From: Acidobacteriota bacterium
GTDB taxonomy: Bacteria; Acidobacteriota; UBA6911
Reading direction: 5' to 3'
Length of the DNA: 64,000 bases
Assembly (NCBI GenBank): GCA_012719355.1
Contig: JAAYAM010000117.1
Span: forward strand, 1-64,000
A program made the position numbers and the translations under genes. Positions within the stretch are counted from its first letter, which is position 1. The number at the start of each line of letters is the position of its first letter. A model generated the notes under the pieces. That model searched no databases. It was not told the DNA's origin and was given only the letters and a program-made list of their open reading frames with translations. This document shows, in pieces, positions 1-64,000 of this stretch.

Positions 1-1662
1 ATGAAGGATCTGAGGAAGGTATATCCACCCAACAGGGAAGTCCTGAAAGGAATCTGGCTCTCGTTTCTGCCCGGCGCCAAGATCGGACTGATCGGCGCCA
101 ATGGTGCAGGGAAGAGCACGCTGATGAAAATCATGGCGGGAGTCATAAAGGACTTTCTCGGCGAAGCCTGGCCGGCAGCCGGAGTGCGGGTCGGATATCT
201 TCCGCAGGAACCGCAGTTGGATCCCGCTAAGAACGTGCTCGAGAATGTCGAGGAAGGACTCAAGCCGGTAAGAGACCTGCTTGAGAGCTTCGACCGGGTG
301 AATGAGCGCTTTGCGGAGGATTTGACGGCTGAAGAGATGGATCGGCTCCTCGCGGAACAGGCGCGGTTGCAGGACGCCATAGATGCGTGCAACGGATGGG
401 AAATCGACCGCACCCTCGACATTGCAATGGACGCCCTGCGGCTCCCTCCCGGCACTGCCGACGTGACAAAACTGTCCGGCGGCGAGCGCAGACGTGTTGC
501 CCTGTGCCGGCTCCTGCTCGAGCGGCCGGACTTGCTGCTTCTTGACGAGCCTACGAACCACCTCGACGCGGAATCGGTCGCCTGGCTGGAACGATTCCTC
601 AAAGAATACCCGGGGACCGTGGTGGCAATTACCCATGACCGCTACTTCCTGGACAACGTTGCAGGCTGGATCCTCGAACTCGACCGTGGAGAGGGTATTC
701 CCTGGGAAGGGAACTACTCTTCCTGGCTCGATCAGAAACAGGCACGTCTCCAGGCCGAAGAGAAGTCGGAATCGGCGAGGAGACGCACACTGCAGCGCGA
801 ACTGGAATGGGTGAGAATGTCGCCGCGCGCCCGGCAGGCTAAAGGGAAAGCCCGTCTGAGTGCATATGAAGAACTGCTTGCCGAAGAGATGGAGGCGGAA
901 AAGCGGGTACAGGCTACCGATCTTCACATACCCCCTGGGCCGAGGCTGGGAGATCTCGTGGTCGAGGCGGCAAATCTGAGGAAAGGCTACGGCGACAGGC
1001 TGCTTATTGATGATCTCTCGTTCCGGCTGCCGCCCGGAGGCATCGTCGGTGTCATCGGAGCAAACGGAGCGGGGAAGACGACGCTTTTCCGCATGATCGT
1101 GGGAGAAGAGCAGCCCGACGGGGGCTCGCTCAGAATCGGCGATACCGTAAAGATCGCTTACGTGGACCAGAGCCGCGACACGCTTGTCGGAGAGAGGCAG
1201 GTGTGGGAGGAAATCAGCGATGGCAGGGATGTCGTGCTTCTCGGCAAGCGAGAGGTTCCGGCGCGGTCGTATGCGGCTGCCTTCAATTTCAAGGGCGCAG
1301 ACCAGCAGAAACGCGTAAAGGACCTCTCAGGAGGAGAACGCAACCGCGTGCACCTGGCGAAGGTCCTGAAAAGCGGCGGGAATCTCCTGCTTCTTGACGA
1401 ACCGACCAACGACCTGGATGTGGATACTCTCCGTTCCCTGGAAGAAGCGCTTCTTTCATTCGCGGGCTGCGCGGTGGTCATCAGCCACGACCGCTGGTTT
1501 CTGGACCGCATCGCCACCCATATCCTGGCTTTCGAAGGCGACTCGAAGGTTGTCTGGTTTGAGGGCAACTACCAGGAGTATGAAGCCGACAGGAAACGAA
1601 GGCTGGGGTCGCTGGCAGACCAGCCCCACCGGATCAAGTACAAACCGCTTGTCAGGGAATGA
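1..1662 (+). CDS. ettA: EttA-type ABC-F translation factor (5' end probably outside window)
   Basis: Soluble tandem-ATPase of the ABC-F family; EttA binds the ribosomal E site and gates entry into elongation according to ATP/ADP. Two nucleotide-binding domains are visible: Walker [10 protein letters not shown] at residues 32-40, signature LSGGERRR near 158 and Walker [11 protein letters not shown] near 178, then a second set starting near residue 350 with LSGGERNR and [10 protein letters not shown]. Between them lies the charged interdomain linker, and the EttA arm insertion is near 86-130. There are no membrane segments. The wording of the linker region ([20 protein letters not shown]) is EttA-specific. 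The ATG at base 1 aligns with an internal methionine about eight residues into E. coli EttA, so the true start is probably just upstream of the window. It converges on yajD with a 10-bp gap. Confidence 0.95.
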
Positions 1663-1672
1663 CCTCCGGGCA

Positions 1673-2035
1673 TTATTCCTTCTTCTTCAGCAGGGCGCCG
1701 AGGCCCGCGAAGGGATTATAGGTGGATACGCTCGCCGGTTGCGTTCCGGGTGAGGCCTCATCATACCAGTCGGCCACGGAGTTCCTCGAATGCTCGTTCT
1801 CGTGACAGTAGACGCACAGGAGTTCCCAATTGCTGCCGTCCGGCGGATTATTGTCATGATTGTGGTCTTTGTGATGAACGGTGAGTTCCCTCAGCCTCTT
1901 CCCTTCGAATTCACGACCGCAGCGCCCGCACACAGGCGGGAACAGCCGGAGCGCCTGTTCCCGATAGCCGCGCATGCGCAGCTCCCGCTCCCGTCGGAGC
2001 CTGGCGATGAACTCTCTATCAGTGTCTGCAGACAT
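1673..2035 (-). CDS. yajD: YajD-like HNH nuclease family protein
   Basis: A 120-residue HNH-fold protein. Cys pairs at 36/39 and 74/77 form the zinc-binding knuckle, and the HNH core is H54-H55 with N69 and H79-H82 region residues (ELTVHHKDHNHDNN, GSNWELLCVYCH). It ends in the YajD-like tail YNPFAGLGALLKKK. The reading frame is open to 2101, but ATG at 2035 is preceded by CAGGAG nine bases upstream and matches the family length, so I use it. The biological role of YajD is not established. It is divergent from homoserine dehydrogenase, and the roughly 120-bp gap must hold both promoters. Confidence 0.85.
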   Translation of the reverse strand: MSADTDREFIARLRRERELRMRGYREQALRLFPPVCGRCGREFEGKRLRELTVHHKDHNHDNNPPDGSNWELLCVYCHENEHSRNSVADWYDEASPGTQPASVSTYNPFAGLGALLKKKE

Positions 2036-2128
2036 AAACTCAATCTCCTGGAAGGATGATTTGACATCCATACTGCAGCGTATCATTGTTCCTGAAAGCA
2101 AGTACGCTTTTTCAGGAGGGTAATGTTC

Positions 2129-2134
2129 TATAAT
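2129..2134 (+). promoter_or_regulatory. Candidate -10 box for homoserine dehydrogenase
   Basis: A perfect TATAAT lies 20 bases before the ATG at 2155, with transcription expected near 2141. No convincing -35 hexamer sits at the right spacing. The GAGG ribosome-binding site at 2146-2149 overlaps an in-frame GTG at 2149, so the ATG at 2155 is the better start. Confidence 0.4.
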
Positions 2135-2154
2135 CGTGAAGCACTGAGGTGTCT

Positions 2155-5240
<3,086 letters not shown>

Positions 5241-5249
5241 TCCGGATCT

Positions 5250-5900
5250 TTACATCCATCGGGCGGAAGACCAGCCGAGGTGCGCGTGCGAGTTGAGCAA
5301 CCGCACCAGCGGGCGTTCTCCCCATTCCACGACCGTAATGGTGGCGGGATCGAGGAACAGCCTGCGGGATGCCGCGAGCGGGATATCCAGCACGGCTGCA
5401 AGGAGCGCCTTTATCGGGCCGACGTGGCTGACGAGCACTACGGACTGATTGGAAAAACTTCCCGCGAGTTCGTTCACGAGGCTGATCACCCGCATCTGGA
5501 CGTGCTCTATCGATTCTCCTCCAGGGGGCGCAATCGAGGAATCCAGTTCCCAGCGCGCGAGCGTTTCGGCGTCGCGTGCGCTGCGCTTCAAAACTTCGTC
5601 GCGTGTGAGTCCCTCCCATTCCCCAAAAGAGCCTTCCACCAGACGTGAGTCCAGTCTAAGCTCGACCGCGCAGGCGTCCTTTATCCGCAGGGCTGTGTCA
5701 GCCGCGCGAACCAGGGGGCTCGAAAAGATGCCGCCCACCCGGATCGGAGCCAGAGCGGCCGCAACCAGTAGCGCCTGCCGCAAGCCGTTCGGTGTGAGAG
5801 GCTCATCCCGTATCCCAAGATAACGCATCTGTACGTTGTCTCCGGTTTCACCGTGGCGCACCAGGTAGAGCCGTACGGTTCCCTTGCAGCCGATACTCAT
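5250..5900 (-). CDS. Histidine phosphatase family protein (phosphoglycerate mutase/CobC-like)
   Basis: A 216-residue branch-1 histidine phosphatase. The phosphohistidine motif LVRHGET has H16, the second catalytic histidine is H159 in VSHVGP, and the acid is E90 in LVEGSFGEWEGLT. Family members include alpha-ribazole-5'-phosphate phosphatase (CobC), acid phosphatases and cofactor-dependent mutases; sequence alone does not separate them. A cobalamin adenosyltransferase lies 2 kb away, which makes CobC a possibility but no more. The ATG at 5900 has GGAG eight bases upstream. It is convergent with thiC (9-bp gap) and divergent from the PAP2 gene. Confidence 0.85.
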   Translation of the reverse strand: MSIGCKGTVRLYLVRHGETGDNVQMRYLGIRDEPLTPNGLRQALLVAAALAPIRVGGIFSSPLVRAADTALRIKDACAVELRLDSRLVEGSFGEWEGLTRDEVLKRSARDAETLARWELDSSIAPPGGESIEHVQMRVISLVNELAGSFSNQSVVLVSHVGPIKALLAAVLDIPLAASRRLFLDPATITVVEWGERPLVRLLNSHAHLGWSSARWM

Positions 5901-5959
5901 AGACCGAACTCCATCGTCAATGTAGTATCATAACGCGAACTCTCGCGTGAAGGTAATCG

Positions 5960-6949
5960 ATGACGCTGATTCGTGTGGAAGCGAGGCGGGCCGGTTTGCG
6001 CGGCCTGGCGGCACTGCTGAATTCAACGGATGTTCTGCTGATAGCCTTCTGGGTAGTGCTTTCGCTTGTCAGCATTGTGTTTCACTCCAGGATCGAGTTA
6101 TGGCCAGTCCTGATTCTCGCCAATGCAGCAGCGAGCGCCCTGGTGATCTGGCTGGCGCATCTCGCCTGGAATCGCTCCGAGTCTGAGGTCCTGCGCTGGA
6201 CGCACGAGTGGATAGCCTTTCCGCTGGTGGTTTTCACCTACAAACAGCTCTACTTCATGATTTCCCCGCTACACGGCGGAAGGGACTACGATCAGCTGCT
6301 GATCGCGGCAGACCGGGCGCTTTTCGGCCTGAATCCGACCGAACTGCTTGCACGTTTCTCCAATCCGGTTGTAACCGAGATCCTACAGATTTCATATTCG
6401 CTGTTCTACGCGATCTTCATCGCTCTCGGAATTGAACTGTGCAGCAGGAAGGACCTCGCCGCTTTTCGGCATTTCAGGTTCTCCATCGTCTACGGCTTTC
6501 TTGTTTCCTACCTTGGATACTTCTTCCTTCCGGCCCTGGGGCCGAGATTCACGATCCACGAGTTCTCCCGGATCGATCAGGAGTTGCCGGGCCTTATTCT
6601 CACCCCGGCCCTTCGCTGGTTCATCAATATCGCGGAGTCAATCACTCCCGCGATGTCCGATGCCGTTGCAATGGCCAGCTCGCAGCGCGATGTTTTTCCG
6701 AGCGGCCATACGATGATCACTCTCATGGCGATTGTGCTGGCTTACCGGTACCGGTGCAGAATACGACGGCATGTGGCAGTGCTGGGATGTCTGCTGATCA
6801 TCGCAACCGTGTACCTCAGGTACCACTACGTAATCGATCTGGTCGGAGGAGCGGTGCTCGCGATCCTGTGTCTGCTTACTTCGGTGCGGCTCGAGAACGC
6901 ATTGACGTTGGAGGCCGAAGCTCCGGAGGCTGCAGTATCACGCCGCTGA
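5960..6949 (+). CDS. PAP2-superfamily integral membrane phosphatase/phosphotransferase
   Basis: A 329-residue polytopic membrane protein with about six hydrophobic segments. PAP2-type signatures are FPSGHTMI (catalytic histidine region) and a third motif variant YLRYHYVIDLVGG, in which the histidine and aspartate are retained. The canonical first motif (KxxxxxxRP) is not obvious. The extended N-terminal membrane region and LGPR before the loop resemble the inositol-phosphotransferase-like branch of the superfamily, so it may act on a lipid phosphate at the inner-membrane outer face. The substrate cannot be told. AAGG sits seven bases before the ATG. Confidence 0.8.
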   Translation: MTLIRVEARRAGLRGLAALLNSTDVLLIAFWVVLSLVSIVFHSRIELWPVLILANAAASALVIWLAHLAWNRSESEVLRWTHEWIAFPLVVFTYKQLYFMISPLHGGRDYDQLLIAADRALFGLNPTELLARFSNPVVTEILQISYSLFYAIFIALGIELCSRKDLAAFRHFRFSIVYGFLVSYLGYFFLPALGPRFTIHEFSRIDQELPGLILTPALRWFINIAESITPAMSDAVAMASSQRDVFPSGHTMITLMAIVLAYRYRCRIRRHVAVLGCLLIIATVYLRYHYVIDLVGGAVLAILCLLTSVRLENALTLEAEAPEAAVSRR

Positions 6950-6986
6950 CGGCGGTGGTGCGAGAGTCCGTCAACGGTTTCGTTGT

Positions 6987-7874
6987 TCAGGAAGCTTTCT
7001 GCGGATTCTTCATCAGTTCTATGAATTTCAGTGCTGCAGGAGAGAGCACCTGCCTGGTTCTTACGATAGCGCCGAGGGGACGGTAGAAAGTCTTGTCGAA
7101 ATGAACCTGCACGAGGGTGCCGGTCTGAACTTCCTTCTGCACACTCAGAAGGGGAACGATCGATACTCCCGCACCGATTTCAACGCTGCGCTTTATCGTC
7201 TCGATGTTGTCGAACTCCATTACCACCCGCACCCGTATCCCGTGTTCCTGGAAGATCCGGTCGAGGGCGCGCTGGCTCGCAAGACCTTTCTCAAAGGCGA
7301 CGTAATTGAGTCCGTTCAGTTTGCGTATGTCGACATGATGGCGCTTGGCAAGCGGATGATCGGGCGCGCAGATCAGGATGAGCTTGTCTGCCGGGAGCGG
7401 GATTATCTTGAGCCCCTTGCGGGGTTCCGGATAGGTGACGATCCCCAGATCCAGCGCTCCCCTGAGACAGTCTTCATATACCCGGGAGCCTTTGCTGTAT
7501 TCGAGGTGGAGATTGACCTTGGGATAGATCTTGAGGAAAGTCTTCACGACAACCGACAATTCGTAGAGCCCTACGCTGTAGATCGTTGCGACACGAACGC
7601 TGCCGGCCATGTCCTGCCCGATAGATTTCATCTCGAGCTGCATGTGCTCAAAGCTGTCGAGGATGGCGCGCGAACGCTCGTAGAAAATCCTTCCTGCCGG
7701 AGTGGGAGTAATCGACTTCCCGTCACGGCGCAGCAGCTGCGTTTCGAATCGCACCTCGAGGTTTTTCACCTGCTGGCTGACTGCGGATTGAGTGATGGAG
7801 TTACGCACCGCGGCGCGCGAGAAGCTTCGGCTTTCTACAAGGTCGCAGAAGACTTTAAAGGTTTCTATTTGCAT
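6987..7874 (-). CDS. LysR-family transcriptional regulator
   Basis: A 295-residue regulator. The N-terminal winged HTH (about residues 1-60, SFSRAAVRNSITQSAVSQQVKNLE) is followed by a periplasmic-binding-protein-like effector domain (about 90-290). The ligand is unknown. The start is set at ATG 7874 because GGAGG lies six bases upstream; a slightly earlier ATG at 7886 overlaps that site. A perfect 19-bp palindrome in the upstream gap (7927-7945) is a likely binding site. It lies downstream of the cobalamin adenosyltransferase on the same strand. Confidence 0.93.
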   Translation of the reverse strand: MQIETFKVFCDLVESRSFSRAAVRNSITQSAVSQQVKNLEVRFETQLLRRDGKSITPTPAGRIFYERSRAILDSFEHMQLEMKSIGQDMAGSVRVATIYSVGLYELSVVVKTFLKIYPKVNLHLEYSKGSRVYEDCLRGALDLGIVTYPEPRKGLKIIPLPADKLILICAPDHPLAKRHHVDIRKLNGLNYVAFEKGLASQRALDRIFQEHGIRVRVVMEFDNIETIKRSVEIGAGVSIVPLLSVQKEVQTGTLVQVHFDKTFYRPLGAIVRTRQVLSPAALKFIELMKNPQKAS

Positions 7875-7926
7875 GAAATCCTCCAAACCTGTGAGTATCC
7901 GCGCCCGAGTAAATGTTCATTGCCCT

Positions 7927-7945
7927 TCAGAATAAGTTATTCTGA
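7927..7945. promoter_or_regulatory. Perfect 19-bp palindrome, candidate LysR operator
   Basis: TCAGAATAAGTTATTCTGA has nine-base arms around a single central base. Its centre is 62 bp upstream of the LysR start and in an AT-rich gap. LysR regulators commonly bind T-N11-A dyads in such positions, so autoregulation is the simplest reading. Confidence 0.55.
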
Positions 7946-8015
7946 TCCGAATATCAAATTCATTCATTTTGCTTGTCGTGAAAAACAGTGACGAACGGGG
8001 CCGGCTCCGGGCCGA

Positions 8016-8564
8016 TCAGTTTCCGTAATCGGGATGGATTTCGGGAACCGAGTGCAGTTGATTGAGATACCGGGCCAGAACAAAGCAGAGATCGGAGAGC
8101 CGATTGAGGTATTTGAGAGCCCGCGGATCGACGTTTTCTGTCTTCGAAAGTGTCACACAGAGCCGTTCGGCGCGCCTGATGACTGTGCGGGCAAGGTGCA
8201 GTTCGGCGGCGGCACGCGTGCCGCCCGGGAGAATAAAGGCTTTGAGTGGTTTGATTTCTTCCTGGTAAGCGTCGATCTGGTTCTCGAGCCGGACGATGGA
8301 CTCATCGGTGATCTGTTTTGCCTTCGGGGCGACTCCCTCCGGTGTGGCGAGCTGGGCTCCCAGCGTGAACAGGTCGTTCTGAACAATTGCGAGAACGCGG
8401 TCAACCCTCTCTGGGAGAGTATTGCTACGCAGAACACCGATCAGGGCGTTCACTTCATCCAGGGCACCGAACGCTTCAATGAACGGGGAGTCCTTTGAGA
8501 CGCGTTTACCCCCGATCAATCCTGTCGTTCCGTTATCACCGGTTCTTGTATAGATCCTGGCCAA
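8016..8564 (-). CDS. pduO: PduO-type ATP:cob(I)alamin adenosyltransferase
   Basis: Transfers the adenosyl group from ATP to cob(I)alamin to make coenzyme B12. It has 182 residues, the normal length of the trimeric four-helix-bundle PduO/MMAB type. The N-terminal ATP-binding loop YTRTGDNGTTGLIGG, the LDEVNALIG motif and the C-terminal RRAERLCVTLS and YLNRLSDLCFVLAR helices are present. Translation seems to begin at TTG 8564, with an exceptionally strong GGGGGAGG five bases upstream. It points to B12-dependent enzymes elsewhere in the genome. No B12 riboswitch is visible. Confidence 0.95.
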   Translation of the reverse strand: MARIYTRTGDNGTTGLIGGKRVSKDSPFIEAFGALDEVNALIGVLRSNTLPERVDRVLAIVQNDLFTLGAQLATPEGVAPKAKQITDESIVRLENQIDAYQEEIKPLKAFILPGGTRAAAELHLARTVIRRAERLCVTLSKTENVDPRALKYLNRLSDLCFVLARYLNQLHSVPEIHPDYGN

Positions 8565-8586
8565 CTCAGCCTCCCCCTGAAATCAC

Positions 8587-8606
8587 CATTGGGGGGCATC
8601 CCAATG
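8587..8606 (-). terminator. Hairpin between the DksA-like gene and pduO
   Basis: CATTGGG and CCCAATG form a perfect 7-bp stem with a 6-nt loop in the 99-bp gap. No U-tract follows, so it could be a weak terminator or an element of the pduO leader. A 12-bp CTGCTGCAGCAG palindrome lies about 25 bp further upstream of pduO. Confidence 0.3.
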
Positions 8607-8663
8607 CCTAGGTCGGCGCGGTGCTGCTGCAGCAGTGTCCCGCCCGCACCATGGATGGCGACA

Positions 8664-9002
8664 TCAGGCCGTCTTTTTCTCTTTGCACGAGATGCACACG
8701 GAGGTCCAGGGGACGGCATTCAGACGCGCAAGGCTGATCTCTTCTTCACAGATGGTGCATATGCCGTAATTGCCGTTTTCGATCCGCTCGATAGCCGCCT
8801 CGATTGCGCGAAGGAGCTTCGCGTCGATTTGCAGCAGGCGCAAGTTTACGTGCACTTCATTGTCGTCGCTGGCCTGATCCACAAAGTCGCCGTGGCGCGT
8901 GTCCTCCATATTATCCCAGTGGGCTTTCTTGGCCGTGGCGATAATGGCGTCACGCTTCTGCTCAAGGGCAGTTTTAAACCTCTTGAGATCCTTCTTGTTC
9001 AT
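8664..9002 (-). CDS. DksA/TraR C4-type zinc-finger protein
   Basis: A 112-residue DksA-family protein. The N-terminal helical coiled coil (about 1-75) is followed by a C4 zinc finger, CTICEEEI...CISCKEK near residues 84-107. DksA proteins insert into the RNA polymerase secondary channel and, with ppGpp, retune rRNA and amino-acid promoters. This one is shorter than E. coli DksA (151) and resembles the general zinc-finger regulators of Acidobacteria and Deltaproteobacteria. GAGG lies six bases upstream of the ATG. It follows the DUF2156 gene by 26 bp on the same strand. Confidence 0.88.
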   Translation of the reverse strand: MNKKDLKRFKTALEQKRDAIIATAKKAHWDNMEDTRHGDFVDQASDDNEVHVNLRLLQIDAKLLRAIEAAIERIENGNYGICTICEEEISLARLNAVPWTSVCISCKEKKTA

Positions 9003-9028
9003 AGCAAACCTCGGGTGAAAAAGTGAAA

Positions 9029-10033
9029 CTATAAATCAAAATTGTCGCTCTGTAAACTCCCTGATTCAGTTCTTTCAACGGGAGCTGACCGGCTGCGACG
9101 TAACGTGCCGTATTGCGGTTTCACGTACGTCAGCTCGAACGATGGAACGATCTCGATCGGGTGGTATGACTTCTTGGCATCACGCAACCCGGGGTCTCCG
9201 AGGTCCTCTTCGCGGTTGATGAACTGGAATCCACGTTCCGCAATCAGCCTGGATGTCTCCCAGTTGATCACCTGGTAGAGACCTTTGTAGCTGCGCAGCG
9301 CCCGCTCGAAATGTATCGCAACCGTTGTGGAACTTATCGGCTCATAAATTGAAAAAGCAACGGGTCTTTCTTCTACCTGGATCAGCAGTCCCTGCTGCAG
9401 AAGCTCCCGGAAGTGATGCAGCGTGAACTCCAGGGCGGCGATTTCCCGCTTCAGCATCCCCTCTATGCGCGGGTGTTCTTCCTCGCGTATCGAATCGAGC
9501 ACGGCAAAGCACTCATCTACGAGTTCCGGCCCGATCGGGTGGCACGACCAGCGGTAGAGCCCGGAGGCCTGCGAAAGCAGGTTTCGTTTCTTGGCGTATT
9601 TGCGCCCGGAAAGCTGGGCGAGCATATGGGCACTGTAAAGGTAATTTGAGAACGCACGGTCCTCGACGACTGAAAACGACTTCAGGAAGTCGGGATACTG
9701 CTTCAGAAAACCGCTGTTGGTTCCGATGATTTTCAGGGGATAGTTCAATTCAGCAGCGCTCTCTGTCAGGGTGCGGGCGGTTTCAGCCGACATAGGGCCC
9801 ACCGGCTGGAGGAGATGCCGGTTCATGTCAGATTCTAGTCTACAGGAGATAAGAAGGGTTTCGGGTTCGACGGTGACCCAGCCATATTGGTAAAAGGAGT
9901 TCCAGGCTGCCAGGGTCGCAAAAGTGTATCCCGCCAGCGGTTGCGGATGCTTTCTGAGGAGATCTGCGAGCGGACGGGGGTCGGTCAGGCTCACGGGTTT
10001 GAACCCGAAACCCATGAAGGAAAAATCAGTCAT
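9029..10033 (-). CDS. DUF2156 (phosphatidylglycerol lysyltransferase C-terminal-like) protein
   Basis: A 334-residue protein of the DUF2156/LPG-synthase C-terminal family, a double-GNAT fold. Family-typical strings are GRKYAKKRN, the acyl-acceptor-like region VAFSIYEPISSTTVAIHFE, and NREEDLGDPGLRDAKKSYHP near the C-terminus. There are no membrane segments, so it lacks the flippase half of MprF. The function is unproven; aminoacyl-transfer to a lipid or peptide is the family-based guess. Its ATG overlaps the stop of the upstream GNAT gene (TAATG), indicating translational coupling of two GNAT-fold proteins. Confidence 0.8.
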   Translation of the reverse strand: MTDFSFMGFGFKPVSLTDPRPLADLLRKHPQPLAGYTFATLAAWNSFYQYGWVTVEPETLLISCRLESDMNRHLLQPVGPMSAETARTLTESAAELNYPLKIIGTNSGFLKQYPDFLKSFSVVEDRAFSNYLYSAHMLAQLSGRKYAKKRNLLSQASGLYRWSCHPIGPELVDECFAVLDSIREEEHPRIEGMLKREIAALEFTLHHFRELLQQGLLIQVEERPVAFSIYEPISSTTVAIHFERALRSYKGLYQVINWETSRLIAERGFQFINREEDLGDPGLRDAKKSYHPIEIVPSFELTYVKPQYGTLRRSRSAPVERTESGSLQSDNFDL

Positions 10034-10452
10034 TATTTCTTGCCATAGAGCATGGGCTGGTAGTCAGTAAGAGGTCCATATCCGAGTTTTGCGTAAACAT
10101 CCTGTGTTCCCGGCTCCGCAATCAGGCCGATCCAGGCGATCTTTCGGTCCAGACAGAACTGTGTCAGCCGCCTGACAAGTTCTGTTCCGATGCCGCGACC
10201 CCGGTAGTCAGGCAAAACGACTACGTCCTGGATGTAGGCATCGCTGAAACCATCTGAGATTACACGCGCAATTCCGACGATTCGACCGCTGAGCGAACGG
10301 GCCACCATGAAGCAGAGGCTCCCTCGAATCATTGGTGGTATGACGGCGCGTGCCTCTGGACTTTCCTGCCACCATCCGGCGGTTTTGTAAAGTTCAACTA
10401 TTTCCTCGACTGGCGCAGCGGTTACAACTTCATACTCCACCGCTTCTCTCAT
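10033..10452 (-). CDS. GNAT-family N-acetyltransferase
   Basis: A 139-residue acetyltransferase. The acetyl-CoA binding motif A is VVVLPDYRGRGIGTELV, preceded by the beta4 strand DAYIQDVVV and followed by motif B with the terminal YAKLGYGPL. The substrate is unknown. The reading frame is open to 10551, but ATG 10452 has AAAGGA at proper spacing and begins where the domain begins. Its stop overlaps the start of the DUF2156 gene by one base. Confidence 0.88.
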   Translation of the reverse strand: MREAVEYEVVTAAPVEEIVELYKTAGWWQESPEARAVIPPMIRGSLCFMVARSLSGRIVGIARVISDGFSDAYIQDVVVLPDYRGRGIGTELVRRLTQFCLDRKIAWIGLIAEPGTQDVYAKLGYGPLTDYQPMLYGKK

Positions 10453-10566
10453 ATTTGTATCCTTTCTGTAGCGGGGGAAAAATCGTAATAGAGTGTCCGG
10501 TCCTGCCGGGCAGAGAGGTGAGACATGATTGCGAAAGTCCGCTGCGATCACTGCAAATAGAAAAAA

Positions 10567-11514
10567 TCAGAAGGGAAGACGTTCGCCCACGCCGCTCTTT
10601 GCCGCCGCCTCGAAAACCTTTGCGGCAAGAGCTACATCTTCGAGAGCGATACCCTGCGATTCGAACAGTGTGATTTCGTCTGCGTCTTCCCTGCCCGGGA
10701 ACTCGCCGATGACCACCAGACCCAGTTCCCGCGCATCTTCCCAGTAGAACGCCTCCACCTCGGCCGCTTGCGCGAGGTCGCCCGATTCGAGGCGTGCCTG
10801 CTCAAGGGAGTCGACGACGACACAGGCACTTCGTCGCACCGACTCGACGTCAAGTTCCCTTCTCTGGATGAAGTTGCCGCCGACAGCGTTGACATGAGTT
10901 CCCTTCTCGAGCCACTCGCCCCTGAACACAGGATCCTTCGAAGTGGTCGCGGTCACGACGATGTCCATGCCTCTGACCGCTTCTTCCGGATTCGATGCAG
11001 GCGTCACGCTGGCGCCGGTCAAATCGGACATCTCCCTGCAGAATGCGGCGCAGTTCTCCGGGTTTCTCGAATACGCCCGAACCGTCTTGATCGGACGAAC
11101 GGCGCAGACTGCAGTGACTTGCGAGCGTGCCTGCAGTCCGGTGCCGAAGATGCCGAGCCTGGACGACTCCTCGCGGGCCATGTGCCTGGTCGCAACGGCC
11201 GTGGCCGCGCCCGTTCTCAACTGTCCCAACCTGTCGGCTTCAATGACAGCTTCGAGATTTCCATCCTTGTAGAGCATGACGAGGAACCTGGTTACTCCGG
11301 CGACGCTCGTATAGCTCTTGAGTCCGGCATACCCCAGGGAAGGCAACGATGCGCTCATTACGTGCAGCATGCCGTGGTCAAGTCTGCTGCGGCGCCGGGG
11401 GGCATTATCAGCTTTCTGTTCACCCTGAAAGCGGAAGGCCTGTTCGACCCCCTCTATGGCCATAGTCATTGTGGCCAGCTTCGCAACGTCTGATTCCCTC
11501 AGTAGAATTGCCAT
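10567..11514 (-). CDS. Ornithine cyclodeaminase/mu-crystallin family protein
   Basis: A 315-residue NAD-dependent enzyme of the OCD/mu-crystallin family, which includes ornithine cyclodeaminase, archaeal alanine dehydrogenase and delta1-pyrroline-2-carboxylate reductase. The substrate loop GLKSYTS, the LRTGAATAVATRHMAREES block and the Rossmann motif GIFGTGLQARSQV (about residues 127-140) are clear. The aspartate-containing AVGGNFIQRRELD region is present. Sequence does not settle which reaction. ATG 11514 follows GGGGG at about seven bases; the longer open frame upstream to 11841 has no family similarity. Confidence 0.88.
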   Translation of the reverse strand: MAILLRESDVAKLATMTMAIEGVEQAFRFQGEQKADNAPRRRSRLDHGMLHVMSASLPSLGYAGLKSYTSVAGVTRFLVMLYKDGNLEAVIEADRLGQLRTGAATAVATRHMAREESSRLGIFGTGLQARSQVTAVCAVRPIKTVRAYSRNPENCAAFCREMSDLTGASVTPASNPEEAVRGMDIVVTATTSKDPVFRGEWLEKGTHVNAVGGNFIQRRELDVESVRRSACVVVDSLEQARLESGDLAQAAEVEAFYWEDARELGLVVIGEFPGREDADEITLFESQGIALEDVALAAKVFEAAAKSGVGERLPF

Positions 11515-11681
11515 ATGTGCCCCCAGCATGAATAACCAGAATGCCAGCGATGCTTCAGTCCTCAATATACTGGACCGTATCCGTTGCTCCAAGCCGAAAA
11601 ACGAATATCGATCCGTCCTATGTTTGTAGAAGATTGCAAAATAGAACATTGTCTTTCCGGCCCTGACTGAAAACTGGGATA

Positions 11682-12956
11682 ATGGGATCCGGGTGTATCG
11701 TGAAAGCCGACCTGATGCTGAAAACAGTCTTTGCGGCGAAATACGTGCTGGTTGAACCGGGGATCCTGCTGGAGGACTCGGAAGTTCATGTCTCTGACTC
11801 CGGCCGGATTCTGTCGGTACAGCGCAGGACTGCTTCAACACAACCGGGAGTGGAAATGGTTGACTGGGGGTCGGCGGTGATCATTCCAGGACTCGTAAAC
11901 GCGCACACGCATTTTGAGCTCAGCTCCCTCCGCGGCCGGACGAGCCGGAGCGGTTCCTTTACCGGCTGGCTCGCGCAGGTGGTTGCCCAAAACCGGGCAC
12001 GGCCGGATGAACTGTCACTCGAAGCGGCCCGCACCGGCATCCGGCTCGCGCTCGCCTCAGGCACCACGCTGGCAGGCGATGTGACGGCGAGCGGTATGGC
12101 TTGGAATGCGGCTGCTGAACGAGGAGGATTACGCTGCATAGTTTTTCAGGAGGCGATCGCCCTTGCGTCCAGCGCCGCGGGCAATGCGATTGCGCAACTG
12201 GAGCGGTCTCTCGATTCATCCGGGAATGCCCTCCTTGCACATGGGATATCTCCTCATGCGCCCTACACTGCTTCAGCGCAGCTCTACCTCGATGCCGCGG
12301 CGCTGGCACGCCGCAAAGGGCTGCTCCTGTCGACCCACGTTGCCGAGACAAAGGCGGAACTCGAGTTTCTGCAAACCGGGACAGGCGAATTTCGCGAGTT
12401 TCTTTCTTCGTTGTCTGCGCTCCCCGAAGACTGGACCCCTCCGGGAGTATCTCCGATAGCGTACCTGGACGCGCTGGGAGTCATGCGGCAGCCATGCCTC
12501 CTGGTTCACTGCAACTACCTTGATGAAGACGCAATCGCTGCAATCGCAGCCCGTGGAAGCAGCGTCGTCTACTGCCCGCGGAGCCATGCGTTTTTCGGCC
12601 ACGAGGACCATCCGGTCCGGCAGCTCCTGGACAGCGGAGTCAATGTCGCACTCGGAACGGATTCACTTGCCAGCAACGATTCGCTCAGTATCCTGGATGA
12701 AATGCGCTATCTGTACAAAGCGCGCCGGGACATCACGGCAGACGAGATTTTTCGCGCGGCGACTGTCAATGGCGCCCGGGCGCTCGGGTTTGCGGAACTT
12801 TGCGCGTTGCGGCCGGGGCGGCCGGCCGATCTGACAGTGCTTGGGCTGCCGCAGGGTATCGCGTCGAACCATTTGCAGGAGGAGATTCTGCAGGGAGCCG
12901 GGGAGTGCACGGGCACAATCGTGCAGGGAGAGGTCGCCTGGCGCAAAGTACAATAA
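11682..12956 (+). CDS. Amidohydrolase (SAH/aminofutalosine deaminase-like, ATZ/TRZ family)
   Basis: A metal-dependent amidohydrolase of up to 424 residues. Ligands are the HTHFELS motif, which follows VIIPGLVNA, then LSTHVAE, LVHCNY and LGTDSLASND. Residues ISPHAPYT contact the substrate in this group. The family deaminates S-adenosylhomocysteine, cytosine/guanine analogues or 6-amino-6-deoxyfutalosine; the short motif HTHFELS resembles futalosine-pathway deaminases, but no mqn gene is near. The start is uncertain: ATG 11682 or ATG 11715, neither with a strong ribosome-binding site. It is divergent from the OCD-family gene. Confidence 0.85.
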   Translation: MGSGCIVKADLMLKTVFAAKYVLVEPGILLEDSEVHVSDSGRILSVQRRTASTQPGVEMVDWGSAVIIPGLVNAHTHFELSSLRGRTSRSGSFTGWLAQVVAQNRARPDELSLEAARTGIRLALASGTTLAGDVTASGMAWNAAAERGGLRCIVFQEAIALASSAAGNAIAQLERSLDSSGNALLAHGISPHAPYTASAQLYLDAAALARRKGLLLSTHVAETKAELEFLQTGTGEFREFLSSLSALPEDWTPPGVSPIAYLDALGVMRQPCLLVHCNYLDEDAIAAIAARGSSVVYCPRSHAFFGHEDHPVRQLLDSGVNVALGTDSLASNDSLSILDEMRYLYKARRDITADEIFRAATVNGARALGFAELCALRPGRPADLTVLGLPQGIASNHLQEEILQGAGECTGTIVQGEVAWRKVQ

Positions 12957-12990
12957 TGCCGCTGCAGGCGGCTGGAATTCATTGAAAGTT

Positions 12991-13446
12991 ATGATTCGAA
13001 AAACGGTCTTTTTCGGACTGACGCTAATCCTCGTGATAGCGTTTGTGGCCCTGGTAATCCGGGGCAGGAAACTTGAGCGGCAACAGGCAGAGCGTCCTCC
13101 CACATTCCTGAGCGAGTCGAGTTCACCCGTGAGGGCCTTTGCGCCGAGCGATCTGGACATAGTCGGACTTCAGATGAAGCTCAAGCAGGACGGTACCGCC
13201 CGTCATGAATTCGAGCTCAGCAACGAGGGAAAAGTGACTTACCAGAGTGTCCAACTGGAGTTCGTCTATCGAGACGCCGCAGGGAGCCAGGTTGCGGCTA
13301 AGAGATATTCGGTCAGCCGCGTTCTCGAGCCCGGTCGGTCTGCAGAAATCGATGATGCCGTCGTGGGCGGTATTCCGCTGCATGCAGCGAGCGTGCATGG
13401 CCGGGTCGTGTTCGGGGAAATAGCTTCCGAAGGTGACCGGCAGTGA
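12991..13446 (+). CDS. Membrane-anchored small protein of unknown function
   Basis: A 151-residue protein. One hydrophobic segment at residues 5-23 (FFGLTLILVIAFVALVI) would anchor it in the inner membrane with the rest outside. The C-terminal 100 residues look like a single beta-sandwich with alternating hydrophobics and SNEGKVTYQSVQLEFVYRD, reminiscent of FxLYD-type domains. It begins 34 bp after the amidohydrolase and may be co-transcribed. I do not recognise a specific function. No strong ribosome-binding site is seen before ATG 12991; an in-frame TTG lies nine bases earlier. Confidence 0.65.
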   Translation: MIRKTVFFGLTLILVIAFVALVIRGRKLERQQAERPPTFLSESSSPVRAFAPSDLDIVGLQMKLKQDGTARHEFELSNEGKVTYQSVQLEFVYRDAAGSQVAAKRYSVSRVLEPGRSAEIDDAVVGGIPLHAASVHGRVVFGEIASEGDRQ

Positions 13447-13479
13447 GCGGAGGGGCGGTCAAGGCTCCTATAGAGTTAA

Positions 13480-13508
13480 TTGACAGCCCTTTTCTGCTGT
13501 GGTACCGT
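13480..13508 (+). promoter_or_regulatory. Sigma-70-type promoter for the barrel protein gene
   Basis: A perfect TTGACA (13480-13485), a 17-bp spacer and TACCGT (13503-13508) precede the ATG at 13562. Transcription is expected near 13515. Confidence 0.5.
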
Positions 13509-13561
13509 GGACACAATTGGGTGCGCGTGTGGGGTGCACCTGCGTCGAGGGACGCTGTTCG

Positions 13562-15328
13562 ATGAAATATTTCTCGCGGTTCCTTATTTATTGCGGCCTT
13601 CTCATCTTCACCCTTCCTGCCGCCGCCGAGAGCGGAAAAGGTAATGGCCGTATAGCGGGCAAAATCCTGAGCGTCTCCGGCAATCCCCTGCATGATGCTG
13701 TTGTGCGAATTTTCCGAGAAGTCGAAGAAGGGGAAACCCTTACAATTGCGAAGACCGACGGCCGGGGCATGTTCCGCTCACCGGGCCTGGCCCCCGGAGT
13801 GTATCACCTGCAGGTCCTGCGCCACGGCTATCAGCCGGTGAAGACCGGAAAATTTATCGTAGATCCCGACCGCACGACGTCATTTGACATAATGCTCCAG
13901 GAATTCCTCGGCTTCATCTATAAAGAGGACGATCCACGGAACTGGGATCCCCGGACCGTAATGCGCAGCACGTCGGACCGACGCATGATCTTCAGAAATG
14001 GAAAGCCTGGTGAAGTACAGATCGGCGAGGGTTCGGCAGAGGCATTTCATCGTGGCGGTTGGATGAGCATCGCGTCGAGCACAACGTCTGAGAATGTGCT
14101 CTACCCCGTTCCTACCCAGATGAGCCAGACCGGCGTCTCGTCGAATTTTGCGTTTGCCGAACCATTGAGCCGCCGCAGCCGCATGATTCTTTCGGGACAG
14201 GTCGATTACGGAGCGGGCTCCTTCTGGAGACTGCGCAACACTTACAACTACCGCCCCGACAGAGACCACGACTACCGCCTGTCGGTAGGATACGGCCGTA
14301 TGAATGTCAATTACCCGGGCTCACGCATTTCGTCACAGCTGCTGGCGGATGAGCCGAACGTGCGGAAATCCGGCGTCCAGACGCTCGCCTTCGGACTGGA
14401 GGGGAACAGCAACTTCATGGACCTGGTTTCCGTGAAATACGGCTTTGACTACTCGCGACTCCACTATGGGAGCTCCAGGAGCTTTTACTATCCTTCGATC
14501 GAGATTGTCGTCAACGCCGCCGCTGGGTGGAGCATCAAGACATCCATGAGTTCACGTCGCGTCGGCGATTCCGGGAGCGTTGTTCTGCCCGATGGTGAGG
14601 TTCTGTACGTGTCGGAACCTACCCTGATCACGATGTACGGAGATGAGATCAGTATGAGCCGTATCGCTCATTCCGAGATTTCCACTGAAAAGGAAATCGC
14701 TCCGGACACGACGCTCGAACTTGCCTTCTACCAGGACAGGATGCAGGGGCCCGGGCTTCCCCTGATGGTCACCACCATTACGCCTTCGGAACAGCAATCC
14801 CAGATCGTTGAGATGAATGAGGACCAGTCGAGGCAGCGGGGCGTGAGGGTTACGATCAGGCAGAAGCTGATCGAAAACCTGGATGGTTCGGTAAGTTACG
14901 TGTTTGGAGACTCCATGGGTATTGGCGGTGTCGAGGAACCGGTAACCGTCGAAAGCCTCAACAATAACCTGAGCAGCCATCTGCAACAGCGAAATCAACA
15001 TTCCATCACCGGCCGACTTGCTGCGACACTCCCGATGACCAGGACGAAAGTGCTGGCAACGCTGCGATGGTATTCGGGGAATCCTCTGACGCCTGTGGAC
15101 TGGTTCTCCGACCGGATGGACATCGGGACTAAGTCGGCTAACTTCGAACTTCGTCAGCCCATTCCTTTTCCCGAGTTTATGGGAACGGCAGGGCGCTGGG
15201 AAGTGACCATAGATCTGCGCAATCTCTTCAACCAGGGGAGAGAGGTGCTCCCCATGAAGGATGGCGAACTCGTCTTGAACCGCAATCCCCGCTCCATGCG
15301 TTTCGGCCTGAGCCTCCGTTTCGAATAG
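13562..15328 (+). CDS. Outer-membrane barrel protein with carboxypeptidase-regulatory domain
   Basis: A 588-residue exported protein. A signal peptide (about residues 1-22, ending LPAAAES) is followed by a carboxypeptidase regulatory-like beta-sandwich (about 30-115: GRIAGKILSVSGNPLHDAVV, GVYHLQVLRHGYQPV). The rest, about 150-588, consists of alternating amphipathic strands and ends in FGLSLRFE with a terminal aromatic, as in outer-membrane beta-barrels. No TonB plug domain is evident, and it is shorter than Oar-type receptors, so it may be a plug-less relative. This architecture is common in Acidobacteriota. GAGGGA lies upstream of the ATG; the open frame back to GTG 13499 is not needed. Confidence 0.75.
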   Translation: MKYFSRFLIYCGLLIFTLPAAAESGKGNGRIAGKILSVSGNPLHDAVVRIFREVEEGETLTIAKTDGRGMFRSPGLAPGVYHLQVLRHGYQPVKTGKFIVDPDRTTSFDIMLQEFLGFIYKEDDPRNWDPRTVMRSTSDRRMIFRNGKPGEVQIGEGSAEAFHRGGWMSIASSTTSENVLYPVPTQMSQTGVSSNFAFAEPLSRRSRMILSGQVDYGAGSFWRLRNTYNYRPDRDHDYRLSVGYGRMNVNYPGSRISSQLLADEPNVRKSGVQTLAFGLEGNSNFMDLVSVKYGFDYSRLHYGSSRSFYYPSIEIVVNAAAGWSIKTSMSSRRVGDSGSVVLPDGEVLYVSEPTLITMYGDEISMSRIAHSEISTEKEIAPDTTLELAFYQDRMQGPGLPLMVTTITPSEQQSQIVEMNEDQSRQRGVRVTIRQKLIENLDGSVSYVFGDSMGIGGVEEPVTVESLNNNLSSHLQQRNQHSITGRLAATLPMTRTKVLATLRWYSGNPLTPVDWFSDRMDIGTKSANFELRQPIPFPEFMGTAGRWEVTIDLRNLFNQGREVLPMKDGELVLNRNPRSMRFGLSLRFE

Positions 15329-15536
15329 CCCAAGTTCCTGCCAGAGCGTCTTTTCCGGGTCGCGGACCTGATTCCCGTTGCAGTATGTGTCAAAGACGTC
15401 CAAAATATTGGATGTGATGATCCAAGTAGTTGGAGCATTGGCCAAGCGGCGGGAGCAGACGCCCGGGTGATGTGGCATAAATTGGCTTTCAACAACGGTT
15501 TAGAGAAAACAGCCGGACAGATCTCCGGCCGGCTGG

Positions 15537-15553
15537 TGGCATGTAAATTGCAT
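15537..15553 (+). promoter_or_regulatory. Sigma-54 (-24/-12) promoter for the kinase-regulator pair
   Basis: TGGCATGTAAATTGCAT has the GG and GC doublets at exactly the spacing required by sigma-54, and all bases of the TGGC and TTGCAT cores match the consensus. The expected start is near 15562, 34 bp before the kinase ATG. The downstream gene pair encodes an NtrC-type activator, which would make the operon self-activating. A 7-bp GC-rich inverted repeat (CAGCCGG/CCGGCTG, about 15510-15536) lies immediately upstream. Confidence 0.6.
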
Positions 15554-15595
15554 TTGTCCCGCTGGAATCAATTCTGTAGGGATGAGAGTGTCCTT

Positions 15596-18409
15596 ATGAA
15601 TGCATTTCCCGTACCTTTCCGACACATTGCTGCTGCAGTGCTGACCTGCGCACTGGTGACGGTGGGGGTGCTGAATCTGCGCGAGCGCATTCAGTGGACG
15701 AGTCCCACGGATGGAGTCTTCTGGAGCGAATCCGGAGAGGGCCTTATCGCTGTGGCAGTCGAGGCGGGGGGGCCCGGGAGCATCGCCGGTTTGGAAGAAG
15801 GCGAGCGACTCCTTGCGATAAACGGGATAGAGGTTACGAATCTCGGCGTGTACGCCGATGCGCTGTTTGAGAGTGGACCCGGAGAGCCCCTAGCTTACAT
15901 GGTGGAGGGGCGGCAGGGGGTGCGCCACCTGATTCTTGTCCCGGAGTCCAGGTCGAGCCTGACAGCCAGGGACGGATTTAGGACGCTGCTGGCTTTTCTT
16001 TACCTCGGCATCGGGGTGGCGGTTGCATTTCGCGGCGGCCGGCTCCCGCGAACATTTCATTTCTACCTGATCTGCCTTGCTGCCTTCGTTGTTTACCTGT
16101 TCAGCTACACTCCTCAGATGAGCGTACTCGACTGGTGGGTGTATGGGCTGTCGGTGGTTGCTTTCCTGGTGCTGCCAGCACTTTTCGTTCATTTCTGCCT
16201 CAGGTTCCCGACTGATGCTGTCAGCGGGAGCCGTCACATCCCGCTTCTGTATTTCCCCGGATTCTTTCTGCTCATGCTGCACTTCGGGATTTTCACGGGA
16301 CGGCTCGCTTCCCTGGGACTCCCCCGTACAGCGCAGTCGATCGGCATTATCGACAATATTGAATTGATCTACTTCATTGCGGGATTTCTGGTCGGGGGGG
16401 GGTTGCTGCTGAAGCGGCACATCGAGACGCAGGATCTGGTTGAGCGGCAGCAGATGAAGTGGGTGGGTTACGGCACTCTCGCGGGCGTCGGTCCTTTTGC
16501 TCTGATCTATGTGGTTCCGGTGATTCTCGGAGCCCGGTCCACTCTGGTTATTGAATGGTCGATGTTGTTCCTCGGTTTGATTCCGCTTTCAATCGGATAT
16601 GCGTTGATCCATTATCGGCTGATGGATGTCGAGGTGATTGCGCGCCGGAGTGCGGCCTATTTCATATCGAGCTCTCTGCTTCTCGCCGTGTACCTGGGGT
16701 TCGTGCTCGTTCTCGGCCGAGCGCTGCAGTTCATCGCCCCGCAGGCGGGGTACCTGGGCATCTCGATTTCGGTGCTGCTGATAGCGCTGTTGTTCGCACC
16801 GCTGCGCAACAGGGTCCAGAAATGGCTCGACCGCCTTTTCTACAAAGAGCAGTTCGAAGCGCGTGCGACGCTGCTCGATTTCGCACGCACTCTGAGTGCG
16901 GAGATCAGCCTCGGGCCACTCTCGCGCACCATCGTCAAGCGAGTCCTGAAGACGTTCCGGGTTGAGCATGCGGCCATATTCCTCACTGATCAGGCGCACC
17001 CGGGATTTTTCCGGATGGTGTACGGCTCGGATCCCGGGCTGGCGAACCGGTTGTACCGTGAGGATGAGCTGGCGGGTGAAACGGAAAAGACGGCGGATCT
17101 GTCGGAATTGAAAGCGGGTCCGGATCATTTGTATGCGGCGGGACCCGGCCTGATGGCCAGGGGGCTGCATTATCTGCAGGACCTGAGGGTGCATGGGCGA
17201 CAGGTCGGCGTGATTGCGTTGGGACAACTGCCCGGCGAGAGCCATTTCTCGAGCGAGGATCTGGATCTGCTTTCGGCGCTTGCGCGCTACGCGGCGATCG
17301 CGCTGGAGAATGCCGGGCTTTACCGTTCGATCGAATCAAAGGCGCTTGAACTCGAACGGATCAAGACATACACGGAAAACATACTGGAGAGCATCAATGT
17401 GGCGGTGCTCGCGCTGGATTCGAGCGGCCGGATCACTTCCTGCAACCGGGCGTTTGAACAGCTGTATCAGAGCAGCCGGTCCCGGATTGTGGGTTCGTTC
17501 ATAGAGAATCTCTTCCCGAGCGACGTGGTGGCGTCTATAGAAAGCGCCGCCGGCACAACTGAATGGGCGCTGCGGTCGCCTGCCAACATTTATAAGCTAT
17601 ATCTTGAAAATCATGCCGGGAAACGCCTGATAGTGAATCTGAGCCTGATACCGTTGCAGCAGGATGCGGCGGAAGGATGTCTCATCGTGCTCGACGACAT
17701 CACAGAGAGAGTCAGTATGGAGGATCAGCTACTGCAGGCTGAGAAGCTCTCCTCGATAGGCCTTCTCGCGGCAGGAATCGCCCATGAGGTAAATACGCCG
17801 ATTGCCGGCATTTCGAGTTATACCCAAATGCTTCTGAAACAGACGCCCGAAACCGACAGACGCAAGCAGATTCTGGAGAAGATCGAAAAACAAACATTTC
17901 GGGCGGCCGAAATCGTCAACGGTCTCCTGAGCTTCTCGAGAATGAATGGGAGTGAATTCAAGAATGTCGACATAAACCAACTGATGAATGAGAGCCTCAC
18001 GCTTCTGGAACACCAATTGAGCAGCAGTCACATCACCGTGGAATCGCGGTACGATCAGTCGCTGCCGCCGGTATACGGGAATGCCGGGAAGCTCCAGCAG
18101 GTGCTCCTGAACATTTTGCTCAATGCCAAGGACGCGATGCCCTCGGGGGGTGAACTAGGGATCCGGACGGCCATGAACGACTCTATGGTCATCATCGATG
18201 TGACGGACACGGGCAACGGGATTTCCCAAGAGAACGTCAGCAGGATTTTCGACCCATTCTTTACCACCAAGGCCATTGGAAAAGGGACCGGACTTGGGCT
18301 TGCGGTGAGTTATGGGATAATACAGGAGCATGGCGGCAGGATTTTTGTCGACAGCGATTCAGGAAAGGGGACGCGTTTTACGGTGAAATTGCCGACAAGA
18401 CTGAACTAG
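15596..18409 (+). CDS. Membrane sensor histidine kinase: PDZ-like, multi-TM, GAF, PAS, HisKA, HATPase
   Basis: A 937-residue sensor kinase. In order: TM helix (8-26); PDZ-like domain (about 40-115, GGPGSIAGLEEGERLLAING) placed outside the inner membrane; eight or nine TM helices (about 125-420); GAF-like domain (about 440-610); PAS (about 625-740); HisKA with phospho-acceptor GIAHEVNTPIAG; HATPase with N box NILLNAKDAM, G1 DTGNGIS and G2 GKGTGLGLAVSYG. The PDZ plus many-TM sensor end suggests sensing of envelope peptides or membrane state. The start is ATG 15596, with a GAGAG site and a leading hydrophobic helix; the open frame 43 codons upstream crosses the promoter. Its stop lies 2 bp before the response regulator gene. 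Confidence 0.9.
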   Translation: MNAFPVPFRHIAAAVLTCALVTVGVLNLRERIQWTSPTDGVFWSESGEGLIAVAVEAGGPGSIAGLEEGERLLAINGIEVTNLGVYADALFESGPGEPLAYMVEGRQGVRHLILVPESRSSLTARDGFRTLLAFLYLGIGVAVAFRGGRLPRTFHFYLICLAAFVVYLFSYTPQMSVLDWWVYGLSVVAFLVLPALFVHFCLRFPTDAVSGSRHIPLLYFPGFFLLMLHFGIFTGRLASLGLPRTAQSIGIIDNIELIYFIAGFLVGGGLLLKRHIETQDLVERQQMKWVGYGTLAGVGPFALIYVVPVILGARSTLVIEWSMLFLGLIPLSIGYALIHYRLMDVEVIARRSAAYFISSSLLLAVYLGFVLVLGRALQFIAPQAGYLGISISVLLIALLFAPLRNRVQKWLDRLFYKEQFEARATLLDFARTLSAEISLGPLSRTIVKRVLKTFRVEHAAIFLTDQAHPGFFRMVYGSDPGLANRLYREDELAGETEKTADLSELKAGPDHLYAAGPGLMARGLHYLQDLRVHGRQVGVIALGQLPGESHFSSEDLDLLSALARYAAIALENAGLYRSIESKALELERIKTYTENILESINVAVLALDSSGRITSCNRAFEQLYQSSRSRIVGSFIENLFPSDVVASIESAAGTTEWALRSPANIYKLYLENHAGKRLIVNLSLIPLQQDAAEGCLIVLDDITERVSMEDQLLQAEKLSSIGLLAAGIAHEVNTPIAGISSYTQMLLKQTPETDRRKQILEKIEKQTFRAAEIVNGLLSFSRMNGSEFKNVDINQLMNESLTLLEHQLSSSHITVESRYDQSLPPVYGNAGKLQQVLLNILLNAKDAMPSGGELGIRTAMNDSMVIIDVTDTGNGISQENVSRIFDPFFTTKAIGKGTGLGLAVSYGIIQEHGGRIFVDSDSGKGTRFTVKLPTRLN

Positions 18410-18411
18410 GA

Positions 18412-19794
18412 ATGAGCAGGAACGGGACGAACGGAAGAATACTGATTGCGGATGACGAGGAGATAATGCGCGAGGTCTTGACTGATCTCCTGTCTTCGGA
18501 ATCGTATGCCGTCGATCTGGCCGAGAACGGCATGCAGGCGCTCGAGATGGTCAGGAACCATGACTACGGGGTGCTGCTGCTCGATCTCATGATGCCGGAA
18601 CTTGACGGATTCGAGGTGCTTCAGGAACTGCAAAAGCTGGAAGACAGTCCCGTTACTGTCGTTCTCACAGCCTTCGGGTCGATCGACAAGGCTGTACGGG
18701 CCACCAAACTCGGAGCGTTCAACTTCATCACGAAACCCTTCAAGAATGACGAACTGCTGCTGGCAGTCAGGAACGCGATAGAGCACCACAGGCTCCTCGC
18801 GGAGAACCGTGTTCTCAGACGGTCGCTGCGCGAGCGCTACAGTTTTCAAAACATTATCGGCAAGAGCTCCGCAATGCAGCAGGTCTTTGAGCTGATCAGC
18901 CAGGTCGCGCCCCGCCGCAGCACGGTCCTTATTCAGGGAGAGAGTGGTACCGGGAAAGAGCTTGTAGCGAAAGCCATTCACGCTGCGAGCGGGAGGCCCG
19001 ACGCACCCTTTGTTGCGGTCAACTGCGGCAATATTCCATCGGAACTTCTGGAGAGTGAGCTTTTCGGTCACGTGCGCGGCGCCTACACCGGCGCGACCAA
19101 CGCCAAGAAAGGGCTGTTCGAAGTCGCGGACGGGGGGACCCTGCTCCTTGACGAAGTGGCGACGATTTCACTCGAGATTCAGTCCAAGCTGCTGCGGGTG
19201 ATTCAGGAGCGGGAGTTCCGGAGGCTTGGGGGACTTGAGAACATCAAAGTTGACGTGCGCATCCTGGCCGCAACCAACATCGATCTGGAGTCGGCAGTCC
19301 GTCAGGGGACTTTCCGGGACGATCTCTATTACCGCCTCAACGTGATCGTGATCAGGGTGCCGCCGCTGCGCGAGCGTACCGACGATATCCCGCTGCTGGC
19401 TGAGCATTTCATAAGAAAGTATGCAGAGGACGGACAGCACAAGGATCTGCAGCTCGAGCCGGAAGCGCTCAGGGTGCTGATGGACTACGACTGGCCCGGC
19501 AATGTGCGCGAACTTGAAAATGTGATTGAACGCGCTGTCGTGCTGTCGCCGGACAACAGGATCAGCGCAAAGCTGTTTCCAAAGAACATCACGTCTCCTT
19601 TTTCCCATCCGGAAACGGAACTGTCGCAGGACCGGTTCTCTCTGAAAGAGAGGGTCGGGAACTACGAGAAATCCATCATAATTGCGGCACTCGAAAAGAC
19701 CGATTGGAACCAGAAGAAAGCGGCGGAACTCCTGTCGGTAAATGCGACCACCCTCAGCGAAAAACTGAAGCGGTTGAAGATAAAAGAACGCTGA
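18412..19794 (+). CDS. NtrC-family sigma-54-dependent response regulator
   Basis: A 460-residue enhancer-binding protein. The receiver domain (about 9-122) has phospho-acceptor D58 and K109. The AAA+ domain (about 145-370) has Walker A GESGTGKE at 176-183 and the sigma-54 contact loop GAYTGA at 223-228, where tyrosine replaces the usual phenylalanine, a known tolerated variant. It also has DEVATISLEIQSKLL and the arginine-finger region. A Fis-type HTH closes the protein (NQKKAAELLSVNATTLSEKLKRL). It is the evident partner of the upstream kinase, and its start is 2 bp after the kinase stop. Targets could include its own operon through the -24/-12 site at 15537. Confidence 0.95.
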   Translation: MSRNGTNGRILIADDEEIMREVLTDLLSSESYAVDLAENGMQALEMVRNHDYGVLLLDLMMPELDGFEVLQELQKLEDSPVTVVLTAFGSIDKAVRATKLGAFNFITKPFKNDELLLAVRNAIEHHRLLAENRVLRRSLRERYSFQNIIGKSSAMQQVFELISQVAPRRSTVLIQGESGTGKELVAKAIHAASGRPDAPFVAVNCGNIPSELLESELFGHVRGAYTGATNAKKGLFEVADGGTLLLDEVATISLEIQSKLLRVIQEREFRRLGGLENIKVDVRILAATNIDLESAVRQGTFRDDLYYRLNVIVIRVPPLRERTDDIPLLAEHFIRKYAEDGQHKDLQLEPEALRVLMDYDWPGNVRELENVIERAVVLSPDNRISAKLFPKNITSPFSHPETELSQDRFSLKERVGNYEKSIIIAALEKTDWNQKKAAELLSVNATTLSEKLKRLKIKER

Positions 19795-19839
19795 CCGTTT
19801 CCGGACCCTCAGTCCAATATCGGCTCCATTCCCGATTTG

Positions 19840-19868
19840 TTGACTTGGCGCGCCTTTGTCGTTACCTT
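19840..19868 (+). promoter_or_regulatory. Sigma-70-type promoter for the TPR protein gene
   Basis: TTGACT (19840-19845), a 17-bp spacer and TACCTT (19863-19868) lie about 32 bp before the ATG at 19900. The -35 matches five of six bases; the -10 is weak. Confidence 0.4.
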
Positions 19869-19899
19869 TTAACGAATGCCGATTCTTTTCGGGGGAACA

Positions 19900-20862
19900 A
19901 TGAAAGCATATTTGTCAGCAATCTTCCTGTCACTGTTTCTTTCAGTTCCTTTTTCGTACGCCGATTACAAGCAGGCTGTCGCGGACTACTCGCAGGGGCG
20001 TTACGAAAAGGCGATACAGGAGTTGAAGCCTGATCTGGAGCGGAATCCTGACTGGGAGTTCGGCCATCGTCTTCTTGGGCTCTGTTATCTCGGCCTGAAC
20101 AACAACGCGCTCGCGGCGAATTCATTGAAGCGGGCGGTAGAGCTGAAATCCCCCGCCTTTTCGGCCTATTACGGCCTGGGGCAGGCCTATTTCAACATGA
20201 AGAAGTACAACGAGTGCATCGACGCACTCAATAAGGGCGAGGCGCTGGCGGCGAAGGAACGGGACCCGGAAAGGGAGCGGGCAAAGTTGAACCGGCTGCG
20301 CGGTACGGCGTACTACCGGATGAACCGGTACCAGGATGCTGTCTCGAGTCTCACGAACGCAATGCGCAGCAGCCAGTCGGACTGGACTGATTATTCGATG
20401 CTTGGGATCTCGTACCACAATCTGGGGCGCACCACCGAGGCGGTCGAGACTCTCGAAAAGGCTCTTTCGATGATGCCGGGTCAGAAGGACATTGCCGATA
20501 TTCTGAGCAAGATCTATCTGAAAAGAGGAATCGACGAGCTGGCCGCCAGGCGGTACCAGCCTGCTTTGCAGGCGCTGATGAAGGCGAGAGACTATGATCC
20601 GGGCAACGGCTACATTTATTACAACATGGCGGAAGCATACCTGTTCGAGAAGAAGTACGCAGACGCCGAGAAGGCTTTGAACAAGACGGCAGAGTTGATG
20701 CCACGGAATCTGGATGTATACACCCGCATGGGTCTGGTGTACGAAAAGCAGAAGAAGTGGGATCTTGCGCTGGGCGCCTACCGAAAAGCGAACGAAATCA
20801 GCCCCTCAAAGGCGATCAAGGAAGCAATCGAACGGGTAACTGAAAACAGGAAGCTGCAGTAA
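19900..20862 (+). CDS. Exported TPR-repeat protein
   Basis: A 320-residue protein with a signal peptide (residues 1-21, FLSLFLSVPFSYA-D). The remainder is essentially all tetratricopeptide repeats: about eight helix-turn-helix units such as YKQAVADYSQGRYEKAIQEL and YNMAEAYLFEKKYADAEKAL. It is probably periplasmic and a protein-protein scaffold; the partner is unknown. GGGGGA lies just before ATG 19900, which I prefer to an ATG at 19876 because the signal peptide begins here. It converges with the next gene across a 3-bp gap. Confidence 0.85.
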   Translation: MKAYLSAIFLSLFLSVPFSYADYKQAVADYSQGRYEKAIQELKPDLERNPDWEFGHRLLGLCYLGLNNNALAANSLKRAVELKSPAFSAYYGLGQAYFNMKKYNECIDALNKGEALAAKERDPERERAKLNRLRGTAYYRMNRYQDAVSSLTNAMRSSQSDWTDYSMLGISYHNLGRTTEAVETLEKALSMMPGQKDIADILSKIYLKRGIDELAARRYQPALQALMKARDYDPGNGYIYYNMAEAYLFEKKYADAEKALNKTAELMPRNLDVYTRMGLVYEKQKKWDLALGAYRKANEISPSKAIKEAIERVTENRKLQ

Positions 20863-20865
20863 TCG

Positions 20866-21963
20866 CTACGGGTGCTGTTCGGGCCCGATCCGGTAGTGGC
20901 TGCTCCACTGCCGCAGGTTACCTTCCTCGTCGATTGCGGTAACCAGGTACCGGTACCGCCCGTGCGGGGAGTCTGGGTCCAATGGGATGGTGGCTACCAC
21001 ATAAGCGGTCCCGTCTTCGGTTGCGTGCTGAACCGGCCAAACCTTGCCGGTACGCTCATCCTGCACATACACACCGTCGGGCAGCAGGTCTTCCGTGCGG
21101 TCTCTGAAGAGCAGGCGGATCTGGATGCTGTCACCGGGTTCTCCCTGGGTGAAGGAAGACTTAGAGAGTTGAGGAACATCCTCGGCCCTGATGACTATCT
21201 CTTCCGGCGCCCTGTACTCCCGCACCCTGTTGATCCACATCTCTTCCAGTTCGGGAAGGGGGACTCTGAAAGTCGATGTAAGACTCTGCAGGAGGCTGTT
21301 GTACCTCTTGAACGACTGAAACAGCTTGATTGCCTTGTCTCTGCCGTAAGCTTCGCGGATGGTCGTAAGGAAGGTAATCCCCGGCGCGGCATTTCTCAGG
21401 CTTTGGGATCCAGTGGTGAAGGTGGACCACGAGCGCTGCGGCGTCAGGCCGAGGAGCTGCATCTTGTCCAGGTACTGAGAAATGAGCCAGGCGGCCTCCA
21501 GGCCGCGGGTGCTGTGCTCGAATTCGTGCGCCAGGAGTTCACTCATACCCTCGAAAAGAAATCTCGTGTCTTCCCGCTGACTTCCTCCGGAAAGATGGAG
21601 CAGTCCCAGTCGGGCCATTTCACGCGCAGCATGATGACTCAGGTAGCGTCTGACGTTTCCCGAGGCCAGTGGATTCCTCATGCCGATGGTAATAGTCGCG
21701 GTGCGAGGATTGATGGTAATCGTCTCAGTCTCCCAGTCCGCGACGATCAGAATCCTGCGCGGCAGACTCCCCCCGGTAGACCGGTTCATGAAGAGATAGC
21801 AGCGTTCGACTTCCGCGATGATGTCCCTGCCTAGAGAAATCCTCTCATACGGGAGTCTTATCCGGACATGCTCTGACGCAACCCCTTCTGTCATCTGGGA
21901 GGAAGCGGTATGGGGCAGAAGCAACCCTGCCAAGAATGCGAATGCTAAAACCTGCCTGTACAT
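20866..21963 (-). CDS. Exported protein resembling a degenerate gluzincin peptidase
   Basis: A 365-residue protein with an N-terminal signal peptide (about 1-22). The middle region resembles peptidase-MA-type gluzincins: a strand-rich N-terminus, then SHHAAREMARLGLL where an active enzyme would have HExxH, then FEGMSELLAHEFEHSTRG where the glutamate zinc ligand helix is expected. The histidines are not in HExxH register, so it may be inactive. The C-terminal roughly 110 residues look like a beta-sandwich (PGDSIQIRLLFRDRTEDLLPDGVYV). Function unknown. It converges with the TPR gene. Confidence 0.65.
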   Translation of the reverse strand: MYRQVLAFAFLAGLLLPHTASSQMTEGVASEHVRIRLPYERISLGRDIIAEVERCYLFMNRSTGGSLPRRILIVADWETETITINPRTATITIGMRNPLASGNVRRYLSHHAAREMARLGLLHLSGGSQREDTRFLFEGMSELLAHEFEHSTRGLEAAWLISQYLDKMQLLGLTPQRSWSTFTTGSQSLRNAAPGITFLTTIREAYGRDKAIKLFQSFKRYNSLLQSLTSTFRVPLPELEEMWINRVREYRAPEEIVIRAEDVPQLSKSSFTQGEPGDSIQIRLLFRDRTEDLLPDGVYVQDERTGKVWPVQHATEDGTAYVVATIPLDPDSPHGRYRYLVTAIDEEGNLRQWSSHYRIGPEQHP

Positions 21964-21997
21964 CTTCTTTGTTCAGCTCCATGATATCGGCAACTCG

Positions 21998-22336
21998 TCA
22001 CGAGAAGCTGGAGACAGCGGAAGGCTCGTTGTCGTAAAGATCAAAAACATTGAGCAGTTTGGTGATGGTCAGCAAATCGACTATGCGCTGGTTGGCGGAC
22101 AGGAGCTTGAATTCTCCTCCGATTTTCCGTAGCCCGGTATAGCATCGGATGATCTCGCCCAGTCCGGCACTGTCGATGTAAGGAACTCTGGCCAGGTTCA
22201 GAAGGAAGTTCCTGTTCCCTTTTTCCACGAGACGGTCGACTGCCTGTTTTATCTCGATGTCTCCTTCACCAAGAACGATTTTGCCCTCGATGTCTAGAAT
22301 TACAACGCTCCCTGACTTCCTGGTCGAAAGCTTCAT
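21998..22336 (-). CDS. STAS-domain anti-sigma-factor antagonist
   Basis: A 112-residue single STAS domain of the SpoIIAA/RsbV kind. The conserved phosphorylatable serine motif is in VPYIDSAGLGEII, and the protein starts with the typical MKLSTRKSGSVVILDIEGKIVLGEG. Such proteins release a sigma factor by binding its anti-sigma kinase when dephosphorylated. No anti-sigma kinase or sigma factor is adjacent, so its partner is elsewhere. GGAGG just before ATG 22336 fixes the start. It may be read with the peptidase-like gene 34 bp downstream on the same strand. Confidence 0.92.
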   Translation of the reverse strand: MKLSTRKSGSVVILDIEGKIVLGEGDIEIKQAVDRLVEKGNRNFLLNLARVPYIDSAGLGEIIRCYTGLRKIGGEFKLLSANQRIVDLLTITKLLNVFDLYDNEPSAVSSFS

Positions 22337-22369
22337 GATGCCTCCGTTTGGTCTGAAAGGAGAACCTAG

Positions 22370-23800
<1,431 letters not shown>

Positions 23801-23813
23801 CAAATCCTGCCTG

Positions 23814-24761
23814 TCACGGGTGATTCAGGAGCGCCAGCTCTTCAGGAAAGGGGTTGAAATACGTCTGGCCGCTAAGCTGAATGATTTTGGTCAGGCGGAG
23901 ATAGTGTGTGACCAGGGTGAAGGGTACCAGGAAGGGAAGCGCGCGGTTGCGGTAGGCATCGAGACTCTTGAGAATTTCGCTCGTGGCGGCCGGGGTGAGA
24001 AACGGCCGGAGGATGGCTGCAGCCCGCTGCAGGACGGTTGCATTTCCGGCACGGGTTGCCGGGCACGAGATGATGCGCATGAATTCCGACTGATAGCGGC
24101 AACGGAATTGCAGCCGGGAGATATCCTGCGGGTTGGCGGTGAATCGATCAAGCCTGCGGCTCAGGCTGGGGGAATGCGACAGGCGGGTCAGTTCGGTGGA
24201 GGTGTGAAACTCCCGAAGGGTATGAACGGTCCATCGTGTGCTCCAGAACCTGTTGAGACGGTAGTAGGCGAACACGCGCTGAATCCAGTTCTCGCGGACC
24301 AGAGGATCCCGCAGTGCCTCTTCTTCCGCGACCGGCAGATCGGAAAAGCGACGCAACAGTGCCCTGGCGAAGAGTCCGGGTTCGCGACTGCGGCCGGGAT
24401 GGACGGCGACGGCGAGCCCACAGGTGGGCGATCTGGTTTTGAGTATGTATCCGCTGAGTCGCTGATGGGCGAAAAGGGGAATACTCCGGCGGACATAGGA
24501 TCGCATCTGTGGGGTGAGATCGCGTCGCGAGGTTAGCCCGATGAGCGAGATCGACTTTCCGTGTCTCTCGAGTCGCATCGGTTCCCGTGGTATGCCGAAA
24601 CCGGCCTCGGTTTCCGGGCAGACGGGAATCCATTCAAAGAAGCCGGAGAGGATTCGGGAGATAAAGGGATCAAGTTTATGGCCGCCGTCGTAACGGACGT
24701 TCTCTCCGAGGAGGCATGAAGAGATTCCGATACGGACCGGCGGGTCGAGGCGGTTCGCCAT
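23814..24761 (-). CDS. DUF523-DUF1722 fusion protein (YbgA-like)
   Basis: A 315-residue two-domain protein. The N-terminal DUF523 (about 8-150) carries conserved cysteines in ISSCLLGENVRYDG, VCPE and TRSPTCG. The C-terminal DUF1722 (about 195-310) is the YbgA-like helical region. DUF523/DUF1722 proteins are widespread; recent work links some to 2-thiouracil desulfuration and related sulfur removal from tRNA bases through an iron-sulfur cluster, and that assignment here would be by family only. It is convergent with enolase and 46 bp downstream of the ABC ATPase gene on the same strand. Confidence 0.85.
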   Translation of the reverse strand: MANRLDPPVRIGISSCLLGENVRYDGGHKLDPFISRILSGFFEWIPVCPETEAGFGIPREPMRLERHGKSISLIGLTSRRDLTPQMRSYVRRSIPLFAHQRLSGYILKTRSPTCGLAVAVHPGRSREPGLFARALLRRFSDLPVAEEEALRDPLVRENWIQRVFAYYRLNRFWSTRWTVHTLREFHTSTELTRLSHSPSLSRRLDRFTANPQDISRLQFRCRYQSEFMRIISCPATRAGNATVLQRAAAILRPFLTPAATSEILKSLDAYRNRALPFLVPFTLVTHYLRLTKIIQLSGQTYFNPFPEELALLNHP

Positions 24762-24807
24762 AGTGAAATGTGAGGCCGGAAGGACTGGAGTCTTTCCGGC
24801 CGTCGCT

Positions 24808-25551
<744 letters not shown>

Positions 25552-25581
25552 TCTATTCCCCTTGCTTCAAAATACGGTTTC

Positions 25582-27042
25582 TCAGCGATTCTTTTCCGAC
25601 GAAGATTTGGAACTCGTGTCGACCCTGATTGCCGCTCCATCCTTTATCGTCCGGAGGGTCTGGAAAGTGCCGGAGACGATTTCTTCGCCCTCCTTGAGGT
25701 TCTCCAGAACCTCTGTATCAGATTCGCCGGTGATGCCGGTCTTGATCGGACGGAAGCGAGCAATCTTATTCTCTTCAATCACAAAGACGCCTTCAAGCTC
25801 CTTTTTCTCGGTCTCGGTGCTGTCGTCGGCGCGCGCCACATTCCCTTTGGTTCGAAGATCCGGGGGATGGTAATTGCCGTCCTTATCGACTTCGACATCG
25901 CGCACAGTAAGGGCCTGTCTCGGGATGACGAGCACGTCGCGTCTGGTATCAGTGGTGATGTCGCCCGTACAGGACATGCCCGGCCGGAGTTTGGGCGAAG
26001 GATTGTTGAGTGTGACGACGACCTTGAAATCCTTGGCCTCTTGGGTTGAGCCTGTGGATGCCTGAATCGGGCTGTTGCCGATCTCGGTAACTTCGCCCTC
26101 GAACACCTGATCGGGGAGGGCGTCGACAGTGACCTGGGCACGGTCACCGATGGTGAGGTTGACGATATCGGTTTCGTCCACCTTCAGTTCCGCCTGGATG
26201 ACGCTGAGGTCGGCAATTGTCATCAAAGTTGCTTGAGGATTGGACATGATGCCCGGCTGTGCGCGTTCCCCTTTTTCAACGAGAAGCTGTGTGATGACAC
26301 CTGATAGGGGCGAGACCAGGGTAGTCTTCTTGAGCTGGTCACTGGCGCGGGTCAGATCCGCCGCGGCGGACTGGGAGCGGGCCATCGCGGCTTTGGCCGC
26401 AGTCCGGCTCTGTTCGATGTTGTTTCTGGCCACCTTGAGTTGGGTTTCGAACTGTGCGACCTGCGCCTTTGCAACTTCGAGCCGGGACTGGGCCAGTTTG
26501 AGGTCCGTCTGGGCGGCTTCGTAGGCGTCGCGCGTAATCAGGCCCTCTTCATTGAGCTGCTGCTGGCGCCTGAAGCTGTTCTGCATGCGGTGGAAATTGT
26601 TCTCGGCCTGCTGCAGTTCGGCGCGTGCCGATCTGAGGGAGGCTTCATCGCGCAGGAGATTGGCCTCGGCATTCTGGATCACGAATTCCTGGGACCTGAC
26701 CTCGGCGAGGGCCGCTTCATACTGAGCCCGTCTGGCCAGGGCGTCGGCCTCTGTCTGGATGGGGTCGATGCGCAGCAACACGTCTCCTCTTTTAACGGCG
26801 GCCCCTTCACGGACGGGAATGTCGGTTATGATGCCAGCAATCTCAGACTGGAGATCCACGAATTCCTTGGCGCGGATTTCACCGCTAGCCGTTATTTTGG
26901 AGGTCAGCACATCCTTCTTCTTGACCTTGGCAGTCTGGACGAGGACGGTATTCCTGCGGCTTGAATTGATGCTTGCGATAACTACAATCGCCAGCAGCGC
27001 AACTATGCCACACCCAATCCAGATCTTTTTCCGCTTGCTCAT
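25582..27042 (-). CDS. MacA/HlyD-type periplasmic adaptor of an efflux system
   Basis: A 486-residue adaptor. It has an N-terminal TM anchor (about 7-23), a split lipoyl half (TASGEIRAKEFVDLQSEIAG), and a long coiled coil (about 95-225, rich in Q, A, E and R heptads). The returning lipoyl half (SPLSGVITQLLVEKGE), a beta-barrel (about 275-350) and a membrane-proximal C-terminal domain follow. It would link an inner-membrane MacB-like transporter to an outer-membrane channel. A roughly 35-residue acidic/basic insert near 390-420 (TKGNVARADDSTETEKKELEG) is longer than in E. coli MacA. GGAGG lies five bases before the ATG. Confidence 0.9.
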   Translation of the reverse strand: MSKRKKIWIGCGIVALLAIVVIASINSSRRNTVLVQTAKVKKKDVLTSKITASGEIRAKEFVDLQSEIAGIITDIPVREGAAVKRGDVLLRIDPIQTEADALARRAQYEAALAEVRSQEFVIQNAEANLLRDEASLRSARAELQQAENNFHRMQNSFRRQQQLNEEGLITRDAYEAAQTDLKLAQSRLEVAKAQVAQFETQLKVARNNIEQSRTAAKAAMARSQSAAADLTRASDQLKKTTLVSPLSGVITQLLVEKGERAQPGIMSNPQATLMTIADLSVIQAELKVDETDIVNLTIGDRAQVTVDALPDQVFEGEVTEIGNSPIQASTGSTQEAKDFKVVVTLNNPSPKLRPGMSCTGDITTDTRRDVLVIPRQALTVRDVEVDKDGNYHPPDLRTKGNVARADDSTETEKKELEGVFVIEENKIARFRPIKTGITGESDTEVLENLKEGEEIVSGTFQTLRTIKDGAAIRVDTSSKSSSEKNR

Positions 27043-27251
27043 CTATTCCTCCCATTAGGGGCAATGTCGAATACTACGAGTTCTCCGAACGAAAGGTTTC
27101 ATGTTTCGGGATGAAAAGAATATCCGAATCGTCCGGTGGAGTTCCAGTTTAACACGTGTCAGGGACCGGAAGGGGTTCTTGAGCCGTCATTTGCTTATAC
27201 GGGTGAGGGGGGGTAGAATTACAAGTGCATCCCACAAAGCCCGGAGAAAAC

Positions 27252-27530
27252 ATGATGCCGGAAACAGAAATCAAACGTCTCATGAAGCATCTCGGGGAAG
27301 CCATCAACGAGACCCTGGCGGAATCTCCCAGGATCAACGACCGGATTCAGGACATCCGCAATGCGGGTTACGAGGTGTTTCTCGTCATAGAGGCTAAAGT
27401 AGGGTTCAGCCGCAAGGGGAAGGAAGAAGAACGTGGGGAGGCGGTCTGCAGCGGACCGACACGGCTGAAGATTACGTCGGAAGACGCTAAATTCTTGAAA
27501 TCATTGAAGATAGCGGTAGACGAACCGTAG
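27252..27530 (+). CDS. Small conserved-looking protein of unknown function
   Basis: A 92-residue soluble protein. The first half is helical and mildly amphipathic (TEIKRLMKHLGEAINETLAE), the second contains GYEVFLVIEAKVGF, a charged GKEEERGE turn, and ends LKITSEDAKFLKSLKI. No known domain is recognised. GGAG lies before the first of two adjacent ATG codons. It sits alone between the divergent efflux operon and the convergent bactofilin gene (4-bp gap). Confidence 0.65.
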   Translation: MMPETEIKRLMKHLGEAINETLAESPRINDRIQDIRNAGYEVFLVIEAKVGFSRKGKEEERGEAVCSGPTRLKITSEDAKFLKSLKIAVDEP

Positions 27531-27534
27531 CCGC

Positions 27535-27900
27535 TCAGGCTTCGGCACCGGTGCTCCCCTGGCTCATGTTACAGCGTCCTTCAAAGAGGGCTCCCGCCTC
27601 GATGATGAGACAGGGGGAGAAGATATCCCCGAATACTTTTCCATCCTTCTGTATTTCGACTCTCTCGGATGCGCGTATGACTCCGCGGAACTCTCCTTTG
27701 ATCACGACCTTTTTGACGTCGATTTCGGCTTCGAGCCTGCCGGTGGGTCCGATTTCGAGCAGCGCCTCGGAGCGGACTTTACCTTTTATAGTGCCGTTCA
27801 CGCGCAGCCTGTTGGTGAAGGAGATCTCGCCGATCAGTTCAGCCCCTTCACCGAGGTGGCTCACGATTTCATCTGCCGATTTTCCCTTTTTGAATGGCAT
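27535..27900 (-). CDS. Bactofilin
   Basis: A 121-residue polymer-forming cytoskeletal protein. The central right-handed beta-helix (about 18-108) is visible as six-residue-period glycine/valine turns (GTIKGKVRSEALLEIGPTGRLEAEI, GEFRGVIRASERVEI), flanked by short disordered tails. Bactofilins form nucleotide-independent filaments; in Myxococcus they scaffold ParABS near the poles. The gene overlaps the 3' end of parB by 32 bp, which places it firmly in the chromosome-segregation operon. The ATG at 27900 begins the usual MPFKKGK leader. Confidence 0.93.
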   Translation of the reverse strand: MPFKKGKSADEIVSHLGEGAELIGEISFTNRLRVNGTIKGKVRSEALLEIGPTGRLEAEIDVKKVVIKGEFRGVIRASERVEIQKDGKVFGDIFSPCLIIEAGALFEGRCNMSQGSTGAEA

Positions 27901-28762
27901 GGCCTGGCTCCCTTGAGATAGCAGTTTCAGTTAGGATCGTGTAGAGGCGCATCAACTCTTCCTGGCTGAAGTAATGGATCCGTATTTCGCCGGCCTGCTT
28001 GGACCTTGAGTGGATTTCCACCTTGGTCCCGAGCGCGAAACGGAGGCGGTCTGCTGCTGCGGCTTCATTCGGGTCCTGGATCTTCTGCGGAACGGAGGGC
28101 TTTGCCTGTTTCCTGGCCCAGTTCTCGACGTCGCGCACCGACAGTCCCTTCTCAATGATAAGGGCGGCCATTTTCCCCATTTCCGAAGCCGTGGCGGCTG
28201 AAGCGAGCAGGGCGCGTGCGTGGCCGGCCGACAGCCGGCCGTCGGCGACGAGCAGCTTCACCGGTTGGGGGAGTTTCAGCAGCCGGATGGAATTGGCTAT
28301 GGTGCTGCGGTCCTTCCCAAGCCGTTCGGCGACCTGCTCCTGGGTGCGGCCGGTGGCCTCCATCAGGTGCTGATAGGCCTGGGCTTCTTCAATCGGGTTG
28401 AGAGGTTCGCGCTGTATGTTCTCGACAAGTGCGAGTTCGAGGAGCCGCTCGTCGGGGACTTCGCGCACGATCGCGGGTATCTTGAGAAGCCCGGCGCGTT
28501 GAGCGGCCGAAAGTCTTCTTTCCCCGGCGACGAGCTGGTACCTGGTTCCGAGAGGGCGCACCAGGATCGGCTGCAAGACGCCGTTTTCGCGGATGGAGGT
28601 CGCCAGTTCCTCGAGCCTCGCCGGATCGAACACCAGGCGGGGCTGATCGGGATTGGGGTCGATCAGGTCGATGTCGATTTCGCTTGCCGGCGGCTCGGGC
28701 GCCGCAGGCTTCACTTCCGGGATCAGGGCTCCGAGCCCCCTACCGAGTACCTTTTTTTTCAT
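27869..28762 (-). CDS. parB: Chromosome-partitioning protein ParB
   Basis: A 297-residue CTP-switch clamp that loads at parS. In order: an N-terminal ParA-stimulating basic segment (MKKKVLGRGLGALIPE), the CTP-binding ParB domain with PNPDQPRLVF and GERR motif LVAGERRLSAAQ, the HTH region (GRTQEQVAERLGKDRSTIAN), and a C-terminal dimerisation domain (ALGTKVEIHSRSKQAGEIRIHYFS). It overlaps parA by 23 bp and bactofilin by 32 bp. Two parS sites lie upstream of parA. Confidence 0.97.
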   Translation of the reverse strand: MKKKVLGRGLGALIPEVKPAAPEPPASEIDIDLIDPNPDQPRLVFDPARLEELATSIRENGVLQPILVRPLGTRYQLVAGERRLSAAQRAGLLKIPAIVREVPDERLLELALVENIQREPLNPIEEAQAYQHLMEATGRTQEQVAERLGKDRSTIANSIRLLKLPQPVKLLVADGRLSAGHARALLASAATASEMGKMAALIIEKGLSVRDVENWARKQAKPSVPQKIQDPNEAAAADRLRFALGTKVEIHSRSKQAGEIRIHYFSQEELMRLYTILTETAISREPGHAIQKGKIGR

Positions 28763-29516
28763 AGCTCAGAATTTCCTTTGCCAGCCGTATGTAACTCTCG
28801 GCGCCTTTGGAGCGGATGTCATAAAGAAGTGCCGGCCGGCCGAAACTGGGCGCTTCGGCCAGGCGGACATTGCGCGGAATCACGGTTTTGAGCACCTTGT
28901 TCTGGAAGTGGTGCATGAGATCGTCGCGCACCTGCGCGCTCAGGTTGGTCCTTTCGTCAAACATAGTCAGGAGAATCCCCTGTACGGCCAGGTGGGGATT
29001 CAGTGCACGGCGCACGCGCGCCATCGTGTCAAAAAGATCGGTAAGTCCCTCGAGGGCGAAATATTCGCACTGTATCGGGACGAGCACCGAGTCTGCGGCC
29101 ACCAGGGCATTGAGCGTCAGGATATTGAGTGAGGGGGGGCTGTCGATGAGGATGAAATCGAACCTCCCCACGACCCGGGCGAGAAGCCGTTTAAGCAGAT
29201 ACTCCCGTTCCGGGATGTCTAGCATCTCGACGGCGGCCCCGGTAAGGGTCTTGTCAGCGGGGACTAGCTTGAGATTGTCGAGTTCGGTGTCGAGGATGAT
29301 GGAATCGAGAGCTTCGGAATGGATCAAACCGTCATAGATACTCTTTTTGAGGGAGCCCCTCACGACTCCGAGGCCGCTGCTGCAGTTGGCCTGCGCGTCG
29401 GCATCGATGACAAGGACCCGCATATCGGCAATCGCGAGCGCCGCGGCAAGATTGATGGCGGTGGTTGTCTTTCCCACGCCACCTTTCTGATTGGTGACTG
29501 CAATTATCTTAGCCAT
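28740..29516 (-). CDS. parA: Chromosome-partitioning ATPase ParA (Soj)
   Basis: A 258-residue deviant Walker ATPase. The P-loop KGGVGKTTTAINLA starts at residue 11 and carries the signature lysine, followed by VIDADAQANCSSGLGV and FILIDSPPSLNILTLNAL. It forms ATP-dependent dimers on DNA and drives origin segregation together with ParB-parS. It is the short chromosomal (Soj) form without an N-terminal HTH. It lies downstream of rsmG, separated by an 86-bp gap holding a parS site. Confidence 0.97.
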   Translation of the reverse strand: MAKIIAVTNQKGGVGKTTTAINLAAALAIADMRVLVIDADAQANCSSGLGVVRGSLKKSIYDGLIHSEALDSIILDTELDNLKLVPADKTLTGAAVEMLDIPEREYLLKRLLARVVGRFDFILIDSPPSLNILTLNALVAADSVLVPIQCEYFALEGLTDLFDTMARVRRALNPHLAVQGILLTMFDERTNLSAQVRDDLMHHFQNKVLKTVIPRNVRLAEAPSFGRPALLYDIRSKGAESYIRLAKEILSYEKKGTR

Positions 29517-29572
29517 GTTGGAAAGCGGGAGAGTAGCACATCAGGGAAGTGCGAAGCAAGAAATAGGAAGAA

Positions 29573-29588
29573 TGTTTCACGTGAAACG
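29573..29588. promoter_or_regulatory. parS site 1 (15/16 match)
   Basis: TGTTTCACGTGAAACG differs from the universal bacterial parS TGTTTCACGTGAAACA only at the last base. It lies in the rsmG-parA gap, 57 bp upstream of parA. Confidence 0.93.
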
Positions 29589-29602
29589 GCGAAGGTCGGC
29601 TT

Positions 29603-30238
29603 TTACTCCGGGTCATGTTTCACGTGAAACACCGACAGATGCCAGTTGTCCCGCTCCGGAAAGTCCTCCCTGTGCGCCCGGCGGAACTTCTCATTCAGAA
29701 CCTTCGGCTCCTGTACGGCCGGCTCCGCTCCGTGAAACATCCAGAACTCTGTCTGCTCATGCGCGTGCCGGCGCAGTCGGAGCAGGTCGCGGGTCTGCAG
29801 TTTCAGCGCCTTCCAGCTGATGCAGTCCCAGGTGCGGGTTTCCTTGTCGAGAAACTCCGCCAGGCGTGTGCAATGAACGCGTGTCCCGTCAAGCTGTAGC
29901 AGATCTGCGGCGCTCTCAAGGAAGGCGCATTTCTTCGAGCGGCTTTCCACCAAATCGATTGTCATCTGTGGCGCCAGGATCTTCAGCAAAAGAGCCGGAA
30001 AGCCGGCACCGCTCCCTATGTCAAGGTGCGAGCCGGTCTTTTTATGGAAGCGCGAGGCCCAGAGTGCTTCCATAAAAAGAGGGCGCAGGACGTGCCACTC
30101 GGTCGAGGCGGTCAGGTTGATGTGCGGATTCCACTTTCTGAGCAGAGTCAGGTACTCCGGCAGTTTCCTCGCTTCCCTGGAATCGGCGGGGATTTGAGCT
30201 TCCTGCAGCAGCTGTTTCAGTCCCTCGGGGGAGTTCAC
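29603..30238 (-). CDS. rsmG: 16S rRNA (guanine527-N7)-methyltransferase RsmG
   Basis: A 211-residue SAM-dependent methyltransferase that modifies G527 of 16S rRNA. The SAM-binding motif is [17 protein letters not shown], and upstream is the family segment [12 protein letters not shown] 30238 overlaps the mnmG stop (GTGA). Its last codons encode VFHVKH, which is simply the translation of a perfect parS, so the C-terminus is shaped by a DNA site rather than by enzyme function. Confidence 0.94.
29616..29631. promoter_or_regulatory. parS site 2 (perfect), inside the rsmG 3' end
   Basis: TGTTTCACGTGAAACA is a perfect 16-bp parS palindrome, embedded in the rsmG coding sequence 12 bp before the stop codon and 27 bp from parS site 1. 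Confidence 0.96.
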
Positions 30239-32142
30239 GCGCCGTTTCCTCCCTTATTGCCCGCGCCACGCCCGCTCTGCAGCAGTTCCAGATGCAGATT
30301 CAGAATCGATACCGCCGCCGGGGTGACGCCGGGAATGCGCCCGGCCATGGCGAGGTCGAGCGGACGCACCCTGCTCAGCTTCTCCTTTATCTCGCGGTTC
30401 AGCCCGTCGATGCCCGCGTAATCAAAATCGGCGGGAATGCGCCGGGCGCTCATCCGTTTCAGCCGCTCGGCTTCACGTACCTGCTGCTGGATGTATCCCT
30501 CGTACCTGATTTCGATTTCTACCGAGCGCCACACCTCCCCGGGTGCCGGGAGGGGGTGCAGTATCAGCAGCGGGGTAAAATCGCTCAACTCGATCCCGGG
30601 GCGGCGCAAAAGCTCCTCGATTGTGGCCCCCTTGACCTCTTCCACGTCGAGTTTCGCCGCAAGAGAGGGGCAGAACGCCTCGCTCGGGTTCCAGCGGTGC
30701 TGCCGCAGAAAGGCGCGCAGCCGCTCCACCTGTTCGTATTTTGCGCACAAAGCTCCATATTCCTTCTCTGATACCAGTCCAATGCGGTATCCGAGCGGAC
30801 GGAGGCGGCGGTCGGCATTGTCGATGCGGAGCAGAAGCCTGAACTCGGAGCGGCTGGTGAACATCCGGTAAGGCTCGTCGACCCCGCGCGTCACCAGATC
30901 GTCGATCATGATCCCGATGTAGCTCTCCTGCCTGGGAAAATGAAGGGGCCCTTCTCCTTGAGCCTTCAATGCCGCGTTTATTCCTGCGACCAGCCCCTGC
31001 GCCGCCGCTTCCTCGTAGCCGGTGGTTCCGTTGATCTGGCCGGCGAGGAAGAGGCCGCCCAGCTTCTTGGTTTCCAGCGACGGGTCCAGTTCCGTGGGAT
31101 CCACGTAGTCGTACTCGATCGCATACCCGGGCTGGAGAATTCGCGCCTGCTCGAGTCCAGGGATCGACGCGACCATCTCCTTCTGCACCTCAAGCGGCAT
31201 GCTGGTCGAAATTCCGTTGACGTAGACTTCATCCGTATCCAGCCCCTCCGGTTCGAGAAAGATCTGGTGGCGCTCACGGTCGGCGAATTTCACGATTTTG
31301 TCTTCAATGCTCGGACAGTAGCGTGGCCCGATTCCGGTGATATACCCGCCGTAGAGAGCCGACCGCTTCAGATTCGCCCTGATGATCGAGTGCAGTTTCT
31401 CGTTCGTGTAGCCAAGATAGCAGGATACCTGCGGCAGCCTGCATTCCTTTGTACGCAACGAGAAGAAAGTCGGACTTGCGTCCCCCTTCTGTTCCTCAAA
31501 TGCCCCGTAGTCGATCGTCCGCCGGTCAAGTCGCGGCGGCGTCCCGGTCTTCAGCCTGCCCATCCTCAGTCCGAGCTTTCTCAGCGATTCCGCCATCGGC
31601 AGCGAAGGCGCTTCACCCACCCTCCCCGCCGGATGGCTCCTCTCTCCTATGTGGATCAGCCCGTTCAGGAAGGTCCCGGTCGTGACAATCACCGCGCGCG
31701 ACCGCACCTCCGTGCCGTCGGCAAGCGTAATCCCGGTTACCCTGCCATCCTCGATCACCAGGCCGGCAGCCTCAGCTTCGTGCAGCAAAAGGTTCGGCCG
31801 TGACTCGAGCAGGCTGCGCATCTCATTGATATATCTAGATTTATCCGATTGTGCGCGCGGTGCCTGGACCGCCGGGCCACGGCTGGCGTTCAAAAGCCGG
31901 AATTGAATCCCGGTTCTGTCCGCAAGCTCCCCCATGACCCCACCCAGCGCATCGATCTCGCGCACCATGTGTCCCTTGGCAATTCCTCCAATCGCCGGAT
32001 TGCACGACATCTGGGCCAGGCGGGAGAGAGCCATCGTGCACAGCAGCGTACGTGCCCCCATTCCAGCCGAGGCCGCCGCCGCTTCACACCCTGCATGGCC
32101 GCCCCCGATTACCACCACGTCGAAATCCCTGAGATCTCTCAC
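30235..32142 (-). CDS. mnmG: tRNA U34 5-carboxymethylaminomethyl modification enzyme MnmG
   Basis: A 635-residue FAD-dependent partner of MnmE that installs (carboxymethyl)aminomethyl groups at the tRNA wobble uridine. The N-terminal dinucleotide motif is [18 protein letters not shown]. The family signatures [36 protein letters not shown] and [24 protein letters not shown] are intact, with a helical C-terminal tRNA/MnmE-binding domain (about 560-630). It starts at GTG 32142 with AGGGG five bases upstream. It sits between mnmE (14-bp gap) and rsmG (4-bp overlap). Confidence 0.97.
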
Positions 32143-32156
32143 AAAAACCCCTGATG

Positions 32157-33539
32157 CTATTTCCCTACGCAGAACTGCGAAAAAATCTCGTCCAGAATAT
32201 CCTCGACTCCGGTTTCTCCCGTAATCGCCCCGAGATGGCGCAGGCTGCGGTGAAGGTCAGCGAGTGCAAACTCCTCGGAAAGACCTGAATACAAAGCAGT
32301 TATAGAGTCGGTCAGCGCGAGTTCCGCCTCCTCCAGGTTCCTGCAGTGCCGCAGGTTCGTTACCAGAATCCCTTCCTGGCTCGAAGCTGCGGGACCCAGG
32401 AGGCGCTCCAGAATGACGTTGCGAAGCTCCCCAACGCCGTCCATGGTCTTTGCCGAAACCTCGACCGCAGGATTGAACCCGGCAAACTCCTTCTTCTCCA
32501 AAGCCGACCAGCAGGACGGCAGGTCCCGCTTGTTCAGCGCGGCAACGCACAGGATCCCCACAAGCTGCTCCTTCAGAACGAGGTCCTCCTCCGAAAGCGG
32601 TCGGCTCGTGTCCGCCACAAGCAGGACGAGATCGGCGTCGGCGATCGCCTGGCGACTTCTGTCGATCCCGAGTCGCTCGATTGCGTCATGCGGCTCCCGG
32701 ATCCCCGCGGTGTCTGCAATCCGGACCGGGATTCCTCCAATACTGGTGAATTCCGATACCAGGTCCCGTGTAGTCCCGGGTACGTCGGTGACAATCGAAC
32801 GTTCCTGAGCAAGGAGCGCATTGAAAAGGCTGCTCTTTCCTGCATTCGGTCGGCCCACGACCGCCATGCTGAAGCCGTTCCTCACGATTCTGCCGCGGTG
32901 AAACGAGTCGATCATGCGCTTGAGTTCCGCACGCGCTTCTTCGAGACGGTCCGAGAGCGTGTCGCGGGAAGCGACCGGAAGATCCTCTTCCGCAAACTCC
33001 ACGGCGGACTCCAGCTGCGCAATTATGTCTATCAGGCTCTTCCTCAATGGGCCGAGGCGGCTGGCAAGCGATCCGGACCGCTGTCGTGCCGCCACCTGCG
33101 CCTGGTAGAGTGTCGTCGATTCTATGATGTCCCGCACCGCTTCGGCCTGGCTCAGGTCAATGCGGCCGTGCAGAAACGCTCTCATGGTGAATTCGCCCGG
33201 TTCGGCCAGGCGCGCTCCGAGGTTGCACAGCGATTCAAGCAGGGCGGCTGCCAGAACCGGACTGCCGTGAAGCGAAAATTCCGCCATGTCTTCGCCCGTG
33301 TAGGAATGCGGGGCGCGGTAGCTGATAAGAATCCCCTCGTCGATTTCAGACCCGTTGTGCGGATCGATGATCCGGCCGAGAAGTGCATGGCGTGAAGCAA
33401 AGCTTTCACACGGCTTTTGCGGCACAAAGATGCGCCCGGCCAGCGCAGCGCTTTCGGGGCCGCTCATCCGCACTACCGCGATTCCCGAACGGCCGGGCGG
33501 TGTCGACAGGGCGCAGATTGTGTCTGACAGGTCTCCCAT
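32157..33539 (-). CDS. mnmE: tRNA modification GTPase MnmE
   Basis: A 460-residue GTPase acting with MnmG. The N-terminal folate-binding domain (about 1-120, [21 protein letters not shown]) is followed by a helical domain and an inserted G domain. The latter has [15 protein letters not shown], the DTAGI switch region and the NKRD specificity motif. The family hallmark C-terminal CxGK is present as the last four residues (CVGK). The reading frame is open to 33659 but family alignment puts the start at ATG 33539, although no clear Shine-Dalgarno precedes it. Translation may be coupled to jag, whose stop is 37 bp upstream. Confidence 0.96.
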
Positions 33540-33576
33540 ATGGAACAGGGGTTCGGCGATGTCCGCGACAAGGCGC

Positions 33577-34071
33577 TTATGAAGGATAGATCGTGACGCT
33601 GCGGTTGTCCCCTTCTCCTTCGCTCTGGGTGTGCACCCCGTTTCTGTCCGCAAGGGCAAGATGCACGATCCGTCGCTCGCGCGGGGACATCGGCTGGAGG
33701 GTCAGCGGTTTGCGAAGCGCGGTCACTTTCTCTGAAGCCATCTGTGCCAACAGGATGAGCTCCGCCTCGCGGTGCTGCCGGTAATGGTCCGAGTCGAACA
33801 CAATCCCCGGGGCTTCTTCCTTCCCGGCCCGGAACACGCGATTTACCAGGTATTCCATCCCGTTGAGCAGCGCCGCGGTGTTCGACAGAAGGTACGACCT
33901 GTCGGGCCCGGTCAAATTGACGCGAATGCTTTCGCCCTCTTGCGTCACCTCGACCGAGAGATCCAACTGCAGCTTCGACACAAGGTCACGGCAGAAAAGG
34001 TCAACCGCCTCGGTCGAGCGCTCCCGCCCGCTATTTCGATGGCTTTGCCCGGTCAGCTGACTTTCCGTCAC
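33577..34071 (-). CDS. jag: Jag/KhpB-like R3H-domain RNA-binding protein
   Basis: A 164-residue protein with a KH-like segment (about 20-90, lacking a clean GxxG loop) and a C-terminal R3H domain: RQHREAELILLAQMASEKV and PMSPRERRIVHLAL, with the arginine-x3-histidine. In Firmicutes KhpB binds RNA with KhpA; elsewhere the role is less clear. GTG 34071 starts inside yidC, overlapping it by 41 bp. It lacks the N-terminal Jag-N domain of the longer homologues. Confidence 0.85.
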   Translation of the reverse strand: MTESQLTGQSHRNSGRERSTEAVDLFCRDLVSKLQLDLSVEVTQEGESIRVNLTGPDRSYLLSNTAALLNGMEYLVNRVFRAGKEEAPGIVFDSDHYRQHREAELILLAQMASEKVTALRKPLTLQPMSPRERRIVHLALADRNGVHTQSEGEGDNRSVTIYPS

Positions 34072-35704
34072 TCATCCACCTCTCTGCAATTTTCTGGAAT
34101 GTAACCTGGAAGATATTACTGCACAGGAAATACAGGTTCAAGCCGGCCGAAAGATTGAGGAACATGAACGTGAAGATTACAGGCATGATGTTCATTATTC
34201 TGGACTGCATCGGATCCGCACCCGGGGCCATCGGGGTCATCTTCTGCGAAATGAAGGCCGTGATTCCCATGACAATTGGTAGGACGTAATTCGGATCTTT
34301 CGACGACAGATCCTGGATCCACAGGATGAAAGGAGCATGCCGCAGCTCGATCGAATAGGCCAGCAATGAGTAGAACGCAAACAACAGCGGGAACTGCAGC
34401 AGCAGCGGCAGACAGCCGCCGAGCGGATTCACGTTGTGCTCCTTGTACAGGGCCATGATCTCCCGGTTCATGTCCGCGCGCTTCGGATCCGTCTTTTTGT
34501 ATTTCCGGTATTTCTCCTGAATCGCCTTTACCTTCGGCTGCACGACCTGCATCTTCTTCATCGAAATCATCTGCTTGAGCCTGAAGGGGAACAGCAAAAG
34601 CGACAGCAGGAAAGTCAGTATAATGATGGCGTAGCCGTAATTATGAACGTACTGGTAAATCCACTTCAACGATGCCAGCAGCGGGAGCACGATGATTGAG
34701 AACATCCCGTAGTCGATCACCCCGGTGATATCAGCCGCCCTTACCGCCTCCAGATCCGACTGCTTCTTGGGACCGATGTAGAGTGAGTAATCAAGAGAAC
34801 CGGAAACCGGCGTCGTCAGTCTCAGCAGATCCCGCGCGACCTCGCTGCCGTCATGCGCTACCGCCCTGACGGGCCTCTTCTGCAGCTCAATCTCCGGAAA
34901 CGGCTGCGACGGAATCGCAACCATGGTGAAGTACTGCATGTCCAAACCGGCCCACCGGATTGTATCCGATATCCTCTTTATGTTCTCGTCATCGGGAGGC
35001 GACTGACGTTCAACCTCTCCATCGGCGTAATAGATCGCCTTGAGCCCTGCCGGATTGAGCACGTGTTCCTTTTCCGGTCCTATGTCCTGTCCAAGCAGAA
35101 ATCTTCCTTCGAGAGGCTTTCCCCCTTTCTCAGAAGTCACCTTCAGCCCGACTATGTAGTTGCTCTTCTCGAAATGGTAGCGCTTCGTAATGACCAGATC
35201 GCCGCGCTTGAGCCTCAGGACTACGGTCGCCGGCGGGACCAGTTCATCCCCCGTGTTGCCGTTCTCGATCTCAACTTCATACAGCTCCCCGTTGGCCAGC
35301 TGCGTCGCTTTTTCATCCTCAAACAACAACGTCCCAGGATAGGAACGGTCTCGCCCGGGCGCTATCATCTCAAACGCCCGGTTCTTCTCCGACTGGTAGT
35401 GCTCCAGTTCCCAGCTTTTCAGGATCCCGCCCCTGTTGTCCAGCACGGCCTGGTAGCGTTCCCCCTTTACCAGCACGGTACGCGCCGCAGCGACTGTATC
35501 CCCAGCCGAAGAAGGGGCGGTCGTTTCCTGCACCGCCGGTTCAGGTGCTGCAGATTCGGGCTTTTCCCGGCTTATCTCGGCGGTCCGTTTCTGACTATCC
35601 GGAACCGAGGCCCTGCGGACGGGCATCTGACTCTGCTGGTAGAACTGAAAGCCTATCAATACCAGAACGGACAGGATTATGGCGATTATTGTACGTTTTT
35701 CCAT
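34031..35704 (-). CDS. yidC: Membrane protein insertase YidC
   Basis: A 557-residue inner-membrane insertase. It has an N-terminal TM helix (4-22), a large periplasmic beta-supersandwich domain (about 70-340) as in Gram-negative YidC, and the conserved five-TM insertase core. The core holds IYQYVHNYGYAIIILTF, the C1 coiled coil with QPKVKAIQEKYR, and GGCLPLLLQFPLLFAFYSLL. The core arginine expected in TM2 is consistent with FPFRLKQ. The periplasmic domain supports a diderm host. It is between yidD and jag and overlaps jag by 41 bp. Confidence 0.97.
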   Translation of the reverse strand: MEKRTIIAIILSVLVLIGFQFYQQSQMPVRRASVPDSQKRTAEISREKPESAAPEPAVQETTAPSSAGDTVAAARTVLVKGERYQAVLDNRGGILKSWELEHYQSEKNRAFEMIAPGRDRSYPGTLLFEDEKATQLANGELYEVEIENGNTGDELVPPATVVLRLKRGDLVITKRYHFEKSNYIVGLKVTSEKGGKPLEGRFLLGQDIGPEKEHVLNPAGLKAIYYADGEVERQSPPDDENIKRISDTIRWAGLDMQYFTMVAIPSQPFPEIELQKRPVRAVAHDGSEVARDLLRLTTPVSGSLDYSLYIGPKKQSDLEAVRAADITGVIDYGMFSIIVLPLLASLKWIYQYVHNYGYAIIILTFLLSLLLFPFRLKQMISMKKMQVVQPKVKAIQEKYRKYKKTDPKRADMNREIMALYKEHNVNPLGGCLPLLLQFPLLFAFYSLLAYSIELRHAPFILWIQDLSSKDPNYVLPIVMGITAFISQKMTPMAPGADPMQSRIMNIMPVIFTFMFLNLSAGLNLYFLCSNIFQVTFQKIAERWMSDGKSADRAKPSK

Positions 35705-35791
35705 GATCTGTGCAGAAGACGCTACGGAGCACTCCTCATTTATTTAAGATAACAATATATGTTGGACCAGATGAAGCCTGCCGGCCTGGTC

Positions 35792-36037
35792 TCAAGGAAC
35801 CGGATCAAATCCACCGGCACAAAACGGATGACATCTCAGCAGACGCCACACGCCGAGAAACATCCCACGAAGCAAACCCCTCTTCTGGATCGCCTGGTAC
35901 ATGTAGACCGAACACGTCGGTTCAAAACGGCAGGCTCGAGGGAGAAAAGGCGAAATGAACTGCTTGTAGAACTGCAAGAGCAAAAGAGCCGGTTTCCTGA
36001 TCCACTCGCGGAAGGACCTCTTCATGCGCATTATCAC
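35792..36037 (-). CDS. yidD: Membrane protein insertion efficiency factor YidD
   Basis: An 81-residue YidD. It has an amphipathic membrane-associated N-terminus and the family core [31 protein letters not shown] with the two cysteines, then [18 protein letters not shown]. It works with YidC in membrane insertion. Its ATG overlaps the rnpA stop by 4 bp. An 87-bp gap separates it from yidC. Confidence 0.95.
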
Positions 36038-36414
36038 CAGTTTTCCGCCGGCGCCGATCCGCTCCGGCAGAGTCTCTGCGCCGCGGACAGGAATTCAGCC
36101 CGCAGCTCGTGGTAGCTCGCGTCAGCGCAGCCACTCCTGACATTGACCACGATGTCGTAATGCCCCGGGATTTCACCCGCAAACCTGCGGAAGATCTCCC
36201 GAAACCGACGCTTAATGCGATTCCGTGTTACTGCGCAGCCTACTTTTCTTGAAACCGTCAGGCCCAGTCGATGGCGCCCGACTTTATTCTCACGGCCAAA
36301 CAGCACAAAACGCCTGGAAGGTACCTTCACCCCCTCCCGGTAAAGCATCCGGTAGTCCGAGGAACGTACGATCCGGGCTTCGTGGGGAAACACTTCGGAG
36401 GTTGTTTTAACCAC
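36034..36414 (-). CDS. rnpA: Ribonuclease P protein component
   Basis: A 126-residue basic protein subunit of RNase P. The RNR motif [17 protein letters not shown] and the N-terminal [19 protein letters not shown] strand region are clear. GTG 36414 lies within the end of rpmH (8-bp overlap), the classic rpmH-rnpA arrangement. A second GTG eight codons downstream is possible. Confidence 0.95.
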
Positions 36415-36547
36415 TCACCGTCAGCCTTTTGCGGCCCTTGGCACGCCTGCGCTTCAACACCAGCCGCCCGCCTTTGGTTGACATCCTCTCCATAAAGCCG
36501 TGGGTCTTTTTCCGCTTGCTGTTGTTAGGTTGGAACGTCCTTTTCAT
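36407..36547 (-). CDS. rpmH: Large ribosomal subunit protein bL34
   Basis: A 46-residue protein read by hand on the minus strand from ATG 36547: it begins [18 protein letters not shown] and ends [14 protein letters not shown], an unmistakable bL34. It is the first gene of the rpmH-rnpA-yidD-yidC run. In many bacteria dnaA lies directly upstream; here the neighbour is the divergent Rrf2 regulator. Confidence 0.97.
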
Positions 36548-36682
36548 GATACTAGTTTCTCCACGTGACTGCTTCAGCCCCGAATTTCAAAAACATAAAT
36601 CATAGAAACTGCCCGTTGAAAAAGCAAGCGTTAACCGGCCTGGGGGGTGAAGTTGCGCATGACCTTTTTTCCCTTCTTCTCG

Positions 36683-36711
36683 TTGACATTATGAGTAAAT
36701 CATACTATTTT
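36683..36711 (+). promoter_or_regulatory. Sigma-70-type promoter of the suf operon
   Basis: A perfect TTGACA (36683-36688), a 17-bp spacer and TATTTT (36706-36711) predict transcription near 36718. It is 40 bp before the Rrf2 regulator start. Confidence 0.6.
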
Positions 36712-36725
36712 GATCCTGGACCAAA
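36709..36725. promoter_or_regulatory. Candidate Rrf2/IscR-type operator over the suf promoter
   Basis: TTTGATCC-T-GGACCAAA is an inverted repeat with 7 of 8 arm bases matching. It spans the end of the -10 and the predicted start site, the place where a repressor of the downstream Rrf2-suf operon would block initiation. Confidence 0.5.
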
Positions 36726-36751
36726 TCGGTACTGTATTGAGGACAGATCGG

Positions 36752-37225
36752 ATGCTCAGGGTTACCAAACTGGCTGATTATGGAATTATAGTACTTACCT
36801 ACTTCGCGAGGAATCGCGAGGCGGTCTGGAACGCGCGCGACATCGCCCAGGCGATAAAGCTGCCGCTCCCGGTAATCAGTAAAGTACTTAAGTTATTGAG
36901 CAAAGAAGGGTTACTAAAGTCACAGCGCGGCATCAAGGGTGGCTATTCCCTGGCGCTTCCACCCGAAGAAATCACCGTTGCTTCCATAATCCGCGCCGTC
37001 GAAGGGCCGATCGCCATGACCGAATGCACCTATACCGCGGGCGAATGCAGCCTTGAACCCCGATGCCCGGTCCGAACGAACTGGCAGATGATAAATTACG
37101 CGATCCATTCGGCCCTGGAACAGATCACGCTAGTGCAAATGACTCAGCCGCTGCAGTGTCCGACGATTACTCTCGTTCCCTGGAGTCAGTCGGCAACGAA
37201 GGGATTAGATTATGAAAACTGCTGA
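36752..37225 (+). CDS. Rrf2-family (IscR-like) regulator of Fe-S cluster assembly
   Basis: A 157-residue Rrf2 protein. The winged HTH (about 1-70) reads [16 protein letters not shown]...[38 protein letters not shown]. Three cysteines at 92, 99 and 105 ([15 protein letters not shown]) match the 2Fe-2S ligands of IscR, although the first spacing is one residue longer. It probably senses cluster status and represses the suf operon it heads. GAGGA lies eight bases before ATG 36752. It overlaps sufB by 14 bp. Confidence 0.93.
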
Positions 37226-38654
37226 AAGCATCCATGAACTGGCCGAACGCGAGTACAAGTACGGTTTCGTAACCGACATCGAAACCGATATGGTCCCTCC
37301 CGGACTTGATGAAGATATCATCCGGCTTATCTCGGCGAAAAAGAACGAGCCGGAATTTATGCTGGAGTGGCGCCTGAAAGCCTTCCGTCACTGGAAGACC
37401 CTGAAGGAGCCGACCTGGGCCAACGTTCACTATCCTCCGATCGACTATCAGCGGATCTCCTACTATGCCGCGCCGAAAATGAAGTCCAAGCCGAAGAGTC
37501 TGGACGAGGTCGACCCGGAATTGCTGGCCACTTACGAGAAACTCGGAATTCCTTTGAGAGAGCGCGAACTGCTGGCCGGGGTTGCGGTGGATGCGGTCTT
37601 CGACAGCGTCTCTGTCGCAACGACTTTCAAGGAGAAGCTCGCCGACCTCGGGATCATATTCTGCTCGTTTTCCGATGCGGTACAGAACCATCCGGATCTG
37701 GTACAGAAATATCTCGGCGATGTCGTCCCTTATACCGATAACTTCTTCGCGGCCCTCAATTCAGCCGTCTTTTCAGACGGCTCCTTCTGTTACATCCCTA
37801 AAGGGGTGCGCTGTCCGATGGAGCTGTCGACATACTTCCGCATCAACGCCGCTTCGACGGGACAGTTTGAGCGAACGCTCATCATCGCAGAGGAAGGGAG
37901 CTACGTCAGTTACCTTGAAGGGTGCACCGCGCCGATGCGGGACGAAAACCAGCTCCACGCCGCTGTCGTCGAGCTGATCGCGCACGACAATGCGTCAATC
38001 AAATACTCGACCGTGCAGAACTGGTATCCGGGCGACAAGGACGGCAAAGGGGGGATCTACAACTTCGTCACCAAAAGAGGCAAATGCAAGGGGGTCAACT
38101 CGAAGATCTCCTGGACGCAGGTCGAGACAGGTTCCGCCATTACCTGGAAGTATCCCAGCTGCATCCTCATGGGGGACAACTCCGTCGGCGAGTTCTATTC
38201 AGTCGCGCTGACCAATAACTACCAGCAGGCCGACACCGGAACCAAGATGATCCACCTCGGAAAGAACACCCGCAGCACCATAGTTTCCAAGGGGATTTCC
38301 GCCGGCCGTGGTCAGAACACCTACCGCGGAATGGTCAAGATCATGAAGAATGCAGAGCGTGCGCGTAATTACTCCCGTTGCGACTCTCTCCTGATAGGCG
38401 ACAAGTGCGGCGCCCACACCTTCCCCTACATAGAAGTGAAGAATTCGACGGCCCAGATGGAGCATGAAGCATCGACTTCTAAGATCGGGGAAGACCAGCT
38501 TTTCTATTGCCAGCAGCGGGGTATCGCACCCGAAGCCGCCGTTTCCATGATCGTCAACGGCTTCTGTAAAGAAGTATTCAAGGAACTGCCCATGGAATTC
38601 GCAGTGGAAGCGCAGAAACTGCTGAGCGTCAGTCTCGAGGGGAGTGTCGGCTGA
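37212..38654 (+). CDS. sufB: Fe-S cluster scaffold subunit SufB
   Basis: A 480-residue beta-helix scaffold of the SufBCD complex. Typical blocks are [29 protein letters not shown], the core YCQQRGI motif near the C-terminus and a conserved [23 protein letters not shown]. SufB accepts sulfur from SufS-SufU and assembles the nascent cluster with SufD and the SufC ATPase. ATG 37212 lies inside the end of the regulator gene, implying translational coupling. Confidence 0.97.
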
Positions 38655-38679
38655 ACCGTTCTGGTGGAGAGGGGAAATA

Positions 38680-39450
38680 ATGCTGGAAATCAGAGATTTG
38701 CATGTGTCGATAGATGGAAAGGAAATCCTGCACGGGATCAACCTCGTGGTCAACCCTGGCGAAATTCACGCAATTATGGGCCCCAACGGCTCAGGCAAGA
38801 GCACGCTGGCCAAAGTTCTGGCCGGACGCGAAGGATATACCCCGACAAGGGGCAAGGTGCTGTACAACGGGACGGACCTCCTTCAAATGCTGCCCGAGGA
38901 CCGCGCGCGTGAAGGAATATTTCTCGGTTTCCAGTACCCTGTCGAAATCCCGGGAGTGAGCAACATGTATTTCCTCAAGACCGCGCTTAACTCGATCAGG
39001 AAGCACAACGGCCTTGAAGAGCTCGATGCCATGGATTTCCTGGTTCTCGCGAAAGAGAAGATGAAACTGGTCGACATGGATGAAGGCCTCATCAACCGCG
39101 CGGTCAACGAGGGGTTCTCCGGCGGCGAGAAGAAGCGGAACGAAGTATTCCAGATGGCGGTGCTCGAGCCGAAGCTCGCCATACTTGACGAAACCGATTC
39201 CGGACTCGACATCGATGCCCTCAGGACCGTAGCCGATGGAGTCAATGCGCTGCGGAGGCCGGACCGGTCGATAGTGCTGGTCACTCACTATCAGCGGCTG
39301 CTCAACTATATAGTTCCGGACAAAGTACATGTTCTGCTTGACGGGCGGATTGTCAAATCCGGGGGAAAGGAACTTGCCCTGGAGCTTGAAGAGAAAGGAT
39401 ACGCGTGGCTCGAAAACGGAACCGGCAGCAAACCGGCGGTGATGTCGTAA
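38680..39450 (+). CDS. sufC: Fe-S cluster assembly ATPase SufC
   Basis: A 256-residue ABC-type ATPase. Walker A GPNGSGKSTLAKVL, Q-loop FLGFQYPVEIPG, the SufC-specific signature FSGGEKKRNEVFQM, Walker B LAILDETDSGLD and H-loop VTHYQR are all present. It powers conformational change of SufB-SufD. The ATG at 38680 follows GAGAGGGGA. It sits between sufB (25-bp gap) and sufD. Confidence 0.97.
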   Translation: MLEIRDLHVSIDGKEILHGINLVVNPGEIHAIMGPNGSGKSTLAKVLAGREGYTPTRGKVLYNGTDLLQMLPEDRAREGIFLGFQYPVEIPGVSNMYFLKTALNSIRKHNGLEELDAMDFLVLAKEKMKLVDMDEGLINRAVNEGFSGGEKKRNEVFQMAVLEPKLAILDETDSGLDIDALRTVADGVNALRRPDRSIVLVTHYQRLLNYIVPDKVHVLLDGRIVKSGGKELALELEEKGYAWLENGTGSKPAVMS

Positions 39451-39458
39451 GAGGAACG

Positions 39459-40796
39459 ATGATCGATCTGGTGGACGAGAAAAACAGCCATATCTCGAAT
39501 TTCGCCGAGTTTGAACGCAGCATGAACGGGCGCCACCCGTGGCTTGCTTCCCTCAGGAAAGATGCGCTCGCTCGCTTTGAGGCGCTCGGTCTTCCAACGA
39601 CACGCGATGAACAGTGGCGCTTCACCAATATCTCTCCCATAGCCGGAACCGCGTTCAGGCCGGCCGATCCGAAGCCCGACTCATTGACGGTCGCGGACAT
39701 CTCCAGCTACACCCTGTGCGAAGCGCGCTGCACGCAGCTCGTCTTTCTCAACGGCTCTTATTCCGAGAACCTCTCGACGGTGAAGTTTCTGCCGAAGGGA
39801 GTCCGGATCATCAGCCTCGCAAAGGCGCTCGAGACAGACCGGGAGCTGCTGGAGCCCTTGCTGTTGAACAGCCTTTCGGAGGATGATGCGTTCCGGGCCC
39901 TGAACACTGCATTCATGTCGGACGGTGCCTTTGTCTATCTTCCTCCGGGCACGACGGTCAAAGAACCCATTCACCTCCTGTTTCTGTCGTCGAGCCGTAC
40001 GGACCCGACGGCATCATTTCCGCGCAATATCATTGTTCTGGATGAAGGGAGTCAGGCCGACATCGTTGAAAGCTACGCGGGCCTCGACAGGGGAATTTAT
40101 TTCACCGATTCGGTGACCCAGGTTCTGATTGGACCAAACTGCAGCGTGGGGCACTACAAACTGCAGCGCGAGAGCCCCTCTTCCTTCCACCTTACCACAC
40201 TCCACGTAGTCCAGGATCGTGACAGCAGCTACTCCTCGCATTCCGTTTCGCTGGGAGGCGCGATTACCCGCAACAACTTCAATGTCGTGCTGAACGGCAG
40301 CGGCGCCGATTGCGAGCTCAATGGACTGTACGTCACAAAAGGGCATCAGCACGTCGATAATCACACGACCATCGACCATGCCATGCCCAACTGCACCAGC
40401 AGGGAACTCTACAAGGGAATTCTCGATGAGAACTCAACCGGAGTCTTCAATGGCAGAGTGGTCGTAAGGAAAGACGCGCAGAAGAGCAACGCCCGGCAGA
40501 CAAACAAGAATCTGCTCCTCTCGAGGCACGCAGGGATCAATACGACGCCGCAGCTCGAGATTTTTGCCGATGACGTAAAATGCGCCCACGGGGCGACAAT
40601 CGGACAGTTGAACGAAGAAGAGCTTTTCTATCTTCGGTCCCGCGGGATTGACAGGGACGCGGCGCGGACGCTCCTGACGTACGCCTTCGCCAGCGAGATG
40701 CTGGCAGCAATCAAGATTAAACCCATCCAGTGCCAGATCGACCTGGTGTTGATGAACAGGTTGTCGAGACACGAGACTACGCGGGGTTTACCATGA
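39459..40796 (+). CDS. sufD: Fe-S cluster assembly protein SufD
   Basis: A 445-residue paralogue of SufB. The N-terminal helical segment ([20 protein letters not shown]) is followed by the beta-helix core, with [27 protein letters not shown] and the conserved histidine. The C-terminal region ends [27 protein letters not shown]-like (here [15 protein letters not shown]). ATG 39459 has GAGGA just upstream. It overlaps sufS by 4 bp. Confidence 0.96.
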   Translation: [445 protein letters not shown]

Positions 40797-42052
40797 CAGC
40801 GGGCACAGGGAAAGATACCGCGAGGCCGGAGTTGGCCTACGATGTATCAAGCATACGTGAGGATTTTCCGATCTTCAGAGAGCCGGTAAATGGAAGGAGC
40901 CTCGTTTACCTGGACAATGCGGCGACGACCCAGAAACCGCAGAGCGTGATCGATGCGGTGACACGGTTCTACACCCGGGAATGTGCCAACATACACCGGG
41001 GGGTCCATTACCTGAGCGAACGGGCGACGGAGTCCTACGAAAACAGCCGTTCAAAAATCCGCCGATTCATCAACGCCAATTCCCTTCAGGAGGTCGTCTT
41101 CGTGCGGGGGACGACAGAGGCTGTGAACCTTGTTGCCCAGACATACGGACGCACTCACGTCGGTGCCGGCGACGAGATTGTCATTTCGGCTATGGAGCAC
41201 CACTCCAACATCGTCCCCTGGCAGCTCCTGTGTGAGGAGAAGAACGCCAGGATCCGAACGGTGCCGATCACGCGCACCGGAGAATTCATGCTTGACGAAT
41301 ACCGGGAGCTCCTTGGTCCAAAGACGCGGCTGGTCGCCGTGACTCATATCTCGAACGCGCTCGGAACGATCAACCCCGTGCAGGAGATAATCCGGCTGGC
41401 GCACGAGAGAAACATTCCGGTGCTTCTGGACGCCGCTCAGGCCGTGCAACATGTGCCAATCGACGTTCAGGCACTGGATTGCGACTTCCTCGCTTTTTCG
41501 GGTCACAAGATGTACGGCCCGACCGGAATCGGCGTTCTGTACGGAAAGGAGAACCTGCTGGAAGAGATGCCTCCTTACCAGGGGGGCGGAGATATGATCA
41601 GCTATGTCACATTCGAGAAGACTCTGTACAACCGCCTCCCATACAAATTTGAGGCGGGCACCCCTAATGTCGCCGGAGGAATAGGGTTGGGAGCAGCCGT
41701 CGATTACCTCGAATCGATAGGACTGGAGAACATCCGGGCTCACGAACACGACCTGATGAAATACGGCACGATGGAACTCTGGACGCTGGACGAGCTGACG
41801 ATCATCGGAACCGCCCGGGAAAAAGCAAGTGTGCTTTCGTTCATCATCGAAGGGATACATCCACACGATATCGGCACCATACTCGACAAGGAAGGGGTTG
41901 CGATCAGGACGGGCCACCACTGCGCACAGCCGGTGATGGACTTCTTCCACACTCCCGCCACCGCGAGGGCGTCTCTCGGCCTGTACAATACCCGTGAAGA
42001 TATCCAGGCCCTGGTTCATGGGCTCAGAAAGGTAAAAGAGGTGTTCCGGTAA
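40793..42052 (+). CDS. sufS: Cysteine desulfurase SufS
   Basis: A 419-residue PLP enzyme (group II) that abstracts sulfur from cysteine. The PLP lysine is K239 in FSGHKMYGP, the pyridine-nitrogen aspartate lies in LLDAAQA, and the active-site cysteine is C377 in RTGHHCAQP. The start ATG 40793 overlaps the sufD stop (ATGA); a longer frame upstream lies wholly within sufD. The one-base overlap with sufU suggests strict co-translation. Confidence 0.96.
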   Translation: MTAGTGKDTARPELAYDVSSIREDFPIFREPVNGRSLVYLDNAATTQKPQSVIDAVTRFYTRECANIHRGVHYLSERATESYENSRSKIRRFINANSLQEVVFVRGTTEAVNLVAQTYGRTHVGAGDEIVISAMEHHSNIVPWQLLCEEKNARIRTVPITRTGEFMLDEYRELLGPKTRLVAVTHISNALGTINPVQEIIRLAHERNIPVLLDAAQAVQHVPIDVQALDCDFLAFSGHKMYGPTGIGVLYGKENLLEEMPPYQGGGDMISYVTFEKTLYNRLPYKFEAGTPNVAGGIGLGAAVDYLESIGLENIRAHEHDLMKYGTMELWTLDELTIIGTAREKASVLSFIIEGIHPHDIGTILDKEGVAIRTGHHCAQPVMDFFHTPATARASLGLYNTREDIQALVHGLRKVKEVFR

Positions 42053-42501
42053 TGTCAGATCTGCGGGACCTGTATCAGGAAGTCATCCTCGATCATCACA
42101 AGCGGCCGCGCAATTTCCGCAGAATCGAAAATGCCAACAGGCAGGCGGACGGCTACAACCCGCTCTGCGGCGACAAGATCAGCGTCTACATGCGGCTGGA
42201 GAACGGAGTCCTCGCCGATATTGCATTCATCGGGACAGGCTGTGCCATTTCAACTGCTTCCGCTTCGATGATGACCGAACACTTGAAAGGGAAGACCGAA
42301 GCGGAAGCAAGAATAGTCTTCGATCAGTTCCACCGGCTGGTGACAAACCATTCCGGCGGGCCGGAATTTGCCGATATCGGGAAGCTTGCCGTCTTCTCGG
42401 GCGTACGTGAATACCCGGTGCGTGTGAAGTGCGCCACCCTCGCCTGGCACACGATGCACGCGGCGCTGAATCAGAAAGCCGAGACTGTCGCGACGGAGTA
42501 A
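42052..42501 (+). CDS. sufU: SufU-type sulfur acceptor/scaffold
   Basis: A 149-residue zinc-dependent sulfurtransferase that relays sulfur from SufS. The three cysteines are in YNPLCGDK, GTGCAISTAS and RVKCATLAW, with the conserved aspartate in CGDK. The SufU-specific insertion between the second and third cysteine (about 19 extra residues relative to IscU, near AEARIVFDQFHRLV) is present. Its ATG overlaps the sufS stop by one base. Confidence 0.94.
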   Translation: MSDLRDLYQEVILDHHKRPRNFRRIENANRQADGYNPLCGDKISVYMRLENGVLADIAFIGTGCAISTASASMMTEHLKGKTEAEARIVFDQFHRLVTNHSGGPEFADIGKLAVFSGVREYPVRVKCATLAWHTMHAALNQKAETVATE

Positions 42502-42506
42502 AAACG

Positions 42507-42833
42507 ATGAGCTCTTCAAAGAAGAAAAACAACGACCTGCGGGAGCAGGTTACTGATGTGCTGAGGGAAGTCTACGATCCCGAGATCCCGGTGAATATTT
42601 ACGAGCTCGGTCTCGTCTACAGTGTCGATGTCACACCGAAAGGCGCGGTCTCAATTCAAATGACTTTGACGTCGCCGGGATGTCCTGTGGCGGTGTCGCT
42701 TCCGGTAGAGGTTGAAATGAGAGTGCGCGAAATACCGGGAGTCACTTCCGCCAAAGTCGACATTGTGTGGGATCCACCATGGACTCCGGACATGATTTCG
42801 GAAGCGGGCAGACTCCAGCTCGGCATTTACTAG
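42507..42833 (+). CDS. sufT: SufT (DUF59/MIP18-like) Fe-S maturation protein
   Basis: A 108-residue DUF59 protein: LREVYDPEIPVNIYELGLVY, the conserved cysteine in LTSPGCPVA, and the terminal WDPPWTPDMISEAGR motif. SufT assists maturation of Fe-S proteins under high demand. A lysine-rich leader (MSSSKKKNN) precedes the domain. GGAG lies nine bases before ATG 42507. It is the last gene of the suf operon; the next gene starts 237 bp later behind a structured region. Confidence 0.94.
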   Translation: MSSSKKKNNDLREQVTDVLREVYDPEIPVNIYELGLVYSVDVTPKGAVSIQMTLTSPGCPVAVSLPVEVEMRVREIPGVTSAKVDIVWDPPWTPDMISEAGRLQLGIY

Positions 42834-42869
42834 CTAGGTCGCCGCAGGACCGTTCAGCCAAACCACCAG

Positions 42870-42898
42870 TTGCAAACGCATGTTGTAATTGCTACTGT
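42870..42898 (+). promoter_or_regulatory. Weak candidate promoter ahead of the structured leader
   Basis: TTGCAA (42870-42875), a 17-bp spacer and TACTGT (42893-42898) would start transcription near 42905. That would place the 42909-42929 hairpin (GTTCCC/GGGAAC) and the three-way-junction candidate in the leader. Confidence 0.25.
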
Positions 42899-42959
42899 TC
42901 AGTAAATGGTTCCCGAACACAAAGGGAACTCTGCAGCGTCGGGCCCCATACTTCCCGAA

Positions 42960-43041
42960 CGGCTAAAAGACACTACAAACCCTGCTGCTTTGACAGCACC
43001 TCTGTTGCATTAGGCCGTGCTCTGCCACGGGCTTTTAGCCG
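42960..43041 (+). ncRNA. Candidate structured leader RNA: three-way junction
   Basis: An 82-nt segment closed by a perfect 10-bp stem, CGGCTAAAAG (42960-42969) with CTTTTAGCCG (43032-43041). Inside are two perfect 5-bp hairpins: TGCTG/CAGCA (42983-42998, 6-nt loop) and CCGTG/CACGG (43015-43030, 6-nt loop). A 16-nt single-stranded joiner lies between the hairpins and a 13-nt joiner before the first. It ends 29 bp before the glycosyltransferase ATG and heads the galactose/galactofuranose cluster. It matches no riboswitch class I know; a small mobile repeat with inverted ends is the alternative. Confidence 0.4.
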
Positions 43042-43070
43042 GACGCCCGAGCGAAGAACGGAATGGATAA

Positions 43071-44288
43071 ATGCGTGTACAATCTTCATTTCCATTAAAG
43101 AGCGGCATACTGCCCGATTTCGTGTGCTTTTCGCATCTGCGATGGGACTTCGTCTTTCAGCGGCCGCAACACCTGTTGAGCCGGTGTGCGCGTGAACATC
43201 GCGTCTTCTTTGTGGAAGAGCCTGTGTTTGAAAATGATCGCTCGAAGGCGACAATCGAGCTGAAGGAAGGTTCCGGCGGCGTACGGGTAATAGTTCCGCG
43301 ACTTCCTGCCGGACTCGGCGCCTCACGTACCGTCAACGTCCTGCGCAGGCTCCTGAAGCAACTGTTCCGCGCCTGCCGGATCCGCGAGTGCATCGCCTGG
43401 TACTACACCCCGATGGCTCTGCCTTTTACCATCGATCTCGATCCCATCCTCGTGGTGTACGACTGCATGGACGAACTGTCCGCTTTCCGCGGCGCCCCTC
43501 CCGAACTCAAGGCGAACGAGGAAAAGCTGATGTCACAGGCCGATATTGTCTTCACAGGGGGAATCAGCCTCTATGAAGCACGTGCGAAGCAGCATCGTAA
43601 CATCCATCCATTCCCCTCCAGTATCGATGTCGCCCATTTTGCCAGGGCGCGCGATCCTGTCGAAATCCCGGCCGACGAACTGAGGATCCCTCCTCCGCGC
43701 CTGGGATTCGCCGGCGTAATAGATGAACGCATGGATCTGCAACTGGTAAGGGAAATCGCGTCGTTGCGCCCAGGCTGGAGCATCATCCTGATAGGGCCGG
43801 TGGCGAAGCTGGCAGAGAACGAACTGCCGCGCGGTCCGAACATTCACTACCTGGGGCCGCGCCCGTACTCTCTGCTCCCTCAGTATATGGCCGGATGGGA
43901 GATCGGGATTATGCCTTTTGCACGGAATGAGTCCACTCGCTTCATCTCCCCTACCAAGACTCCCGAGTATCTGGCGGCCGGAAAACCGGTCGTGTCGACT
44001 TCAATCCGGGACGTGGTGCGGATTTACGGAAAACAGAAGGTTGTTGCGATAGCCGATTCATCGCACGATTTCGTATCTCAAGTCGAACGCATTCTGCAAC
44101 GCAGGAACGATCCCGGCTGGCTCGAACGAGTCGACAGTCTCCTCTCTCGTAATTCCTGGGACGCAACCTGGACCTCGATGATGCGGCTGATAAAGAAGGC
44201 GCTTGCAGAGCGTACGGAACAGCGGCGCCCGGAAAGAGCGATCACCCCCGCACGGCAGGGAACAGTCGCGGGGGAGAGTGATGTTTGA
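43071..44288 (+). CDS. Glycosyltransferase, GT-B fold (family 1/4-like)
   Basis: A 405-residue cytoplasmic glycosyltransferase. The N-terminal segment VCFSHLRWDFVFQRPQHLLSR is typical of glycosyltransferases linked with glf genes. The C-terminal donor domain contains LGFAGVIDERMDL, NIHYLGPRPYSLLPQYMAGWEIGIMPF and KTPEYLAAGKPVVST. The donor may be UDP-galactofuranose from the next gene, by context only. The start is not certain: ATG 43071 has only a weak GGA upstream, and homologues usually begin about 15 residues later. It overlaps glf by 8 bp. Confidence 0.82.
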   Translation: MRVQSSFPLKSGILPDFVCFSHLRWDFVFQRPQHLLSRCAREHRVFFVEEPVFENDRSKATIELKEGSGGVRVIVPRLPAGLGASRTVNVLRRLLKQLFRACRIRECIAWYYTPMALPFTIDLDPILVVYDCMDELSAFRGAPPELKANEEKLMSQADIVFTGGISLYEARAKQHRNIHPFPSSIDVAHFARARDPVEIPADELRIPPPRLGFAGVIDERMDLQLVREIASLRPGWSIILIGPVAKLAENELPRGPNIHYLGPRPYSLLPQYMAGWEIGIMPFARNESTRFISPTKTPEYLAAGKPVVSTSIRDVVRIYGKQKVVAIADSSHDFVSQVERILQRRNDPGWLERVDSLLSRNSWDATWTSMMRLIKKALAERTEQRRPERAITPARQGTVAGESDV

Positions 44289-45447
44289 TTACCTGATCGT
44301 CGGTGCAGGTTTCGCCGGGAGCGTGCTGGCTGAACGGCTTGCCCGAGATGGCGGGAAATACATCCTCCTCATCGACCGGCGCAATCATATCGGCGGCAAC
44401 GCCTATGACCACTACAACGAAGACGGTATTCTGGTCCACAAATACGGCCCGCACATATTCCACACCAACTCGGCGAACGTATTCGATTATCTGTCGCGTT
44501 TCACTAAATGGAGGCCGTACGAACATCGTGTCCTTGCTAGCGTCGACGGCCAACTGCTTCCGATCCCGATAAACCTCGATACGATCAACCGGCTCTACGG
44601 CCTGAACCTGACGTCTTTTCAGCTTGCCGATTTCTTCAACTCGGTCGCCGAGCCGCGGACGGGTGCAAGAACTTCCGAAGAGGTAATCGTCTCGAAGGTG
44701 GGACGGGAACTCTACGAGAAGTTCTTCCGGAACTACACGCGAAAGCAGTGGGGGCTCGATCCTTCCGAACTGGACGCGTCGGTAACGGCGCGTGTGCCGA
44801 CACGGACAAATCGTGATGACCGCTACTTTACCGACACCTACCAGGCGATGCCGTTGCTCGGCTATACGCGGATGTTCGAGAACATGCTGGACCATCCGAA
44901 GATAAAGATTCTGTTGAACACCGATTACAAGGAAATAAGAGATTGCATACCGCACAGGGAAGTCATCTTCACAGGACCGGTTGATGAGTTCTTCGATTTC
45001 CGCTTCGGAAAACTCCCCTACCGTTCGCTCGAATTCAGGCACGAGACCCGCAATGTCAGGGTATTCCAGCCCGCCCCGGTCATCAACTACCCCAATGAGC
45101 ATCCATTCACCCGCGTTACTGAGTTCAAATATCTGACCGGGCAGGAGCATTCAAAGACAAGCATTGTTTACGAGTATCCGTGTTCCGAGGGCGATCCTTA
45201 CTACCCGGTTCCACGGCCTGAGAACAGTGAACTGTACGCAAGATACAAAGAGCTGGCCGGCGCGGCGACGGGAGTGTATTTTGTGGGGAGGCTTGCTACA
45301 TACAGGTACTACAACATGGATCAGGTCACCGCACAGGCCCTGACTGTGTATTCGAAAATACGGAGCGGTTGGGTCAGCAGCGGTTCGGCGGCCAGGCTGC
45401 TTCATCTCCCACTTGAACGCGGTCACGAGGCTTCACTGAACAGATAG
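44281..45447 (+). CDS. glf: UDP-galactopyranose mutase
   Basis: A 388-residue flavoenzyme that converts UDP-galactopyranose to UDP-galactofuranose. The FAD-binding motif is VGAGFAGSVLAERLA, followed by the mutase signatures RNHIGGNAYDH, YGPHIFHTN, NYTRKQWGL and the C-terminal GRLATYRYYNMDQV. ATG 44281 overlaps the glycosyltransferase stop. Because bacterial galactofuranose occurs in cell-surface glycans or glycolipids, this gene marks the cluster as galactofuranose-making. Confidence 0.96.
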   Translation: MFDYLIVGAGFAGSVLAERLARDGGKYILLIDRRNHIGGNAYDHYNEDGILVHKYGPHIFHTNSANVFDYLSRFTKWRPYEHRVLASVDGQLLPIPINLDTINRLYGLNLTSFQLADFFNSVAEPRTGARTSEEVIVSKVGRELYEKFFRNYTRKQWGLDPSELDASVTARVPTRTNRDDRYFTDTYQAMPLLGYTRMFENMLDHPKIKILLNTDYKEIRDCIPHREVIFTGPVDEFFDFRFGKLPYRSLEFRHETRNVRVFQPAPVINYPNEHPFTRVTEFKYLTGQEHSKTSIVYEYPCSEGDPYYPVPRPENSELYARYKELAGAATGVYFVGRLATYRYYNMDQVTAQALTVYSKIRSGWVSSGSAARLLHLPLERGHEASLNR

Positions 45448-45469
45448 TAAATTGCATGTGAGGGATACC

Positions 45470-46597
45470 GTGTTCAGCAGTTTTTTCATCGCGGGCTTCG
45501 AGTGCACGACAGGGTTCAACCGCCACGGCCAGTGGATCGATCAGATAGCGGCGACGCGGCACGACGTGCAGATAGACGAAGACTACAGGCTGCTTCGAAA
45601 GGCGGGAATCCGCGCGGCGCGCGAAGGGGTGCGCTGGCGGCTGGTGCAGAAGAGATTCTATTACGATTTCACGACGGTGGACATTGTTCTAAAGGCGGCA
45701 CGCAGGCACAATATCCAGCTTTCCTATGATCTGTTTCATTTCGGCTATCCCGAAGGTCTGAACCTTTTCTCGTCTGACTTCATCGGCCGTTTCGTCGATT
45801 ACTGCGGCACTGTCGCGCTGCACATCACCCGTCACAGCGATGGACCCTACTGCTTTACCCTCATAAACGAGCCTTCCTATTTCGCCTGGGCGGCGGGAGA
45901 AATGGGCCTGTTTGCACCTCATGTGAAAGGCCGTGGGAGCGAGCTGAAAATCCGGCTCATCGAAGCCGCAATTCGTGCATCGCAGGCGATTCTGGACGTC
46001 TGCCCGGAGGCACGCTTTCTCACCGTCGATCCAATCTGCCGCGTGGTTGCACCCGATGACTCGCCTGAGGAGGTGCGCGCGGCTGAGAATTTCAACAACG
46101 AGGTAGTCTTCCAGTCATGGGATATGCTGGCGGGCCGCGTCCGCCCGGAACTCGGCGGGAGCCCGGAACTTCTTGATATCGTCGGGGTGAACTACTATTG
46201 GACCAATCAATGGGTGCTCAACAGGCCCGAAACGCCTCTGGAGGAAGACGACCCGCGATACTGCAGTCTCGGCCGGCTGATTTGCTCTGTGGCGGAACGT
46301 TACCCCGGAAATGAGATAATCATAACGGAGACCAGTCATGTAGGCGCTCGCAGGAGCGGCTGGCTGAACCGCGTCGCCGATGAGGCTGAATTGCTTCTGA
46401 ACAGCAATATTCCGCTCCGCGGCATCTGCATCTATCCCATTCTCGGAATGCCCGAATGGCATGAACCGGACGTGTGGACCCGAATGGGACTGTGGGATTT
46501 GATCCGGATGGACGGCTGTTTGGAACGAGTCTGCTGCAGGCCGATGCTGGCAGCTTTGCGAAACGCACAGCGCCGTCTCGAAATCGGGAGAAGCTGA
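45470..46597 (+). CDS. GH1-like (clan GH-A) glycosidase-like protein, short form
   Basis: A 375-residue TIM-barrel protein related to family-1 glycosidases. The putative acid/base is E134 in TLINEPSYF and the nucleophile E287 in IIITETSH, both in the expected strand positions. YDLFHFGYP resembles the barrel strand 3 motif. It has no signal peptide and is shorter than typical GH1 enzymes (about 450). The start is taken as GTG 45470, five bases after GAGGGAT; a TTG at 45452 is possible. The substrate is unknown; context suggests a galactose or galactofuranose glycoside. Its stop overlaps the galE start (TGATG). Confidence 0.75.
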   Translation: MFSSFFIAGFECTTGFNRHGQWIDQIAATRHDVQIDEDYRLLRKAGIRAAREGVRWRLVQKRFYYDFTTVDIVLKAARRHNIQLSYDLFHFGYPEGLNLFSSDFIGRFVDYCGTVALHITRHSDGPYCFTLINEPSYFAWAAGEMGLFAPHVKGRGSELKIRLIEAAIRASQAILDVCPEARFLTVDPICRVVAPDDSPEEVRAAENFNNEVVFQSWDMLAGRVRPELGGSPELLDIVGVNYYWTNQWVLNRPETPLEEDDPRYCSLGRLICSVAERYPGNEIIITETSHVGARRSGWLNRVADEAELLLNSNIPLRGICIYPILGMPEWHEPDVWTRMGLWDLIRMDGCLERVCCRPMLAALRNAQRRLEIGRS

Positions 46598-47583
46598 TGC
46601 GCGTTCTGGTCACCGGAGGGGCAGGATACATTGGGAGTATCGTCAATGAGGAACTCCTCAAAGCGGCACACCAGGTGGTGGTGTATGACAGTCTTGTAAA
46701 AGGGCATGCCGGTGCCGTCCCCGGCGAAATTCCCTTAATAAAGGCCGATCTGAACAACCGCGCCGTTCTCATTGAAGCGCTGCTCCAATACGGAATCGAA
46801 GCAGTGATTCACATGGCTGCCGATTCGCTGGTCGGTGAATCGATGGCCGACCCGGGCAGGTACTACCACAATAATCTCGTTGCCGGAATTGCGCTTCTCG
46901 AGTCTATGAGAGAATGCGGTGTCAACCGCATCGTCTTTTCGTCCACCGCTGCGGTGTACGGCGAACCGTCAAAGCAGCCGGTAGACGAAGATGATCCTGT
47001 CTGTCCTCTGAATCCGTATGGAGAGACGAAACTGGCGTTTGAGCGCGCGCTCCACTGGTATTGCGCGGCATATGGCCTGAGCTACGTCTCGCTCCGCTAT
47101 TTCAATGCCGCAGGAGCAAGTGAGCGATTCGGGGAATGGCACCAGCCGGAGACGCACCTGATCCCTCTCGTGCTCCAGGCGGCCCTGGGAATGAGGCCGT
47201 TCCTTCATGTTTACGGCGACGACTATCCCACCAGGGACGGGACCTGCGTGCGAGACTACATTCACGTCACCGATCTGGCCCGGGCGCACGTCCTTTCTCT
47301 CGCGGCACTCACTTCACGGTTCACCGGCCGCATCTTCAACCTAGGCTGTGGCGGCGCCGGCTATACGGTGCGGGAGGTAATCGAGATGGCAGAAGGGATA
47401 ACGGGTAAGGCCATACCGGTTGAATTCGTGAGCCGGCGCCCCGGCGATCCGGCGGTGCTTGTCGCGAGTTCCGAAAAGATCCGCAGAGAGCTGGGCTGGA
47501 GGCCTGAGCGCCAGGATCTGTTCAAGATAATCGGATCTGCATGGGAGTGGCTGCAGGCACACCCGGAGGGTTATGCCGCATAA
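46597..47583 (+). CDS. galE: UDP-glucose 4-epimerase
   Basis: A 328-residue extended SDR. The NAD motif is GGAGYIGS, the catalytic serine/threonine region is FSSTAAVYG, and YxxxK is in NPYGETKLAFE. GalE-specific segments RYFNAAGA and DGTCVRDYIHVTDLA are intact. It makes UDP-galactose from UDP-glucose, feeding glf, and reverses the flow in galactose salvage. It has a one-base overlap with the upstream glycosidase-like gene. Confidence 0.95.
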   Translation: MRVLVTGGAGYIGSIVNEELLKAAHQVVVYDSLVKGHAGAVPGEIPLIKADLNNRAVLIEALLQYGIEAVIHMAADSLVGESMADPGRYYHNNLVAGIALLESMRECGVNRIVFSSTAAVYGEPSKQPVDEDDPVCPLNPYGETKLAFERALHWYCAAYGLSYVSLRYFNAAGASERFGEWHQPETHLIPLVLQAALGMRPFLHVYGDDYPTRDGTCVRDYIHVTDLARAHVLSLAALTSRFTGRIFNLGCGGAGYTVREVIEMAEGITGKAIPVEFVSRRPGDPAVLVASSEKIRRELGWRPERQDLFKIIGSAWEWLQAHPEGYAA

Positions 47584-47604
47584 TCATGCAGTTGGCTATA
47601 TCAA

Positions 47605-49560
47605 ATGTACTATATCAATCCTGTGTACCCCGGAAGCTGCCCTGACCCCTTCATCCTGAAATACTGCGGCGAATACTGGTGCTACTCGACCGGCTGGGCG
47701 TCCGACGGCCGTGTTTTCAACGTCCTGCATTCCGTGGACCTCGTTCACTGGACGAGCCTCGGAGGGGCGATGGACCCGCTCCCGGGTGATGCTCCCGAGT
47801 ACTGGGCGCCCGAAGCGATCTACAGCAATGGCCGTTTCTACCTGTACTACAGCGTGGGTGACGGCTTCAATATGAAGCTCAGAGCCGCTGTCGCGATGTC
47901 GCCTGAAGGGCCGTTCCACGATTCAGGCAGGGCCCTTACCCGGGAAGCCTTCGCAATCGACGCCCACTTCTTCGAGGATGAAGATGGATCAAAATATCTT
48001 TTCTATGCCACGGATTTCCTGAATCATACCCACATAGGAACGGGGACGGTGGTCGACAGAATGATCGACGAGCTGACTCTGGAAGGGAACCCGCGGCCTG
48101 TCACGCTTCCGCGCTTCGACTGGCAGGTCTTCGATCCGCACCGAATCGAAAAGGGAGGTGTACGCTGGCATACAGTGGAGGGCCCGTTCGTCCTGAAACG
48201 CAAAGGCCGCTACTATCAGATGTTCAGCGGGGGCAATTGGAAAAACCCCAGCTATGGTGTAAGCTATGCTCTCGCTGATTCCATACACTCGCGCGAGGAA
48301 TGGTCTCAGTTGGAACATAGCAGAGAAGTGCCGCTGGTGCTGTCGACTATTCCCGGCGTGGTTGTGGGTCCAGGCCACAATTCGGTTGTCCGGGGACCCG
48401 ACAACCGCCAGCTGTACTGTGTGTATCACAGATGGGCCCCGGACGGGAGCGCTCGCCTCCTGTCGCTGGACCGGCTCGAATGGGTTGGTGACCGCCTGTC
48501 TGTTTTAGGCCCGAGTACCACACCGCAGGAAAACCCGAATGCTCCGCTGTGCCCGATCTTCCGGCAAACCTCAGGGCTTTGGCTTGAGAAAGAAAGAGAG
48601 CTGATTCATCCCGCGGCGGAAGAACCGGCCGAGGCCGGGACTGAATTGGCGTCGAGCAGTTTCATGATCGAAGTAAGCCTTGCCGCCTCGCCTGACGCGG
48701 AACCCGATCAAGAAGCCGAAATGGGCCTTCGTCTGTCACGGGGCGGAACTCGTCTGTTCACCATCGGATTCTCCCATACCGACGGATCTGCGGTCGTCTG
48801 CGCCGCGCCGGAGGAAGACATCAGGAGCAGAATCGAGCTTCCGCACGGATTCCCGATTTCGGTATTTCACGGATTGAGAGTCGAGGTAAATGGAGCCCGA
48901 ATCGATGTTGAGATCGACGGCAGAGCACGCCGCTGGCGCGGCCGCCTGAAGGCGCCGCCCGACAGACTCACGCTTTTTTCCAACTCTCTCCCCTGTTCAT
49001 TCAAGGCGTGTTCCATTACGTACGGATTCGAAGACGACTTTTACGGCATTGCCGGCGACCCTGACCAAGCCGAGTGGCATACTCCGGCAGGAATCTCCGG
49101 AGTATGGCGGATCGTCGACGGCGAGCTCCTCCAGGAAGAAGCGGGCGTCCAGAACTCACTCATCGTGAAAGAGCATTCTCTCGAAGACTATGAACTGGTT
49201 GTCAACGCCCGTCTCGTGACGGATGCAGCACCGGATTCGTGCTACGGTTTCTACCCGCTGTTGACCGGGGAGGGCGAAGGAGCCCTCCTGAGGGTTGAAC
49301 TTCGCGAGAACTGGCCGCAGCTCGTCTGGCAGTGGCAGCGGGAAAGCGGGGCCTGGCCGCTTCCGGCCGGTTTCGATCTGCGTCGCGCGGAACAGTTCAG
49401 ATTTCGCAGAAGGAAAGATCACTTGCAGGTATTTCGGGAAGGCGAGGCACTGGGAACTCTTGAAATCCCGTGCACTCCCGGTGGCATTGCATTGTATGTC
49501 AACAGAGCGCGCGCTGCTTTTGATCTTGTGCGCCTGACTTCGTTGAATCAGCCTGGATAA
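47605..49560 (+). CDS. GH43-family glycosidase with C-terminal beta-sandwich
   Basis: A 651-residue enzyme. The N-terminal five-bladed propeller (about 1-315) carries the GH43 triad: base D14 in SCPDPF, pKa-tuning D119 in FAIDAHFF, and acid E192 in TVEGPFV. The C-terminal half (about 350-650) comprises two beta-sandwich stretches like GH43 subfamilies and DUF1080-type lectin folds. GH43 includes arabinofuranosidases, xylosidases, galactanases and galactofuranosidases; beside glf the last is attractive but unproven. No signal peptide, so it is cytoplasmic. The ATG has no clear ribosome-binding site. Confidence 0.85.
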   Translation: MYYINPVYPGSCPDPFILKYCGEYWCYSTGWASDGRVFNVLHSVDLVHWTSLGGAMDPLPGDAPEYWAPEAIYSNGRFYLYYSVGDGFNMKLRAAVAMSPEGPFHDSGRALTREAFAIDAHFFEDEDGSKYLFYATDFLNHTHIGTGTVVDRMIDELTLEGNPRPVTLPRFDWQVFDPHRIEKGGVRWHTVEGPFVLKRKGRYYQMFSGGNWKNPSYGVSYALADSIHSREEWSQLEHSREVPLVLSTIPGVVVGPGHNSVVRGPDNRQLYCVYHRWAPDGSARLLSLDRLEWVGDRLSVLGPSTTPQENPNAPLCPIFRQTSGLWLEKERELIHPAAEEPAEAGTELASSSFMIEVSLAASPDAEPDQEAEMGLRLSRGGTRLFTIGFSHTDGSAVVCAAPEEDIRSRIELPHGFPISVFHGLRVEVNGARIDVEIDGRARRWRGRLKAPPDRLTLFSNSLPCSFKACSITYGFEDDFYGIAGDPDQAEWHTPAGISGVWRIVDGELLQEEAGVQNSLIVKEHSLEDYELVVNARLVTDAAPDSCYGFYPLLTGEGEGALLRVELRENWPQLVWQWQRESGAWPLPAGFDLRRAEQFRFRRRKDHLQVFREGEALGTLEIPCTPGGIALYVNRARAAFDLVRLTSLNQPG

Positions 49561-49572
49561 AGGAAGTTTGAA

Positions 49573-50895
49573 ATGATTGAGCTGGGATCAGGCCCGGAGC
49601 ATTTCGTCTGGGCCAGCGGCATTGAAGACACCTTCGTACCTCAGACGAAAACAGGGCACCGGTCGCTTGATGAGTATCAGCTGATGGGTCATTACGAGAA
49701 CTGGCGCGAAGACCTGCGGCTGGCTGCCCGTGCCGGAGTCACGGCGCTGCGCTGGGGCGTTCCCTGGTACCGTACTGAACCGTTTCCGGGTGAGTTCGAC
49801 TGGCGATGGACGGATGAAGTTCTTTCCTACATCGTGAAGGAGCTCTGCATCACCCCGATCGTTGATCTGATGCACTACGGTTGTCCTTTCTGGCTCCGCA
49901 GAGAATTCGCCAGTCCCGATTATCCGAAGGCGGTCACGCGCTACATCTCGGCCTTTGTAGAACGCTACGCCGGTCTGGTTCACTGGTATACACCGCTCAA
50001 TGAACCGGTGGTCAATGCATTGATGTGCGGCAAGCGCGGTCTGTGGCCTCCATATCTCCGCGGCGACAGCGGGTACGTGCGCGTGATGCTGCAGCTGGCA
50101 AAGGGAATCCTGCAGTCTGTGGCCGCCATCAGGAAACTCGATCCGGAAGCGGTTCTGGTGCATGTTGAAGCAACCGGATTAAGCCGCGCGGCGCGCGCCG
50201 ACCTGGAGATCCTTGCGACCGATGACAACCACAGGGGATACCTCTGCTACGACCTCTTGACCGGGCGGGTGGATCCCGAGCATCCGCTCTATCTGTGGCT
50301 GATTCGCAGCGGAGCTTCACCGGACGAGTTGCGGGAACTTGCGGAACAGAAGATAGATATCGACGTGCTCGGGATGAACTTCTATCCCCAGTGGTCTGCG
50401 AGGGAGTTTTTCATTACACCACGCGGCAAAGTAGGGAACCGGGCGATACAGCATGACGAAGCGGTCTTCGGCAAGCTCATCGAGGATTACTACGACCGCT
50501 ACAAAGCGCCCATCATGCTGACGGAGACGAGCGCCTTCGGGCCGGATGAGGTGCGCGCCGGCTGGCTCAAATCGTCGCTCAGGGTAATCAAATCGTTGAG
50601 AAGCCGCGGAGTGCCGGTCATCGGCTACACCTGGTTTCCGATGTTCACCATGATCGACTGGCGCTACCGCTACGGCCGGCTTAAGATTGAGGATTACAGA
50701 ATGGAGCTCGGCCTCTTCCGGCTCAGAGACAAGGTCGACGCCGGCGGCCGATGGCTGGAAACGCCGCTGCTCGAGCAGTTCCGGGAATGTATCGAAAACT
50801 GCCGGGAAACGATAGGAAGTTTGAATACGATGAGGCACGGCTATGCGAAAACGTCAGATCGAGCTGCCGGACGGCCGGTACTTGATTTATTATGA
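49573..50895 (+). CDS. GH1-like (clan GH-A) glycosidase-like protein, long form
   Basis: A 440-residue TIM-barrel protein related to GH1 and to the gene at 45470. The acid/base is E144 in TPLNEPVVN and the nucleophile E318 in IMLTETSA. Barrel motifs LRWGVPWYRTEP, PIVDLMHYGCPFWL and LGMNFYPQW are present. It has no signal peptide. Two related glycosidase-like genes in one operon suggest different glycosidic bonds of one compound. GGAAG lies before the ATG. The last 53 bases overlap a small ORF in another frame. Confidence 0.82.
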   Translation: MIELGSGPEHFVWASGIEDTFVPQTKTGHRSLDEYQLMGHYENWREDLRLAARAGVTALRWGVPWYRTEPFPGEFDWRWTDEVLSYIVKELCITPIVDLMHYGCPFWLRREFASPDYPKAVTRYISAFVERYAGLVHWYTPLNEPVVNALMCGKRGLWPPYLRGDSGYVRVMLQLAKGILQSVAAIRKLDPEAVLVHVEATGLSRAARADLEILATDDNHRGYLCYDLLTGRVDPEHPLYLWLIRSGASPDELRELAEQKIDIDVLGMNFYPQWSAREFFITPRGKVGNRAIQHDEAVFGKLIEDYYDRYKAPIMLTETSAFGPDEVRAGWLKSSLRVIKSLRSRGVPVIGYTWFPMFTMIDWRYRYGRLKIEDYRMELGLFRLRDKVDAGGRWLETPLLEQFRECIENCRETIGSLNTMRHGYAKTSDRAAGRPVLDLL

Positions 50896-50986
50896 TTTCA
50901 GCGACGAGAAACGCGAATCGAGTCCTTCGAAGAGAGAGAAAGCGGGCCCTGACCCGAAGAATGACAAACCGTCGGCGCCGAGGTGA
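50843..50986 (+). CDS. 47-residue small ORF
   Basis: Read by hand: ATG 50843, preceded by GAGG eight bases upstream, stop TGA 50984-50986. It begins MRKRQIELPDGRYLIYYDF, a compact strand-turn-strand-like sequence, and ends in a charged, proline-rich tail (SPSKREKAGPDPKNDKPSAP). It overlaps the end of the GH1-like gene by 53 bp and ends 9 bp before galT. Position, Shine-Dalgarno and composition argue for translation; I do not know a function. Confidence 0.55.
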   Translation: MRKRQIELPDGRYLIYYDFSDEKRESSPSKREKAGPDPKNDKPSAPR

Positions 50987-50995
50987 TCGGATTGT

Positions 50996-51994
50996 ATGAG
51001 TGAACTCCGCTGGAATCCCCTGCTTGGAGAATGGGTCGCGACTGCTACGCACCGTCAGGAGAGAACCTTTCTCCCTCCTGAGGACTTCTGTCCACTCTGT
51101 CCGACGAAGCCGGGCGGATTTCCAACAGAAGTGCCTGAACCTGACTACGATATTGTGGTTTTCGAGAACCGCTTTCCAAGCCTGCGTCCTTCTCCTGACA
51201 CGCCTGCTGTCGAGGGGAGCGACCTCTACCCGGTTCGGCCGGGAGAAGGGATTTGCGAAGTTGTTCTATATGCTCCCAGGCACCACTCGAGCCTCGCGCA
51301 GGAGAGTGTAGAGCAGATATTTAAGCTGATCCGTGTCTGGCGCGACCGCTTTGCCGAGCTGGGGGCACGCGATTATGTCCACTATGTGTTCATATTTGAG
51401 AACAAGGGCGAACAGATCGGCGTCACTCTGCACCATCCGCACGGCCAGATTTACGGTTATCCCTTCGTCCCTCCGGTCATCCGGAAGGAGCTCGACCGGG
51501 CGCGACGGCATCGTCAGGAATCGGGACGATGCCTGCTCTGCGACATTCTCCTTGAGGAACAAAAGGACGGCCGCCGCATCATCGTTGAGAACGATAGCTT
51601 TTCCGCTTACATACCCTTCTTTGCGCGCTGGCCTTATGAAGTGCACGTCGTCTCCCGCCGCCACCTGCAGGCTCTCACGGATTTCAGCGAAATCGAGGAA
51701 AAGGATCTTGCGTGTGTACTGAAATCCCTCCTGGTCGCATACGACCGGCTCTTCGATCGACCCTTCCCTTACATGATGGTACTGCACCAGCGGCCGAGCG
51801 ACGGTGCCGAATACGACTACTACCATTTCCATATGGAGTTCTATCCGCCGCTCAGGGCCGCGAACCGACTCAAATACCTTGCCGGGAGCGAGACCGGGGC
51901 GGGCATGTTCATCAATGACACTCTTGCCGAGGAGAAGGCTGAAGAACTGAGAGGCCATATCGATCCGGTGCTTTGGCCTGCGAACGAACAATGA
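50996..51994 (+). CDS. galT: Galactose-1-phosphate uridylyltransferase
   Basis: A 332-residue HIT-superfamily transferase of the Leloir pathway, exchanging UMP between UDP-glucose and galactose-1-phosphate. The nucleophilic histidine motif HPHGQIYGYP is present, as are zinc ligands in FCPLCP and the C-terminal HFHMEFYPPLR. The ATG follows GAGGTGA eight bases upstream. It overlaps galK by 4 bp. Confidence 0.96.
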   Translation: MSELRWNPLLGEWVATATHRQERTFLPPEDFCPLCPTKPGGFPTEVPEPDYDIVVFENRFPSLRPSPDTPAVEGSDLYPVRPGEGICEVVLYAPRHHSSLAQESVEQIFKLIRVWRDRFAELGARDYVHYVFIFENKGEQIGVTLHHPHGQIYGYPFVPPVIRKELDRARRHRQESGRCLLCDILLEEQKDGRRIIVENDSFSAYIPFFARWPYEVHVVSRRHLQALTDFSEIEEKDLACVLKSLLVAYDRLFDRPFPYMMVLHQRPSDGAEYDYYHFHMEFYPPLRAANRLKYLAGSETGAGMFINDTLAEEKAEELRGHIDPVLWPANEQ

Positions 51995-53151
51995 TCGACA
52001 TTGCAGACCTGGCGACAGCATTTCAGGCACGTTTCGGGATGAGACCGAGGGTGTTCTGTGCACCCGGGAGGGTGAATCTCATCGGCGAACACACCGACTA
52101 TAACGATGGGTTTGTCCTCCCGATGGCCATCGACCGTGGAACCGCTGCAGCAGTCTCGCCGCGACAGGACGCCAAACTTCGCGTGTGGTCGTTGAACCTG
52201 GATGAGACGCTGGAACGGGACTTGGGAAATCTCGGTTCCGGGCGGCGTGGCAGCTGGTCCGACTACGTCGAAGGGATCGCGGCTGCGCTTGAGGATCGCG
52301 GCATACGGCCGGCCGGTGCGGATATCGCAATCAAGAGCGACGTCTCCATCGGCGGCGGGCTCTCCTCATCGGCGGCATTCGAAATGGCGCTCGGGACGGC
52401 ACTCGCAGCCGTCTCAGGAAATACCATCGATCGGCTGTCGCTTGCGCTCGCCGGACAGACCGCAGAACACAACCACGTGGGAATCCAGAGCGGAATCATG
52501 GATCAGTTCATCTCCGTACACGCGCTTGAAGGTCACGCACTGCTGCTGGACTGCCGTTCACTCGAAGCCAGGCCTGTGCCTTTGCGTCTGGGCGATTACG
52601 AGGTTGTGGTCTGCGACAGCCGCGTGCGCCACACACTCGCTTCATCTGAGTACAACCAGCGCCGGCAGGATTGCCGCGCCGGAGTGGAACTGCTGGGTAA
52701 TGTGCTTCCAGGCGTCCGGGCTCTGCGGGACGTAACCCTCCAGCAGCTTGAGAATCACCGGTCTTTGCTTCCAGAGACTGTCTATCGCAGATGTCGTCAC
52801 GTTATCACCGAGAACTCAAGAACTCTGGCCGCCGCTGCCGCACTGGAAGGAGGCGACGCCGCCACTATGGGACGGTTGATGTCGGATTCGCATCGCTCGC
52901 TGAGGGATGATTACGAAGTCAGCTGCGACGAGATCGATCTGCTTGTAAGGAGCGCTCAGCAGCAGCCCGGGGTGTTGGGAGCGCGGATGACCGGGGGCGG
53001 TTTTGGCGGCTGTACCGTAAATCTGGTCCTGCATCGAAACTTCGACTCATTTCGGGAAAACGTCTCACGCGAATATGCGGACGCGTTCCGGATAGAGCCG
53101 GAAATATTCACGGTCCGGCCAAGTGCCGGCGCAAGGGAAGTACTGTTCTAG
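51991..53151 (+). CDS. galK: Galactokinase
   Basis: A 386-residue GHMP kinase that phosphorylates galactose at C1. Galactokinase signature GRVNLIGEHTDYNDGFVLP, ATP-binding GGGLSSSAAFEMALG, catalytic aspartate region GIQSGIMDQF and the third GHMP motif MTGGGFGGC are all present. ATG 51991 overlaps the galT stop. GalK, GalT and GalE together allow full recycling of free galactose released inside the cell. Confidence 0.97.
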   Translation: MIDIADLATAFQARFGMRPRVFCAPGRVNLIGEHTDYNDGFVLPMAIDRGTAAAVSPRQDAKLRVWSLNLDETLERDLGNLGSGRRGSWSDYVEGIAAALEDRGIRPAGADIAIKSDVSIGGGLSSSAAFEMALGTALAAVSGNTIDRLSLALAGQTAEHNHVGIQSGIMDQFISVHALEGHALLLDCRSLEARPVPLRLGDYEVVVCDSRVRHTLASSEYNQRRQDCRAGVELLGNVLPGVRALRDVTLQQLENHRSLLPETVYRRCRHVITENSRTLAAAAALEGGDAATMGRLMSDSHRSLRDDYEVSCDEIDLLVRSAQQQPGVLGARMTGGGFGGCTVNLVLHRNFDSFRENVSREYADAFRIEPEIFTVRPSAGAREVLF

Positions 53152-53159
53152 CGAGTTTC

Positions 53160-53235
53160 TGGAGGCGCCGAGCGGACTCGAACCGCTGAATAAAGGTTTT
53201 GCAGACCTCCCCCTTAGCCACTTGGGTACGGCGCC
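53160..53235 (-). tRNA. tRNA-Cys (GCA)
   Basis: On the minus strand the molecule starts GGCGCCG and ends CGGCGCC-T-CCA, a 7-bp acceptor stem with the cysteine-type U73 and an encoded CCA. The anticodon stem GAGGT/ACCTT encloses CTGCAAA, giving anticodon GCA. The T arm (GCGG/CCGC around TTCGAGT) and D arm are regular. It lies just after galK on the opposite strand. Confidence 0.96.
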
Positions 53236-53372
53236 ATAAGTCAAAGCAGAACCCTGAATTAAGGCAGAGAGCTATTGTAGTTGATTGCATCGGTTCGTGC
53301 AAGCTGTCAGGAACGGGAGATGATGTGTGTTATACCTTATCCTGAAAGTCCACTCAGGAATGGAGCATCAAG

Positions 53373-53795
53373 ATGAAATCATATCGCAAGGTACTGGAAG
53401 TTAATATTCCATCCCGGATGGGTTTCCTGAACATCACCCCGGAAGTCAGGGAGGCACTGAAGGACAGCGGAATTAAAGAAGGCCTGGTGCTCGTAAATGC
53501 GATGCATATCACCGCGAGCGTGTTCATCAATGACGACGAGCCCGGGCTGCATGAAGACTACAAGCGCTGGTTGGAGGAACTTGCGCCGTTCGATCCGAGT
53601 CCCGAACGCTATCACCACAACCGGACAGGTGAAGACAATGGAGACGCTCACCACAAACGGCAGATCATGGGACGCGAAGTGGTTGTTGCGGTCACGAACG
53701 GAAAGCTCGATTTCGGCCCGTGGGAGCAGATCTTCTACGGCGAGTTCGACGGCAGGCGCAGGAAGCGGATCATGATCAAAATCATCGGCGAGTGA
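53373..53795 (+). CDS. YjbQ/UPF0047 family protein
   Basis: A 140-residue protein of the YjbQ family: [20 protein letters not shown]-like start region, [14 protein letters not shown], the conserved [20 protein letters not shown] with clustered histidines, and [18 protein letters not shown]. Family members have weak thiamine-phosphate synthase activity, but the physiological role is unsettled. GGAATGGAG precedes ATG 53373. It is convergent with the DUF72 gene (3-bp gap). Confidence 0.92.
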
Positions 53796-53798
53796 AGA

Positions 53799-54527
53799 TC
53801 AGGTCACGAGCCCGCGCAGATCGAGTGCGTTGGCGATCGCATAGCCGTGAACGTCGTTGTTGAAATAGGCGAAGACGTCCTTGCGTTGTGCGAGGTACTG
53901 CTTGATCAGTTTCGCCTCCCTCTCGAGCTGCTGCCGGGAATAATTGCCTGAATGACCGGAAGTCCCGTGAAAGCGCTGATAGATCCAATCGGCTGTTTCC
54001 GGCCGCGGGTGATCCTTGATCATGTCGTGGAAACACAGCGCCGCATTGTGACGCCGCAGGATCGAATAGACATCCTCATGAAACCATGAGGGGTCGCGAA
54101 GTTCGATTGCCCACCGCTGGTTGCCCGGGACGGCGTCAAGGAAGTCTTCCAGCCTGCCCGGATCGATATGCCAGCGGGGTGGGAGCTGCACCAGGATTGG
54201 ACCGAGGAAACCATCCAGCCGCGAAGCCAGGGACATAAACCTGAAGACCGGCTCCTGAGGTTCTTTCAGCTTCTTTAAATGAGAACCGTAGCGGCTGAAT
54301 TTCAGGACGTAAAGGAATCCTTTTCTTGCCTGATCACGCCAGCTGTCAAAAGCCTGTTCTGAAGGGAGACGGTAAAAAGTGTTGTTGATTTCGACTGTGT
54401 CGAAGTGCTGGGAGTAATACTGGAGCCAGCGGTTCTGGGGCAGTTTTTCGGGATAGAAGATCCCTCTCCAGTGGTTGTACTGGTATCCCGATGTCCCGAT
54501 ACGTATCTCCGGGGTTCGTCGGCTCAT
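53799..54527 (-). CDS. DUF72 family protein
   Basis: A 242-residue TIM-barrel-like DUF72 protein: IRIGTSGYQYNHWRGIFYP, FDTVEINNTFYRLPSE, LVQLPPRW, AIELRDPSW and YAYFNNDVHGYAIANAL-like end. Function is unknown; a nuclease or metal-dependent role has been proposed for relatives. It lies downstream of the peroxiredoxin on the same strand behind a GC-rich hairpin. Confidence 0.92.
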   Translation of the reverse strand: MSRRTPEIRIGTSGYQYNHWRGIFYPEKLPQNRWLQYYSQHFDTVEINNTFYRLPSEQAFDSWRDQARKGFLYVLKFSRYGSHLKKLKEPQEPVFRFMSLASRLDGFLGPILVQLPPRWHIDPGRLEDFLDAVPGNQRWAIELRDPSWFHEDVYSILRRHNAALCFHDMIKDHPRPETADWIYQRFHGTSGHSGNYSRQQLEREAKLIKQYLAQRKDVFAYFNNDVHGYAIANALDLRGLVT

Positions 54528-54543
54528 CCACGCTTAGCTTCGA

Positions 54544-54568
54544 GCCTCCGGCCGAACGGCTCGGAGGC
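54544..54568 (-). terminator. GC-rich hairpin after the peroxiredoxin gene
   Basis: GCCTCCG and CGGAGGC (7 bp) extended by GCCG-AA-CGGC (4 bp) with one bulged base form a strong stem in the 56-bp gap to DUF72. No U-tract follows, so termination is plausible but not assured. Confidence 0.35.
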
Positions 54569-54583
54569 CCGATGTCCCAGATG

Positions 54584-55195
54584 CTATTTATGCAGCGCCT
54601 CGTGCACATGGCCGACCATCGAGGCTGAAGGGGTAAGGGTCACATCCCCTTCTTCTCTCCATTTTGACGGGCATGCCTCGTTCGTCTTCTTGCTCAGGTA
54701 GATATTCGCCTTGAACTTTCTCATCAGTTCATCGATGTTGCGCCCGAGGTTGAAGAAGTTCACCTCGGCGTTCAGCAGTGTCCCCTCGGTGTTTATGATG
54801 AACGTGCCCCGCAGATTGATTCCCTGCTGTTCGTCATAGACTCCGAACATGCGGGATACTCTGCCGCTGGGATCCGCTCCCATGGGGTACTTGACCTTCT
54901 CCAGCTCCTTTTCAGATCTTTGCCAGGCGAGATGCACGAATTTGGTGTCGGTGCTGATCGTGACGACCTCAACTCCCATCTTCTTGAATCGATCATACTG
55001 CTCTGCCAGAGCAGCGAATTCGGTCGCTCATACAAAGGTGAAATCCGCCGGGTAGAAGAAAAGGATGGTCCATTTCTTCTCTGCCATGGCTTTATCAAGG
55101 CTGAATGTACCGAAATCCCCAACAGATGGCTCGTATGTCTCGATCTCGAACGAGGGAACTTTCTGACCAACTTTCAAAGGAAGATTCTCGATCAT
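54584..55195 (-). CDS. Selenocysteine-containing 2-Cys peroxiredoxin (AhpC/Prx1 type)
   Basis: A 203-residue thiol peroxidase read through one in-frame TGA at 55028-55030. Start ATG 55195 has AAGGAG seven bases upstream. The frame runs to the catalytic loop FFYPADFTFV, where the peroxidatic cysteine is codon 56 and is TGA. It then continues without a shift (ATEFAALAEQYDRFKKMG) into VVTISTDTKFVH, LRGTFIINTEG and the resolving cysteine C175 in NEACPSKW. The only stop in 203 codons sits exactly at the catalytic position, and a 7-bp hairpin with a GG loop follows it, which is how bacteria encode selenocysteine. Selenocysteine peroxiredoxins are known in anaerobes. The alternative is a single-base pseudogene. 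A divergent 250-bp gap separates it from a ferredoxin-like gene. Confidence 0.85.
54998..55014 (-). promoter_or_regulatory. SECIS-like hairpin for selenocysteine insertion
   Basis: On the minus strand CTGCTCT-GGC-AGAGCAG is a perfect 7-bp stem with a 3-nt loop, starting 13 nt after the TGA; the loop guanines are 21-22 nt downstream of it. Bacterial SECIS elements are hairpins directly 3' of the UGA with GG in the apical loop at about this distance. No bulged U is obvious. Confidence 0.65.
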
Positions 55196-55354
55196 ACTGG
55201 TGCTCCTTTCTGAAGTATTGCGGGCGGATGAATGCCCAGGGGGGAGGGAAAAAAGGACTGCTTGAATTAAGATAAGCGGCAAAAGTCGGAGTTTCAATAC
55301 CCCCTGGCTTTCTTTTGGCTCCGGACCCGGGCTCCGGAATCCTTTTTGTCTTTC

Positions 55355-55368
55355 TTGATGTGCGTCAA
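55355..55368. promoter_or_regulatory. FNR/CRP-type box upstream of the ferredoxin-like gene
   Basis: TTGAT-GTGC-GTCAA matches the FNR consensus TTGAT-N4-ATCAA at nine of ten bases. It lies 78 bp before the ATG, and its centre is about 44 bp before a start predicted from TATTAC at 55394-55399, a class II activator position. Confidence 0.6.
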
Positions 55369-55445
55369 GGACTATTGCCGCGCCGGAAGGCACTATTACG
55401 GTGCAAGGCCGATGTGCCATCTTTAATGGAAAGGGAGAGGAAATT

Positions 55446-56315
55446 ATGAGACGCAAGATCATCACTATCGATGAGGAAAAATGCAACGGTTGCGGTGCCT
55501 GCGAAAGCGGGTGCCCTGAGGGTGCCCTCAGGGTCATCGACGGCAAGGCCCGTTTGGTCGGTGAGTTGCTCTGCGACGGACTCGGCGCGTGCCTTGGTAC
55601 ATGTCCGGAAGGCGCCATTACCGTCGAGGAACGTGAAGCGGAACCGTACGATGAACTTGCGGTGATCAGAAATATTGTTCCCCAGGGACGGAACGTAATC
55701 CTTGGCCACCTGCAGCACCTGAAAGACCACGGGCAGTCCACATACCTGAAGCAGGCTGTCTCATACCTGCGGGAACACAAAATAGCGATTGATATGTTTC
55801 CGCAGATTGCGGATCATAATAGTGCTGGTGCTGCCAGGCAATGCCCGGGTTCGAAAACCCTCTCGTTTCCTGCGCAGCGAGCGATACCAGAAGGCGAGGA
55901 AATGCCCTCTCAACTTACACACTGGCCGGTTCAGCTTCACCTTATAAACCCGGCGGCGCCACATTACCGGAATTCGGATCTGCTTATAGCGGCGGATTGC
56001 GTCGCTTACGCCTACGCCGATTTCCACCGGACTTCATTGAGGGGAAGAACGCTGGCGATAGCGTGCTCCAAGCTCGACGCCCGTCAGGAAGTGTATGCCG
56101 ACAAGATCGCCGCCCTGATTGATGAATCGTGCGTGAAGTCAATCCGGGTCATGATAATGCAGGTGCCGTGCTGCAGTGGCCTGCTGCGTCATGTCGTTGA
56201 TGGCGCCGGCCGAGCCCGGCGGAGGGTGCCCGTTTCCTGCGTGATCGTGGGGATCGGCGGCGAGATTCTGAGCGAAACTCCCATCGACATCGAGTCGACG
56301 GAAGCGGTAGGGTAA
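55446..56315 (+). CDS. Ferredoxin-type (two 4Fe-4S sites) protein
   Basis: A 289-residue protein. The N-terminal dicluster ferredoxin domain (about 1-60) has a full CxxCxxCxxxCP (CNGCGACESGCPEGA) and a second set CDGLGACLGTCP with leucine in the second cysteine place, the usual pattern in this subfamily. A C-terminal domain (about 150-285) contains further cysteines (VPCCSGLLRHVV, AACSKLDAR-like) and no membrane segment. Such proteins occur in anaerobes as electron-transfer modules; the partner is unknown. GGAGAGGA precedes ATG 55446. The FNR box implies induction at low oxygen. Confidence 0.85.
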   Translation: MRRKIITIDEEKCNGCGACESGCPEGALRVIDGKARLVGELLCDGLGACLGTCPEGAITVEEREAEPYDELAVIRNIVPQGRNVILGHLQHLKDHGQSTYLKQAVSYLREHKIAIDMFPQIADHNSAGAARQCPGSKTLSFPAQRAIPEGEEMPSQLTHWPVQLHLINPAAPHYRNSDLLIAADCVAYAYADFHRTSLRGRTLAIACSKLDARQEVYADKIAALIDESCVKSIRVMIMQVPCCSGLLRHVVDGAGRARRRVPVSCVIVGIGGEILSETPIDIESTEAVG

Positions 56316-56316
56316 G

Positions 56317-58053
56317 TCACTCCTTCACGATAACGGTGTCAAGTACGGCGGGCCGTCCTCCGAGAACGGCGTCGATGCAGCGCCGCAGTGCTGCGGGGAG
56401 TGTTTCCGGCTCCATTACCTTCTCCCCGTAGGCCCCCATGGCTGCTGCAATCATAGCGAAGTCCGGTGACGGGGAAAGACTTGATCCATTGAACCCGCTT
56501 TTCCCGGCGCAGCTCTCCGGCCCACCATATTCATCCAGATTCTCTTCGACCGCGCGGTACCTGTGATTGTTGTTGACGATGTACAGAACGGGAGCGGCGT
56601 ACCGGCGTGAAGTCCAGAGTGCCGCTTCGGGATTCGAGAAGATCGCGCAGCCGTCTCCTCCGCTGGCGATCACAGTCTTTTCAGGCGCCGCCATCTTTAT
56701 TCCTATAGCCCTCGGCCAGCTGTTGCCCAGATTAGCGGAATACTGCGCGAAGACATGTCCGGGAGGAGTCCGGTCTCCCTGGCCGATTGCGGCAATGTCC
56801 CAGAGTAGCACCGTGTTTTCATCCGAAATCTGGTTGACGCATTCACGGATCCACAACGGAGAGAGGGGATATGCGGCGCGGGCTTTTTCGATCTCCACCC
56901 GCCGCCGTGCGTCTGCCGCCTTCTTAGCAGCCTGCAGCGCCAGCCTGCGCTCATCGATCATCTTCTTCGTCCGCGAACTGATGAATTCCTCAGCCATCCT
57001 GGTGAGAAGGGGAATGGCCCTGGATGAGTCGCAGGTGATCGGTATATGGACGGGATATCCCCAAAGCGGCTGCTTGAGCCTCACCGGATCTGCGTCGAGT
57101 GAGATGATCTTCGCGGTCTTCTGCGGTCCTTCGCCGACCCAGGGGACATTGTGATCGACGATCAGGACAACATCGCGGTTTCGCAAATCGGGCTCTGACC
57201 GGGCCCAGTGCTGCATGGGAAAGTTCATGTAGACGTCGGTGGAAGCCACCGGGATTGAAAGCGTTTCGGCGAGCTCAACCAGCGCCGGCACAGCTTCGGG
57301 ATGCCTCCCCATACTCTTGACGAGAATCACCGGATTGGCCGCTTCGACCAGCAACCTGGCGGCTTCGCGCAATGCCTCGGCATCTCCCTGCGGGGCAAGA
57401 GCCGGCTGGAAGTCGGCCGGCTGATACAGGGGAGCTCCGGCCTGCAGCCGTGCGGCTGCTACCTCGCGGGGCAGTGTGAGGTAAACCGGGCCGCACGGCT
57501 CGGAAGCCGCAATTCTGAAGGCGCTCTGGATGACCAGCGACGCATTTTCGACAGTTCTTATTTCGTAATCCCACTTCGTATACTGGCGGACGATCGCCGC
57601 CTGGTCGTAGACTTCCTGTTGCCAGTGCACGTGCAGGCTTCTCGAACCGGGCAGTTCGTTTGCCGTCGTCCAGGGCGTGCGTCCCGCTATCACCACGATT
57701 CCCGCATTCGCCTGCCATGCTTCGGGCCATGCGGCTCCGGCATTGATGGTACCGGAGTCGACGTGCAGCATAGTCACCTGCGGTTTTCCCGTCCACTGGA
57801 AATACCCCATGTTCATGTAGACGGCATTTGATTCGTGCGGCACCGTGACAAGATCGGGGACAGGCAATCCCGCAGCCCTGAATCTGGCTACCGACTCCAT
57901 GAAGTAGAAATTATCGGTGCCCCCGCAGAAGAAGATCTTTCTGACGCCATTGGCTGCGATCGATTGCAGGATCAGTTCGTGCCCCTCGGAGCATTCGGTC
58001 GCGGTGGCAAACGGTGGAACTTTCCTCTTCATAATAAAGCCCCGTTCTTTCAT
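56317..58053 (-). CDS. Thiamine-diphosphate-requiring enzyme (acetolactate synthase-like)
   Basis: A 578-residue ThDP enzyme with the PYR (about 15-185), central FAD/CoA-like (about 205-350) and PP (about 395-570) domains of the POX/AHAS family. The cofactor-activating glutamate lies in TVPHESNAVYMNMGY; the PP domain metal motif is ASGGDGCAIFSNPEAALW with YIVNNNHRY. The substrate is uncertain: family members include acetolactate synthase, oxalyl-CoA decarboxylase and benzoylformate decarboxylase. The start is ATG 58053 or ATG 58032. It lies downstream of cydAB on the same strand. Confidence 0.88.
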   Translation of the reverse strand: MKERGFIMKRKVPPFATATECSEGHELILQSIAANGVRKIFFCGGTDNFYFMESVARFRAAGLPVPDLVTVPHESNAVYMNMGYFQWTGKPQVTMLHVDSGTINAGAAWPEAWQANAGIVVIAGRTPWTTANELPGSRSLHVHWQQEVYDQAAIVRQYTKWDYEIRTVENASLVIQSAFRIAASEPCGPVYLTLPREVAAARLQAGAPLYQPADFQPALAPQGDAEALREAARLLVEAANPVILVKSMGRHPEAVPALVELAETLSIPVASTDVYMNFPMQHWARSEPDLRNRDVVLIVDHNVPWVGEGPQKTAKIISLDADPVRLKQPLWGYPVHIPITCDSSRAIPLLTRMAEEFISSRTKKMIDERRLALQAAKKAADARRRVEIEKARAAYPLSPLWIRECVNQISDENTVLLWDIAAIGQGDRTPPGHVFAQYSANLGNSWPRAIGIKMAAPEKTVIASGGDGCAIFSNPEAALWTSRRYAAPVLYIVNNNHRYRAVEENLDEYGGPESCAGKSGFNGSSLSPSPDFAMIAAAMGAYGEKVMEPETLPAALRRCIDAVLGGRPAVLDTVIVKE

Positions 58054-58120
58054 TTATCCCGTAAGCATCTGCCCCGCAAACTATAGCGAAGTGATGCGCG
58101 GCATGTAAACGCCGATAGTC

Positions 58121-59137
58121 TCAGTAACTGTGCTCGGTGATCCTGACCTTGCCCCGAAACGCCCAATAGATCACGGCTGTATAGGCCAGAACGAAGGGCA
58201 TTCCGATCAGCGCGATGACTGTCATGATTCCGAGGGTCTTTTCAGACGATGCAGAGTTGAAGACCGTCAGATTGTAATCGGGGGAGGTGCTGGAGACCAC
58301 CATGTTGGGGTACAGCGTGAAGCTGAAGAGGAAGACAAGCGCAAGGATGGTAAAAGATGAGGAGAGGAAGGCATAGAATGGGCGGCCCAGAAAAATTGCC
58401 CGGGGTACATTGGCGAAGGCAAACACAGTGGCTATCACGATGAGCCACGACCAGCTGTGTTCACGAAAATTGCGGAGCGCCTCCGGCATCACCGCCATCG
58501 TGAAGATTGTTGCCAGCATATAGCTGATCAGGCTTAAGCCAAAGCCGCGCCACATCCAGCGATGAACGAGCTGCTGCAGCGCCTGCTCCGTCTTGAGATA
58601 GAGATAAATGGCTCCATGCATCACGGCAAATGAAACCGTCAGCAATCCGATGAGAATGGGGTAAGGCCTGAGAAGATCAAGAAACGCTCCCGTGAATACT
58701 CCCTCTGCGTTGATAGGTATGCCGATCAGGGCGTTTCCGGCTGCCACGCCAAACAGAAACGTAGCGAGCAGACTTGCGCCGAAGAACGAAAAATCCCAGA
58801 ACCTCTTCCAGGCGGCAGAATCACGCTTGCTGCGGAACTCGATCGAAACGGCGCGAAAAATCAGGGCAAACAGAAGGAGCATGAATGCTACGTAGAATCC
58901 CGAAAACACCGTTGCATAGACGTTTGGGAAGGCGGCGAACATGGCTCCACCGAATGTGACGAGCCACACCTCATTTCCATCCCAGATCGGGCCGATGGAA
59001 TTCATCATGATCCGTCGCTCGCGATCGTCCCGGGCGGAAAGGTGCAGAATGCCGACTCCGAGGTCGAACCCGTCGAGAATTGCATATCCGGCCAGGAGAA
59101 AGCCGAGCAGGATAAACCACAGCTGGTTCAGGTCCAC
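58121..59137 (-). CDS. cydB: Cytochrome bd oxidase subunit II
   Basis: A 338-residue polytopic protein with about eight or nine TM helices. N-terminal LWFILLGFLLAGYAILDGFDLGVG and WDGNEVWLVTFGGAMFAAFPNVYA are the CydB hallmarks. It partners CydA in the quinol-oxidising high-affinity terminal oxidase. It follows cydA by 12 bp. No cydX was found downstream. Confidence 0.96.
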   Translation of the reverse strand: MDLNQLWFILLGFLLAGYAILDGFDLGVGILHLSARDDRERRIMMNSIGPIWDGNEVWLVTFGGAMFAAFPNVYATVFSGFYVAFMLLLFALIFRAVSIEFRSKRDSAAWKRFWDFSFFGASLLATFLFGVAAGNALIGIPINAEGVFTGAFLDLLRPYPILIGLLTVSFAVMHGAIYLYLKTEQALQQLVHRWMWRGFGLSLISYMLATIFTMAVMPEALRNFREHSWSWLIVIATVFAFANVPRAIFLGRPFYAFLSSSFTILALVFLFSFTLYPNMVVSSTSPDYNLTVFNSASSEKTLGIMTVIALIGMPFVLAYTAVIYWAFRGKVRITEHSY

Positions 59138-59149
59138 AGAATGTGCTCC

Positions 59150-60580
59150 TCAATCTTTGTCTTTGGCTTCGGTCAATGAATCCGTATGCCCTGGATAGCG
59201 GGAAGCAACGTCGACGGCATCCCGTAGAGATCCTTTCGGCGGAATTGACACCGGTTCGGGTCCCTTCTGGATCTTGTCATTCAGAAGGTAGATCCATACG
59301 GCAAACAGCATCGCGTAAATAGCTCCGAACATGATGATGGATCCGAGCACCTGCGACGGAGTCAGATTCTGTGAGACGGCTTCACTCGTGCGGAGCTGAT
59401 TGTAGACAATCCAGGGCTGTCGGCCGACTTCAGCCGCGACCCAACCGATCTCATTTGCTATGAACGGGCCTATTACGGAAAACACAAAGACCCAGAGCAG
59501 CCACTTCCTGTTGAACAGAGTTCCCCGTTTCAGGCACCAGAGCGCGTACAGCGTCACTACGATGAAGTAAATTCCCAACCCAACCATAAGATGAAAGGAA
59601 AAGAAGGTCAGCCCGACCGGCGGGATATCTGCTCCGAACTGGTCAAGGCCGGGCACTGGCGTGTTGAAGTCGCGGTGCACCAGAAAACTCAGAAGGCCCG
59701 GGATTTCGAGGCTGTACCGGACCGTCTTTTCTTCGCTGTCGGGAATGCCGATAACGTGGATGGGAGCTCCGCTGTCGGTCGTGTGGAAGATGCCCTCCAT
59801 CGCCGCGAGTTTTGCCGGCTGGTGGCGCGCGACCATTCTTCCCTGCGAATCTCCCGAAATCAACATGGCAATCGAAGCCACCGCAGCCACCCATATCGCC
59901 GTCGTGAACGATTTCCGCGCGAAATCGACATGCCGCTCCCGCAGCAGGTAATAGGCGGAAACGCTCAGAACGAAGAAGGCGCCGAGGACGAATGCCCCTA
60001 GCAGGACATGGACCAGGCGGTCCACCGTCGACGGATTGAATAACACCTCTCTGAAGCTGGCAAGCTCGGCGCGCATGACCGTTCCGGCCGGGGTCGCGAC
60101 TTCGCGCAGAACGAATCCTGCAGGAGTCTGCTGCCAGGAGATCGCCACAATGATCCAGATTGCGGAAAAGATCGATCCGAGTGCAACGAGGATCGTTGCA
60201 ACGAAATGCATCTTCGCTGACACCCTGTCCCATCCGAAAACCAGAATCGCCAGAAAGCCTGATTCCAGAAAGAAGGCGAAGATCCCTTCGGCAGCCAGCG
60301 CTGAGCCGAAAACATCTCCCACATAGCGGGAATATGCAGCCCAGTTGGTGCCGAACTGGAATTCCATCACAATGCCTGTAGCAACACCAAGGGCGAAGTT
60401 CAGAGCGAAGATCTTAGTCCAAAACTTCGTCGCGGCTTCGTATTGGAGGTCCTTCGTCTTCAGATATCTCCCCTCGAGAAACACGAGCAGGAGACCGAGT
60501 CCTATCGTCAGCGGAGGGAAGAGATAGTGGAACATGATTGTAAGGGCAAACTGTATACGCGAGAGTATTACGACGTCCAT
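59150..60580 (-). CDS. cydA: Cytochrome bd oxidase subunit I
   Basis: A 476-residue polytopic heme-binding subunit. Heme b595 ligand region [27 protein letters not shown], and the quinol-loop signature [20 protein letters not shown] are intact; the total length indicates the short Q-loop form. It supports respiration at very low oxygen, consistent with a microaerobic or facultatively anaerobic host. The frame is open to 60625 but ATG 60580 begins the family-typical [11 protein letters not shown]; no clear Shine-Dalgarno is seen. Confidence 0.96.
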
Positions 60581-60627
60581 AGAGCGAGTCCGGAGGCTAC
60601 AGGTTTTTACAAGATTCCTACCCACAA

Positions 60628-60656
60628 GTTATATACAGGACGAAGCGCTGAAACAA
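60628..60656 (-). promoter_or_regulatory. Candidate sigma-70-type promoter of cydAB
   Basis: On the minus strand TTGTTT (60656-60651), a 17-bp spacer and TATAAC (60633-60628) lie about 45 bp before the cydA ATG. Confidence 0.4.
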
Positions 60657-60726
60657 GCTTCCTGCGTGAGAGCCAACCCCGGTTTTCCTTGGTCATGCTT
60701 TGCAAAGAGCAGTACGTGCTCCAAGG

Positions 60727-60743
60727 TGGCACACATGATGCAT
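60727..60743 (+). promoter_or_regulatory. Sigma-54 (-24/-12) promoter for the DJ-1/PfpI gene
   Basis: TGGCACACATGATGCAT has a perfect -24 TGGCAC and a -12 ATGCAT (one base off TTGCAT), with the GG-GC distance required by sigma-54. Expected start near 60752, 32 bp before the ATG. A CTTTGCAAAG palindrome lies about 20 bp upstream. Confidence 0.5.
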
Positions 60744-60783
60744 CACAAGCAACTGAAAGACTTGAAAATTCACGGGTGTAAAT

Positions 60784-61347
60784 ATGCAAAAGAACTTAAA
60801 CGGGAAAAAGGTAGCCATCCTGGTTGAAAATGGCTTTGAGCAGGAGGAGCTGACAAAGCCAAGGGAAGCCCTGATTCAGAGCGGAGCCGAAGCCCTGATT
60901 ATCTCGCCGGTCGAGGGTAAGGTCCGTGGATGGAATCACACGGAATGGGGGGACGAGTTCCCTGTCGACATTCCCCTGTCGCAGGCCAACAGCGGCGATT
61001 TCGACGCCCTGCTGCTCCCCGGAGGAGTGATGAATCCTGACAGGCTCAGGATGAACACTGCAGCGGTGGCGTTTGTGAAAGAGTTCTTCGACGCAAACAA
61101 ACCGGTTGCGTCGATCTGTCACGGACCATGGACTTTGATAGATGCCGGGGTCATCAACGGACGCACCGTGACGTCGTGGCCCTCAATACGGGAGGATCTG
61201 AAGAACGCCGGTGCGCGCTGGATCGACAGCGAGGTAGTCGTCGACAACGGACTTGTAACCAGCCGCAAGCCGGCTGACATCCCCGCCTTCAACGAGAAGA
61301 TGATCGAGGAATTCTCCGAAGGGATTCACGAGCGCAAGACCGCATGA
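60784..61347 (+). CDS. DJ-1/PfpI family type 1 glutamine amidotransferase-like protein
   Basis: A 187-residue DJ-1/PfpI protein. The nucleophile elbow has C112-H113 in ASICHGPW, with the acidic partner in the N-terminal QEELTKP segment. The family includes stress-induced glyoxalase/deglycase-like and chaperone activities; YhbO-type proteins protect against oxidative and thermal stress. A -24/-12 promoter upstream suggests activation by an NtrC-type regulator. No strong ribosome-binding site precedes ATG 60784. It is divergent from cydAB. Confidence 0.93.
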   Translation: MQKNLNGKKVAILVENGFEQEELTKPREALIQSGAEALIISPVEGKVRGWNHTEWGDEFPVDIPLSQANSGDFDALLLPGGVMNPDRLRMNTAAVAFVKEFFDANKPVASICHGPWTLIDAGVINGRTVTSWPSIREDLKNAGARWIDSEVVVDNGLVTSRKPADIPAFNEKMIEEFSEGIHERKTA

Positions 61348-61413
61348 CTCGGTCGAGGAACTGACCCAGGGCCCGGCGTAACGAATACGCGCGGTCCTGA
61401 GGTCAGGTTCACT

Positions 61414-61767
61414 CTATTTTCTTGCCCGCTTGTTCTGCCTGCGCCTCTCGGCCAGGAAATCGGTCCTGTCGCTTTCCTCGTCCTCATGCGGGGTTACCAT
61501 CTCTTCTTCTGCTTCACTCAGGCCGCCTGACCTTCCGAACGCTCCGGAGACCGGGGTGGTGCTGGGCACGGGTTCAGTATAATAGCGGGACTTGTCTTGC
61601 TTCTGTGAGCTCGATTGTACTCCTTTCTTCGAAGACAGGTGCAACTCGTTTGCATCAGCTCTGGAAATGCGGTCCTGTGCTGCTGCGCGAGTGGTGCGGC
61701 TTTCTTTCGATTTTCCGCCTGCCTTGGGGAGATCTTCCCCTCTTCGTTTCTCTGATTTACTGCTCAT
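61414..61767 (-). CDS. Hypothetical, highly charged disordered protein
   Basis: A 117-residue frame rich in K, R, E and S, with no predicted fold: lysine/arginine-rich N-terminus, a linker YYTEPVPSTTPVSG, an acidic stretch AEEEMVTPHEDEESD, and a basic end FLAERRRQNKRARK. Codon positions look plausible and no competing gene is present, but there is only a weak ribosome-binding site. I do not recognise it; a false prediction is possible. Confidence 0.4.
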   Translation of the reverse strand: MSSKSEKRRGEDLPKAGGKSKESRTTRAAAQDRISRADANELHLSSKKGVQSSSQKQDKSRYYTEPVPSTTPVSGAFGRSGGLSEAEEEMVTPHEDEESDRTDFLAERRRQNKRARK

Positions 61768-62159
61768 GCATGCTCTTCATGCAAACTTCATTCCCCATTT
61801 TGCCGTTCTCTTCGATCCTAAGCGTAAGCTTGCATCGACTGTGTTGATATGTCACGATTCGTTCAATCCAGCAGCAGATCTGAAGATCTGCGCCCCCTTT
61901 TGGCTTCGCGGTGATAACCCGGTCCTTTGCCTTCTGAGACCGGTCGCAAACCGCCCCATGGAGCTTCTGAGTTTGAATTCATTCGGGGGTCTCTGCCCCG
62001 TTTCTTGAAAGCTCCAGCAATGCTGTTGAGAGTAACAGTCGTATGGAGGTGGGCTTTTTCTGAGCCCAACGTGCAAACCTCTGCAATCGGCAGTGATACG
62101 AGCATGTATCGTTGTGGCCGGGCAGGGTGTCGCCGGTCTTGGACGAAGGAGTGTAAACG
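61768..62159. other. 392-bp non-coding stretch before the epimerase genes
   Basis: No convincing gene. It holds an inverted repeat GCAGATCT-GA-AGATCTGC (61874-61891) and a short GC-rich hairpin CGGGG/CCCCG (61984-62000) followed by TTTCTT. It probably contains the promoter of the downstream epimerase operon, but no clear -35/-10 pair stands out. Frames open here on the minus strand look like random low-complexity translation. Confidence 0.4.
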
Positions 62160-63281
62160 ATGATGGCGAAAACAATTCTGATTACGGGCGGCGCCGGCTT
62201 TATCGGGTCGCGGCTGGCTGATGAGCTTCTTGAACACGGCTGTCGTGTCCGTGCATTGGATTGCCTGGCCGAACAGGTGCACGGCCCGGGCATGAACCGT
62301 CCGTCGTACTTGAATCCCGAAGTGGAACTCGTAGTCGGTGACGTGCGCGATCCATCGGCGGTTCGCCGGGCACTCGCCGGGGTCGACGCTGTCTACCATT
62401 TCGCCGCGACTGTCGGAGTCGGGCAGAGCATGTATGAGATCTCCAGGTACGTGGATGTTAATAACTGCGGAACCGCCGTGCTGCTGCAGGTTCTCATCGA
62501 GAGACCGGTTGAGAGGCTTATAGTCGCTTCAAGCATGAGTGTCTACGGAGAGGGACTCTACCGTCGTCCCGACGGGACTGTCTGCAGCGGTGTCGAAAGA
62601 AACATGGTTCAGCTCAAAGCACGCCGGTGGGAACTGGTTCATGAGGACGGCGGCATCCTCACCCCGATTCCCACGCCGGAAAACAAAACTCCTTCGCTTG
62701 CATCCATCTACGCCCTGTCCAAGTATGATCAGGAGAAGATGTGCCTCCTCGTCGGTAATGCCTACGGGATGCCTGCAGTCGCACTTCGCTTTTTCAATGT
62801 CTACGGCCCCCGCCAGTCACTGTCAAACCCTTACACCGGCGTACTCGCGATTTTTGCGTCGCGGCTGCTCAACGGGAATCCGCCACTGATAAACGAAGAC
62901 GGCTTTCAGATGCGAGACTTCGTCAGTGTTCACGATGTCGCGCAGGCCTGCCGGCTGGCGCTGCAAGTCCCGGAAGCAGCCGGCAAGATCTTCAACATCG
63001 GGAGCGGAACGCGTTGCACCATCAGGGAAGTAGCGCTGCGGATGGCGGCGGCGCTGGGCAAGGAAGAAATCGAGCCCCGCATCACAAACAAGTATCGCGT
63101 CGGAGACATTCGCCACTGTTTCGCGGACATCAGCCATGCCCGGGCGGTGCTGAAGTACAAACCCGGAGTCAAGTTCGAGGAAGGGATCAGGGAACTCGCC
63201 GGCTGGCTGGAGCGCCAGATCGCGTTAGATCGCGGTGACCAGGCCCATGCCGAACTCGATGCCAGAGGATTGACCGTATGA
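62160..63281 (+). CDS. NAD-dependent nucleotide-sugar epimerase (dTDP-L-rhamnose 4-epimerase-like)
   Basis: A 373-residue extended SDR. The cofactor motif is TGGAGFIGSRLAD, the catalytic serine is in VASSMSVYGEG, and YxxxK is in IYALSKYDQE. The insertion around RRWELVHEDGGILTPIPTPENKTP and the segment LSNPYTGVLAIFASRLLNG resemble WbiB-type dTDP-L-rhamnose 4-epimerases; that assignment is by recollection. GAAGGAG nine bases upstream supports the first of two ATG codons. It overlaps the next gene by 4 bp. Confidence 0.85.
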   Translation: MMAKTILITGGAGFIGSRLADELLEHGCRVRALDCLAEQVHGPGMNRPSYLNPEVELVVGDVRDPSAVRRALAGVDAVYHFAATVGVGQSMYEISRYVDVNNCGTAVLLQVLIERPVERLIVASSMSVYGEGLYRRPDGTVCSGVERNMVQLKARRWELVHEDGGILTPIPTPENKTPSLASIYALSKYDQEKMCLLVGNAYGMPAVALRFFNVYGPRQSLSNPYTGVLAIFASRLLNGNPPLINEDGFQMRDFVSVHDVAQACRLALQVPEAAGKIFNIGSGTRCTIREVALRMAAALGKEEIEPRITNKYRVGDIRHCFADISHARAVLKYKPGVKFEEGIRELAGWLERQIALDRGDQAHAELDARGLTV

Positions 63282-64000
63282 AAAACACGCGGGACATGCA
63301 GGCCGGAACTCAGCCTTTCCACAGGGAGACCACGGTGGATTCGTCCGCCGGCGGGCCGGTTCTGATTACCGGGGGCTCGGGCTTTATCGGGACCAATCTT
63401 GCGGACCGGTTGCTTCAGTGCGGCCGAAAAGTGTACCTGTTTGACAACCTGTCTCGACCTGGGGTTGAAAAGAACCTGCAATGGCTCCGGACCAGGCATG
63501 GAAACCTGCTCGAGGTCGTAATCTCGGATACACAGGATGTGCAGGCTCTCTCGTCTGTTGTGAAAAACGTACGACAGGTTTTTCATTGCGCGGCACAGGT
63601 GGCGGTGACTACGAGCGTCATAAATCCCGTGCACGATTTTCACGTCAACGCCCGCGGTACCTTGAATCTGCTCGAGGCCATGCGCTCTGTTCCGGATCCC
63701 CCGTCGATTGTCTACACGTCTACAAACAAGGTGTATGGCGCGCTCGATGACCTGAGGCTGGTGGCGAACAGGAGCCACTACAAGCCGGCGAGCACCCGGA
63801 TCCGGGCCGACGGGATAAGTGAGATGCGGCCGCTCGATTTCCACAGCCCGTATGGATGCTCAAAAGGGGCTGCGGATCAGTACGTCCTCGACTATGCGCG
63901 GACGTTTTCGGTCCCGGGAGTCGTTTTTCGGATGAGCTGCATTTATGGGCCCCATCAGTTTGGAACCGAGGACCAGGGTTGGATCGCGTACTTCCTTCTC
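63278..64000 (+). CDS. CDP-paratose 2-epimerase-like SDR (3' end cut by window)
   Basis: At least 241 residues read from ATG 63278 with no stop before the window end. After a roughly 25-residue leader: VLITGGSGFIGTNLADRLL, FDNLSRPGVEKNLQWLR, FHCAAQVAVTTSV, YTSTNKVYG and the catalytic SPYGCSKGAADQYVLDYAR, then RMSCIYGPHQFGTEDQGW. These strings are typical of CDP-tyvelose/CDP-paratose 2-epimerases, which make 3,6-dideoxyhexoses for surface polysaccharides. The start overlaps the upstream epimerase stop (ATGA). It points to a glycan locus continuing past 64 kb. Confidence 0.85.
   Translation, partial: MKNTRDMQAGTQPFHRETTVDSSAGGPVLITGGSGFIGTNLADRLLQCGRKVYLFDNLSRPGVEKNLQWLRTRHGNLLEVVISDTQDVQALSSVVKNVRQVFHCAAQVAVTTSVINPVHDFHVNARGTLNLLEAMRSVPDPPSIVYTSTNKVYGALDDLRLVANRSHYKPASTRIRADGISEMRPLDFHSPYGCSKGAADQYVLDYARTFSVPGVVFRMSCIYGPHQFGTEDQGWIAYFLL

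Follow-up and report, generated by a model that had tools for sequence, protein, structure and literature searches.

In the window, i.e. the whole stretch of 64,000 nucleotides of Acidobacteriota DNA analysed here, we identify a gene, sec-ahpC (54584..55195, minus strand), that very probably encodes a selenocysteine-containing peroxiredoxin of the AhpC type, with the UGA at codon 56 being decoded as selenocysteine (Sec). From the analysis of the sequence we put the probability of this reading at roughly 0.96. It is noted that the case for Sec is carried by comparative evidence, because the folding of the lone hairpin behind the UGA is not striking.

Reading frame, fold and catalytic residues

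Read on the minus strand, positions 55195 to 54584 translate into 203 residues followed by a TAG stop, with a single in-frame TGA, which is codon 56 (55028..55030). The TGA stands in the context FYPADFTFV-U-ATEF, i.e. at the peroxidatic position of a typical 2-Cys peroxiredoxin, and direct reading of the sequence gives a Shine-Dalgarno-like AGGAG (55203..55207, minus strand) 7 nt 5' of the ATG. The codon of the resolving cysteine, C175 (54671..54673, minus strand), is present in the translation and is invariant across 40 aligned relatives, in the Sec forms as well as in the Cys forms. Together with a match of 122 bits to Pfam AhpC-TSA, this bears out the initial annotation, which had read here a complete 2-Cys peroxiredoxin with one TGA at the catalytic cysteine and with the resolving cysteine kept. 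The truncation of the gene by standard gene callers, which had also been anticipated, does occur: ORF calling from the next in-frame ATG yields a 131-aa C-terminal ORF (54584-54979), and the N-terminal half may end up in a 250-aa ORF (55028-55780), fused there to 5' sequence. This implies that genes of the sec-ahpC type would be truncated in protein databases, and that an enzyme against oxidative stress in poorly cultured Nitrospirota and Acidobacteriota would thus have been overlooked.

The closest PDB entries to the protein by sequence are AhpC. The AlphaFold2 model, built with an alignment of 40 relatives, has a mean pLDDT of 92.8, and its structural best match is Salmonella AhpC (1n8j), with TM-scores of 0.84/0.92. 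In the 40 sequences Pro49, Thr53, residue 56 (C or U), Arg129 and Cys175 are invariant, so that all the features of the 2-Cys AhpC/Prx1 type, i.e. the P-x-x-x-T-x-x-(C/U) motif, the conserved Arg, the C-terminal resolving Cys and the fold, are found. The protein is thus like the AhpC of Salmonella and E. coli (TIGR03137) in its fold, its P-x-x-x-T-x-x-C motif (with Sec for Cys here), its resolving Cys and its C-terminal region. By contrast, it has Sec where they have Cys, it scores 190 bits against TIGR03137, below the curated cut-off of 272 for that equivalog, and its host genome is without a full-length AhpF.

Relatives and the codon at the peroxidatic position

Scanning GTDB genomes yielded 35 loci, in which the codon equivalent to codon 56 is TGA in 30 and TGC or TGT in 5. 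A second sample, of 396 genomes from the window's phylum, added further relatives, and once duplicates had been removed the genes whose motif could be read numbered 34 with Sec and 9 with Cys. Some contig coordinates recur in both samples (G250 with L030, G274 with L032), from which we take it that the genus of the window lies within Acidobacteriota. TGA is present in 34/34 of the distinct clade members and TGC/TGT in the 9 Cys relatives, Cys being the sole substitute for Sec, and hence the alternation between the two at this codon, which had been suggested as a check, is indeed seen. Besides the window, 33 distinct genomes have the TGA, and they are metagenome-assembled genomes (MAGs) labelled Nitrospirota, Acidobacteria, Rokubacteria, Deltaproteobacteria and others. 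One locus (L078) was rejected as a TGA-bearing relative, its TGA being the terminal stop and its site codon being TGC. Another relative, L072 (G090:C525:4344-4931), has the TGA together with in-frame TAG in its N-terminal part, with Ile replacing the resolving Cys (EGIPAQW); it may be a decaying copy, the result of a sequencing error or something else. In viral contigs the Sec site together with the hairpin was not found as an exact match, and the phage matches are below 60% identity.

The hairpin downstream of the UGA codon

Within the coding sequence 3' of the UGA lies the putative bSECIS core hairpin GCUGCUCU-GGC-AGAGCAG (54998..55015, minus strand), in RNA CUGCUCU-GGC-AGAGCAG, which we assign from the codon entropy, the compensation and the published constraints. 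The loop, GGC, consists of 3 nt and begins 20 nt past the UGA. Under the 7-bp stem there is an eighth pair, closed by U54997, which is G·U in the window and G-C in some relatives. The initial annotation had described a perfect 7-bp hairpin with a GG loop that begins 13 nt after the TGA: the 7-bp stem stands but the loop has to be corrected to GGC, and the distance of 13 nt holds when the eighth pair is counted, the Watson-Crick stem starting at 14 nt. In the published bSECIS model (PMC13188914) the loop has 3-9 nt, the stem has 4-16 bp, a G is within the first two loop positions, the distance from the UGA is 16-37 nt and the minimum free energy (MFE) is at most -7.5 kcal/mol. The hairpin in the window, with its 3-nt loop, 7-8 bp, 20 nt between the UGA and the loop and an MFE of -10.3 kcal/mol for the core (-13.4 kcal/mol for 45 nt), agrees with the model in every respect, so that the proposed check by bacterial SECIS folding has a positive outcome. 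Note, however, that single-sequence folding of the hairpin is uninformative (z = -1.24), on which ground hairpin stability alone was rejected as evidence.

The evidence comes instead from the comparison among genes. With as many as two mismatches allowed, the 18-mer has a chance expectation of 0.00 within the window. Over codons +5 to +10 on the 3' side of the TGA the normalised synonymous entropy averages 0.016 in the 34 Sec genes, versus 0.862 over the other 142 scored codons, and 2000 trials of synonymous shuffling within genes gave a mean of 0.873 with an SD of 0.029 and a minimum of 0.763; the codons that flank +5 to +10 vary freely. For the peptide AALAEQ, 4 of the 1536 synonymous encodings retain the seven Watson-Crick pairs, the first loop base being the only difference among them. 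That base is G in 34/34 Sec genes, matching the published bSECIS consensus, which by itself is not strong evidence since CTG is in any case frequently used for Leu. Codon +11 starts with T or C in 34/34, with the result that the eighth pair is kept. In the Cys relatives, by contrast, only 2-3 of the 7 pairs are formed and the hairpin is absent.

Two Sec-site loci, L054 of Nitrospirota and L072 of the window's phylum, share GCCGCTCTGGCAGAGCGG, in which a U-A pair is changed to C-G with the stem retained and with Gln replaced by Arg in the protein. L054 is far from Acidobacteriota in the tree; L072 is outside the tree, and the independence of its change from that of L054 rests on the differing phylum. 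One stretch would thus serve both as protein and as RNA signal, with the hairpin overriding the codon choice and with an amino acid being altered in two lineages to save a base pair. The candidate bSECIS is like that of the E. coli fdhF type in being an in-frame hairpin 3' of the UGA with a small apical loop that starts with G and with a spacing within range (PMC13188914); it is unlike it in its unrelated primary sequence and in having a core that is nearly invariant over several phyla.

Selenocysteine decoding machinery

The host genome, a 4.57 Mb draft in 377 contigs, contains tRNA-Sec with the anticodon tca, selB (398 bits), selA (555 bits) and selD (366 bits), so that all four genes to which the initial annotation had tied its reading, selB and tRNA-Sec among them, are present. 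The selD gene (L025, G000:C126:9885-10814, plus strand) has its own in-frame TGA near the N-terminus, in ASGUASK; SelD with Sec is a form already known. Ten other genomes of the phylum sample have a relative that is 65% or more identical to the window protein (that of G164 being a fragment without the Sec site), and selB is above the cut-off in 10/10 of them and selA is present in 9/10. The exception is G104, in which selA was not found despite a completeness of 91%, whereas the gene is present in its congener G164. In three genomes whose AhpC is a plain Cys form (G097, G120 and G395) neither selA nor selB is above the cut-off. The distribution of sec-ahpC in the window's genus is patchy, because several genomes of the genus have selA and selB yet are without the gene, which suggests loss or horizontal transfer. 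As a separate observation, one congener has a second selA beside a second selB-like gene (G085:C5:11719-14224), in addition to the main copies of both, and another genome (G250) has two selA matches.

Other explanations of the in-frame TGA

If the TGA were a true stop, the locus would be a pseudogene or would encode two separate proteins. This would agree with the truncated 131-aa C-terminal ORF obtained by ORF calling, and the TAG codons in frame in L072 (G090) indicate that decaying copies of the family may exist. The TGA is, however, kept at one codon in 34 distinct genes with the frame open on both sides, constraint at the nucleotide level is present directly 3' of it and the invariant catalytic residues lie on either side of it, all of which makes a true stop extremely improbable. 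A sequencing or assembly error at a TGC/TGT codon might be suspected in a draft as fragmented as this one, with its 377 contigs, but its probability is practically negligible because the 33 other distinct genomes, which are independent, share the identical TGA, with the hairpin in each.

TGA is read as Trp or Gly genome-wide in some bacteria, and the codon could also be read through as Cys or Trp without selenium, via a near-cognate tRNA or an altered code. We found no point in support of such readthrough here. Against it are the presence of tRNA-Sec, selA and selB in the genome, the conserved hairpin at bSECIS spacing, which fits Sec decoding, and the occurrence of Cys as the only replacement in relatives, as is expected of Sec, so that readthrough of this kind is very improbable. 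The decoding of codon 56 as Sec is the reading with which we proceed.

Relation to PrxU and to the known Sec peroxiredoxins

PrxU of Eubacterium acidaminophilum is an established Sec peroxiredoxin (Sohling et al. 2001, as cited in PMC9312934), and the peroxiredoxin (Prx) selenoproteins counted rose from 12 in 2006 (PMC1794560) to 91 in 2016 (PMC5029168). The catalogued Prx family (TxxU) is represented by a Bcp/PrxQ-type protein, COG1225 (PMC9312934, PMC13188914), with which the window protein has in common the TxxU active site and the peroxiredoxin superfamily, the window protein being, by contrast, of the AhpC type. Relatives of the window protein may already have been counted as 'Prx' in the lists of PMC1794560 and PMC5029168. 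A literature search, with subscription journals outside its scope and hence weak as evidence of novelty, gave no paper on a Sec peroxiredoxin in Nitrospirota. Sec peroxiredoxins are thus known in principle, and the group of the window protein is probably a distinct subfamily.

The maximum-likelihood tree, built with 47 proteins, joins the Sec genes in one group, within which one Cys gene alone, L056 of Eisenbacteria, is nested. The branch of L056 is long and its placement outside the Sec group is not rejected (AU p 0.341); L056 is a possible Sec-to-Cys reversion. Next outside the Sec group are Cys groups from Aquificota and Bacteroidota/Chlorobiota. One outgroup of the tree, L088, is a PrxU-type Sec peroxiredoxin on a Chloroflexota plasmid (CP069395.1, 137058-138024), annotated through its TGA, which is at the equivalent site.

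Could the window protein simply be a member of PrxU (NF040737)? It has the same fold and the same Sec position, and it matches the PrxU model over its full length with 177 bits. This score is, however, under the curated cut-off of 270, while L088 reaches 373 bits. A clade of L088 with the window family is rejected with AU p of 0.0257 and 0.0153, as judged with one PrxU-type sequence that has a long branch. Moreover, L088 has Thr at the position that is kept as the resolving Cys in the window family, and its hairpin, UUAACAGC-GGUC-GCUGUUAA, differs from that of the window family. Plain membership in PrxU is therefore unlikely. The likeness to PrxU lies in the AhpC-like fold, in Sec at the peroxidatic position and in an in-frame TGA followed by a bSECIS with a loop starting with GG; the differences lie in the score, the place in the tree, the resolving Cys and the hairpin.

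Sec was thus probably gained at least twice in the AhpC-like fold, in the window family independently of PrxU, which we regard as likely rather than proven because PrxU is represented by a single long-branch sequence. We lean towards a separate, unnamed Sec-AhpC subfamily, occurring at least in Nitrospirota and Acidobacteriota, with Sec acquired independently of PrxU, with the resolving Cys kept and with a near-frozen bSECIS whose preservation has imposed two or more compensatory changes of amino acid. The statement of the initial annotation that only the gene and its host context are new is then slightly too modest, the family being distinct from PrxU both in its score and in its place in the tree. 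Should the separation from PrxU hold, one and the same catalytic Cys has been changed to Sec at least twice, and with two lineages and the apparent reversion in L056, what favours Sec in a peroxiredoxin becomes testable by comparison.

Proposed mechanism and gene context

We propose the following pathway. SelB and Sec-tRNA-Sec would insert Sec at the UGA of codon 56 under the direction of the bSECIS hairpin. Held in place by Pro49, Thr53 and Arg129, U56 would act as a selenolate on H2O2 or organic hydroperoxides, reducing them and becoming a selenenic acid, which Cys175 of the partner subunit would turn into a selenenylsulfide. The selenenylsulfide would then be reduced by thioredoxin and thioredoxin reductase. 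We infer in this way the Sec insertion, the peroxidase activity, the mixed Se-S intermediate and the reductant. That thioredoxin and thioredoxin reductase are the simplest reductant for Sec-AhpC is a guess, made because the host genome has thioredoxins and thioredoxin reductase and no full-length AhpF was found in it.

The neighbours of sec-ahpC in the window include a 4Fe-4S protein (55446-56315), cytochrome bd oxidase (58121-60625) and a PfpI-family protein (60784-61347). Near sec-ahpC in the Nitrospirota loci are genes for a Fur-family regulator (10 loci), rubrerythrin (9), a flavodiiron-like protein (9; the Pfam match of the fragment is slightly below the cut-off) and desulfoferrodoxin (9), with hemerythrin and ferritin-like genes being rarer. 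This gene context points to a role in defence against oxygen and peroxide under a microaerobic or anaerobic way of life.

Other selenoproteins of the host genome

Other selenoproteins of the host genome were sampled through family searches. A Sec protein disulfide oxidoreductase (L092, G000:C11:3717-4370, minus strand) has the motif TPTUPYC and matches TIGR02187 PDO_seleno_TRX with 273 bits; among the 20 genomes searched it has one further occurrence, also with TGA. L092 was considered as a dedicated reductant of Sec-AhpC and rejected: a general partnership is unsupported, since among the 20 genomes it is present only in the host and in G101, and G101 has a Cys AhpC. A thioredoxin-like protein (L083, G000:C143:23197-23481, plus strand) has an in-frame TGA at ATWUPQC, its best NCBIfam match being to part of the selenoprotein TsoB model, far under the cut-off. 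Finally, the genome has a second Sec peroxiredoxin, of the PrxQ/Bcp type (L001, G000:C202:25879-26250, minus strand), with the motif TPGUTREAC and, 3' of the TGA, a stable hairpin of -20.4 kcal/mol, which fits the catalogued Prx (COG1225) entry more closely than the window protein does.
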